Of a stretch of DNA of 64,000 nucleotides, positions 1 to 64,000 are shown piece after piece (positions within the stretch are counted from its first letter, which is position 1; every line of letters begins with the position of its first letter). Under the pieces are notes generated by a model. The model saw only the letters and a list, made by a program, of their open reading frames with translations. It had not been told where the DNA came from and ran no database searches. The position numbers and the translations under genes were made by a program. The DNA comes from Membranipora membranacea (Eukaryota > Bryozoa > Gymnolaemata > Cheilostomatida > Membraniporidae): contig OU612065.1 of assembly GCA_914767715.1 (NCBI GenBank), positions 8,804,001-8,868,000 on the forward strand, in the 5' to 3' direction.

Positions 1-2
1 TT

Positions 3-3000
3 ACGGGTTTAGCCGTCAAAGAGATTTATAGGGAAATACTGGCTGAGATGGAAGCTGGTGACTCCTCTAGGCTGGCAGAGGTGAGAGCCTTATCATCTCA
101 GATGCACCCATCTATCTTCCAATAAAGCTGTGATTGACGACTCTCTAAGATCTATTTGATCGACTTAGATACAGTGATCTCTGATATGTGATACATGGTA
201 CCTTTGTGTTATGTGAACTCAAACCCATCCAATGTCTCAGCTGTTTGATTCATGAAAATATCATTGGTAATCTGAATATACCTGATGTAATCGTGCAATG
301 TTGATAATTACATAAACCAAATTGTGGAAAACAAAACTTGCCGCAGCATTGTTGTCCGTCAACCGTCAACAGTCTTTTTGTATACATCATTCGTTCTTAA
401 AACTTCTAATGATGAATATTTGCCTATTGATAGATTCACGGCCTTACCTCAGGGCTAAAAGCCTTCTCGACAGAGAAAGCCGCAGAGCATATAGAGATAT
501 GTCGGAGAGCTTGCGGCGGACACGGATACAGCCATGCTAGTGGGATACCTAAAATATATCAGAGGAGTGTGCCAGGATGTACGTACGAGGGCGAGAACAC
601 TGTCATGTACCTTCAGTGTGCCAGGTGTGTTCTAAGTATTTGTTACAAGGCAATGTGATTTTGACATTGACTGTCTTCACTTTACAGGATATATCATCTA
701 TCTGAATTTACTTTACAAGCGAAGCAGACAGCAATTCATACATAACCCTTGAAGCGGTATGGTTTCTGATTCCAAGTGGTCTGCATTCCCAATATGTTCC
801 ATGGATATATCCAGGATGATACTATTCTTTCTATTTTAGATCTTTGGTAAAGTTCTTAACAATGGCTCAGTCCGGTCAAGAAGTACCTCAGACTGTGAAT
901 TTTTTGAGAGAAGATACTACTGTCCCACAACACCTTGCGACAGCTTCCACCTTCAACAGTCTTCTTCTGAGACAAGCCGTCCGCCTCAATTGTTCAAGGT
1001 AAACACTGTAGCCACAGTGAGCAGATTTGCAAAAATCTGTGAGAAGTGCTAGGTACCCTTTATTTGGTGTTATTTAGAAAAAATGATATAATCAAATGTT
1101 GGATGACTGTGGCGGAGGTTAAATTTTGTTATTAAGTTAGTGTTCTCCTTTCGGGGATTTTACTCTGTGATTGCCGCTGATATTTTCAGGCTGCTGAAGA
1201 CATCTGCTACTAAATTACAGACATTAACTCAGAGTATGGGTCTTGAGGATGCATGGAACCAATCATCCCTAGAATTAGTAGAGGTAGCTAAGGTAAGATA
1301 TTACCTGAGTTACTGCAAAAATCCTGCACTGGACATAATAATATGTATTCTCTATCACTGGCTATGGTTGAATGCTGGTTAGTCATGAGGGACAATGATG
1401 CATAAAGAGTGATAGGTGGAGATCAAACTGTATTAGATCGAAGCAGTATCTATGTGAGGCCATTAAAGGCAGTGCATCATGGTTATATCCTTACTGCCGC
1501 TCATGCTGTGAAAGAGCTTCTACATAGTTCACTGAGACTGCCTATTACTTGTCATATGAATTGTGTTCTCATGTGAAAATAAATGACAACTCCCTCTGAA
1601 TCTTTATTAACATTTTGTCAAATTATCAGTGGCAGGTCTAGGTCAGGTCATATTACTTAATGTTAGCATTGATTGCTCATATTTAATACCGGTGGCATTT
1701 TTATGTTCTTTCAGGCTTTTTCATTCTACATGACAGTAGACTTATTTACGGATGCACTAACTAAACGGAAATGGGAGGTGACTGCTAAGACAGCCATGTC
1801 TCACTTATGTGAATTCTATACAGTCAATGGTATCTTGAATGAATCCGGCACATATCTGCAGGTATGTGTGTTGGCAATATAATGTCTCAATGGTAAACGC
1901 GAGTAGGTATGGGAGGGAGGGAGGGAGGGAGGGAGGTATGCACTGGGACATGGTGCTCTGGCCTGCTGGTTTGTAAGACAATACCTGTATGTTCCACCCG
2001 GGGATACAGCAACAAGTCAAGGCTTCAGTCTATGTGGCGGGACCCTTGTTTTTTAAATTTTTTAATGTCTCATTTTTATATCCTTTATCCTTCAAGAAAC
2101 AAAATTTACATTGTTTTAAATCTGGCTAAATAGTGCTTTAGTAAGCAAGTTGCTGTGTGTTGTCTCTATTAGTTTCATTAATATTTGAATTTTGAACTCT
2201 CAATGATAACTTACAGGAATTAAAATAAATGCTTCTCTGTCAACCGATATTGTTAGAAAAAATAGCCCAGGTTAGTAGATTAAATTCTATTGGGTATACA
2301 TACTGACTCTCGTGATCTCACTGGGCATGTAGATCACTGATAAACTAGGCTATCATTACCACAAAGCAGGTGTCGTAAGGCTAAGTATGCATCCTGCGTG
2401 ACTTGAATTTGCGCATGTGCAAGAACAATGAGTTTAGTTTGGGTTCTGATTGCAACTTTGGAAAGGGGAAATGGGATATCCCCTGCATAAACTGTCAATC
2501 AAAATCAGCTAATAATGACAAGAGAGGATAACTATTGATAACAAATCCGCACGCTTTGGGAAGTATGTCACCAGAGCAGGTAGCCAATCAGATGGCTTCG
2601 GAATTCCGAGGCTCAATTTTGCAGAGATCAGCTCATGCCCAGAGCTGAGCATGCGCAGAATGTTGGGTATATAACCTGCCCTTTATATAATGTTTTTTTT
2701 TTGCAAACCCCAATAAGACAAAAAAAATCCATTTTTTGGTGCATCTGTCATTATATTTGAGGTAGGTATGACTGCTTAAAAATATTTTATCTTAATCCTG
2801 TAATCCTACTAATTGGTAATCAAAATTTTACTTTGAACCGTAAATCCCAGGTCAGATAAAATTATCACAATCATGTCATTTAACATGGTGACTCCATGAA
2901 ATGGTGCTATGTGCTCTGGTATCTTTACACCAAGCCAAAACTGGCCATTGCCGGACAAGTATGAGGACAGTCAAGTGCTACGGCATCACTTGTCTCATAA

Positions 3001-4600
3001 TAATAAGTGCAAGTACACCAATTAGGGACACACTCAGCACCAGACACCTTGGGGCACCCTGGAGCAGTGTCACAAGGATTTTTCTCACATGCATCATGCT
3101 CTTTTGTGTGCAAAAAGCAAGTTTTGCAAAACTGGTCCAAAGCTGGAGGTAAAATTAGACAATTAAACGGGCAGTACGGCAGCGCTTCTCCATTCAGCTC
3201 ATAGTGGTAGTTCCCGCAAGCGAAACAGTTGTCAGTAATACACTCAGCTCCCTTGGGCGCTGCAGGACAGCCATCTTTAGGGCAGGGATCAGAATCTGGA
3301 CAGTCCTTCATCAATTCTGTCACATCACACGGCCCACAGAGCTTTTTCAAGGTTATGCCATCAATACGTGTCACCCACGCTGAAATAGGGAAACATTGTT
3401 ATTTGAATGAACTGAAATGATGGTTTGTTTTGCATCTTAAAATCAATTTAATACTACCCAAAGACCAAAGCATGTTATAGTCAAGCAGTTACTTGTGTCT
3501 GATTTGCATGGTTAAAAATTCAGTGCTCTACTGGGCATGAATTTTGGATGGTGGAAAGAGTGCCTTCCATAAGGGAAGGTAACCCTCATTCTCTGTATTA
3601 CGATATCACAGTCCCCCGGATGTGCTTGTTTCTTGTATTGCACATCCGGGAGACTGTGACATCATAATGCAGAGAATGAGAGTTACCTTCCCTATTTTTA
3701 AGGCACTCTTTCTACCATCAATAATTCCTACCATGTAGAGCGTTGGATTTTTATACCATGCAAATTGCACATAACGTTATATAAGTAACTGACTGACTAT
3801 AACATGCTTTGGTTTATGGGTATGAATATATCATTCAATGAGGTAAGGGTTGTTGTTGTAGCTATTTCTCTTATGCTTAAAAGAAAACTTACCAATGATA
3901 ACTAAGGGAAAAATCAGTTGTTTGTTGCTGCCTTCCATGTTCACAAGACTCCGACAAATGCTCAATTGTCATGTGGGATCCAGTATCTGCATTGCATTAT
4001 CTAAAATATGATGTTTGAAACAGCTGTGACCGGTGCAAAATTGTCAAATATTGTAGAAATTACTCTAGCTTTTATGTGATCTTCAAATGCAGACGCCAGT
4101 GACCACATTACAAGATGACAGGTATACCTGATGTCTTATAACTATAGTGCTAGACCTTTTTAGATGGGTATGTTGACACCGGAGCAGATTTCAATTCTCG
4201 AATCACAGAGAATACAGCTTATGTCTGTTTTAAGACCTAATGCTGTAGCTTTGGTGGATGGATTTGATTACCCAGACAGACTGCTGAATAGCTGCCTTGG
4301 ACGATATGATGGTCAAGTTTATGACGCACTGTATGAGTATGCCAAAAATTCCTCTCTCAACAAAGAACAGGTATAGAACAGTTTTAGGAGTGCCATTGCC
4401 CTTGGTCCAAACAGTCACATACCAGATTTGTTGATTCGGATAAATCCTTGAAACTTTTAAAAATGCTAGGTCAGCATAACTGAGTTATGATACTACAATG
4501 ATTAATTATGTAATGCCATTGTAAATCTATTTTACAGGTTCATCCATCCTTCCATAAATATGTGAAACCAATGCGTGATGCACTCAAGGCCAAGCTGTGA
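3..4600 (+). CDS. ACOX1-like: Peroxisomal acyl-CoA oxidase, C-terminal half (5' end lies left of the window)
   Basis: Flavoenzyme that carries out the first, H2O2-producing step of peroxisomal fatty-acid beta-oxidation. Seven coding exons were traced: 3-80, 434-624, 840-998, 1190-1292, 1715-1861, 4164-4370, 4538-4600. All borders are GT-AG and phases close, giving the last 315 residues; the family is about 660 residues long. Visible signatures are [19 protein letters not shown], then [13 protein letters not shown], then [15 protein letters not shown], whose YEGEN carries the catalytic Glu known in this family. The C-terminal domain contains [35 protein letters not shown] and [10 protein letters not shown], and ends in AKL-stop, a PTS1-type peroxisome signal. 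The 2.3 kb intron 1862-4163 contains another gene on the opposite strand. A possible poly(A) signal AATAAA is at 4949. ACOX1 versus another ACOX paralogue is not resolved. Confidence 0.95.
1909..1936. repeat. GGGA simple repeat
   Basis: Short (GGGA)n microsatellite of about six units in an intron of the acyl-CoA oxidase gene. The short open frames over it are low-complexity artefacts. Confidence 0.8.
2925..3938 (-). CDS. Secreted cysteine-rich protein CRP1, nested in an acyl-CoA oxidase intron
   Basis: Two coding exons on the minus strand: 3938-3893 (ATG through ..LVII plus one base) and 3379-2925, joined in phase, encoding 166 residues. The N-terminus has a short hydrophobic stretch ([12 protein letters not shown]) that can act as a signal peptide, so the protein is probably exported. 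The mature part is rich in Cys and Pro and contains two related modules. Module A starts at [20 protein letters not shown] and ends CPFNC. Module B starts at [20 protein letters not shown] and ends CPHTC. Both share the pattern GCP, then AEC, two closely spaced Cys, Y-Y, and a final CPxxC. I do not recognise the family; a protease inhibitor, matrix or antimicrobial role would be a guess. The gene lies entirely inside an acyl-CoA oxidase intron, antisense to it, and its own intron carries a foldback element. CRP2 is a paralogue about 3 kb away. Confidence 0.8.
3451..3820. mobile_element. About 370-bp foldback (hairpin) MITE in the CRP1 intron
   Basis: Nearly the whole element folds on itself. 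The left side reads CCCAAAGACCAAAGCATG and the right side is its reverse complement with few changes. An inner arm pair runs from 3549 to about 3720, containing GGGAAGGTAAC, CATTCTCTG and CACAGTC..CCGGATGTGC, around a loop near 3628-3642. The paralogous CRP2 intron reads CAATT-TA-TGAATA uninterrupted near 6490. The filled site has TA on both sides (3449-3450 and 3821-3822), which fits a TA target duplication of Tc1/mariner type. The left end has about six extra bases outside the matching arm. There is no coding capacity, so it is non-autonomous. Confidence 0.8.
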
Positions 4601-5394
4601 TCCTACATACACATAGGTAAGAAATTAGAAGAATCACTTAATAAGAACACCAAATGAGGAGGTTGTGTGTCACGACCAGGTATGACTGGCAGTCGTCTTC
4701 ATATCTCAGCCAAAAAACTCATAATACACATCAATCAGATTCTGGGCTACAATTGATTGCAGTTAGGTGCACCTCCGCATCAAATGCCCAGGAATCAATA
4801 TGTGATAAAAAGAGATATTATGTTCATTTTTCCTTTTTTACTAAAATACTCTAATTTTAAATGACAATTTGTTTTGTTTTTACTAACTTTTTGTTTGTGC
4901 TTATTGACTATCAAACATTTTGTTATAGGTTTATTCTTTTGTCGACCAAATAAACCATTAGGAAATATCAAAATATTCCACAAAAAGAATTTAAACTGTC
5001 AGTAGAAAAATTGATTGACAATATGGATTACCACAGAGAGGTAGTTAAGGCAGGGAGAATATAATACTGCATTTGTTGGAGAGATAAATGACTGCCTTAA
5101 ATAATAAAATCTCTAAAGCTTATATTTTGCTTCAGGGGTCAAAAAGTTATTCAATGTTTAATAATCGCGTTCTCTTGGCAAATAAGAGCATAACTCCCTG
5201 ATGATAAGTTTCATCCTGTATTGATAAGTACTTGTATTTGCTACTACAATTCAACTTCCCCTGGAATGGACCAGTTTAATCGAAGTGGCTAAATGCCATT
5301 CCCTTAAATTTGGAATGCTGTTAAGCATTTAATCTAATCATGTATGTATGTAATCAACTCTATCGTAAATATGAACACAACTAGAAAAAATAAA

Positions 5395-5565
5395 GCTTGT
5401 CTTGCCCCGTAAGTAATGAAGGTCATTACCACATATTTTTAGGCTATGACATCAATTATCTCCTCTTGTCTGGTTGTGGTTGCAGCACTGTTGCTGACAT
5501 TGTCTTTTGTCATAATCTTATACATTCTTATTATATGTCCATCGTGTGCTGCATGAAAAAACTGC
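5395..5565 (-). pseudogene. Duplicated fragment of the PRDM14-like last exon
   Basis: The reverse strand reads HAAHDGHIIRMYKIMTKD, then [20 protein letters not shown]. It parallels the PRDM14-like last exon at 8003-8149 ([18 protein letters not shown]..). The zinc-finger Cys pair and the first His context are lost, because the fragment starts at the duplication breakpoint. It has no upstream exons of its own, so it is a duplication relic. It shows that the duplicated block originally ran from the oxidase 3' end into the convergent PRDM14 3' end. Confidence 0.75.
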
Positions 5566-5924
5566 AACAATCAATCATATCTAGAATTAGTAGAGGTAGC
5601 TAAGGTAAGATACTACCTGGACTTGATAATAATGTATTCAATATCATTGGCTGTGTTTGGATGCTGGCCATGATGCAAAAAGAGTGATAGGTGGAGATCA
5701 GACTGTACTAGATTGAAGCACTTTCTAGTACATCCATGGACGGCAATGCATCATGGTGATATCCTTACTGGCGTTTCCCCTGTGAAACAGTTATTCTGGG
5801 AATACAAAATTTAGTTTACCGAGATTACCAATTACGAAATTTCAGTATATCATATGCCAGCTTTAATAACCATATCATTTAAAAAGTATGACTCTATGAT
5901 ATGATGTTATCCGCTATGGCAGGG

Positions 5925-6630
5925 TTACACGAAGCCAAAACTGGCCATTGCCGGACAAGTATGAGGACAATCAAGTGCTACAGCGCCGAGTGTCTCATAA
6001 TAATACGTGCAAGTACACCAATTAGGAACACACTCAGCAACAGACATCTTGGGGCACCCTGGAGCAGTGTCACAAGGATTATTCTCACATGCATCATGCT
6101 CTTTTGTGTGCAAAAAACAAGATTTGCAAAACTTGTCCAAAGCTGGGGGTAAAATTAGACAATTAAACGGGCAGTATGTCAGAGCTCCTCCATTCAGCTC
6201 ATAGTGGTAGTTCCCGCAAGCGAAACAGTTGTCAGTAATACACTCAGCTCCCTCTGGTGCTGCAGGACAGCCATCTTTGGGGCAGGGATCAGAATCAGGA
6301 CAGTCCTTCATCACTTCTGTGGCATCACATGGCCCACAGAGATTTTCGAAGTTCACGCCATCAATACATGCCACACACACTGAAATCAGGATATATTAGA
6401 ACTGACATGATAGTTTGCTTTAATTGTTACCATGGACTTGATCATTTACTGGATCCAACCCCAAATTAGTTTTGCATTTCAAAGTCAATTTATGAATATA
6501 TCATTCTATAAGGAAAAAGGATTTTTTTACAAAGCATGAAGTTGTAGCGTTTTTACCCAAGCTCAAGCTAAAAAGAAAACTTACCAATGATAACTAAGGG
6601 AAAAATTAGTTGATCATAGCTGCCTGTCAT
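5925..6630 (-). CDS. Secreted cysteine-rich protein CRP2, paralogue of CRP1
   Basis: Two coding exons, 6630-6585 and 6379-5925, with the same intron position and phase as CRP1 and also 166 residues. The leader is hydrophobic ([14 protein letters not shown]) and carries two cysteines absent from CRP1. The mature region keeps every cysteine of the two internal modules (module [21 protein letters not shown]; module B: ..[15 protein letters not shown]). Differences are mostly substitutions, and both frames are intact over 166 codons although the adjacent oxidase copy has decayed. This suggests that CRP coding function has been kept under selection. The function is unknown; export is inferred from the leader. 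Confidence 0.8.
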
Positions 6631-6902
6631 GTTCACAAACCTCCGACAAATGCTCAATTGGCCTTGTGGTATTTACATTTCATTATCTAATAAAATTATG
6701 TTTTAAACAGCTGTGTCCAGTGCAAAACGAATCAAGTATCGTGGAAAAGACTCTTCAACAGCTTTTATGTAATCTTCCAATGCTTAGGCCTACGCCTGTG
6801 ACCACTTTGTGAGATGGTGGCATGTGATTCGTTTCCCCTGGTAATCCTGATGTCTTAGTCTTAGTGTGTAACAATAAAACAGCGCTATACCTTCTTTTCT
6901 GA

Positions 6903-7370
6903 TGGGTATATTGACACCTGAACACATTTCCATTCTCAAATCACAGAGAATACAGCTATGTCTGAGTTGAGACCTAATGCTGTAGCCCTGGTGGATTGGT
7001 TTGATGTCCCAGACAGATTGCTGGATAGCTGTCTAGGTTGATATGATGGTCAAGTTTATGATGCTTTGTATGAGTATGCCAAAAGTTCCTCACTCAACAA
7101 AGAACAGGTAGAGAAAACACTTTTGAATGTGCCGTCTTCCTTGGCCCTAACAGGAACCAGATTTGTTGATTTGGTAACAGATAAATCTCTGAGACCTTTT
7201 ATAAATGCAAGTATCAGTATGTGATCCAAATGCTGCTCAATGGTATAAAGTTGATTAACGATGGTAGTTTTTTTTAATTACGTAATTCTATTGTAAATCT
7301 ATTTTGTAGGTTCATCCATCCTTTCATATTATATAAAACCAATGGCACTCAAGGCCATCATTATAGCTTT
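6903..7370 (+). pseudogene. Decayed acyl-CoA oxidase C-terminal exons
   Basis: Position 6903 onward parallels the intact oxidase exon at 4164-4370 but is broken. One T is missing where the functional copy reads CAGCTTATGTCT (frameshift near 6957), and a TGA replaces the Arg codon after the Gly of LGRYDG (near 7038). The final-exon counterpart at about 7311-7360 has lost bases and the AKL terminus. No exon 5 counterpart is present. It is a relic of the tandem duplication and cannot make a functional C-terminal domain. Confidence 0.9.
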
Positions 7371-7819
7371 TTAATGCAAACTTGATTTTTCTTTTGACAA
7401 CCGCAAAGTTCCATTATATTTAAGGTTTATATTTTTGTCGACCAAATAAAACAATAGAAAATCAAAATAAAGAAAAATACCAAAAAAAAATATTCCAAAC
7501 TGTTAGTAGAAAAATAGATTGAAAATATGGATTATCACAGAGAAGCAGCAGATGAGGCAAGTAGAGATAAATGACTGCCTTAAATAATAAAATCTCTAAA
7601 ACCAAGTTGATAGTTCTATGAAGCTTGTATCAAAGAGTACTCCTTGCTTGTATTTAGCTTCAGGGGTCAAAAAGTTATTCTATATGTAGGCCTAGTAATT
7701 GCATTCTCTTGGCAAATAAGAGCACAACTCCCTGATAATAAGTTTCACCCTACATTGGTAAGTACCTCTATTTGCTACTACAACTCATTTAACACAATTC
7801 AGCGTTGCTAAATTTAATT

Positions 7820-7870
7820 CCCTCGCCAGGGGGCCGTCGGGCGAGGGGCAAAGTCTGGGGGGCTCAGACT
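7820..7870. repeat. GC-rich double hairpin insertion in duplicate copy B
   Basis: There are two small inverted repeats: CCCTCGCC pairing with GGCGAGGG (7820-7847), and AGTCTG pairing with CAGACT (7852-7870). Copy A has no counterpart; its sequence near 5305-5320 passes directly from ATTCCC to TTAAATTTGGAATG. The stretch is strikingly GC-rich against its AT-rich surroundings. Confidence 0.65.
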
Positions 7871-8002
7871 AATAATTTAGGAATGTTGTCATGTATTTAA
7901 TTGGATAATCATGTAGGCATGTGATCAATTCTATCGTAATTATGAACACAACTAGAAAAAATGTCTTGCCCCCGCAAGCTATGAAGGTTTTACCACTTAT
8001 TC

Positions 8003-11000
8003 TTAGGCTACAACATCAATTATCTCCTCTTGTCTGGTTGAGGTTGCAGCAGAGTTGCTGACAGTGTCTTTTGTCATTACCTTATGCGTTCTTCTAACAT
8101 GACTATCGTGTGCTGCATGAGATGCAAAGGCCTTTCCACAATATTTACACTGAAAATAGAAAGAAATACATAGTGAGGGTAACTCTTATTGGCTATAAAA
8201 CACTCCCAGATTATACCATTGCGTGTTGTTTATGATATGATGGCTGACTGGTTTATCCATACCCTACCTCAAAACATTCTCACTAGACAAAGACATTGTA
8301 CGGGACACTGTAAATGTAAATTGCAAATATAGAAATAAGTGTCCTTAGTCTATATTATATTTGGTGTAAAGCTATTCATCAGCTCAATAACGGTTTTAAG
8401 ACTTCCTAGAGATGTCGGCAGAAGTATAGGTTAAAGTGACAGTGAGTCACTGTAATTAATTGGTATCAGTCATTACTGTTTGAACCCCTACTAGGGTCAG
8501 GAATCCCTTTGATTTTTCATAATTATAACTTTGGATAGAGTGCATCCATAATGTTTAGCCAACATAACAGCAATTGTCGGCATTAATCGAGCAATCAAGT
8601 AAACTGTCACCTCTATGCCAATGTGTCCGGCAATCAATCATCACCCTATCTTCCCATTTATCTGTTATGGGTTCACCTAATACCTGTGTATAATTAAATG
8701 ATACATTTGTTCTTTAATAAGAGGGCCATCAAGCAGCGGAGAAATGTAAATTGAACATGGCAATCTCAGGTGGTACCTTAAATATTTAAACATGATTACA
8801 GGGGATTATCCTAGCTATGTTCCACAGGCATATACACTACTCTTCTATCTCTATGATCACTAAGGCACGCTGTAATCATTGATTAGTGTTGGAAAGTCAG
8901 TGCATTCTGCTGATTAAGATCTGGATTCAAGTCCATTCATATTGAGATGGAGTCTGTTGGTTGTAGTGTGACATGATAGTGATGGTCTTCCAATATACTC
9001 AACACCCATAGAAAAGTCAGACAGCAATATCGTGAAGAAATTAAAATCCGTTGAGATTTATGGGAACAACATAGAGGAGCCGGGAAATGATGAAAAAGAC
9101 GAATTATAGACTCACGGAATTATAGGATCCAAATGCCATATTATTTAACTGTTAATTTATGAGTTGACCAGATTGCTTATTATGTTGATCAGTGGGGGAC
9201 AATGCCATTAAATTTCGGCTCTTGAGATGCTGCTATGATTACAATGACAAAGACAGCGGCATCGCTGCCAGATTGGCATCATATCGTGGGATGAGAATCA
9301 GGCGAGCACTTAGTTGACTCACGATGGGGGTTGGTTGTTTAGCTTGTACCTGAATGACTCCCGAGGTTTTAATAGAACCAGATAAATATATACACAGGAA
9401 GATGTTGTACTAAGTTGACAGGAACCGGATTGGTTACAGACGCAAAGTGTCCTCTATCACCAAAAGGTTATCGTGATAAAACATAGACTCAGTATTCTAA
9501 CCTCAATCTCCCTGATTGTGATAAGATTGTCCAACTTATCATGGAGACCCGTGCAGACGGGTGCAAAATCTATGAATTAAGAGCTATCTATACACACCTT
9601 GAAAGGTTTTTCACCAGAATGCTGTCTTATGTGGGTTCGTAGTATGCTTGACGCTGTGAAAGCTTTGCTGCAGAACATACATTTATAAGGCCTCTCCCCG
9701 GAGTGTACTCTCAAATGTTTGTTGAGACTGGATGACTGACTGAACTGCTTAGAGCAGATATTGCACTTATGAGGCCGATGTTTCTCATGTACATGGAGTA
9801 CATGTATTCTAAGCCTATCTCTCTTCTCAAACGACCTGTGTGAATAAAATATTGTGAAGACAATGGACTGACTGATAACAATAAAAGTACAGCGGTCTGA
9901 TGGAGTGTGTCTGTCAATGAATGGATGCTGAGTCATAGAGGTTGCCAAGTGCTGCCTGAGTATATTGTATAAACAGTCTAGGCAATGATAGAGATGTAGG
10001 GAGAGAATGAACCTGTTGATGTATACCCTGTCGGAAAAACGTCTATTAAGTTTACAACCTTTTAACAAAAAGTGGGAATAAAAATATGTAATTACCTGCT
10101 GCAAAGTTTACATGGGAATTTTCTGTCTCCATTGTCCACACATCTGGTGTACTTTAGATGTTTGTCTCTGTAATACTTGTAAGCGAATATTTTACCGCAC
10201 TGGTCACATTTGTACCCTTCATCGTTCCCTGCAAATACACGGAATACATTTCAAATATTTCATCTGACTGACAACATCAGTTTTTCATCACTCAAAATTA
10301 TGCCTATAGGGTTTTTATTGGAAAAGGATACATTTGCATATACTGTTAGGATTCTGAAAATCCGCGTTTGATGGCCACCAAGCTTGAAAAATTTCATAAT
10401 TGATATTTATACTGGAGTGTCGCACCATAGGCTACCTCTCTAAACATATAATCATACAAATGTGATATTTAGGATTTGCAGAAAAAATTAGAATAAAGAG
10501 GATTTGGAATACACCAAAGTCATTGGGTGTGATGTGAGAGTCATACAATTAGCAAAAAAAGTAATTAACTTTTGGATCATAACAAAAAAGTTGTCAAATC
10601 TTGTGACAACAACACGGAATTCACAGGCATCAGGGACTTTTTGCAGGGTCCCAACAAACACAACAACACGACGTGAAATCATCATTGCGTCTGTGTGGTT
10701 TGTATTGTTAGACAATTTTACCGAGTAAGGATAAATATATGTATACATATAAATATACATGTATGTCACTCTGAGGTGATATGCAAATTTTAAAATACAT
10801 GTCTATTTATAGGAGAAGGAGATCTATGGCGTTATTTCAGCTGGTTTTATCATCCAATAAAATTAACTTTTTGATATTTTAACTCACTGTCAGTTTTGAA
10901 TATGTTAGATTGCGGTAGTTTTATCTCAGGAGAAACAGGAAAGTCTGCACACGAATAAACCAACAGCTCGTTGCCAGAAGGTATCGACTTCATCACTCTG

Positions 11001-14000
11001 AAAAATACTTCTGAGCCAAACTGTATTGGTGCTAGATTGGCAGCAAGAGCATCAGAAGTTTGTGAGATGTACATCATCCACCGGTTTTGGGTTACCTGAA
11101 AATCAGAAAAAATGAGTTAGTTTGAGAGAGGTTTGAAAATACTTCTATCGATCTTTCAACAAAACCTATCGACTGCTGTAAGAATCCAACAACATGCTAA
11201 GAATAAGCATAAATAGTATTAAGAATAAATAATGACGAATTGCTAAATTAAATGGTGGGTTTGGATCTCAAGACTGCTTGACTTACCTCATTTTCCAGAG
11301 TCAGCCCTGGTAATGCTGGAGGTGGTAGGGGTCCAATCTTTTCACCAATCACAAGAATATCTGCTGTGGCAAAAACTCCTACTCTAGGAAGTGACCCGAC
11401 TTCATTTTGTGTCAGCACGGAGAACCCTATAAATGGCAATTTAGTAACAATAATATAAAATCAATTACTATGTGACTATTGAGAAGGAATAAAATTATCG
11501 AGCCACCTAATCAGTTTCGATATTGGCAAATTGTATTGATAAATGATTGTATTTCATATTATAGTTGTATACACATCGACAAAACTGAAAAAAATATGGT
11601 ATTTTCTTTCCATGTAGCCTTGCATTTTTTCAACCAAAGACAGCGATTCACAAAAAATATTCAATACAGCGATTTCAGATGTAAACAGTATGGAGTTGTG
11701 ACAGTTGACTGACCTGGCGGGGAGGGTACAGGTAGCTGTGAGCTAGCCATCACTGCTGGAGGGTTGATTGTCTGTGAAGGACTCTTCTCTGTTGACTTTC
11801 CTATTGTCTGTGTATGTCTAACCCTGGTAGATCCATTCAGACCTGCTAAACATAACAATATCTATATTTACACAGGATCTGGTACTAATCTCTAATAAAA
11901 TGACAACATTTATGTTGGTTACTGAATTACATAGATAGGTAGACAAGAGATGTGATGAACATCTTAGAGGTATGGGTTCAATACTAAAAAAAAACAAACC
12001 AGGTTATAGCTCAGGAAAAATTAACATCATACAGAGTTTTGGCTAAATAGATGTTTTGTTTCCTTTGAAGTTTTATTTTGCGGCATAACCAAGTTGAAAG
12101 AGATTGCCGTCGGCTGCTTAAAGACGGCTAGATTATCTGTAATCTATGTGAAACCCGTGTAATGCTAGGCAGTTTATGAGATATTTTAGACAGTGTGGGG
12201 CTTTCTTTTTGTAACAGCTAAACAAGAGTTTGTGTTTAAAATGCTTGGATTCTACAAACTGGCATGTAAGCTTTGTAGCTTATTACAGCATTAAATGGAT
12301 TTTCAGTGGTATTCTAAATACTTGTGTAATACCGAAGGGTGGTAAGGCAGCCTAACATAGAGCCGCTAACTGGAAGTTTGATTATTGTTTGTAATTGTGG
12401 AGGTATGTATGTAAGAGAGCTGTAGCCTGTCATGCTTGTGCAATACAATTTTTCAGGTTTCTTTTCTTTCATAATTACAGTAATTAAAGAAGAATTAATG
12501 ATTTCTGTGAATATGGTGGGATCTAACCTAACTGAGGCTTACTTCACACCATGCTCATTTATTCTCTACAGCTTTCAGTCAAATCAACAAGGTCGATATT
12601 TGGAGTTTGACACCCCAATGTTTAACATGGTTATGGGAGGAGATAAGTCAAACAAGGTTTTCTTTTACCTCCAAGTGAAACAATAATTGTGTTTGGCCTG
12701 ATAGCTTGGTGTGAAATGGATGAATAATATACACAGAAGGCCTAAAAGTCAACTCTAGCACTCTTTGATGTTGCAAGCTGAAAATTTCCTACTTCAAACC
12801 AGTTGTACCAAGGATTATAAATACATTGGTTTTATTAAAACAAGAAATATTTTTAAACATGTAACAATAATTATCTGTTGCTGAATGTATTTCATTGTGT
12901 CGCCAAAAATAATTTTTTTGTCACTATAGTCTAAATACAGAAGCATCAAATGATAATCCCTGCAAACTTCAGCTGGTCACATGAAAATTATTGATCACAA
13001 ATAAATATGAATTCTGATAGTAATTCTTTTAACAATTTACTCAGTTGTTTAATGTTTTGAGCCAATATTGTTATTTTCAAAATTGAAATCTTAGAGATAA
13101 AAGCCTTTAAAGTAGTGCTGCCGTAAACAGTAGGGAGATAAACTGTGAGGTCAATCATGCATTAAAGGAGTGGCAGCATTAACATAAGAGAGAGTACAGG
13201 TCCCCCCCCCCCCCCCCGACACTGGGTATCATTTGTGTTTCAGGATTAAAGCTTGTCACTTTGTAGGTATGTAAATATTATAAACCAACAACCGAAATGT
13301 TTCAAGTAGGAAAAGTTCAGACACTATTGTTTGTAACGATTCATTATCATGTAGTGTAACAGTTGTTCTTATGTATATTTGTCGGAGACACCTGATTGCA
13401 GTTCATGGGTTTAATCTTCGGGTAATTAAGGATTAAGTCTATTTATTTGGCCCGCTGATGCTGGAGTATATATAAATATTATTAACATTAAAACAGGTGT
13501 AATTTTCCTTTTGATGGATTAACTTATTGAAAGGGAGGGTGTATAATTGATAATTGAAGGTTAAATCATGGAATTAGATTTCATTGGCTTTATTGCGGCA
13601 CCGAAAATCAACTTTGTGAGCATGAGAAAAAGGAAAAAGGGGACTTGTTGTACCATGTAGAGTGAGCGGCAAATAAATGTTATAGGTATATAGATATATT
13701 ATATCTGCAATCACTTTAGTCGTTGACAATGCGAACATCAATTTCTAACAATTGCATTTCAGGTTACAGGTTTTTTTCATTTTCCATGCCACAATACTAC
13801 GCCACATCAGTGAATATTCAGCTGTACAGGCCGCCCTGCCTTTCACTTGTAAAATTTTACTAATGGCTAACATTTTGAAATAGGAATGTGTGAAAATAAT
13901 GATCTAAGAACAAAAACAAAATTTTGTATCATATCTAAAGAACGTAAAACTTGAATTTATAACTTACTGTGGTTGCGGTTTTGTTGGTGGGAGAGGAGTT

Positions 14001-14841
14001 GCCAGTACCTGAGTAGATATCCCGGTGAGGGCATGTTCACAGATGGCAGCGACAAAGCTGGCATCATCCTGTTACCGAGTAGATTACCCTGCTCTGTCCT
14101 GCTGTGAGAGTTTGTCTGTAGAGATGGCATCATCATTGGAAGTGAGGTTGGCAAAGCAGCAGAATAAAGCCTTCAATAACAAACTGTATATTACTTCTAG
14201 ACATGCTACATTTTCATATAATGGAAAACCAGAACAGTAAGACATTTTTATGTATATTGTCTGTTTCCATCCACACAAGAAACTATTGCCGTTTTCTAGT
14301 CCATTATTTTTAAAACACTTATATTTTTAATTCCACACAAGCAAAATTTTACCACCATATATTTCTGTATTTTTACATCAATCATGTTGAGTATTGACAG
14401 GTAATAAAAAGCAAAATTAAATATTTATCCAGCAAAGCAATATTTTGTCTTTTAAATACCATTCAAATATACTTCAAATGTATCAAAAATATTTAAAATT
14501 CATTTTTAAAGGATTTGTAAAATTTATCTCTACAGCAAAATAAAGCATTATAATAACATAGTGTAAATTCTAAGGCATCAAGAATCCTCATAATTTGACC
14601 TGTTGTAAAGATAGCAATTGCAAAAATAAATGTGTGAAGAGTGCTAGAAAATGCTGCTTCCATATTTCTATACTTACATTGCTGCCATAAAAGGATTACT
14701 CTTTGAGTTGATCATGTCCATTTCTTCTTGTGTTGTTACTCGATTTATTACGCTCATCATTGCTGATTTACAAGATATCGGCCGCTGCCTTCCTGTTTCA
14801 CCTCCTACTAGGATATGATTTCCAGCCTTGCCCTCGCTCAT
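8003..14841 (-). CDS. PRDM14: PRDM14-like PR/SET-domain zinc-finger transcription factor
   Basis: Eight coding exons on the minus strand: 14841-14678, 14170-13968, 11842-11714, 11426-11287, 11095-10888, 10228-10096, 9835-9598, 8149-8003. All phases close, giving 453 residues; vertebrate PRDM14 is about 570. The Ser/Met/Pro-rich N-terminus is followed by a PR domain over exons 4-5 ([47 protein letters not shown]). Five zinc fingers follow: [88 protein letters not shown]. The finger spacers [20 protein letters not shown]-like and [11 protein letters not shown] are, from memory, diagnostic of PRDM14, a chromatin-associated regulator of germline/pluripotency and neuronal fate in animals studied. 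One finger fewer than in vertebrates is visible. The N-terminal exons rest on splice logic and are less certain than the fingers. Confidence 0.9.
8150..9597. other. Last intron of the PRDM14-like gene
   Basis: About 1.45 kb between the fourth and fifth zinc-finger exons. I see no coding segment, RNA gene or clear repeat in it. Confidence 0.6.
11843..13967. other. Large intron of the PRDM14-like gene
   Basis: About 2.1 kb of AT-rich sequence with a poly-C tract at 13202-13217. The plus-strand frame at 12432-12686 has no start context, splice logic or recognisable domain, and I do not call it a gene. Confidence 0.55.
13202..13217. repeat. Poly-C tract
   Basis: Run of C of about 16 bases. Similar runs occur near 19852 and 57181, and a poly-G run near 53117. 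They are prone to length error in sequencing. Confidence 0.8.
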
Positions 14842-17683
14842 TGATAACCTCCAATATTTAGAACCTGGCTTCAGTATGAATCAGGATAGTCTTTAATCTG
14901 TAGCCGAAATGATGTCACCAAGTATTAGGGGTGGTACAAAGTGCCTGCTTTATTACCAGCGGCTAATAACCATTGATCACTAATATCAATGAACTGAGGG
15001 CTGAGAGAGAGTTCATTACTATTATGGATCATACATCAAAGGAACATGCCGACACAACAGGGAAATTGTTACTCTATTGTTGTGATTATGTAAATATACA
15101 CCAATGATTGGATAAGATATCTGCTACCCCAGAGCTTGTTGGGAGCTTATCAGCGCTCTTACACCAAAAATAAAACAGCAGATTTTTGTGTGAAACTACG
15201 CTCAAATAACCAAAACATGATCATAACATGACCTTATAATTTTAATAACTTACCAACCATATAATGATACTCCTGTCCCTGGAATCATGTCTTGGTTATG
15301 AACGTGATTTTGACCTGCTCTGTTTATATATCCAAGTCAACAATAAAACTGTATAAAAATTCAGTTTTAAAAGTAAAATAGTGCAGGAAATGCAATCTGT
15401 AACCAAGTTGTGAGAGCATTTGCCTGCTATATTATTATGGTCACGCTTTGGTCGAGGAATAAATACTCTGTTGACAAAGCATGAACTTGTAAATGCTATC
15501 ATGTTGGATTTTTTCCTGCTTTTAACGCTTTACTGGTAATGGATTTAATGCAGGAAATCCTCCGATCTAACAATCATTATAGGAGACAAAAGTGGATAAT
15601 CTAACTGTTTGTGACCCTGATGTCTCTCCAAGAAAAATGTGTGGAAGTTGAGCTGCATCATTTAGCGTGAGGTATTTGATAGAGCCACTCTGCACTAAGC
15701 TAACAAGGATTATTCCTTTTTAATCCCGGTCAATCTACCAAATCCATCACAGAGCTTCTGGAAAATATTGTACTCAAGAAAAACAGCAGTATGATAAAAC
15801 CTATTGCTTGCTAATTATATCACAGGATCTGATCAGTGGAATCGGTCAATTATTGTAACAGGTTACATCAGAAGACGTTTTTAGATTTACAGTTGCTTGG
15901 CTTTAACTCAACACCACAACATGTGATTATAGTGATAAATCGATTCCGATACCGATTTCCTCTGCCTTAATTCTTAGAAGACAATGGCCATCTTCATACA
16001 TTCAATATCACCTTCTTTCACTGGAATATCAGGTATTTTAGTTTCCTGCAAAATTTTAGCGTGTACAATATTACGCTCAATGATGCACTAATTTACGGAA
16101 CAAAAGAAACGAAACAAAAGGCTTACACATAATTTTGGTTGCAAAAATCCCAGTATGATGAACCAGCAGATAAGAAAAGATTTTCCAGCTAGAGCAGGCC
16201 ATAATGCAAATTAAACAGTTTAGTTCATTGATTTAGGCACTAGGCACTACAATATTCTTCTATTGGACCAGGGAGATTGGACAAACAAATATCACTGATA
16301 TTTTAAGAACCATTACTATGGTTACCAAGTAGCTCTGTATTTTATAATTCATTTTATCCTATCCTCCTAAATTTAATGGGCAACTTGATGGGCAAATAAA
16401 ACAGATATACAATATACAAATATTTATATATTATAGATGATGCATCACTACCTGTTAATTTGAGTGAGCAAAAAGCGCTTGCAGATAAGTAAAGACTGGG
16501 AAGTCATCATAATTTAATTTGCTAACACCAATGAACTTCATTGCTTACACTAACTCCAATTTAGGTTTGAAGACGTTACCCTTATACTGTATGATTAAGA
16601 TGAAGAATTTTTTATTGTTTGTGTGGTGTGAAACAAGGGTAGATAAGTTTGTTACGAGTGAAGTAGACACAGAACATATCAGTTATTGGACTTATTTCTG
16701 CTCATCAGCAGGAGATATTTGCAGTTATGCAAATCTCAAAAGCTGACACAGATCTGTTTAGCGGGACTTATGGTCCACAGTTAACAAATTGGTACTTTTA
16801 TCTTTTACTCTTTGCTTTTATGCTCCTACAAAAATTCCAAGTGGCAAATATGGAATGAGTGTGTTGAGTATCAAGCCGAGCCCTTTTATATCGTATCAAT
16901 TTTAATTGGCGGATCAACCATAATAAGTCACTGGGACACAAGAAATATTTATATTCATTAAACTGATAATTCGTGTAAAAGGAACTTCTGAACAGGGAGT
17001 TTGGTCCCCAACTCCCTGTTCTGAAGCAAGAGTAACAATTTTAGAGCGTCAGGAGTTGTCTTCCAGATTAGTGTATTCAGAAAACTCCCACCAGTCACTT
17101 TAGCCAACTCAGTTATATGGTTTTGCATGGCAGAAATTTCAGGCTTGTCCGTACCTACTATTTACATTACCAGACCACCACTATTTACAGATTGTAGTGA
17201 ATTTTCAGTCCTTGTTTATACTTCTCATCCCATTACCCCTTGCCTCTTCATACTTCTTCTGTTTGTGACACAACATTGTTTAATAACAATACATATATCT
17301 TTCGAAACCAAATATAAATAAATGATAGGAAATTTGGAGAGGTTGAAAAGTTTCAAACCTGAGACCAATCGGCCACACAAAAGTGAGCTTGCCCAGACAG
17401 GTAGGACTTCCAAAAGTTCGAAGTAAGTTGCTCTCTTAACCACATCATTACCAAATTAGAACATGATTAACATAAAAATGTGGAACCGATTCAGCTAGTC
17501 CAGTTAAAATTATCTCTACTTATTATAGTATAGAACATAAACCAAGCATTTCTACATTCTCAGTTGTGCAAACACATTCCACTGTGGTACATTAAGCAAC
17601 ATGCTACCATGAATGAGATTATATTGAAAGTCTAAGGGTCTTAATGAGAGATCGAGTATATTTTGAAGAGGCAGTGTATATTG
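14842..17683. other. Intergenic region between the PRDM14-like and IMMP2L genes
   Basis: About 2.8 kb of AT-rich DNA upstream of the PRDM14-like start codon, so it should hold that gene's promoter and distal elements. I see no convincing coding segment. The only structured element noted is the small hairpin at 16992-17019. Confidence 0.5.
16987..17024. repeat. 28-bp hairpin flanked by 5-bp direct repeats
   Basis: The core 16992-17019 has arms ACAGGGAGTT and AACTCCCTGT around a loop of about eight bases. It is bordered by TCTGA on the left (16987-16991) and TCTGA on the right (17020-17024). This is the layout of a very small inserted inverted repeat with a target-site duplication. Confidence 0.6.
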
Positions 17684-18298
17684 TTACTCTTCTTCAGGCT
17701 CTTTGTCTTTTTGATGTAGGATCTCAGAGGCATTAAGATGAGTTGAGGCAGTGTTAGGTTTATCTGTTCCCAGCCTTTGCCATCTTGAGGGAGGCCAGAT
17801 TATTGCTGCAGCTTTACCAAAAACTAAAGACGCTGGTATTGGGCCATAGGTATTACTGTCTTTACTTAAGACGGGGTGATCACCTTCAACCCATATGTAA
17901 CCCTTTGGTACAACAACAATGCGGTTCTTATAAGTCCTAGATTTTACCAGCTGATTACCAACCGCCACTACCCGCTTAATGTCACGATCATTAGGGCTCA
18001 GGGCATTGTGTAATGTCACTATCTCGCCTGGTTTTACATTATAACGATCCTTCGAAGATATCAACACCCAGTCAAGAAAAACGACTTTGTCTCCAATGAA
18101 TTGCCAGGGAAGGCTGTCCTTGTATTGTCTCTTCGGTTCACATCTACCAGTGTTGCTTAAGTGAGGGTTAAGTGTAGGCTGCATGGACCGGCCACAAATT
18201 TGGGCCAAACTGTAACCAGACAAATCGATGAGAGTGTAGCCAATCGCACCAAAACCAACCATCGGTAATCCATAGCATTTCACTGTTTTCCACGCCAT
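17684..18298 (-). CDS. IMMP2L: Mitochondrial inner membrane protease subunit 2 (signal-peptidase family S26)
   Basis: A single open exon of 204 residues, somewhat longer than the roughly 175 of vertebrate IMMP2L. It cleaves sorting signals from proteins delivered to the mitochondrial intermembrane space, as part of the inner-membrane peptidase. An N-terminal hydrophobic segment precedes the catalytic Ser box GRSMQPTLNP (Ser38). Further on are GDKVVFLDW, the general-base Lys in DIKRVVAVG (Lys108), and the conserved box GDHPVLSKDSNTYGPIP; the C-terminal WPPSRWQRL matches the WPPERWQ motif of the family. About 20 residues between the Ser and GDKVV boxes look like a lineage insertion. A splice-acceptor-like TTTGGTAG lies just 5' of the ATG, so an untranslated upstream exon is possible. 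The coding part has no introns, unlike its neighbours. Confidence 0.93.
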   Translation of the reverse strand: MAWKTVKCYGLPMVGFGAIGYTLIDLSGYSLAQICGRSMQPTLNPHLSNTGRCEPKRQYKDSLPWQFIGDKVVFLDWVLISSKDRYNVKPGEIVTLHNALSPNDRDIKRVVAVGNQLVKSRTYKNRIVVVPKGYIWVEGDHPVLSKDSNTYGPIPASLVFGKAAAIIWPPSRWQRLGTDKPNTASTHLNASEILHQKDKEPEEE

Positions 18299-19057
18299 AG
18301 CCCATCTACCAAATTAAAAATTTGCAAGATTTTAACACGTGATAATCAAAGATTCCAAAGCAAGAGGCATTTTCCTTGGTGTTTTTCCTGCCCAAGAATT
18401 GCATGATATATCCACAAAATGAGCATTCACGAAAGACTGAAATTAGGGTGAACCTATTGTATTTTATGGTCAAAATTTGAGTAGATCTAAAACTAGATCT
18501 AGGGATGCTGTGTGTTTTCAGAAAGTCACAATAGCCAAGCTGGCAAAAAATACAAGGTCATGTTAAACTCACTCAGGTCTCCACATTTCACTGACTATAG
18601 AAACAGAGGTGTCAGTGATTTAGACTGGCAGCTGAACTCTAATCAAAGCATCAGATTAGACCTACAGATAGAAAGTCAGTTATATAATAATGAATGCTAC
18701 CATAATGTAGGCAACCATTGGACATAGACTAAGATACCAAACATTTGTAATATCCCTCCGCCACCACAGAGGGAACATACTTGATCTAACGTAGACAGAG
18801 TAAGCAATAAGATCCGATGTTTATGTTATTATGGATATAAGATTGAGTTTGAGTGGACACACAGTATTATTATATAAGGTTTTCATCTTGAGTCACATTG
18901 AGCAGATTATGTTTTTTTCCATCCTAGCCTTAGTTGAGAATCATTGAAGCTTGTTGCAAGAATGAAGTCTTTATTACCAACAGAATAAAGAAACATGTAG
19001 CCATATTTAAAACAACCCGTAACAACTTGGTCCTTCCTGGTATGACTGGCATTATAT

Positions 19058-19097
19058 GTTGCTCCCTTTTCACTGATATCAGTAGAGGGGGAGCAAC
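19058..19097. repeat. 40-bp imperfect palindrome
   Basis: GTTGCTCCC at the left pairs with GGGAGCAAC at the right. The centre ACTGATATCAGT is a perfect palindrome, so there is no loop. No clear flanking direct repeat is visible. Confidence 0.7.
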
Positions 19098-20227
19098 TCC
19101 AAAGAGTAGGTAATAAGGTAAGGATCAGTGATGGGGGTGCTCTATATTAGAAAGGAGTGATACATGTATTGGATAGTTTGTATGTTCACATAAACCTGCA
19201 TTTTGGTTACATAGTATATCGCAATCCATTTACCATGACCTTACGGGCATCTAGGGACTGTAAACTCTCTTTGCAAGCATTATGTATACAAATCAGTCTG
19301 TGTAGGAAACGGGATTGCCATTCACACCTCAGATAATGAATGTTGTAGTTTTTAAACATCTGACAGACCACAAATTATTTTGATAAGATGAGTACGTTGA
19401 AAAAAAAGGCTTTTACCCCTTAGGCTGCGATAAAGGAGGGCAGGCTTTTTGTCAAATCTTCACGCCCACACACACACATATAGTCGTTACAATAAGGAGG
19501 ATGCCTCAACATCATCATCTCTGAAGCAAAGAGATATCCTCTCTTGAGTACAGGTACTGGGACCCATAGTACTCATACCAAGCCATTTACCCATGTGAAC
19601 ACAGCGTGGACTTCCGATATTTTTTAGACATGTTTCGGACTTGGTTAGGATGAATGGTGTGCCAGTACCAAAACGGGAGTAACTGGCAACGTCGTGAATT
19701 GATCCTGGAATTAAGTCAAGATCACAAGTCTGCATCCTCAACCATAGACCACTCCCGGTCTATATGCCCCATCAAGCAGCATCAACACATCACAAATAAG
19801 ACTCATGCGTAGGTCTCAGGTCTTGAGCTTGCAATCATTATAATTTGTGCCCCCCCCCCCCCTCTTAATACATGATTATCATTTTGTTGTCAAGAATAAT
19901 CTACTTTCTACTTGGAGACTTGGCACCTGGAGACGTTAGTTTTAGTAAGAAACAAATGATCAGTTATTGATGACGGGAGCATGGAGACGCATGACGGCGT
20001 CACACAACAGCTGTATGATGTTCTCATACAGAACATCCTGTGCAAGGTCTTGAGACTGTGAGCAGCCATGATGGGTTCATTGAAAAAACGAGCTCTGAAA
20101 GGTACATCACATGAGTCAATTAGAAATCAAAGGTTTAGGTAGGGTGAACTGATTTGATACACATCCGTGTCATGTGTTTTAAGTGCAGTGTAAGCTGGGT
20201 CTCTGCACTAGGCCTTGTTGTGCTAAA

Positions 20228-20600
20228 AATGTGTCCGGTAAATGGCCATCCTCCACACTTCTCTCTAAAAGGGCCAACCGCTTGTGCCAAATACCCATCC
20301 GGCATGCTAACTGGCCATCCACTTCGCCTGGTATCAATCTTGAAGTGTGACTGTCACAAACCCATCCGGATGGCCATTTAGCAAACTCTCGATTGCCAAA
20401 TACCCATCCGGATGGGTCTTTTGCTTGGATGATGAGTGTTCACAACCCATCCTTCTCTGTTACGAACCAAACCGCCTCCGTCAAATTTGTGTCCGGACGC
20501 GTTTTATGCAACCGGATGCCTATTTGGCATCTGGCGGTTGTCCCAGTGCCAACCAGATGCCTATCGGACAACCCGATGCCCGATAGGCATCCGGTTGGGT
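20228..20600. repeat. GC-rich patch of CCGGATGG-type palindromic motifs
   Basis: At least eight related motifs occur on both strands: ACCCATCCGGATGGGT, CCATCCGGATGG, CCGGATGCC, GATAGGCATCCGG, and AATACCCATCCGG twice. The patch has higher GC than its surroundings. Two overlapping frames of 79-95 codons arise from the lack of stops in GC-rich repeats and are not called genes. Confidence 0.55.
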
Positions 20601-20630
20601 TCTTAGCGCAGCAGACTGCCCCTAACTGCT

Positions 20631-20734
20631 CAACACTGCCTCACAACATCTCAAGACTGACACACAACCATGCCTCATGACGCAGTCATGTGAAGTTGTG
20701 TGTCAGTTTTGAGATGTAGTGAAGCAGTGTGAGT
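20631..20734. repeat. Long hairpin with arms of about 40 bp
   Basis: The left arm 20631-20668 (CACTGCCTCACAACATCTCA..) pairs with the right arm 20695-20734 (..GAGATGTAGTGAAGCAGTGTG) with only a few mismatches around a 26-base loop. It could be a foldback transposon relic or a transcribed hairpin. Confidence 0.65.
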
Positions 20735-22008
20735 GTTTTTTGGTAGGTTGATACTGGATATTGGCAAAGTAAAGACATGTAAGTCCCAGGGGCCCATGCT
20801 TGATTTGTACCTTGATGAGTTTAGTTTCCAGTGCCAGCATCTGCTGTGACTTGAGAAACTTGTTTTCTTGTATGTCAGTTAACGTTTCCAGTCATCAACA
20901 ATTTCATGATTTGGATGATTGAAACAGCTTATGACATGTTGACTGAGGTAAATATAAACTTTGTATTTACCTGGTTCATGGACATGCTTGTGACTCCTGT
21001 ATTTGTCTTTAGTAAATACCAAATATATGCCTAATTACTAATCTAATGTATTATTGTATGTATGCACAGTAACAGCAATGTATGTGTAAGTTTTTTAAGA
21101 ACAAAAATTTAAAAGAAGGGTTCCGGTCAGCTTTTTTGTGAATCCACACCCAGGCCAATGTTTGTACAAGTCATCTTACTAACCGCAGGGCATATGCATC
21201 TTGCCGAAAGTCCTTCTGTGATAAATTGAAGATTTATTGCTCTGCTAGTACTCAACCACACTTCAGACAATACATATGTCTCCAAGAATAGTACGTGACT
21301 ACTGATTGAGTTCAGTGCATTATACTTCGCCGGAATCATTGCGTGACAACACGGATTTATCTGTTTTTTGTCCGCATTTTAATAAACCCCAAATTAGTCT
21401 TCACACAGCTTTTGATTGGGTTTTTATTGATAAACCGGCCAATCACATGCATGTTAACATGTTAAACCATGTTATTTATTGTGGAAAATCAGCTCACCTA
21501 AAAACCATATTATGTATATTTTGGAACATCATTAAATTGAACAAAGTTTATTGGATGAAATATTCACACTCTTGTTGTATTTAGTACAGCTACTTATTAC
21601 TACTAGTACACAGCAAGAAGTAAACACACCACAAGCAGTTCCAGTTCACCAATCCGACTTTGACAGCTCTAGCTGGGTACACTTTCGGTTTGGATCAGTA
21701 TAGGTTTGCAACTAAACTTGCCACCTCTAACTTACTATATTTCATTAGCATTGATTGATTCTAATTATCAAGTATTTATTTAATTCATTACCACTACTAA
21801 TTATTATTAATTAATTAAAATGATCAGAGTAGAGTTGGGATTTAAGTCACACAACAACAAGCATTGAGTGAGTGTGTATTAGTAGGTTTCACAGGCCTAC
21901 TTGCAAGCCTGGCTAAATAATTTTCTTAGGTGAATAGTAAATACATACACTACTACAGGTTTACACCCCCCAGGTCCAGGAGCTCATCATGTCTCTGCCA
22001 ACATTTGG

Positions 22009-22045
22009 GGACCAGTCAAACAACATTATGTTGTTTGACCGGTCC
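22009..22045. repeat. 37-bp palindrome
   Basis: GGACCAGTCAAACAAC and GTTGTTTGACCGGTCC pair with one mismatch around a five-base centre. No flanking duplication is clear. Confidence 0.7.
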
Positions 22046-22971
22046 ACCTGTAAATTGTGGTCTTATTGCTCTTTTTACAGCATATGCTGAGAAACCAGAG
22101 GGGTCAAACCTTGCTAGAGACCACGGCTCGGTTGTACGTCCAATTGACTCATTTCTCTATTCATTGGTTGTCTCACCTGATGTCTCACCTGATGATTCTT
22201 AGCTCCTAGCGCCGACTTCAGGAACGTTAAAAACTCATGAATCGTTTTACGTTTCCGGGTCATTTCCCTGTAAACCAATAAGGAACAGCTTTAAATCTAA
22301 GCGGGGTTCGGGGCAGGAGCTGTTAACAGTGGGCAACCAAGCAGTAGACAGTTCCAGTCTTTGGCAGTTCTAACAAAGAAGAACCGGCGATAGTGCAGAG
22401 TACATAGTTCTATGGTTCTCATATCAAAGTCCAACGAGTCAACCCTAAAGCTTCTGGAACACTTTATTGTTCAACCCTGTTAACATTGTGAAATTTGCTA
22501 GCTGCATTTCTAGAAATATGTTGCAATTGTTGGAACGTTGGTGAGCCACAATGGTGATAAGGACATATTTTAGCAACTTATGAGGCCAGATTTCACAAGA
22601 TAGTTGTTGACTAAATCAGCTGCCTATCAAAGTCCATAAATTGATTCATTTTTTAGCAAAATTCTTTACTATCTAACCAATGAGTATTTCGGATATTTAA
22701 TGTAATTTTAATATATGAGGCTTATGATTGCACTGAAAGCAAATAGTTGGTTGCATACTTAAATTGAGCATCAGCACACAAGCTATATCCCGCAACTTCA
22801 CTTAGGTTGTTTTCAGTTACTTGTGTAGCCAAGGTTTTCAAACCTGTTATGTTAGCTCTGGCTTAAGAGATATCCATAGATTTAAACTGAGCTAAATTCA
22901 AATATCATATACCACTAACCAATTTATTTTTATTCTAACAAATTCTTTCGTCTCTAGGATATTCAACAACA

Positions 22972-25900
22972 ATGGACACTCCAGAGAATGAGAAAAGTAT
23001 TTGTGATGATGAAGAAGGGCTCTCAACTAAGGTTGGATATTTTTCTTAGCGCAACAATCACCTCTGTTTGTGCACAGTTTTTTTTTCGCATTTCCAAACA
23101 CTGGATTGTCAAATCACTGACAGGTTTAATTAAGTTACTAGAACATTAAGAAACAGAAAAATTCTTGCAAATTTTCCAAACATCTATATGCCGAAACCGG
23201 TAACATAGTTATGAACTCATATTAAGACAGTTGTTTGGGTGGCAGTATCAAGGAACTTAAGTGGTCATATGAATTTTTTCCGTAAATGAATTAAGTCTTA
23301 GCAAAAGGCAGTGTGAAACCAATTAGCTCATCAGTTTTCACATCTTTGTAAAAAAATGATTGATACTAATTAGAGTTCCAAACAAATCATGTGTTACTTT
23401 GCCATGAGTTGTCCATTTTATTTTCCAGATTAGTATGGATCTTGGATTTCCTCGTGTCACTTCTACTAATCTTTGTAATATGGAGCTCAAAAGAGAGGAA
23501 AGTAGCCATGAACATGAATTCACCACTGGTTCAATGTCCCCACTGCCTGATGAACAAAGTCCGGTGAGTACGCTGCCACACATTTCATAAAGAGATATAA
23601 TAAGATTTTAATCAAGCGCTCCATCTAGTCCAGTGGCAGCCCCTGCCTATCTTGTCACTTCCATTTGCACTTTTGGATGGATAAGGTTTGTCAGTTGTAT
23701 CTGGTACAGTTTTTCACGCTGATTGCAATGGTAACAATGTACCTTACACTAAATTGCACAATTGGCCGCTAATTGCCAAAAACGATGCCGGTAAAAGGGA
23801 AAGTGATCAAAAAGGAAAACTAAGAATACGCATTATTTGAAAAATGACCCACTCAGAGCATTAAAAACTGGTGTCATGCAATGGGAGGGTCAATACACAG
23901 TCACCATAAAAAAATCAGATCGATACAAACATTCGAAGCCTGTTTTTTAGGCAGCAGCATAGTTGTAAAAGCAGTTTCACTTTAATGATAGTTTTACACA
24001 GGCGATAAAAGGGGGTATTGCAACCGTTGTTGGCCACATCTCGGCTAATTATGATAGCAGACCCATGTAAAGTTGTAGATGCACTAATTATGACATGCTC
24101 TATCAGATCTTGGACATTTTGTAACCATATCATCATTTTTTCATCACTTTCCCTATTGTCGGCAGCGTTTTTCACTTTATCACTTTTTATAAGGTTGGTC
24201 ATTCACTCAATATTTGAGATATCATCTTGATATTATACCAAAAACTGACCAAGGTATGTATGAATCTGATTGCAGAGTTTGAGTAGCTCAACTCATAAGG
24301 TGAGCACAGGACAGACCTTTGAAATATTAAAAAACAGCAATTTTGGCCATTTTCGGCAGCGTTTTTGGCAATTTGCTGCCTATTGTGCAACTTTGTGTAA
24401 GGTACATCATCACCATTGCGACCGCCTCAAAAAACTACCCTAGATTCCTCTCTTAGAATTTATCCATCCAATTTCGCAAATGAAGTTGCATTTCTAGCCA
24501 CATTTTTGGTAGGCTGCCACCGGACTAATCTGCGGATGTTCTTGTTTCTATGGTATAAAAATTCTCAATTATTAAAACATTATTCTTTTACCAGACAATA
24601 ATTATCTAGCAAGTTGATAAGATGAGTGTATTTTTTATAATAAATCACACTCGATCATGATGCTGACGGTCTAACTATTTGAGTATACAACTGCTGACTG
24701 GTCAAACTAGTCCATCCACCACTCATGTCATAATTAAATGACCTCATGATAGATTGATTCACAGGCTGTCTGATTAAAGCTCTTATAGACCTCAGTTTGT
24801 AACAAAATTTTGTTGGTCTGCAATCCGTTGAATAAGTTCCCACAATAAATTTAGCTCGTCAGATGGCCATTCGTGACGCTTACAATCAAAACTACATAAT
24901 GATGTATGACTCTCAATACCAGTGTTTGCAAAATGGTAACAATTGTTACCATTGGCAAACACCAATTGCCGATGATTCAACTGATGCCATCCTATTTCTT
25001 CCTTACTATATTTTTGTGGTTCGTATGTGACAAATTTTGGTAGAAAATCCCCCTGTGGTTAAAGCGTGAAAAAAAAAGCAAGCCACTCATGAGTTGCTAA
25101 ATTCAGTAATTGGAAGTACGTCTTTTCCTGGTTGCCCAACAATGATTTGCACTTTACCTGACGATTTAGTACAACTTACCCAAAAACAAGTACAATACCT
25201 GCTCATCACATTATTGCGTAATAGTCAATGTACGGCGCAGCGTCATTTTGGCGACCTCAATGGAAGCACACTCACTGTTGCTCCTAGCTCCATACTGCAC
25301 TTGTGCACTACGTCTAATGTGTTATTCTGTTAAAATTCGAAGGTGAATTTATTATTGGTAGGTATAAGTTTGCTTCATCTCAGATTCCGGATTTTGTGAA
25401 GTAGTTTTTGTTCACGATGAACTTTATGAATCAGTTTCAGGGTATTTGTGGAGTTGTTCTGAAATGTTGTTAATGGTTTTTTCTTTGATTGACTTTATAA
25501 TAGTGTATGTACCATCGTTCAGATGGATGAGGCAATAACTCAAACTGATCTGAAATTATGAAGACAAAAAATAGTCTATGTCTGTCACACGTCCCATGAG
25601 TAGTAATAATGTTACAGGATGATTCTGTTCGGGAGACTGAGGAAATGGATGACCAGAGCATGAAAAGTCCAGAGAGTGCAAACAGCAGGAAGATCAAGCC
25701 CAAACGAGAAGACAGAAAATGTACTGTATGCGGCGACAAAGCACTGGGCTACAACTTTGATGCAATAACTTGCGAATCATGTAAAGCTTTCTTCAGACGA
25801 AATGCCACCAAAGCCAAAGTAAGATTTTCTAATTAAAATGACACGTCATGCTGGTACTCTGTGAACTTCGATTTGGATGTATTGATACGCTGAGGAGTAA

Positions 25901-28900
25901 GATATGAGTTCAAATCAAATCCTTGTTATGTTCAAGTAATTAATAAAGTATTACAATAATCAATCGTGACGGAAAAGTTTTGCTGAACTTGAAAACTTAC
26001 TATTGAATTTGAACTTATCTTACATAAATATATTGCGCTCTTGGTAAAGCCAATTGTAAAGTCTGAGATTATTCACTTACTCTATAGTAATAAATACAAG
26101 CTGTAGTTAAGTAAAGCTGTTTCGGGTGACTTAATGTTAGCTAGCACCAATTATCACTAGTTGAGGATGGGGTTAATCTAAAGTGATGATGTTGATTCTA
26201 AGCCATAAATTTCGCTATTTCAAGCCTGCACAATACTGGGGAACTTTTCCTCCTGCGAATACCTTTCACTTAAACTAACTATTTACCATGGCCTATTGGG
26301 CTTCCAAATTTATCAGTACATCTTCATTGATGCCATGTGTAGTTCTGATGAATCAATTGGGTATTAAAAAACTTGTCAAACTTGAAGGTGCTCCTTATCA
26401 GATTGAAAGTTTGTCGGAATCACAGTGAAAAGAAAGCTGAAGTCTTTTCAAAGTAAGCACAACAAATTTGCTAGTACAGTCACATCAGATTTGGTTCCTG
26501 TATAAGTTTTATTGAGCAATCGTGGAATCACCATCCCACATAACATGGTTTATTGACTCCCATCTGCTCGTTTGCCCTGATAAACAATTATTGACTTTGA
26601 TGAGTTGCAAAATAGGGTAAAAAACATGAATGGTGTCTCCAGCTGATACAAAATGACAGATTCTGATCCGTTGAAAGAACATCAATAATAATCTCCTCAC
26701 CACCAAAGCTTGGCATGCTTTTCCACTGACACAATATATATATACAAGTTGACAATCTAACCCGTTTTAACCAAAAAAGGAGTATAAAAATGATTAATTT
26801 AAGATTTAGGCAAATTTGGTTAGATTTTGGTTTTAAATCAAGCCGAGAGTGAAGTTTCTATTCATGGGAATCTTTGTATAATATTCTGCTGTGTGTGCTT
26901 TTAAAATATAACCGCTTTCTCCTTGATAATTTCCTATGACGTTTGTTTCAGCATCCGCGATGTATGTTCCAAGCTAAATGTACCATTGATCCAAACACAA
27001 GAAGATTCTGCTCTGCTTGTCGCCTCGAGAAATGTTTCACAGTTGGCATGAAAAAGGACATGATACTAGGTAGGTGTGATTTTATTATCAATATTCACTT
27101 TTCTTCAAAGCTGTAAATTACTGGTATTATAAGATGTATATTGATGCTCTATAAACATATAATTTACGTAATATAGACTAAATTACTAAAACTATATATG
27201 AATAAAGCGTTTTTTACTCGGATTCATTGGAATTTGATTAACTATATCCATAAATGAACTATAAATATACAGGTGATGATGAAAGACAGAAGCGTATAGA
27301 GAAAGTCAAACAGAATAGAGCAAAGAAGCTGGTTCAGCTACAGAAGCAGACAGGAGTCGACTATCTGGTCTCAAATCATGATAATCAGCTATGTGGTATG
27401 GATAGCAGTACCACGATGAATAACCTGTGTGATATTAAGGTAAACAGCTGGTAATTTTGTAAATTATCATCCAACCATTTGTAACGTAGTAAGTTTTAAT
27501 ACTAAAATCCATACTTATGAACGGAATATACAAAACAGAGTCCTATGAAGTGACTGCCCAGGGATAAAGACAACGCACAGTTTGTGTTTGCTGTTCGGTA
27601 AATGGGGCTGGTCTTTGGGCGTCCAAAGAGTACACCGTTTTATATTAGTTCTACTGTAATAGCCGCATGTAAGTGATTTCACACTGCGATATAAGAATAT
27701 ATGCCTGATTTGTGTATTGATAGATTGAGACAGGAGATGATATTAGCACACTATCGGACACTGCATTCTGGTCATCACTGAGTAATCATGGCTCTGTAAG
27801 TACGCTCGCACTCTCTCACTTTTGAAACTGCTTCAATTTTATAACTCACTGGTATGCTATGCCAAACTTGTAATCTGATCAGTCCTCGCTTAGGGTAAGA
27901 GCATGGCAGGGATATCTCCCCAAAGTCATTCGCTGCTTGATAATCATATCATATCATATCAACTCAAATATTTGGGAATGAAGTGGTATATTTGAGAGTT
28001 TAGACTTGCGGGATGCAATAGCGACGATTTGGCTCCCAAAATATTGCTCGTTCCAATTGAAATTAAGTTGTTTTCTCAAATATGATGGTGATTTATTTGT
28101 AAAGAAAGCTGTCTTGGTTTATACCATTAACTTATCTGAGTTAATGTAAGTGCTCACACTTGTCACAATATATATTGTAGGTGTCATCATCACTTTCACC
28201 TACTGAGAATGCTGATTCAGATAACGGTAGCCGTAGACTGCTCAATGAGAGAGAGCGAAACCTCATTGAGTTTTTAGATAAGTCTTACTTCAGTACATTT
28301 GGTGAGTTATTAGATGTGACTTCTAGTGTCCACCCCCTCCTCTCAAACTCGCACTCCCTTTGCGATGTTAACCATCACCAGTATAAATATCTCCACTATT
28401 AGACCTTTATTGAAGTCTTATAGCGTAGAGTCTGGTTAGAATGGGCTATGAAAGAGATTTTTCTCTCGATCGTATAAAATCTTATGAAATTTCATATCCA
28501 GAGCAGTTGTAATTCAACATAACCAGGTATCTAATCAATGTCTTGGAAATAACCAAGAAAATCAATTAACGCATATACACATGCACTTTTATGCATTTTA
28601 GCTTCAGCAAATTCGTAATTTAAAAATCTTTTCTTGAAGTATTGCTGTATTATTTTGTAGGATGCACATCAGATGTACCTCCTATACAACTAGAAAAAAC
28701 CTCGCTGGAAGCTTTAATGAATCATATCGGTGTACTCGTCAAATTACTAATCAAGTTTGCCAAGAAGCTACCAGATTTCCTCACTTTACCTCAAGCCGCT
28801 CAAGTGACTTTGTTAAAAGGTGGGAGATTTCTTCATCTCATTATCACAACTCCGTTGAACAACTGTCACTATCGTTCACGCATGACATATAATAGTGATA

Positions 28901-29904
28901 ATTTAAAATCACACATCGGTAACGGAACTGCGGTTGTGTAAGGAATTGCATGGGAGGATATCAACTGTGGTAAACGTGGACCTTAGTGCCTTAGCTGATA
29001 AATGTTTTTTTTCAAAAACATTCACAATGTTTTAAACAGGTGTATAGTCGGATGAAAAAAAAAATGCTAGCGGTGTTTCCCATAAAAAAAATAGTTCCAT
29101 ACAGGATATAAAACACATCAAATTTACAAATCCACAATTGTGAACATAAATAATATTTCTGACTGGTTTTTTGAGCAACTGATGAATTGATTCTACTACT
29201 GAGCTCTCTTTCAACAGGCTGAGGGGTAGTGGTATGTGGTAGGGGTCGTCAAATTGGAAGCTTGGTTCCTAAGTGTTCAAAAGTGTGATGATGTTGAGTT
29301 TCTTATTACATATCTTTTAAAAACCACTGGATGAAGACCGAACAGCTACAATAATTTAGTTCAAAATGTCTTGGATATCAAACCTAACTATTACTCATAT
29401 TACTTGATAGGTTCACTCCTAGATTGCATAACATGGCGATCTGCTCAGTATTATGATGTTGGAAAAGGAACGTGGATACATCATGATGGCCAAGAGATAC
29501 CTACTCAGGTCCTCAATGCTGCCTTCGACTCAGTCGACAATAATATCAAACAAGAACATGTGCGGGTTATCACTCAGTTAAAGGAGCTGATAGGCGAGGA
29601 CACTACTCTGGTCGCTATGGTACAAACAGCCGTTCTGTTTACTCCGGAGTATTCTTCTCCAGGCGCTCGAGCCCAAACATCAACCATCCAAGACAAATAC
29701 CTCTGCTTACTCAAGCACTATCTGGAAGCTAACCACTCCTGGGCAGATGCTTTTGAAATTTATAGCCAAGTGTTGTCTCTGCAAAATAAAGTGAAAACTT
29801 ATTCGGCCAAACACAGTAAAGCATTCCTCAATTGTGATGCCTCTCAAGTAGAGCCACTGCTGCTCGAAGTTTTTGACATAGCAGTAAATCGCTCTGGTTT
29901 CTAA
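22972..29904 (+). CDS. NR1-family nuclear receptor (HR96/VDR-like)
   Basis: Ligand-regulated transcription factor with nine coding exons: 22972-23031, 23429-23563, 25618-25818, 26952-27069, 27273-27439, 27724-27795, 28181-28301, 28661-28819, 29411-29904. Phases close to 508 residues. The DNA-binding domain spans about residues 100-166: first zinc finger [13 protein letters not shown] with P-box [10 protein letters not shown], second finger [20 protein letters not shown] then [17 protein letters not shown] Lys/Arg-rich extension and acidic linker follow. The ligand-binding domain fills the last three exons, with the helix-3/4 region [17 protein letters not shown] then VTLLK. The AF-2 helix reads PLLLEVFD, close to that of the vitamin D receptor. 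CESCKAFF is the P-box of HR96/DAF-12-type receptors, which points to the NR1I/NR1J group. The ligand is unknown. An AATAAA at 30284 is a plausible poly(A) signal. Confidence 0.93.
24922..24962. repeat. 41-bp near-perfect palindrome in a nuclear-receptor intron
   Basis: The central AATGGTAACAATTGTTACCATT is perfect in its inner 20 bases and is extended by GTGTTTGC on the left and GCAAACAC on the right with one offset base. There is no loop. Confidence 0.75.
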
Positions 29905-30688
29905 GTTTTACTCATATTATGTTAATTGCCCACCGTAGATTAATGCACAGGCTAGTTTGCATATGCAGTATTTTCCTTGCGCCATATCGGCACAATTTTG
30001 GGAGTGCAGGCATTCAGATATACTTCGTGTGTTTTTAAGTCAACACGTTTGCAAATCCTAGAATATTACTCACCAGAAACAGAGGTTATTCTAATGAATG
30101 TGAAGTTGTTATAATATGGTAAATCAGTAATGGATGGTTATCGGGTCCACAAGGCTATCGTGCATATTGTTATTTATGCAAAGGTATCATTATATTTTTA
30201 CAGATTATTATATTTTTAAGTTCTCTTGTAATCAGAGTGTTTGTTATTTCTAATGAGACTGTCAGTGTTTCTGAACTGCTGTAAATAAATCAATGATAAT
30301 GATATTGATTGCTTCAAATTTTATGTATGTTTTATTACCAGCATTTGCATGAAATGTAAAATATGATTTTTTTTAGTTATGATTCCATGGGTTTTTATCA
30401 TCACTAGCTGATGATCTTGAACGTTAACTTAATTTACCTCCTGTCATGATTCTTTTTTTCTCTGTTTATGTAATTATAGACATTATTTTCCAACCATCTG
30501 ATTGTTGTTACTGAAATGATTAAGTGACTCTCTGATTGGATGTCTGACCGATGTTGTGACCTGATTAGTGTGAGTAATGCTAAATTGTAAGTGCTCACAA
30601 AATGGACCAATATACATTATATTGTCAAATTTTTGCATCAAACTGTGGAGGACACCAACATTGTAAAAATCATAGATTTGATTTCAAT

Positions 30689-30986
30689 CTATGGCAATTT
30701 GCAGTCGAAAATTTTAATGTAGCTTGCATGATTACCTGAGCATTCAATATAAGGTAGATTTGTGGGATCAATGTATGTAAGACTTTCCAACTGCTCTTGG
30801 GTTGTGACCTTTGTTTGCCCGATACAAGCGGAAAAGGTTGCACTAGGAACACTATACGCTGGCGGAAAGATGAATTCTGATAAAGAGAATACATAGTTGA
30901 AGTGCTCAATCTCTGCATGGGTTGGTGGTTGTGGCATTCCATTCTCAACCACACTCGATTGGAATGCCGTTGACGATCGAATGCAT
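30689..30986 (-). CDS. Possible orphan terminal exon, unrecognised
   Basis: The minus strand has a splice-acceptor-like TTGGTAG followed by about 98 open codons ending in TAG. The translation has ordinary protein composition (for example HAEIEHFNYVFSLSEF, then SATFSACIGQTKVTTQEQ, ending IKIFDCKLP). No upstream exon or homologous family could be identified. It may be the last exon of an unseen gene, a fragment of a dead gene, or chance. A competing frame of 107 codons overlaps it, which lowers confidence. Confidence 0.25.
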
Positions 30987-31048
30987 CTACCAATACCCGG
31001 GCAGAGTTAGAGCACTAAGACTAGAGAATGCATACTGGCAGTGGAGGT

Positions 31049-31097
31049 AATATCACTTGCATGCATTCAGTGCCACTCGATGCATGCAAGTGATATT
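31049..31097. repeat. 49-bp hairpin with perfect 18-bp arms
   Basis: AATATCACTTGCATGCAT pairs exactly with ATGCATGCAAGTGATATT around a 13-base loop. Arms without a mismatch imply recent origin. No flanking duplication is evident. Confidence 0.75.
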
Positions 31098-32036
31098 GTG
31101 ATACTGAATCAGTGGTCTTTGAAAGTTATCCATCGTTATATTTGTGGTAGACGATCCTTTATCAGTGCCAAAACTACAACTAGATTCCATGATAGTTTTA
31201 TACCAATTAGATTTGTTTTTTAAATGAGCCACCATCAGTTACTTAATTTTGCTCCATCCTTGATGAAAGCAATGAACTCCCTCTCATTGATGAAAGCAAC
31301 CAGTAAAATCTTATCTATCCTATCTTACATCATTGTAATTGGGTATCATGATTCTTTTTTTTAAATGGAGATAAAGCTACTTTATGGCTTACACTTATGT
31401 CAGATTACATCATAGACTTAATAATTATAGTCTATTGATTACACACATAAAAATATATACAGATTCTTTATCTAACTTTTCACTTTTGTGTTGATTTGCC
31501 CTAACATTTTTTCCATCTCCCAATCTATTTCGTTGGCACTTCGTTGAAAACACCCAATCATCAAGATTGATATTGATGCCACGATTGAATATGTTTATAT
31601 ACTTACAGCAAACCAGGTTTTTAACAAAATCAGACAATTGACATCAGATGAAGAATGATGAGCAAATAATGTATATTTATTAATTTTCAAAATAAATAGA
31701 ATCGTTATTGTGAGTGGACGGATGGAAGTCTGAAAAAAAAGCGTAATATAAAATACATGTATACGGATCCTGCTCATTGTAACAACCTTCTAATATGGAC
31801 AATAAACGACACGCGTCATCAATAACATCCAATAAAACGTAAACTTATCAAGTTTTCAGGTGACATCCTCATCTAGTAAGACATTTTCAGTTGGTTCATC
31901 AGCTATTGAACAGGGTATTTTATACTGAAAAGTCTAATATCTTTTGTCATAGTCTGCCACAAACATTCAAGTTGTACCACAGCATATATAATAGGATATG
32001 GACACGGCCAATGTTCTTGTCACATGAAATTAAGAG

Positions 32037-35000
32037 TTATCTTTCCACTTGTACAAGGGCTGGGAAGGTTCTCATTCTTAGCCTCTCAACTTCAGCACGT
32101 AATACAGCCACTTCATTAGCCTGAGCCTTAGCCAGATCGACAAGCTTCCTTCTCTGTACTATCTCCTGGTATCGTCTCTCTCTGGTCGTCTCAAGGTTCT
32201 TATCAGCTACAATATAACATAGAATACTTGTATCAGACTGGTGACTGCTGTCAATCAATGTGTTCCTGTTTGGCACAATCCCTATGAATTGCTAACTGCT
32301 GTATTTCCTTATGCAATCAATTTGTAGACCGGTTTAAATTCTGATGTTCTTAAAATTGTTAGTAGTTCTGATTGATTACAATGGTAGGAATTATTTCACA
32401 AGACAATGGAATAAGTTCACATCAATACACATTATAAGTAATTAGAGAACGGTTTAGTAGCCTGTCTTGACAAGCTTGACAGGCTAAACGGTTTAGGTAA
32501 TGGGGTTTTAGGAAATGCAACATTAGGGATTTAAATCATATCGATTGAATCGGGAATCATACTATGGAATTGAAGAAAGAATAGGAATCACGATTAGCGT
32601 TACTACCATTACAATGGAAACACTAGGACTAGCAGCCATCTTAATAATTTGAGCAGAAGGTATTGATATATGAGGATAGATCCATCTGCCTTTCACTGCG
32701 ATCTAAATTAATTGGTGAGCAGCGGAGCAGGAGTAGGGAGGACACTCCACAGATTAGTTTTAGCGCTCCAACTCTGCCCGTGGCGCTTGTATTGGTATTC
32801 CACAATCAGCGGTTGATAGTGGATTGCCACTACCAGCATCACGGCAGAGTTTGTGCACTTAAACTAACCACAGATAAGTCATGGGAGGGTCAGTAGGAAA
32901 ATACTTACGCAGGCTGTTGGCTAAATAGAAATATTGAGTCAGGGTTTTATGCATAGTAACTATAATGGCCAAACAACTTTCTTGTTGCCATTATCAAAAT
33001 TTGTAATGGATATTTATATATCAACTATTGATATTTTTCCCTTCACGTTAGATAATGATAGTGTTGATAAATAGTCATTCGGCTTGAAAGATTCCTTAAT
33101 AAGAGATGAGTTAGCAATTTTTCAGTGTGATGAGGGCCATGCATGGATTGAAAATGTTTTTTGTATAGGAAAATTCCATTTCCTTACCTCAATACACGCT
33201 GAAAATAGATTTCCATTATGAATAACTTATTAATAAAATAGTGGAGACAGAATGAAAATTGTTCAACATGCAATTAATAATCGGCACGTTTCACCCAAAG
33301 ACAGTAACCTATATCATCATAAGAAGTAAAAGTACAGGTTTGATAGCTGCAGCAGAACTATGTACTGTTACCACAATTTATATATCCTGTGTAGTATACA
33401 GCTTTGAAGTCATGATCAATATTGATCTCTCATACGCGCTCACAGTGAACCACAGAAGTGTCACAGGAGTGTCACAGGAGCGTCACAGGAGCATCACAGG
33501 GTCACAGAATCATACGTAAATGCACTTACTGCCAGCCTCATGAATGTGCTGCCGCTCGTTTACGCCAACATTGAGGTCCTCAATCTCAGCGAGTAAAACT
33601 CTATTCTCGACTTCTCTATCTTTGATGTTGTGTTTCAGCTCCCCTAATATTTTCTTCTTGATGTCAACATTAGCTTCATGATGCTACAAATTAAGGTGTA
33701 CAGCATAAAACTCTAAATTCTGACACCACAGTTTAGATAAAGTTGAAATATGGTACAGTGGTACAGTCATGGTTTGGTTTTGATAGCTCATGTTCTTTTT
33801 CTGTGATATGTTGTGAAGTTTTACACCTTTCAGTACAATTTTCATCTGAGCTATTTTGTTTGTTCACTAATAAACTTTTTATTTGGTAGACACTATCATC
33901 CTGGTAGCCCAATAAATACCAGTAGAGCTGCACAATCATCAATCTGACTAAGCATGACTTTACCCTTTTCTGCATGAGAATGGTCTGCTCGAGGATTGAG
34001 ACTTCCTGAGCGACTTTAGCATCGTGATCCTCCTGGTTGAGATAAGACTGAATCTCACGGGTAACTTTCATCATGTTGATTGTTCTCATCTTATTCTTGA
34101 GGTCTTCTATCTTCATCAGATTTTTCTTGTGCTCCCATTCGAGCTGAATAATACCCTTCCTAAACTCCTTACTCTCCATCATACTAGCTATCTTACTCTC
34201 TCCAAGCGCCTGCAAATCAGGTAATTAAGTCTTGTAGCCAAAAAATCTCGAATCAGGACCATTTTAAAGTGGCGACTCTAATCCTAAACATATGTCGAGA
34301 CATATACAGTCCCCAGTTAATTAATAGATGAACAAAAGCATTATAGACGGTTGATGTTTTCGATTTGTCTGTTAGGGATTTTTTCTAAATGTTATCATCA
34401 GGTTATTTATGAGAAGAAAGCAAACCTTGATCTTTCCATTGAGATCCTCGACCACACTTCTGTGTATGAGTACGCTATCCTTGTATTCATGTATAAAGGA
34501 ACCAGCATCCAGCTCAACCTGTCCTTGCTTCATCAGCAGCTGAACTTGTAGATTCAGATGGAAGCGTTGCATCATGTCTTTGAGTCTACAAAAGTCAAGA
34601 CTTATTCATTTAAATATCATCAATCAAAATTATGATATTGACCATCAACTAATTATTTCAAGCATAAATAACCAGTATATAGCATATACCATGTGCAAGT
34701 GAAAAACTAGATGAGTGGTTATCCTCTCAATGTCAAAGAGAGGACAAATCTTATAAACAGAGTGTATATTACGTATCATGCAGCTAGAAACTATTTTTTC
34801 GTATTGGTAATCCTCTAGGTAATACTGTTTTCGTCTTTCTCATCTGTGATACGGTAATTTCTTGTAAATCATACCTGCTTAGTTCCTGCCCCAGGTCATC
34901 GATTTCTTCCGCAAGTTTATAATCCTCATCTTGTCTTTTCTGCTGGAAGGACATCATCTCCGCCATTACTAATGCCTTCTGCCTGACCTGTTAAAAACAC

Positions 35001-38000
35001 ACCAATTACTGGATGAAACGGGAATTTCACTTTCCAAAATGTATCTTCAGATACAGAAGTGACATTACTTAAACAGCTTCATTTTTATTAAAAGTTCACA
35101 AAATTCTGAAAGCAACCATCTCACACATTGATCAGTCGCACGAAAAGTTATCCCTAGCAGTGAAAAAGCATCATGGAATATTGAAATTTTGAAGATACAT
35201 ACATGCCAAAATTTAGATTGATAAAAAATAATTGACAGACCTATCTAGTTACTCTTATATAGGTACGGTCAGGAATTTACTAATATTATTGATGTGATCT
35301 TACCAGTAATTCACTCTCAATTTTCGTACGTCTGTATTTGCACAGTCTCTCCCAAGCGAACTCATCGACTCCTTCAGGTACATTCACAGTCTTATCCAGC
35401 TCAGTGATGGCATTATCCAGGGCATTCCTCTGCATCAGGTTCTGTCGAGCTGTAGAGGGACGCTCAGCAAATGGGTTACCACTGTTCGCATCTAAGATAG
35501 GTGTCTCACCACGATTATGTAATATCTTGGTGGCCCTGTAAGTAACAGCAGCCCATAAGTTTGGATAACAAAAAGTATGCTTTACAGACTCGCTACATGA
35601 AGCCAAAAGCATCGCAAGAATGTGATACAAGGCACAGGTTTACAGGGTGTTCACATTTGGTAATTGTGTTGTGCGTAGTTATTGTGATACATGGATATGT
35701 TGATAGCACCATCAGCATATCTGAACTCTACATGCCAGACTGTACGAATTAACATTAGGTATACATTTCCTGACTCAGTCACAAGACTACAACTAGCTAA
35801 CCTCATAATAGTATTAGAAAAGCGCTTTCTCATTCTGAATACACTGTAATATTGATATGGATTAATGACATCAGATTTTACAAAACAGAATTTAAACTAA
35901 AAAATGTACCTGGGTTTACCAATCACTAACCAAAATTTCAAAATATGATCGTTCATACATACCTTGGTCTCTTTCTGAAGAGTTTGTAGAGCAGCTCATT
36001 TTGAAGGGCTGGTAAGTCAGCAAACTCTCGTTTGAATCCTTTGTCCATCACTTTGTCCTCTGCCACTAATATGTCATAACCTTCCTTGAAGCTATCAACA
36101 TTTTTCCTGGCTGTGATGTAGGCTTCGGCTGCCAATTGCTAAATTGTGAGCATAATGTAAAATGTGTCAAATTTAACTATCTGAACACAGGGAAAGTTGG
36201 TCAATTTTCATGAAAAGAGCCAAACATCATCACGAGACTCAAAAAAATATCAGTAGCATCTATAATATATGTCGTTAGGCAAGATTGTGCCTCTCACCTT
36301 GAGTTGTTTCTTGTGGCTTATTTTAGATACAATCTGCTTCTCAGTAGTCTCTAAGGCTTGCTCAAACATGAGTCCCCACTGTAATCTCAGAATCTTCAGC
36401 TCCTCTTGACAGATCACCATCTCTACTTTAAGTTTTCTAGTGAATAGCGCTTTGAGTTGATCGTTGAATGCTTGTTGAGACTCAGCGATCAATAGTTGGT
36501 TTTTCTTCAATTCAGCTTCGAGTTGCTGAATAAATTAAAAAAATTAGTTGACTATGCATGTATGTTAGAAGGAAATAAATCCCAATAAGTGGTTTTGACG
36601 CCTCCAAACAAATGAAATGTGATTTCGAATTTCACAAACCTTTTGACCAAGATGTTGGTTTTGTTGGAATTATCCATATAAATTCACTAAAGTGTGGGTG
36701 TAGTGGTATTCGGCTGGAGTATAATTTTACCTTTCTGTATTTTTCTCTTTCTTCGTTTAGCTCTTTGACCCTTCTCTCATACTCCTTCTGTTGTTTATGT
36801 TCTTCCTCTGACCAATCATCTTGATCCTTACCCTGTATGAAGCTTGGTATGGGTACATCTTTCTTTAGCTCGTCCTCTTTTTTGATCTCCAGAACACCTC
36901 CCTAAGTATCAAAGTATTGGGTTATCAATATTAATGCTCATATCATTGTACAATAAAATCTATATTGCTAGTCCCTATGAGTACAGCACTAAACAGCTTG
37001 AGACAATGTGAAACTTACCATCATTTGGTCGAGAGCTCTTTCTCGAGCGTTGTCTCCTTGTTCACGTTTTCTCCTCTCTTCTTCTGCTTTCTCTTCTTCT
37101 TCCTTCTGTTTTCTCTGCTCTGGTGTCAGGTACTTCTCAACTTTCACCTGTTAAAAGATAGAAGGAAGTCACCAGTAGGGTAAATGGTAGTTGCACACTC
37201 AGTCAAGATGAGCAGACAACCTACTCTGGTGTGAAATCAACTAAAGCGCTGACATCTTCACATTAACAAAACATGCAACCTACACAGCATTAGTTAATCC
37301 AGCAGTCTGTAACATGTGCATGAACTTGCTATTATCCTCAACAACAGTGTGGAGATCAGATGTTTGAGTTATTGTTTTACAGTCTTACCTCACTGTCCTC
37401 CACTTTGAGTAACAGCTCCGGTTTCTCTTTCGTACTCATGCTAATGAGTATCACTTCATCTATCATATTCAGGTCAATGAAGATCTTGGCTATCCTCTTT
37501 GTTTTCTCATTTATCTACAATTATCACACAATTTGAAGGGTACGGTACTTGCTACCATTCATTGTTTTAAAACTTGTTGCGTCCCAGATTCAGTTTACAG
37601 ATACGCATAATATACTGTCTGAAGCCACTGTACATCAATGGATCCTGAAAGGTGCTATATAATGCTTGTTTAAACTAGTCAGCATAAGTGAGCAATGGAG
37701 ATTCACGAGCCCGGTACCATATCATCAAGCTCACCTTAGACAACTCCTGCTCTTTCTTTTTCATAACTTCATCAAACTCCTTATTGAAGGTTATTTTAAT
37801 TCTGTGAATGGCATCCTTGAGTAGAATGATTTGAGTGACCTTCTGCTCACGACAGTACAACTCGAACTGATTGTAGAACAGTTCACTCTTTCCTCCGTAC
37901 AGAGCACCATTAGATCCGGTGACTGAGGGAGCCTCACCCTCTGCAAGCTCATCTTCATCTCCATCGTCATCTGCTGCCAGCTGTCAAGGTAAATTGGTAA

Positions 38001-41000
38001 AATTTGATTTTGTTAAGTCACTTCAGACCACAGAGAATGAACTTTAATCACTGACTAATTCTTCTATGGTAAACATAATAATTGTTGATTTCAGACAAGG
38101 GAGAAATAATGTGAAGAAGCTGAGAGGACAGGACATGATAGCTAGCAGTAAAGCACATTTTCGATTCAGACATTGATATACATATCACACATATCGCATT
38201 ACAGGATACAGCGGAAGACATCTAAACATATTTTATACGCATGCCAGCGATATCAAGGTGTAAAGGAAATTATAACGCTCTTTCGAAATGTAAAACGAAT
38301 CAACAGCTAAGGCACAAGCAGTGCAAAATCTTGTTTTGCTTCGTAAAAGATAGGGTGTATTTTTGCAGCATGCCAGAGCAGTGATGGGGGTATTCAAACC
38401 GGAATCGAGAATATCAAATACTTGGTCACTGGGACTTTACAAAGTTTTCACAATGATACAAACAGTATGATAAACAGTCTTTATTTTACCTCTGGTTCTT
38501 CCGTTCCCTGTAGCATGTTTGAAAATCATTGTTAGCGTAAGCTTTCCAAATAAAGACACAAAATTTTGTCTTTAAATGATACATATGTCTGTTCAACCAG
38601 TTATAAACTGTAACCAGCACTCTTTTATAATTCAATATATGGTTTGTAAGCAGCACAAGAAATAGTGTTTATAATATATAATACATATAATATATCTAAA
38701 TGATTTAGTATAGCATTTACCTCATTACTGATCAACTCATACGTCAATATAAGTGATTTCTGCAATGTTAGTAACCAACACTGTTTTACTGCTTCATATT
38801 TGATATCATGGTGATGTAATTATCTCCACATTTAGCATCAGAGCACAACTCCCAATAATATGATTCTTATGTCCCTTATACAATATTGCTTACCAGCGCT
38901 TGTGAAGGCTTTGGTACGGGTGTCTCTACAAGGTCACTTCTTGTCTTTGCTTCTGCCATCTCAATCTTCCTGACAGCGACAGCTCGTGAGAGCTCATCCA
39001 GTTCTCCTCTGAGCCGCTTCTGCATTGGGTAGTTTTGTACATCCAGCGCTATATCGAAGCCCTAAATTCAAGAAAATAAGCTTTCATCAGTCCCATTAGC
39101 TTCAGTTTATTAGAATTGAGTAAGGTTACTTCTCAACTGGCAAAATCATGAATTTTTATCGCCACTGGTGAAAAATATTTTGCTAATTTTTTTTAAATTA
39201 GCTGTTGGTCGAATATTTGTCAATTCAATTTCTCTTCCTGGGTGAGTGAAACTGGCCAACTTACTTCAATACTCCTTCCCTTGACCTCCATGGTATCCCA
39301 GCACTCCTGCTTAATGAGATATGTCAGGTATTGTTTAGCCAGGTTCTCAAATTCCATTGCCTCCCTTATCTAAAATAATACGAAGGCATTCACTGATGTA
39401 TGGGTGTTACTGTACAGTGTAGCTAATGCAGAATAGGAGTCACAGCCTTGGATACTACATAATACACAGAAATACATTCATACCCAAGCTAAGAGTCTGT
39501 TTTGCGTCTGTGAGCATATATGTTTCTTTTTTTTTTGTGTTTCTAAATCACAGCTGCGGTACAATACTTTTCAGATAAATAGATCTCAAAAAGTGACGAA
39601 GAACCTGACAGGGAACTAGTGTTTCAGTTTTGCTTGCCATACATGGTAATGGTATAAACATAACCATCTATTGTAACCTTGGAATTCTACAATTTCATAA
39701 GCAATATGAAGCCAAAACTTGCATCAACAAACAATAATGTGGACACTCATGCTAGTCAGGGATGATGTTAAGGATATAATGTAAGACACTTACTCTCTTG
39801 ACCTCAGCGTCTCCAATGCCCTGAAGTCTGTTCTGCTCATCGACATCCAGGTCAAAGTCATTATGCTGAAGCTTTTCTATATCGGGCACTGTCTTGTTCT
39901 TCTCCATCAATCCTTGCAGCTGTAAGAAAATAAACAATAAACTGGAGATAAATGACATAAATATGATAGCAGACTCGAGTGCCTGGAACACTTTGATACT
40001 GCCTTGAAATAAAAGTTTCCTATGAGTGATGTGATCAAATCAATAAATGTTATAGTAATGGTGTGCAGAATAAACAACTCACAGTTCTTCGGATATCTCT
40101 GATCTCAAATCTTAGGTCCTTCTTCACTTCTGAGTATTGTTTATCCTCCTCTGAGTGAGCTAAGATCTGCCGTGCCTCGATCCAAGTCGTGTCGGCTTTA
40201 GGTACAGGCGTCGGAGTGCTATATATCTCGTCATTGTTAATTGCTCGCTCAATATTCGACATGGTAGACTGGAATAACATACACAACATGACTTATTACG
40301 AGATGGGAGGTTAATCAGGCTTAATGTGTTCTGATAGATATTCACGCTAATGTGTAAGTCAGGTTTTTTCTTGGAGGTTGGATAAATAAATAGATTATAG
40401 CAATCGTTCGGAAGGTTATAGGATCAAGAATGAAATGTGTGTGGTTACAATCATATTTGTGTTCTATCTAATGTAGAAGATACAAATACATAGATAACAG
40501 CTGTTTGTTACATGCAGTGGCTCCAGAGTTAAAGAAACATATTTGTGCAGGAACTGATTACAGACTGAGCATAGCATGCTGTTTAGCTGTTTTAATGTAG
40601 AAAAGACCCCCAGAGCACCATGCAAGGAATCTTATTTTTAAAAGCTATTCCTCCGATAAATCGATAGGGTCATCTTCGGACATGAAGGAATAAAAGCCAA
40701 AATCAATATTGACTGACTAGCTGTGCTCACCGATTATCCAAAAATTTACACAAATACTTTATTTGTATCCCCATCACATTGGGCGGTAGAGATAAGAGAT
40801 CAAATAGGGTAGATTGGGTTAGGCCAAATAAGGATGGCTCTCAACTAAGAGTTTCTGAATACTGCAAATAAAGCTGTCAGCCTATAGTAAAGCATGCTCA
40901 CATTGACAGATCTTTTAGCTTGTCTCAATCGCTGGCAAATGATTTAATGCAATAATTAGGAGAAAGGATATCAAAGATAGACAAGACAATTCTACAAGAC

Positions 41001-44000
41001 TACATCTAAGGCTAAAATTGTAATAGTTTGACGGCTCCAGTAGTTGTCAGGTGGTAGTTGTCAGCATAGAATACTTATACAGCTTTAAGCTGTGAGATGT
41101 GGGAGATCTGATGTCGTGCATTCCCAACTACCAGGTGACAACCATTGGAGCCCTCAGCCTGGACTGGTGATTGGTGGAAAGCTCTACCTGTTCCTCAGTG
41201 GGGATGGGGGTATCTGTGGGTGTTACCTAGTAATATCACAATCATGTAACAAGGTGAAAAATATGCAGACAACAATGTAAGCAATGATATGACGATTTGA
41301 GCTTTTCTAATCTCTAGAGCAACCACTAAGCATCAGAATGTACAGGAATTTAGGAGGTAATAGATGTCAAAATGAATGTTGAAAGAGTATGAAAGCGTAC
41401 ATCAATTAACTCTGAAAGAAGGAGGAACAATATATGAATTGGCCGAAAAAGGATGGGTAGGTTGGGGGGTGTCTGTAAGCCACTTCAATAGTGATGTCAT
41501 TAAATCTTTAGCTTACATGAGAGGATTCAAAGGAAACTTTGCTGCCCTCCGGGCCCCATTCAGTCATCGCCTTGACAGCATCTCTTTCTATCATCACAAG
41601 TTCAGCTAGTTTGTTTTGAGCTGATTTAGCTGCTGCCAGTGCAGATTTCCCCTTGGTCTCTCCACTCATCGTGTACCTGAATTGTGCAAAATCTGTTCAA
41701 CAAGCTCACTGATTGAGACTATGGATTATGGCAATGCAACATAAAGATTAGACATCCATTCACTGGGTGGCTCAAGCTTGGGTGAGATGGTTATTCAAAG
41801 GGTCTTTTAATTAAAACGAGCCAAAAAAGCAATCTGATTGCTCACTCAGAGCTGCTAGAGTCTCTCTCATGAATCGCTCACTCATTGATGAAACTATATA
41901 CATTTAGAGTGAGCCATTTGGGAACAAATTTCTCTAATTGTAAGACCAAGAGAGTGATAATTTTGTGCGATGTGATAGTGATAATTTTCTTTGGTAAACC
42001 CCCCTGAATGTTTCCTACCTCCATGCGTAACATGTGAGAATACCATCTGATTTTCCTATTGTAAGTAGATGTTGTCCACCAGCAGACCAGCAGAATGCTC
42101 TCACACCACCATGTCTATAATCATGTGGATGTGCCTCAACAAACCGCTCCTTGAGAATATAGAGTAGAAAATAAAATGTCAATCCCAATAGTGAGACATT
42201 TTTTTGTATTAATATTGTATTAATAATTTGTATTATAATGTTAAGAACATGCCCAAATTAAAAAATGGTGTAGTTGAGTTAATAGTGAGTTGCATGAAAT
42301 TACCTAGATTTTCAATCATTTTAGTTGTATTTTTTATTCTCCCTAATTAATCATAGTTAAGATATCACATGAGCGCAAATACAGCAATCAAACATAGTGT
42401 TGACTGAATAGGCATCCAATGCCATTCACCTCAAATACAACAGAAGATTTACACATATTTTGTCAATACTTCATATTTGTGCCGTAAAAAAAAACACTTG
42501 GGACTCACAAATGGGTTTTCAGCATCCTCTATATCCTAGTAAAAATAGAGGCTTGGAGTTATCATCAGAGACACGACAACTACTGAACTGAATCACAGTT
42601 CAGGATAGAGTGATAAACTCTCTAAACCTGATTATGTGCATACACATATAAATTTATATGTTTATTCTTTATGAAATGAATTCAAGTTTCGCATCCACCT
42701 AGTGTAAAAATTGTCTAAGGGTGCATAATTGTTTGATGTGCAGATCAATACTGATTACGTCACTTCACTCTCAATGAAACACTTCTAATTTAAACACTCA
42801 ACAGTGATTCATTATAACTAGGGCACTGCATAGATATCAAAACTCAAACACTCTCAGAATATATAAGTGACAGTTTACCTCTTCCTGAAATTCGGAGAAA
42901 AAGGAGAAATAATGACAAGATGCGTTTAGCGATGAAACAGGTTTGATCTGTGTCATGTTACTCTAAATCTTCTAAAATGGTTTCTTCAAGCTGATTTTGC
43001 TGTTGCCAATAGCTTGTATCAACTATCAAACATTTTATATCTGAACTAACTTTAACTTGGTGTTAAACTTTCCGGGTTGATGATAACATTTAAATTATAA
43101 AATGGCGATCAAGCCTAGAACCACAAATTGTATAATATTGCCTTCAGCCCCAAAATACTGTGCGCTTAGGAAGTGCTCAACTTACCTTTTATAATGCACC
43201 CTCTTTTTATTGATTATTGATTATTATGAACTGTAAATAGGAGTGCGAAACCGACCACTAGAATTTTGAAAATATAACAGAACAATATTATTTTGCTTAC
43301 TTGAGCAGAAACAGTTTTGACCTGTAGTTTTCCGTCTGTTCCTACAGAAGCTATCCATTTACCATGAGGGGAGAGCAGTATCCTCCCACCAGGAAGCTGA
43401 TGTGAGTTACTCTCAACCTCAGGCAGCAAGAATGAATCCTTGCTGTTTGGCTGAAAATACGATCATAGCACTCTCTAATAACGCTGACAAAAAATCTATC
43501 GACCATAAACAATGTAAATATACAGGTGAAATTGCAAGTCAAAGCTGTCATGAGAATATGAAAGTTGAAATAAAATCCCACCTTACCACGGAGAAAATAA
43601 AACTGTTATAGTGATAATATAAGAGGAAGAGTTCTCGCAATGAAGTTCTGGTACAATTCTTGTAGAAAACAATAACAGATTATATGACATTTATTTTTTA
43701 TACGTCAGATGAAGTAGGCGAGTCTATCTGAGTGACATGGTGAACTCAGAGCCAAGTAGACGTGAGATTGACAGCCATAACAAAACAAAGAACATGCATT
43801 GATATTGTGAAAGCATTCCTTTTTAGAAGTTATGAAGAACAAAATGTGCCCAACTTAAAGTCATATTTGCATTGCAATCTTCTTTGCAATTTATGTCTTG
43901 ACATGATGATAACATGTAGGTGACATAGACAATGACTTTACCGAGGCAGCGCTGACAGCTTCAAGGTTTTCACACTCGCTGGCCCTCAAACTCTTTGGGG

Positions 44001-47000
44001 TCATGCTGAGCTGAAAACTATTTGAACGAGATGCCTGGCGAGGAACAGGACTACCTTCCCAACTTTCGTTGTCAACCATTATCTTAGGGGCAGATCGGAG
44101 ATTGAGAATGACTGGTTCATTCTCGGACTTTAACAAACAGATTGAAGAATAAGTTATGCAAGTCTGGCAGAGAATACATCAATATTTGAGGGATAAATAG
44201 TTACAGCCATTGGCCATAAGATATCACAACCTCTGCAGCAAGACAAGATCCAACTGCACCCTATAACAAATAAACCAGTTGAAAATAAGTCCCAATGTTA
44301 TCACTTTCAGGTTATACCAAATAGTACCCTCAAACATAAAAGCAAATATTTAGCTCCGATATTTTACCTTCTTAGGTTTCTCTTTAGGAACGATAATCTT
44401 TTGCATTTTCTTGTTATCTTGAGCTAGAGATAGCAGAATGTCAGGACCGGCTAGACATGCTCCAAAAGATGGCGACGCGTAGTTGAATACCATCTTGTTT
44501 ATGGACTCATCCAGAATTTCTGCTTTCAGTGAAGCATAGTGAGACTCAGGTGCTGAAAATATTAGTACGAGATTAGCATCATGTAATCGATGAACATCCT
44601 CTCATTCTTGTCAATGAAATAATCAGGCAGCCAAACCAAACAAATCAAATGCCAGACAACAATTCTAGTGAGTCACAAAAATAATTACCTTGTTGTCAAA
44701 TTCAGGAATTATTAGTAAACATGTCTGCATACAAGTGTCAGGAACATAATGGTAAACCAGATGGACCTTTGACGAAAACTTATATTTTCACTTACCAGCA
44801 ATAACCTCTGGGGATAGATGGAATGTAGTACATTTATTGGCCCCTTGACTGACATCATCAATGCTACAAGATGACACTATAACATGAATGTTGTCTGTGC
44901 CCTGGTGGTGGAAGGTTGTGATTGTCTCCACTGCACCCTCAACAGCTGAAATTTAAAATGATTACAAAATAGATATTGAATCAGAATAATGTTATCGATT
45001 GAACCAATTTACAGACATCTGGTCTTGACAATTATGAAGATGCTTTTATATTGTTTTTGATTTAATTTTTCTCACTATGTGTTTATTTTACAGCAGCAAC
45101 AAATTACATGACATCTCATGTCTAGCTTGCCTTTGGTCAGGCCACCCTCCCTGCTTTGGTTAATATATCGGTTCATAAAAGTAGTGTGGAGTCGTCCTAT
45201 CATATTATAAGGCAAGACAATAACTATGACAACAAGAAATGAAAGGTGCTCTCTTGACGTGCATCAGATATACCCCACAAAGTGACAAAACACATATAGA
45301 ATAAGGTTGTTGACTTACAGGTAAAGAAGAGCATCTTGAATGCGTCATTGGCTTTTCCTGACATCATAATGATATATCCGTCTTCAGCACCTAATAATAT
45401 AACCTCACCATTAGTCGTATATCTATAAAAGTAACAGAATGTATAGAGTCAGCAGTGATCATGTAAGAGGCTGAGGAATAATAAAACTTATCAAGACAAA
45501 ATTTTCGTTGTATTTGCTCAGCAAAGACTTTGTTTGGATGCAGATACGTAACTACTAGATATTCAAAAACATTTGACTCTCTGATGCAGTTGGACAAATG
45601 ATCATCTCTACCATTCATCCACCAACCATAAGTATCAGGGACATGTGTCAGGCGGTCTCCCAACATCTTAATTATTTACACTTACTTGAAAACAATTATG
45701 ACCTGGAGAGAGTGTAGGTAGAGCTAAGCTCAACCAGTACATAAATATTACTCACGTGATATGCGTGACTGCTTTATTGTAGGCTCGGGTTCTGTGTATT
45801 ATCCTCCCTTTTTGTGGTTCTGTCAGATCGACCACAAACAAAAATCCAGAAGATGTTCCAACTACCACTATCGGTGCTAGTGGACTGCAGGCTAATGCAG
45901 TCACCTCAACACCCAGATTCATAGAGCCCTCCAGTAGGCCTTCTTGTAGGGACCATACCTGAATCTCTCCATTAGCTCTGATTGACTAAAATCACAAGTA
46001 TTAAAATCTCATTTACTTGTTACTTCAATTTACAATGATCAGCTTCTCGTATCAATAATGCAGCTCCTCACTTTGGTGTGGTTTAAAGTTAGGAAATAGC
46101 ATACTAGTATCATTGTAGGTTAAAAAATGAAACTTACCACAGCATGATCAAAGCCAGGTGCTAGGCTTTGTATGCCCACAAAGTTACCATTGTGTTCATC
46201 CATAACAAGGTTAACCTTTCCTGGTGCGTTCACATCATAGGTGTACATAGACCCCTGATCGCTACCGATATTCAGATGTGACCAGTTAGTCGAGAAATCT
46301 AGTGAAGTTATTGGTACTCCAACTTGGAAACTGTCGAGCAGTTTTACATTATCATTTGTGACATCGATACACCTCAAATGTCCATCCTTCAAAATAAGAA
46401 TCAGAAATATATAAAATTCCGAAAAGAGAAATTGTTTATTATTTGTTCAACTGTGATCAATCACCACCCTTTTACACAATGAGGAGTCAGCGATATTTTT
46501 ATCACCCTAGAGACATTTATGAAAATTATAAGAAATTAAGATTGTTGGGAGGTGATTGTAAGATTGCAGTTGCACTGTACAGTATAGTTTCAAGAGAGCC
46601 CTCACCTCGCCCCCGATGTAAAGTCCCTTTTTATGAAGAGCCATGCATCTGAATGCACCTCTAGTTATGACCTCAGCTGTCTCAGCTGATAGAGTTGTGT
46701 CCTCTTCCATGATTGACATATCCTTAGAGAGAAGAGAAGCACCTCGAATCATAGTTGAGTCCCTCAATGAAGTGGAAGGTCCTGAACCACTGGGTGAGAA
46801 TATCAACTTCAGCTGTACAGTCTCAGCATCCAACTACAAAATAATCCACAATTCATTATATGAGCACAGAGATAGGCCTGGCATTCAAAGTAGGAATTAC
46901 TTTTAACCATTGCCATTGCTACAAAAACTGCAGTTAAAACCCTAACCACGACATATCACCCAATGCCATCTCATTATATACACATCATTTGTTTTCATCA

Positions 47001-49092
47001 AAATACAACTATCAGCATGGATGGAAATGTTAAATGGCCGCTTACCCTGAGAAGCTGGCCGTTCATACATCCTATAAGTACATCTCCAGCAGGTGTCCAG
47101 GCCTGTGACACTGGTGTGACCTTCAGCCTGTCATCCCTGTAGTCTTCAAAAGTCTCAGCCTCTGGTTCCATTAGGCCAGCGATGGCTGATGGAGACAAAT
47201 CGAGCTCTAGCTTGTGCATAGCCATGGCTTCATTACCGTGTGAGGCGCTGTCATCCATGGCATCAACATTTCTGTCACCCACAATCATTTTTGTATCCCT
47301 TTGAATGAAAGTTGAAGACTGAGTTAAATCGAGTGCCAAAATTAATGTCAAGATGAGGCAAACTAGTGGAGAGCAGCAGTTCCGTTTACGAACATGTATA
47401 GGTGACAATTATTGTAGGGGCTGCATAGAATGTAAAGTAACATGAACTATTTAGGAGGCTTTTAACAGGATCCATCTATACGATCTGTTCGAGAGAGCAA
47501 TGAAATCAGAATACATACCTGGTTAAGGCGTTATATTTGGTGTCGCTCTGCTCAACAGTGAATAGTGTAATATTTGCAGCTGTAGCAACACTGATTTGTC
47601 TCCAATTGCCAGGATTCACAGCTAACGAAATGATCGGACTTTGTGTGACAGGCATTGAAAATAAACATTGCCCCTTCTCATAGTTCCTGAAAAAGTCAAA
47701 TATGAATATGATACTACAGATGAAATTCAAAACAATATAGTTATGGGCCTATGTTTCTTGCACTTTGAGGGGAGAATTTCAAAAATGATATATTTTCCCA
47801 AATTAAAAATAAGATTCATCATTAGTCTACCTATTTCTGAGATGTAAGGAATACTTCTTTCAGTAAATTCAATGGAACTCATTGAAATATTCAAAGTATC
47901 TTAATGCCTTCTAACAGCACACAGCTGTTTACACTGTACCCACCAAAGAGAAATACTGAAGTCTGGTATTCCTGTGATAGTAATGAGATAGTCACTGCTA
48001 GAGAATGCTATATGAGCATACTCAAGTTGGGCTCCATCTAAACAAATAAATCAGAATTCTAATTATCAAAACTAGAGGACAAAACGACATATCGTCATAG
48101 AGGGTTTTTTGACACCCGGATGACAGAAAGTTAGATCAGGAATTCAGAAATTAATTTGTGACTGTGTGACCAAGTACAGCATGTTGGTGGTAAGAAAAAA
48201 AATTGTTTTGTAGACAAAAGCAAATATACATGCATTCATCTTGCGGTTGAGTTTATCACCTGGGATTCTACCTACCTGTCAGCTCCGAGACTGGCTTCAA
48301 TTCTGGATATTTGTAGACAAAGATTCTTGGTTTGATGCACAATTCAGCGAAGGCGAACACTTTGTTGAGGGGATGAACATCCAGTGCAGTCACTCCTTCA
48401 CCCGGACTAGTGAATACGATACTCTCACCATCTTCTTTCATAAAGTTAATATTGTTGCCACACTCATAAACAATGGTAGACTTATCAATGTACCTTGCCT
48501 TCTTTCCATTGTATCCCTTCACCCAACTGCAAAATAAATCAGTTAACAGTAAGAGTACAATGAAAATTTCATACGATTTAACATTTTTGATTTACCCATT
48601 CAGAATGATGCATACAATAAAAGTTTTTTTTATAATCAAAATCTACCATCATTCATTCAAAATAAGGAGAGGATCCGACTTCAAATCTCAGGCCTTTCAT
48701 TTACGCGAGATTACGGAAGCATGGATGAATGTTCTTTGGGCTTTACATTACCACAACATGGTTATAACCAGTCAGGTAGGAAAATTGTTAATTCTTGAAC
48801 TACAAGTCAATACCTTCAACTAGTAGAGCAGAAGGCCAACATCCAGCACAAAATTTTGAAGATCAGTGCAATGTGACTGTAATACTTATAGGGGAACCTC
48901 AATGAAAATGTGTAATAATAATATGAAACTCATGTCTTCCCTCTTCTCTATCTATCTTATCTATCATTATTGAGATGAGACTGAGAGTGTCATGTATGTA
49001 AAAAAAGAGTACAATTGTTACTTTTATATAAATGCTAAGTGAATTCTGACTAAAGTGCCCTACCTGAGCTCAGGGGTGCCTATGGCATTCAT
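32037..49092 (-). CDS. CFAP43: Cilia- and flagella-associated protein 43, complete
   Basis: Axonemal protein that works with CFAP44 in the tether of inner dynein arms of motile cilia. There are 36 coding exons: 49092-49064, 48526-48276, 48037-47944, 47686-47519, 47298-47046, 46833-46606, 46386-46138, 45985-45756, 45422-45319, 44945-44796, 44552-44368, 44127-43942, 43450-43301, 42884-42879, 42535-42509, 42149-42019, 41676-41517, 40268-40083, 39919-39794, 39369-39265, 39062-38894, 38507-38490, 37980-37735, 37514-37389, 37147-37019, 36901-36731, 36525-36298, 36138-35963, 35834-35802, 35535-35304, 34987-34875, 34585-34426, 34209-33964, 33683-33530, 32920-32909, 32206-32037. The total is 1799 residues (human about 1665). 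The first 870 or so are WD40 repeats ([45 protein letters not shown]). The rest is coiled coil ([43 protein letters not shown]), ending [12 protein letters not shown]. One exon junction (39265/39062) is off by one base. Confidence 0.96.
32448..32496. repeat. 29-bp palindrome flanked by 10-bp direct repeats
   Basis: The core 32458-32486 has arms TAGCCTGTC and GACAGGCTA around TTGACAAGCTT. It is bordered on both sides by an identical AACGGTTTAG (32448-32457 and 32487-32496). It lies in the last CFAP43 intron. Confidence 0.65.
33451..33507. repeat. About 12-bp tandem repeat (GTCACAGGAGC-like)
   Basis: Four to five imperfect units related to GTGTCACAGGA in a CFAP43 intron just downstream of the exon at 33530-33683. 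Confidence 0.75.
41033..41152. mobile_element. About 120-bp foldback element in a CFAP43 intron
   Basis: The left arm GGCTCCAGTAGTTGTCAGGT then GGTAGTTG pairs with the right arm CAACTACC then AGGTGACAACCATTGGAGCC with few mismatches. The centre is about 65 bases. No coding capacity and no clear target duplication are visible. Confidence 0.65.
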
Positions 49093-49486
49093 AATGGTGT
49101 ACTTGGTGTTGTCTTCAGGATAGAGAGGTATGTTTCTGTGCTAGAGGTTTCCTTATTGAAAGTGTACACTCAAGGTTTCTCTCTCAAGTTGACTTAGTTA
49201 CTATGGAGATCTCTGACTATGCGAGAACTACTACTTTATAATGACTCAAACAGAAACAGTTGAAAAATACAATGAGCTGTTGTAAAATATATATCTCTTT
49301 TATGGTAAATAATCTCAGCATTCAAGATAGAGCTCAATGGTTGTTTTTGTTTGGATTTCCTGTTTTAAAGCGAAACCACTTTCATACATTTTTCCAGTGA
49401 TGTCCATACCAACATTATTACAAAACTCAACTCTAATAATAATCAACTCATATTGTCACTGACTGCCTTATTCTAATTCTGCAAGT
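49093..49486. promoter_or_regulatory. Divergent promoter region of CFAP43 and the ANKRD66-like gene, with a weak X-box candidate
   Basis: Only 394 bp separate the start codons of CFAP43 (minus) and the ankyrin gene (plus), so both likely use one bidirectional promoter. GTTACTATGGAGAT at 49197-49210 resembles the RFX X-box used by ciliary genes (GTTRCC, 0-3 bases, RGYAAC). It matches well in the left half-site and poorly in the right. The motif is a candidate only. Confidence 0.35.
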
Positions 49487-50390
49487 ATGACAGAGCTTGT
49501 GTTACATGAAGCTTGTGCTATTGGGGATTATGAAGCCCTTGAAGAATATCTAAAGACAGGGAAATATGACCCAAATTGCAAGGATGATGAGTGGGGAGGA
49601 AAATCACCACTACACTGGGCTTGTATTCGAGGTACAAGTAGAAAAAATAAGTAGTAGTGCCAAACAGTGTTACATCTTCCCATGCCATGTGGCTGACATA
49701 CTTCCATGCGTGCCATTTCCAAGGCTATCTGTATGCATGATGCTATACAAGGTGACCATTTCCATTTAAAGTGAATATTGAATTTGTATATCAACAGAAA
49801 GCTCTACACTGAATTGCAGGGTCAATTGAATGTACTCGCTTACTTCTATCTATTGGAGTGAATGGTATCATAAGAATGGATAATGGCTGGACACCAGCCC
49901 ACTGTGCTGCTGAATCTGGCCGGATACATGTTCTGCGAGCACTGCATACTGCAAAAATCAAACTGGATGAAAAGGATGATGCTGGCGATCAGCCTATTAG
50001 CTTGGCAAGAATGTACGCACACGCGGAGTGTGTGAAATTCTTAGAAGGGTGAGATAGTTCTTATCACTCGTGAGAAAAATCTAAAAAAACCTGATTTTTC
50101 AGCTCAGAAATTATCTTGTATCTTGGTTTCCTAACTCTTTATCCCAGAGACTTTCTGTAGTTTGTGTAAGCTCAGTACGTTGTAGTGTGCCCTGTGGTCA
50201 GGGCACAACCACGGGACTAGGGCGATCTATAGCAGGACTGTGTTTTATCCTTCTTATACTGCATTGATTTTACATTGATTTACAGTATGTAGTAATTCCT
50301 CTGTTTCAGAGTTATGGAGGAGTATAAAGGAGGGAAGCCAACTACTCCTAAGAAGTCCTCACGGGTGAAAAAACAGAAAGAAAAAGAAAG
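49487..50390 (+). CDS. ANKRD66: ANKRD66-like ankyrin-repeat protein (3' end not fixed)
   Basis: Three exons were traced: 49487-49631, 49820-50048 and 50310-50390, with closing phases. The first begins MTELVLHEACAIGDYEALEE and continues to KSPLHWACIRG. The second contains GWTPAHCAAESGRIHVLRAL and DQPISLARMYAHAECVKFLE. The third contributes a basic tail (KPTTPKKSSRVKKQKEKER). This gives three ankyrin repeats in a short protein, matching the layout of vertebrate ANKRD66, whose role is not established. The reading frame is still open at the 50390 donor. An acceptor TGATTAG at about 51104 could add a short last exon (ETITFLS, then stop at about 51127), which would end six bases from the stop of the convergent membrane-protein gene. 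Start choice: first ATG, directly before the conserved LHEA. Confidence 0.85.
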
Positions 50391-51132
50391 GTAACACTTA
50401 TACAGTTTCAAGGATGTAAAACTTTTATACTAGTGTGTCGCAGTCAGTTTGATTGATACACTTTGTACTAAAATATCTGCTCACCAATCACTATTCCTTT
50501 ACATATGATATCATAGATAGCCATATCATGGTAGGGTGCAGGAGAGCTCAACTTGGGACTAGTTGCACACATTCTTTTTAGCAACCAATATTTTTTTAAA
50601 CCAAGACAGATAATTCATGTTCTCTATTATTATTTTATGATTATATGAGTATTATTGTCCGTTAGGATCTATGATTCGCAATACTGATACTGTTGATTAC
50701 CATAACTATTTCACTTCCAAAAAGAAATTCTGTACAAAACGAGTAACTTTGATATTAGATTAAATGATGATGATGTTGAGAAAAAAAACTACTGCACTTG
50801 GTGCTAAAATGACACATACTAGATACGAAATACAACATACTAGACAAATGATTCTGACTTTGATTTAAAATTTATCAGCATATGTTGTTTTCTTTTCTTA
50901 CTTAACATTTATGACTCTGTTATTAAACAAAAAATAATAGTTCTATGTGATAAATCTTTAGTTCTTTGATGTTACATAATTGCTCATCTCCACAATATTT
51001 TGTCATGCATGGCACGCTTAGCCCACTTGTTGAGTTATCAGCTCACTAAGTATGACATCACAACTCCTGATTAAGCGAACTTCTCACTTGTTTTTGTGAT
51101 TAGAGAAACTATCACCTTCCTTTCTTGAGCTC
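50391..51132. other. 3' flank of the ANKRD66-like gene
   Basis: About 740 bp of AT-rich sequence. It is probably the last intron and a short terminal exon of the ankyrin gene. A small inverted repeat TGTGCCCT/AGGGCACA lies near 50188-50209. Nothing else stands out. Confidence 0.4.
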
Positions 51133-54100
51133 TCATAGTTTACTGCTTTGTTCCTCAGGCATGTGGTTGGTCTCAGCACCAGGCAAATAAGAGGGCGAGA
51201 TTTCACCGCTGTATGCCTCGTTATCGTGTTGAGCATAGTTAATTGACTCTAGTCTTTCATAGACATTTTCTTGTACTAAAGGCTCATCAAAGCTACTTCT
51301 TCTTCTGTATATTCCCTCCTGACCCTGAGAAGATATCAATGAAAATCACCATCAGTAATTGTAGGATGAAGGCTGGCTACTCTGCAGAACAGCAAGCGTT
51401 CAGCTAAGTTCCAAAACAACATCCACCAATTAATTTTATTTTTTACAGCTTAAAATATAAACCCAAATATGTTGTGGTTTCACAGTCCTAGCCCACATAA
51501 GAATGTTCTCTCTTAATCTACATTGTCATGTTGCACATAATTAATACCTGTGCATTTGAAAGTTTGGCCTCTTCTACATCATAAACAGATCCCCTGTGAT
51601 TCCTTGGCGTGGTCGTCACTATCCCTGAGTCAGTGGTGAAGACATCTGGATGTGGATGACTCTTACTATGTTTTGTTATATCATGGTTCAGTTCTGTAAT
51701 ATGAGTAATGATAGTAATGATGGTAGGTTGTGAATCTGATGACTCCACTTCAAATCTATGCTAATTATAAGGCTAACAGAAAAGTGAAGCATCGACCTGT
51801 GGGGCCTCCCTATAATAATTGTGATCATGACATATAAACAAAGGTATGCAGTTCAAAGAATACATATCCAACTTATGTACAGCAAGTATAGGATTACAGT
51901 TTACAGTATGTCCCTGTGATAAGCGCTTTTAATATTGTAACATATATGAACAATAAGTAACTTACCAACAGTCTGCGATGTCCTCTTGCCTTTTCCTTTC
52001 AGCTGGCTGTTTACCCATCGCTGTATAGTAGTTGGTTCCTGCTCATTGACGGAGTAAGATCTATCTTTTCTTCTGTGTTTTTTATGTGACATATCCTGAA
52101 ATCATAATGTAATAATTGTAGCCATGGCATATATTACTTCATATTGTGTCATGGAACAGAGAATCATGACATGACTCTCCTCTGACGTGTGAAATTCACT
52201 TGTAAAGTTTAAATGAGTACTTAGTACAGAGAAACATCTATTTCTGTAACATCACAAAAAGTTACCACTTCTTGCAGCAGTTCAGAGGATACCATATTTA
52301 CCCAAGGCTCCTTATTACGCTATGTCATTATTACTTCAGTAAGTCTCACAATGGTATCGAGAAGATGAAATCTAAAACAGTGATTTCCCCTTCTCTCACA
52401 CTGACTGAGCACATGATTGTTCCGCTTCTATCATTAACAGAAATCTCTGTTCAGTGCGATCACACACGTTATCATCCCTACATCTCTATAGCTTTCTAAC
52501 TTCAGGTTATTTTCAGATTAATGAAACCAACATCGAATTATTTTGCTTTGTGTGGCCTTTGGCAGAACAATGAGCCCTTCCCTTCACTCAAAACTACTCA
52601 TCTAGTCATCTAGGCCACTTGCTAAGAGTAGGGGACATGGTACAGGTTTCATTGTAATACAATGGATTGCACTGTACTCCACTTATAATTGTTAGTGTTG
52701 TTTTCCTAAGTAAGCAGAACCCTAAACATCTTCTAGAGACAGTCTTAGTCCATCATTCATGTTTAATTACTACCCTGGTACACTAACTTGCATCTTAGAT
52801 CAGAATTTAGCCTAATACTCCTCAGATCTAGCCACTTATTGCTTAGTTGTTACAGGTTTTGGTGCAGATATGTCACATATCTTGGGATGTTGACATGTAA
52901 GTGGATATCAATTCAAAACCATTCAGCTCTCGAAATCATTATGATACTTGGTTAATACAAAATTAAAAAGAACAATGAAACCTTTCTCTGGTGAAGCATC
53001 ATTGGATTGTTGTGGTAAACAACAGCGCTGTCAGTAGTCAGTACATCTCTTCAAAATTCATTAAGTCATAGACCACGCTGAGTACACCAACTGATATTTG
53101 ATCTCATTGCAGACTGGGGGGGGGGGGGGGGGTGGGAAGAAGATCAAAGAGTAAAGGGGCTGATTATTTACCAATGTCATTGTGTCCACACAGTAAGGCT
53201 GATAGAGCTGCTGTTTGGAAGAGTTAGATGATGACATGTGACCTTCTCCGTGATGGCCTGGTCTGATACGAAGGTGACATCTGGTGGTCAGTATAATACA
53301 AGTCACTAGTATGATCACAATAATAACTCCGCATCCCACAAATATCAGGATACTATTCATCTTATCTGAAAATAAAAATTGGATGAATCAAGATCTAGTA
53401 AAAATATGAGATTTAGTCCACCCACCTATGGCCTTTTCAGCTAACCAATTGCCATAAATCAATCAAAAAATGCGATTGATTATTGGTGAGCCAAAATGGA
53501 TTAGAAAACACTTTAAAACATGGTAGAGGGTTTTGAAATAAACACTAAAACAGCCCATCAGATGGTGTTTAATATGGTGTTCGCAGAACGATGATGAAAC
53601 AAAGCCATATAATATGCAGACCCTGGATCCAGCAAATGCAGGAAAATGTGGATGTCCAGGATGATGTAGATGCGCAATACACAGGATGTCTAGAACTTAC
53701 CTGGCCATGCAGCCTACATTGGACAGCCTGGCCAGGAAAAGGATTAACAAGTTCAATTGTGTATAGTAATTTTGGGAGGAGTTGCCAAGGAAAACCACAT
53801 TGTTCCATCTTTCACTTCAAAATGATGTATGCTCATATCAATTCACTAGCAAATTCACTTGCGGTAACCTTTCAAGTGTCCCTGCAAGGAGAGGCCAAGG
53901 AAAAAACATATTATAAACATGCAGTGGACATTTGGCGACACTTTGAGAGCAAACATACAATCATAATGTCAGTGCTGTCATCAAAACACCTGCCAGCGCC
54001 TATCCACATATACCAATTCAATGAAATGGCTGTGAGTAAGATAAATTCAGGACGCCTTGCCTGTCATTAAATTATTTTGTAATATTATGTGTTATTATGG

Positions 54101-57100
54101 TACTGTTTATTGCTCATGCACTTTGTGCTGTTTACTACTTTGCTTTTAGGGCAGTACTTTCAGGGAGTAATTTGTGATATCATGTCTAGGCAATAAAGCA
54201 CAACAATGAACCTATGCTCTCTCATGTTTTTTTTGGAACAATATATGTAAAGTGTGAAAGGTATCAACCAAACTCCAAAGGTTTGTGGGTCAATGAATCA
54301 GAATTTTCCCCATGGGATATGCAAAAGGTGGGCCATAAAATCAGATTATTATTGTGATAGAAGCTTTGTGCAACACAGAGCGAATGATTCAACCCATCAC
54401 ATCACATAGCTGGGCTGTCAGCACAGCAAGGGCCAAAGTCTCAGACAAACAAACTTTTGATGAGTGATTTGATAATACCACAGAGTAAGGATATCCTTAC
54501 TCTGTGATAATACATAATATACTGGGTCATCTCTCATCAGGCTTGGGTTACCGAACTTCACATGTCCCCTACACTTGAGAGAAGTACTGGTGCTTCACCA
54601 ATATATGATTAGCGTATTTTCATTCCCTAACACTGCTGCGCATCTGATTATAGAAATTCTAATACCATGAAATTAAGCTACCACTTGCAATACAGTATTT
54701 ACGTCCCATTGACTATAGACATTTTAAATATAGGTATGCACATAACTTGAAGAGCCTCCGGGGTACCGTGATAACATCAAACTGACTAAATTACCTCACA
54801 AGATAGTGCAGTCGCTGGTGCTCGATACACATGACTTAGTCAAGAAGCTGTTCCTTACCAACCAAGACATAACTGTGTTAGATAAATGAGGCGTTTAATG
54901 AGACTCTCTGACAATGCCAAAAACATTAAAATTTAGTGGTAAAAAATAATTTTTCTCAGTAACCTGCATCCATTGATTGCTTTGAAGGGACTACATGTCC
55001 TTTTTATCAGTGAGAGGATCTTAATAAAGTAAAGATGATTAAGAAGAACAGCTAAATTAATTGATGAGTGCCAAAAATATTATGGATCAACAACTCGTGA
55101 TCGCGGAGTTTTTCATCATCATCAACACAGTGTGAAACAGAACGCTTTGTGTTGTCGGAATGATGAAGGTAGGACGTGCAGACTACAGATCCATTTTGTC
55201 ATGTCGCTGAGTGACTGACATGATTTGTAGTTACCACAGATAGGAATATGATGAATATGAGTTAATAACTATAAAAAAGATGATATATATTTCCGTTTTA
55301 TGAAGTCACGTACCATCCATCTAAAGTACATAATTATTAATATTGATGAGGAGGGAGACTTTTTGCAGATGGATGGAGTTTCAGACACATGACCTTGATT
55401 TGAAGGATAATTTTTTTCATAAAATTCCAACGGAGTTTGAGTCCAGCCTGCTTGAATCGGGCCATACAAGGCCTTGCCAGGCAGGAGCTTATCGAACGTT
55501 ACCTTTATGCGATATCAAGAGTGACCCCACATTTAGTACCAAGCCTATCTAATCCAGTCTTGACTTACCTTGCCAGAATTCAGACTGTACGGGCGACATG
55601 TTGATTTGGAATGTTTCTACACCCATATCAGACATACTGTTGAATGTAAGAGCTTTTGCTGATATATCACATTTCCTCTCATCTAAGGTAACTGTGTAAT
55701 TAGCTAAGGAGACGGAGCTGTTCACATCACTTTTCCTGTTAAACCAAACCACAGGCATGAACATCAGAGAATGAAGCAAATTATTGGAATTTGTGATTGC
55801 AATACTTTGTGTCCTGCTATTTGTTGTTCACTAAAGTGTCTTTGGTATGGCATATAATTTTTTTTTAAATCATCAATCACAACCAAACTTCTTGACACTG
55901 AGGATTATAATAAAAATAGATTGTTGACTCATAAACAGGATAAATAGTTCCTCCACTTGTGCCTGCTTTATCATCGCAGAGTGAGAAGACCTAAAACTGA
56001 CTACAAAATATGACGATACTAACTCTAGGGCCTAGGCAAACACCTATTAATCAGTTTACCTGAAGCTAGCTTCCACCGTCAAACATTTTTTTTCCACTTT
56101 GATATATTCTGCCATCTTTTCTTGCACCTGATAAAATTAGATTATGTAATATTATCCCATGGATCACTGCAATCAATCATAATTGATAAGTTTCAAGAAA
56201 CTGCAGAATTCTGTATGTCTGAAAATTTAAAGGAACAAAAGCCGACTGGCCTACTTACATCATCAGAAAAAAATATACCCTAGAGTAGCCTGAGCCCCCT
56301 CCCCCAGACTCTCGCCCCCCATCCCCGTCCGCAGCTCCCTCGGCTGAGGTTGAAAATTCAGCATTTTTAATAAATAGTGAGCGATTGCAGTTTGCAGATA
56401 TTGGAGTGAGTGATAACAGTTCAGAATATTTCTAGGGAGCAAGGATGTTGAGAGCTCATTACTATATCTAGGACCAACAAAACGCAAACCCTAAATAGTG
56501 GTCAACTTGCGCTGAGCACAAACATCTTCATTCTAACAAGATACACATACACACTTTTTTATTTTGGCAGGCAATACCATCCCGATAAAGAGATTCATAA
56601 TAAGTGCCATGGGAATATGGGAAAGATCACCCCCTCAAAACCAGAGGCCTGGTAAGCCAACAATAACACTACAACAATACACTGTATGCTAAAGCTATAC
56701 TCGAGATACTTCTGTGTGTCAATTTGCGTGTGGCTTGTGAATAATGATCCTCTGTTATTGGAACACCATAAAGTGGTTGCAAAACTTTTAATATCAATTT
56801 GATTTCCCATCAATGACCGCTGTAATTGTAGTTTTAGTGTATATATCAGACAGTGAATTCAATTTGAAACATGAATCAACAAGGGATGAATCACCCTCCA
56901 CCAGCATCTTCATGTTTACTTCCATTAGTTATCAAGATTTAAAGCACAAGTGGTTTTAGATGGTAAACAGTTTATATATTAGGCAACTCATTGAAAATCG
57001 GTTAAATGTTGGGACGTAATTATAACCCTGACGAGTGTTTACGTATTAGTTGTATACAGTCATAGAAGTATCTAAGCTAATCTGAAACCACCCCCTTGTT

Positions 57101-58903
57101 TCCTAAGGAATCTCCAAATGCAATGACAGCGTTGGATATAATACACAAAATAATGAGAGGTTTTTGAAACACTACCACTACCCCCCCCCCCCCCTTCCTC
57201 GTCCTCTTGATAGAAAAGATATAATGATAGTATCACTTTTGATGAACTTTGGATATCGCCGGATGTAATGCCTCAGACAGTCTAACGGCCACTATCTATG
57301 TGATTGCTCATGGTAAAATCATCTGAGTTATCCTTATTAGCAATAGTATCAATTATAATCTAAATAACAGGGACATAGTAGTTGAGTAGGGGTGTGAAAG
57401 TTAGTGCGTGGAAAATAATATCATAATAATGGTTACTGTAAAGTCCATGAGTGGTGCTTTGCTCAGGTTAAATGATGTGACATTATCACAGAGTAAGGGT
57501 ATATCCTTACTCTGTGACGTTATTGAATAAGCAAGTTTAATTAATCACATGGGTGTCCCTTTTTCTGATTCCTTACAAAATAATGTTCCCTCTTTCTGAT
57601 TCCTTGCATATAATCATTTTCCAGATCAGATGTTTATACTATATTCTGATGTACATACTTTCTGAACAGCAAGAACAGAACAGAAGAAAGTTGGGAAACC
57701 TACTATCGCTGGGCGGGACAGAAAGGATGCGATAAGTAGCTCGTGTATCTAAGTTCAGATAGCAGCTGTTTGGTGCGATATTTTGTAGAACAAGTGAGTT
57801 TCCTCGATGAGGCGCAACCAGGGACAGTAGGCTAAACCTGTCAACTCAGGTGACAATTTGCATGATATAATAATATGTCAACTTTTGATCCTGGGCCAGG
57901 TTGCCATGTGTACCTGAATTAATCGCCAATAAAGCCTTTTCAGGCAGTCCCACACAAATACCTTATAGCTATTTCTTGCTACTATACAAGATCCTTGGCA
58001 AGAATATGCCATTAGGATGGGTGTTACATTCTGAGACATGTAAATGGTTTAGGGACAAATAAACTAAGGCATACCTAATTGGAATCCAACCAACTAAGAG
58101 ACACATTTTTATTGAACTTGGTGGCAATGAAAGCTAACAGGATGTGACTACATGGAAGCCAACCCTTGCTAAAAAAATTTTGTGGTCTAGGAGGAGCTCA
58201 AAAATGCACCATATGCCGGTGGCAAGAATTGTTCTCTTTACCCATCGACCGAACCCCGCACTAATGAAACCTATGAGGCCAGGCCTCCAACCTGATCCAG
58301 GTAGAGTAGAACAAGCGCAAAGAGATGTTGACCCAGAGTCAAAGCAGTTTAGACCTATCACGACACCTACCTAGATGATGTATTCAAATCCACAAAACAT
58401 ATAGATAAACATAAATACTATGGTTTAAAGTTACACCTACCTCTGATTGAAGGTTCTTTAGTTCAGAAGAAGATATGACGTCTGGTATCGCATGAGACAG
58501 AATTAATTCTCCAGAGAATACCAGCTTGAGATCTTGGCCTAAATTAAGGAAAAAAGGGTATACTTTAAAAACACAATCATGTAACACTGTGACAAATTCA
58601 ATTGAGGAGTTAGCGGAGAGGCGGCAGGCCACAAGCTAAGAAAGAGCAGCACGGATCAAGGGTGAACCTAGAGTATGATATGTACCAGCAAAAAAAAGGG
58701 TTAATGTTGACAATAAACTGAATATTGTTGTTATATGTGGCTATAAAAGCTCATTTTTATGCTTTGATTTAAATTGGAGTACCGTAAGCTCACAATAATA
58801 CAAATTTATATCAAATATGGTTACCTGTAACTCGGGAGGCCAACATTATAGTTGAGATTATCAGATAAATCCATGAACAAGTAGCTAATCCTTTCTGCGC
58901 CAT
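51133..58903 (-). CDS. Unrecognised single-pass type I membrane protein
   Basis: Eight coding exons on the minus strand close in phase to 357 residues: 58903-58825, 58538-58441, 56127-56060, 55735-55569, 53365-53172, 52095-51966, 51693-51548, 51324-51133. Residues 1-26 look like a signal peptide (..WIYLIISTIMLASRVTG). The ectodomain of about 110 residues has only two cysteines and three N-glycosylation sequons (NSS, NYT, NMS). A transmembrane segment follows at about 142-165 (ILIFVGCGVIIVIILVTCII), then a cytoplasmic tail of about 190 residues. The tail is rich in Ser and His/Lys and has tyrosines in possible adaptor-binding contexts (LYQPY, SVYDVEE, NVYERLESINYAQ). I know no family with this layout; an adhesion or signalling receptor is a guess. 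Several introns carry foldback or palindromic insertions. Confidence 0.7.
53591..54070 (+). CDS. 159-codon open frame inside a membrane-protein intron, doubtful
   Basis: ATG to TAA with no stop over 480 bp, followed by AATAAA at about 54192. It lies on the opposite strand inside an intron (53366-55568) of the membrane-protein gene. Composition is protein-like (for example KTYYKHAVDIWRHFESKHT) but no domain, signal peptide or homologue is recognisable. It could be a nested intronless gene, an old retrocopy fragment, or chance. Confidence 0.25.
   Translation: MMKQSHIICRPWIQQMQENVDVQDDVDAQYTGCLELTWPCSLHWTAWPGKGLTSSIVYSNFGRSCQGKPHCSIFHFKMMYAHINSLANSLAVTFQVSLQGEAKEKTYYKHAVDIWRHFESKHTIIMSVLSSKHLPAPIHIYQFNEMAVSKINSGRLACH
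54472..54513. mobile_element. 28-bp micro-palindrome, family 1, copy 1, with 7-bp duplication
   Basis: The core 54479-54506 is a perfect palindrome, CACAGAGTAAGGAT followed directly by ATCCTTACTCTGTG. Flanks are ATAATAC on the left (54472-54478) and ATAATAC on the right (54507-54513). It lies in an intron of the membrane-protein gene. Confidence 0.85.
57480..57523. mobile_element. 30-bp micro-palindrome, family 1, copy 2, with 7-bp duplication
   Basis: The core 57487-57516 has CACAGAGTAAGG and CCTTACTCTGTG around GTATAT. Flanks are ACATTAT (57480-57486) and ACGTTAT (57517-57523), a 7-bp duplication with one difference. It lies in another intron of the same gene as copy 1. Confidence 0.85.
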
Positions 58904-59604
58904 GTCGGCTTTAAGCTTAGAGCTCTATTCAGTGAATGAGCTATGGAGTCTTGTAGTGCTCAGATCAGTGATGATATTGATGATAGGTTTGATGGATTTA
59001 GATAGGCGCAATGATTTATCATCACTGTGTGGCGAATTAGCTGTATGGTATCACAGAGTAAGGATATATATATCCTTACTCTGTGATGGTATCGTTATCA
59101 TGGCATTCAGCCAAGCATAAACTTAGAGTGTCTGTAACTGATGACAGGTGGGGTAGCTGTTGGATGGCAGGGCTATAAAGTGGCAATGACGCAGAGTAAA
59201 GCTGTCATAAGTCGCCACACATCAGGCTGTTTGGCTGTTTTAAATTAGGTTCAAATCCTCATTGTGACAATAAGTCACATTATTGCACTCACAAAAACAA
59301 AGGAATGAAATCATCGCTGAACTCAAGCTTGTAAAAAAATAGGAGTTCCGACCTGATATATTTGAATGTTTTTCTTATACAGCTTTCACCTGTCATTGCC
59401 TGGCCGCTCACAAACAGACGCTGCAAACCTTCCTCCCGACATTATTATTTGAATAAAAGAAAATTGCGAGATGGATAACTCAAAATTGAAGGTTATCAAT
59501 TTACAAGTTGAAAGACGAATACTGTGACTTATATAGCCAAGAAGCCGTCATTAGGGTTGGCCAACCCTATTTCAGAATCAGATTCATAAAAAATTGTTCA
59601 TATT
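58904..59604. other. Upstream region of the membrane-protein gene
   Basis: About 700 bp between the membrane-protein ATG and the 2-kb foldback element. It should contain the promoter and 5' untranslated region, and holds family-1 micro-palindrome copy 3 about 150 bp upstream of the ATG. No gene is seen. Confidence 0.5.
59045..59092. mobile_element. 34-bp micro-palindrome, family 1, copy 3, with 7-bp duplication
   Basis: The core 59052-59085 is a perfect palindrome with arms CACAGAGTAAGG and CCTTACTCTGTG around the symmetric ATATATATAT. Flanks are ATGGTAT (59045-59051) and ATGGTAT (59086-59092), an exact 7-bp duplication. It sits in the presumed promoter or 5' UTR of the membrane-protein gene. 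Confidence 0.85.
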
Positions 59605-59806
59605 ATAGGCCAGAAGCAGCTATAGCATAAGTTGTTATGGCACGGACAATATTTGATGGCAGGATATTGATCACGTTTTATACTTCATTGGTGTATGTTC
59701 TGTAAAATTCACTGGGTGTACCCAGTTGTAGTGGTCATATTTAGAAATTAAAAGGTGTTTTGTTTTGGCATTATATGTGTGGGGAAATAACTCCTATTCT
59801 GTGTAG

Positions 59807-59854
59807 TCTAACCAGAGACTATAGATATATATATATCTATAGTCTCTGGTCTAA
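59807..59854. mobile_element. 38-bp micro-palindrome, family 2, inserted in the left arm of the foldback element
   Basis: The core 59812-59849 is perfect, with arms CCAGAGACTATAGATATAT and the reverse complement. TCTAA flanks it on both sides (59807-59811 and 59850-59854). The equivalent position in the right arm (about 61393) has no insert, so the empty-site state is visible in the same window. Confidence 0.85.
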
Positions 59855-60389
59855 CTAATCTAATCATCGGGGAATTCCAGGTTGAAATTGCATTGTGGGA
59901 TTTGTTGACATGGCAATCAATTCACGAAGTAAACTTGTAGAGAAGTCTGCTCGTATCAGACCAGCACAAATTGAAAAATTATGTCAAACTTCTTATGGGA
60001 CTAGTATGATATTGTATGGTCTTAAGACCACTGTCTTGGGGCAATTACCAACAACATTTTTGATGTTTCAATTCCCTCTTATGTCATTTTTCGGCTGGAT
60101 ATATTTTGCATAACACATGAGCAAAGAGTTCAATGAGTGCCTCACTGTTCAGCAAAGAAACCCAACTGTCAGAGTCTGAAAAACTTAGATATGCCAGCTT
60201 CGCATACTTTCCTAACATGCTAATGACATGATATGGGGATATGCGGTAGCGCTGTCTCTCACCAACCACATCATGCAATGATAAAACATATACAATGTAG
60301 AACCCAGGACTGTAGTCTTGACTTGTGTCAACTGCATCAAACTCTTGACTCCCCACTAATCACATATCGATGGTGTAAATATTTGGGAT

Positions 60390-61235
60390 ATGCAGAAGTG
60401 CTGCGGCTGACCTCTATAACTGGGTACACACTTTTTTCCTACATCAAATTTGTATCACGTCTAGGTTGCTTTTTGTCTTGTTCTCATTGAGATGTAGTGC
60501 TGTCGCTGACCACCTTTTAAAATGATATGATAGAATATCTTGTTAAAATCATACATATAGTCGTGTTTCCTGCTGACCATATTAATCACTTAACATTTCA
60601 CTTACCTAACCGATTGTGAAGAAAATTGCAGGTATGCTGCCGCGCTGCCGCTGACATGATTGCTACAACCGGGTACACTCTCAGTTTTAGATTCAGCACG
60701 TTGTTCTACCCTAGATATACCCTTGTTAAAAACTCGTAACATTTCACTTATTATAAGCGATTTTGAGAAAAATTGCGATATGCTGCCGCGCTTCCGCTGA
60801 CATGATTGCTACGACTGGGTACACTAGACCAAGTTTGGTCCATTTGCCTGCATTCTGAGTGGCTTCCAATCCACTGGTCACGCCGCGGCGTGACCAGTGG
60901 ATCGGGAGCAACAGGCATGCAGGCTATTGGATCAAACTTGTTCTAGGTTACACCCTTATTTCTTTATATTCAGCACGTTATTATACCCTTGAAACACCTT
61001 TTATTTAAACTCTTAAAATTTCACTCATTAAAAGCAATTTTTAGAGGAAATGAGGATATGCTGCCGCGCTGCCGTTGACATGATCGCTACAACTGGGTAC
61101 ACCATTAATGATGGATTCAGCACGTTGTTCCACCCTAGAAAGACCTTTTGTTGAATTCTTAACATTTCACTTATTATATGCAATTTTGAGTAATATTGCG
61201 GATATGCTGCCGCAAGACAGTATCATACTAACCTC
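60390..61235. repeat. About 145-bp tandem repeats inside the foldback element
   Basis: The unit GATATGCTGCCGCGCTGCCG, then CTGACATGATTGCTAC, then ACTGGGTACAC recurs at about 60637, 60780 and 61062. A truncated copy lies at about 61204 and degenerate ones at about 60395 and 60492. Spacing is 142-151 bp once the 123-bp insertion in one unit is subtracted. ATTCAGCACGTTGTTCYACC is also shared by the units. Confidence 0.8.
60824..60946. mobile_element. About 123-bp foldback MITE nested in the tandem repeat
   Basis: The arms start TAGACCAAGTTTGGTCCA on the left and, read from the right end, TAGAACAAGTTTGATCCA. They continue through GCCTGCAT to a perfect 34-bp central palindrome (60869-60902, with CACTGGTCACGCC arms). 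Eight-bp flanks GGGTACAC and GGTTACAC differ by one base, as in an aged hAT-type duplication. Neighbouring repeat units lack the insert. Confidence 0.75.
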
Positions 61236-61989
61236 ATAAAGATCTGACATTTTACTTATTGAAAATTTTAAATTTGTCCTGATCTAACACGAGCAGACTT
61301 CTGCAAGTTTACTTGGTAAATAAATTGGCAAGTCAACAAAATCCCCACAATGCAGTTTCAACCTGGAATTCCCTGAAGATTAAATTAGTAATATTACGCA
61401 GAATAGGAGTTATGTCCCCACACATATAATGCAAAAACAAAATACCTTTTAATTTCTAAATATGACCACTAAAACTGGGTACACCCGGTGAATTTTACAG
61501 AAGAAACATCAATGAAGTATAATATGCCATCAGTTTTCTGTCATCAAAAATTGTCCGTGCCATTTTTTATAGAGCAGTTACAGCTAGGCTGCTTCTGGCC
61601 TATTAGTCCAGCAATGGAATAGAGACGCAATTAAGATTTATGTGTAATGTCATGATATAAGTGTTGAGCAATGATTGATGATAATTTGTTACATAACCGA
61701 TTTAAACCACAGCAATTCTTCTCAAGATAAGTATTCTGTTGAGAAGACTCATAGCACAGTACGAAAGAAGTTTAAGTACGCCCTTAATTCATTCATGGCC
61801 TTCAGCTTCATTTTGCCTACTTTCTTACTTCGACAGCTGTGGGTTATGGCATATCAAGTTTTTTTAAATGTTGATTAATCTTCCTTTATTTCCAATTATT
61901 GTCATAGAAAATGTTTCATCTTTATCTAATATTTCAAGACAAAAATACCTTTCAACCATTGAAGTGATGAATGAAACAAAAAATGTGTC

Positions 61990-63842
61990 TTAGACAGGGC
62001 ATTTTCCTCCTTTAGGTTTGTGTCCATAAGTCTCGCTCTGCATGGCTTCTTTATCGGCAGGTGGTGGCACCTTTTTGCAGCAATTAGGTTTTGGTACATT
62101 GTCATATGGGATATTTTTCATCCAGGGATCTTCCGGTTCAGGCTAAAAATAGTGAAAAATGTTTCATTACGTTAAGAGTGGAAGTACCTGTCAGATATTT
62201 TTGAAAGATGATGATTTGAGCGTTCATAAAATTTTGAGAGGAAATGACTCTCTAAATTTTGAACAGGGCAGTGAATTTACAATACAGAGTGTGGGATATA
62301 AAACCCTCACACCCTCCCTGGTTACAACACCATACTAAAACCATCTACAATATACCAACAGGTAAATGGACTTGTGAAAATTAAGTTGTGTTGATTTATA
62401 TTGTTGCAGCTATTTGGTATCTAATCTACCATTGCGGTATTTATCCTGCAACTGTAACAATAGTATAATTCTGCTCATAGACCATAATAATTGAGCATTA
62501 GCAAATCAAACATTATCTTGTTTATTAATCTGGGGCACTTTCTATACTAAGGAACATGAAATTCCTCTCTATTTTTGTCTTTTATTGAATTTGAGATACC
62601 CCTTGGGGTCACAGCCAATTGTTATTCCTACATTGTGGAAGGGAAGGTCTCTTTCTCATAGTAGATTCAGCGGATCAAATAATACACCTTGGTGGGCAAT
62701 GTCAGCAATACTCTATAAACCATCAGCTTCATTTCAACACACTTTGGGACAATGTTGAGACAATGTTGTGGGGAGCTTACCTTTTTAGGCTCATTATTGT
62801 AGAAGATAAGCGGTTTCTGACGGGGAAGTTTGTAGCATAAGGGCGAAACTTGGAATCCTGAAAAGTGATGCGAGAATAGGTAAGAGAAAGGTAGTGGAAT
62901 AAACAGGAATCCTGCGAATATTCTTATCGTACCATATGTTAAGTTAAAGTTGAAAGGCAACAATCACTATCAGTCTCAAAGACAATTATCATCATTTCAA
63001 TAGTTGCGTAAATTTTACTTCTTTCTTGTATCATTCATAAGGTACATTCATGGCACTTGTTTCTGATCGATCACCAAACCTTATATACCTTGATTGAACT
63101 GACCATTGAAACGTTATTAGCTTGTTCAAAATTATTTTGGAAACAAATTCTTTAGCAACACCATTTTCAGAACAAAAATGAAGACTCACGATATGCATCA
63201 AATATTGTGGTGCAGGGTGACTGGTTTCTAAGCCAAATATCCTTTTCTTTCTTCTTTTGATCAACAAACGCAGTAACAACAGCAGATATCGTTATGGATG
63301 CACCAATAGCAGCAGGAGTATGTTCTAAAATATCACAACATGATCAGATTTAAGTGAAGATAATAGGAGAGATACACCAACCCATCGAGAATTCTCCCCA
63401 ACAAAACCCGAACTCATGACTTACATGAAACCAATCGCCTCGCAAGCGGGCTAACAGATTACATGATCTCTTCGTCTCTAAATTCATATTGAAATCATTA
63501 TGACTAGACAAAATCTACAAAAAACTGTGTGACAATGGAACTATATTAGATGGTACTGAATCTTTTTTCTATTACGTTACAGTTTCCAGACAAGGAGCTA
63601 ATCCGGTAATCTGTTGCAATAATTTGCCATATGAAACAAAGGGTGTGCCTCAGTATATATTTAAAATAGAATTCATCATAATGAAATCATTAATCACTCT
63701 GCTGATATAAAAAAAATAAAGAACCTCATCTACTCACTCAGACTTCTCGAGACCAAGCCACAGACCATGAGTGTTCCTATCCCTACACTAGCTGGTGACT
63801 TCATCCATGTTTTACATCTTTGCCAAATTGTTGGCTTCTCAT
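61990..63842 (-). CDS. Unrecognised small membrane protein, 3' part
   Basis: Four exons were traced with closing phases: 63842-63738, 63324-63190, 62857-62781, 62142-61990. They give about 157 residues, and the start lies further right, probably outside the window. Two hydrophobic stretches (ASVGIGTLMVCGLVSRSL and AAIGASITISAVVTAFV) could form a membrane hairpin. A charged segment follows, then a C-terminal part with KPLIFYNNEPKKPEPEDPW, PKPNCCKKVPPP and GHKPKGGKCPV-stop. I do not recognise the family. Small size, two membrane segments and a CC motif would fit an organelle-membrane accessory protein, but that is conjecture. Confidence 0.65.
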
Positions 63843-64000
63843 CTATGAAATAGTTAAGAATATATGACATATGAATGGTATCTGAACTCAACACAGTGCG
63901 TACATGACAGGATAGGTTATCCGTCTTTATATTGGTCTATAGTTAGAGACGGATGCACTGCAAGATTGTATCAGTCCAGTAATGGCCCGGTATGGGTATT

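What the first reader, a model, noticed from the sequence alone, without database searches (positions are those of the whole stretch)
54472..59092. Three copies of a 28-34 bp palindromic insertion, each with a 7-bp target-site duplication
Copies at 54479-54506, 57487-57516 and 59052-59085 share 12-bp arms (CACAGAGTAAGG/CCTTACTCTGTG) and differ only in a central AT spacer of 4-10 bases. Flanks are ATAATAC/ATAATAC, ACATTAT/ACGTTAT and ATGGTAT/ATGGTAT. Identical length of direct repeats around a shared core at unrelated sites is the hallmark of transposase-made insertions. At 28-34 bp they consist of nothing but two fused terminal repeats, far below the size of described MITEs. They may arise from larger elements that lost their interior, or a transposase may move circle-junction-like units. 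All three lie in or just upstream of one gene.
Basis: seen in the sequence. Interest (0 to 1): 0.88.

Follow-up and report, generated by a model that had tools for sequence, protein, structure and literature searches.

The report
Palindromic scars of departed transposons
The three tiny palindromes look like healed wounds left where a transposon cut itself out, keeping up to about 17 bases of each end, and the same genome carries hundreds more of them.

Summary
The genome (339 Mb, unnamed) holds 709 such palindromes. Their duplication is 7 bp: exact at 16 of 24 checked sites, none exact at 6 or 8 bp. The same first 17 bases begin a non-autonomous transposon, CACAGAGTAAGGATATA|CAGAGG (copies seen 0.5-1.7 kb, 7-bp duplications; 924 ends genome-wide). 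Of 100 palindrome arms, 99 stop following that end by base 17 and one at 18. The commonest form (30 bp, 20 of 50 listed) is what two 17-nt tails pairing through TATA tips would give; the 34-bp copy equals two untrimmed tails. This is the published layout of Drosophila P-element donor junctions. A second sequence of the same design lies 0.7 kb away (510 copies); a diverged duplicate of its flanks lacks it. Best reading: end-joining scars of a P-superfamily-like transposon (Galileo/1360 type). The mechanism is known; a natural genome-wide record, in numbers comparable to intact copies, did not show in my limited literature searches. No autonomous partner was found.

The parts
54472..54513 (.). 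Family A scar 1: TSD ATAATAC, 28-bp palindrome 54479-54506 (spacer ATAT), TSD ATAATAC
   Evidence: fits two tails joined through ATAT, one base trimmed each
57480..57523 (.). Family A scar 2: TSD ACATTAT, 30-bp palindrome 57487-57516 (spacer GTATAT, one base off the modal ATATAT), TSD ACGTTAT
59045..59092 (.). Family A scar 3: TSD ATGGTAT, 34-bp palindrome 59052-59085 (spacer ATATATATAT), TSD ATGGTAT; equals two complete 17-nt ends joined blunt
59806..59855 (.). Family B scar: TSD GTCTAAC, 36-bp palindrome 59813-59848 CAGAGACTATAGATATATATATATCTATAGTCTCTG, TSD GTCTAAC
   Evidence: 510 palindromes with these 12-bp arms genome-wide, control 0
61388..61394 (-). Site without the palindrome in a diverged inverted duplicate of the family B flanks: one 7-mer (ATATTAC, 4 of 7 bases as GTCTAAC); alignment gap 43 = 36 + 7
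16986..17025 (.). Family C candidate scar: TSD TTCTGAA, 26-bp CAGGGAGTTTGGTCCCCAACTCCCTG, TSD TTCTGAA
   Evidence: similar ends with 7-bp repeats in L090, L012, L082

Best explanation
Each palindrome is the healed donor site of a cut-and-paste transposon. A transposon with ends CACAGAGTAAGGATATACAGAGGGGACAC inserted at an ATANTAT-like site and made a 7-bp duplication. A P-type transposase later cut it out, nicking one strand at the transposon end and the other 17 bases inside, so each flank kept a 17-nt single-stranded tail ending in ...GATATA. The self-complementary tips paired (TATA, ATAT, TA or AT) or met blunt, sometimes after trimming or added bases, and were filled in and sealed. What remains is TSD + up to 17 nt + up to 17 nt + TSD. 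Shown: shared ends, shared TSD length and similar targets, the product ladder, the limit at 17-18, one site without the insert in a paralog (family B). Inferred: that a P-superfamily enzyme did the cutting, and the repair chemistry.
For: (1) 709 palindromes, control 0; 7-bp TSD exact in 16 of 24 sites, at most one mismatch in 20 of 24, 0 of 24 exact at 6 or 8 bp; swapped flanks average 0.13 exact. (2) Full copies share the end and the TSD length: of 8 two-ended copies inspected, 7 have an exact 7-bp TSD and 1 has one mismatch. 474+450 ends with up to 2 mismatches, control 0. (3) Of 50 listed spacers, 20 are ATATAT, the predicted TATA-paired product; 38 of 50 need no inserted base when the four end variants are allowed, 35 of 50 with the main variant and 17 nt alone. 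Of 100 arms, 61 follow the end to base 17, 1 to base 18, 0 further, though the pattern allowed up to 27 per side. (4) A trimmed, asymmetric junction with exact TSD, L082, and junctions with inserted bases. (5) Published P{wa} junctions have the same layout: TSD, 17-nt tails joined by AT or TA or with insertions (PMC2895639, passages). A review names the 17-nt stagger among the features that distinguish P transposition (PMC7776569, passages). (6) P-superfamily TSDs: Galileo 7 bp GTANTAC (PMC4168063, passages); 1360 7 bp GTTNAAC (PMC3276498, passages). (7) 134 PF21787 matches in this genome, one in a 762-aa open frame that also matches GTP-binding and HTH domains; two resident P elements start CATAGA, with 8-bp TSDs.
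Against: No transposase was found inside an element with these ends: none of 38 fetched PF21787 loci (30 of about 3.4 kb, 5 of 8 kb, 3 of 6 kb; some overlap) holds CACAGAGTAAGG, and by eye none of the ends listed (the first hundred or so of each) brackets a PF21787 hit; the nearest lie about 10 kb away on C8. The 17-nt figure is partly degenerate: the end runs ATATA then C and spacers are TA-rich, so the upper limit is firm but 16 versus 17 is not independently resolved. The two resident P elements whose ends I could define have 8-bp, not 7-bp, TSDs. End variants ATAAGC and ATAAAC make up over half of the ends listed (my count by eye), yet only 4 of 50 scars fit them best. No site was seen with the full element in one copy and the scar in another. 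8 of 24 TSDs are not exact. The family B site without insert has a 7-mer differing at 3 of 7 bases, so it is a paralog, not the ancestral allele. Family B lengths are less clean than A's.
Confidence: 0.83

Rival explanations
1. Micro-MITEs: the ~30-bp palindrome is itself moved by the transposase and spreads as a unit.
For: 20 of 24 checked copies have their own 7-bp duplication with at most one mismatch, one sequence is 40% of listed copies (20 of 50), and palindromes are about as many as, or more than, intact copies.
Against: Spacers vary as end-joining products do, with inserted and trimmed forms; the commonest form is predicted by 17-nt tails; the Drosophila P end is described as a 31-bp inverted repeat, longer than these arms; a second sequence shows the same design.
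Confidence: 0.07
2. Internal deletion derivatives: abortive gap repair or slippage removed the interior of elements still in place, with no link to the 17-nt cut.
For: Foldback-like elements with long inverted repeats are prone to hairpin deletion (recalled); copies of different internal length exist (526-1683 bp).
Against: Breakpoints would scatter along the long inverted repeat; 0 of 100 arms pass base 18 (50 of 709 palindromes).
Confidence: 0.06
3. Excision scars, but of another superfamily (for example a hAT-like enzyme) that leaves long ends behind.
For: CA..TG and CAGRG-like ends also resemble hAT (recalled); no autonomous partner identified.
Against: hobo, a hAT, has 8-bp TSDs and hAT footprints lack long transposon ends (recalled); TSD length and target resemble Galileo and 1360.
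Confidence: 0.08
4. Functional palindromes (binding sites, hairpin RNAs or terminators) with chance flanking repeats.
For: Perfect inverted repeats can bind dimeric proteins (recalled).
Against: 7-bp TSDs with 0 of 24 exact at 6 or 8 bp, identity with transposon ends, and a duplicate without the palindrome for family B.
Confidence: 0.01

Closest known systems
P-element excision junctions, Drosophila melanogaster P{wa} (PMC2895639, passages seen)
   Same: Duplicated target on both sides, up to 17 nt of each end, joined through AT or TA microhomology or with inserted bases.
   Different: Those were laboratory events with an 8-bp TSD; here hundreds stand in one genome assembly, with 7-bp TSDs and a four-base TATA tip.
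Galileo, P superfamily (PMC4168063, PMC2775673, PMC3573991, passages seen)
   Same: 7-bp TSD with palindromic consensus GTANTAC (here ATANTAT); long foldback-like inverted repeats; many copies without transposase.
   Different: End sequences not compared; transposase not shown here. Term look-ups: 'excision' occurs once in each of the three papers and 'footprint' not at all in PMC3573991, the only one asked for it.
1360, P superfamily (PMC3276498, passages seen)
   Same: 7-bp TSD; family B's GTCTAAC fits the reported motif GTTNAAC at all but one position.
   Different: No sequence relation tested.

Membership tests
P-superfamily transposon (Galileo/1360 type) | 7-bp TSD with palindromic target GTANTAC or GTTNAAC | tested here: met
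   7 bp, consensus ATANTAT; literature. The outer G/C of the published motif is mostly A/T here.
P-superfamily transposon (Galileo/1360 type) | Transposase with P-type RNaseH plus GTP-binding insertion inside the element | tested here: inconclusive
   Such transposases exist in the genome, but none of 38 fetched loci has these ends; the search of long elements was partial.
P-superfamily transposon (Galileo/1360 type) | Donor sites retain up to 17 nt of each end | tested here: met
   99 of 100 arms end at or before base 17, the other at 18; 50 of 709 palindromes examined; TA-repeat degeneracy noted.
P-superfamily transposon (Galileo/1360 type) | Terminal inverted repeats resembling those of resident P elements | tested here: inconclusive
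   CACAGAG here versus CATAGAG and CATAGAC in L091 and L092; a short resemblance of 7 bases only.
hAT | 8-bp TSD | tested here: not met
   0 of 24 exact at 8 bp
MITE (the 28-34 bp units as elements) | Fixed internal sequence copied with the element | tested here: not met
   21 different spacers in 50 listed copies, though one form makes up 40%.

The most novel reading that the evidence does not exclude
P-type transposons carry a built-in resealing signal: the end is written so that the tail left after the 17-nt cut finishes in a self-complementary tip, letting the host close the donor site with little loss. Family A ends have GATATA at bases 12-17; family B scars suggest the same (no full family B element was seen) though the rest differs; the Drosophila P tail ends ...CATA with a TA tip. 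Genomes would then keep a countable fossil record of departures.
Probability: 0.18. Interest if true: 0.78.

Novelty: new variant of a known kind. Interest (0 to 1): 0.62.

Why it matters
Excision of DNA transposons is usually hard to see in assemblies. Here departures appear to leave a recognisable mark of about 26-40 bp with its target duplication, so past excisions, repair choices (paired tips, blunt, filler) and re-insertion into older scars could be counted genome-wide. It also suggests that the odd 17-nt staggered cut, known from Drosophila biochemistry, holds in a 7-bp-TSD lineage of another genome.

Tried and rejected
Looked for the autonomous element: PF21787 loci (30 of 134 matches fetched at about 3.4 kb; five at 8 kb; three at 6 kb) gave two P elements with 8-bp TSDs but none with CACAGAG ends (also up to 3 substitutions in a 16-base end, 30 loci). 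The check for single arms in P loci written into skipped all those loci by a length filter and tested nothing; my notebook entry that cites it is wrong, and replace it. The 1.7, 1.1 and 1.4 kb copies have no stop-free stretch over 74 aa. A test of retained length by overhang size alone rises only slightly after 15 because of the TA repeat, so I relied on the upper limit. Literature: listings (20 of 27 listed; 20 of 36) show no title on natural genome-wide P-type scars, and one look-up in PMC3212995 (passages) found 'footprint' and 'excision' absent; searches failed. This is not a full search. Not answered: copies of the 59637-59980 segment elsewhere and full family B elements.

Family B lengths over the 50 places listed, counted by me from the coordinates: 25 x1, 26 x2, 28 x8, 30 x11, 31 x8, 32 x8, 33 x2, 35 x1, 36 x3, 38 x2, and 40, 43, 48, 52 x1 each. 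The 31-bp class shows family B is less clean than A.

On checking I lowered the best explanation from 0.85 to 0.83 and the novel case from 0.20 to 0.18, raised the deletion rival from 0.05 to 0.06, and moved the TIR-resemblance row from met to inconclusive, because one cited check had not run and the resemblance is seven bases.

Full report
What is in the sequence. The three palindromes and their 7-bp repeats are as described. A scan of the window for short palindromes with an exact flanking repeat of 6-10 bp finds four with 7 bp, one with 10, and none with 6, 8 or 9; random sequence gives 0.02 with 7 bp and 0.035 with 6 bp per window.

Genome-wide. The window lies in an unnamed 339-Mb, 18-contig genome. 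The family A arm pair with 0-30 bases between occurs 709 times; the reversed pattern 0 times. I checked the flanks of 21 sites (the first 21 of the 50 listed) plus the 3 in the window: 7-bp repeats exact in 16 of 24, at most one mismatch in 20 of 24; exact 6- or 8-bp repeats in 0 of 24; flanks swapped between sites average 0.13 exact, largest 3. Target consensus ATANTAT, palindromic around the middle base.

The parent. A pattern built to avoid most palindromes (742 + 666 matches, control 16 + 6) found complete transposons whose first bases are the palindrome arm: CACAGAGTAAGGATATACAGAGGGGACAC.... Eight two-ended copies inspected are 526-1683 bp with long inverted repeats; 7 of 8 have an exact 7-bp TSD, the eighth reads ATTAAAT/ATGAAAT. 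One-ended or diverged matches among the 30 loci were left out of that count. Counting ends with up to two mismatches gives 474 + 450, control 0, so at most about 460 two-ended copies of that quality against 709 palindromes with perfect arms. An AGAGAGG variant of the end occurs 143 times, control 0 (it overlaps the former count).

Why scars. If the transposase leaves 17-nt tails, family A tails are CACAGAGTAAGGATATA. Pairing TATA tips gives 30 bp with spacer ATATAT, the commonest form (20 of 50). Pairing ATAT after one base is lost gives 28 bp (5 of 50), TA gives 32 (4 of 50), AT gives 26 (3 of 50), no pairing gives 34 (1 of 50, the window copy). The other 17 of 50 carry point changes, other end variants or inserted bases. 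Over 100 arms the retained length is 12:4, 13:4, 14:11, 15:2, 16:17, 17:61, 18:1, none longer. The single 18 is the window copy with spacer GTATAT, probably a point change. The upper limit is the strong part; because the end is TA-rich just before base 18, the exact value 17 rather than 16 is inference backed by P-element biochemistry. L082 keeps an exact 7-bp TSD around a trimmed, asymmetric junction.

Other families. 510 palindromes with family B arms exist, control 0. The window contains a diverged inverted duplicate of the family B flanks lacking the palindrome; the alignment gap is 43 bases, 36 plus one 7-mer, and the single 7-mer there (ATATTAC) differs from GTCTAAC at 3 of 7 bases. A consensus-free scan of about 331 kb of held sequence (overlapping loci included, many chosen for family A) gave flanking repeats of 7 bp in 22 cases, 5 bp in 19 (mostly the same sites read one base outwards), 9 bp in 2 (same sites shifted), 8 bp in 1, 10 bp in 1 and 6 bp in 0. 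New among them are 7-bp cases with CA..TG ends in L059, L078 and L090 and the 8-bp case with CATAGGC ends in L040. One search shows two further CAGGGAG cases in L012 and L082.

What it works like, and membership. The layout matches published P-element donor junctions, and the 17-nt stagger is described as distinguishing P transposition from other characterised cut-and-paste elements. Galileo and 1360, both P superfamily, make 7-bp TSDs. P-type transposases abound in this genome. Membership stays unproven because no transposase was found between CACAGAG ends; the claim that it works like a P element is stronger than the claim that it is one.

Against. The missing autonomous copy; the TA degeneracy; the excess of ATATA-type scars although ATAAG and ATAAA ends are common among listed intact copies; the 8-bp TSDs of the two resident P elements with defined ends; and the absence of a site caught both full and scarred. 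All papers were seen as passages or listings only, none in full.

Noticed in passing
L066 about 1480-1540 and L067 about 1500-1530: Nested case: a palindrome sits inside the ATATAT centre of an older scar (L066; L067 looks similar), suggesting that scars become new target sites.
   Followed up: partly
L087 129-2215: Two elements in direct succession separated by one shared ATATTAT, as if the second inserted at the first one's duplication.
   Followed up: partly
window 32458-32486: Palindrome TAGCCTGTC..GACAGGCTA with an exact 10-bp flanking repeat AACGGTTTAG; a different kind of insertion or footprint.
   Followed up: no
L072, L073, L074: Three near-identical copies within about 51 kb on C1 share one mutated palindrome (right arm CTTAGTCTGCG or CTTAGTCTACG), so that scar seems to predate a local duplication.
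   Followed up: partly
window 3446-3831: Large imperfect inverted repeat around 3572-3693 (54-bp arms, 91%) with further paired arms outside it, perhaps a foldback element.
   Followed up: no
window 2925-3398 and 5925-6395, minus strand: Two very similar cysteine-rich open frames, probably a tandem gene pair; no Pfam match for the one searched, 2925-3398.
   Followed up: no
L093 2641-4926: Uninterrupted 762-aa frame matching P-transposase RNaseH, GTP-binding and HTH domains; ends of its element not found.
   Followed up: partly
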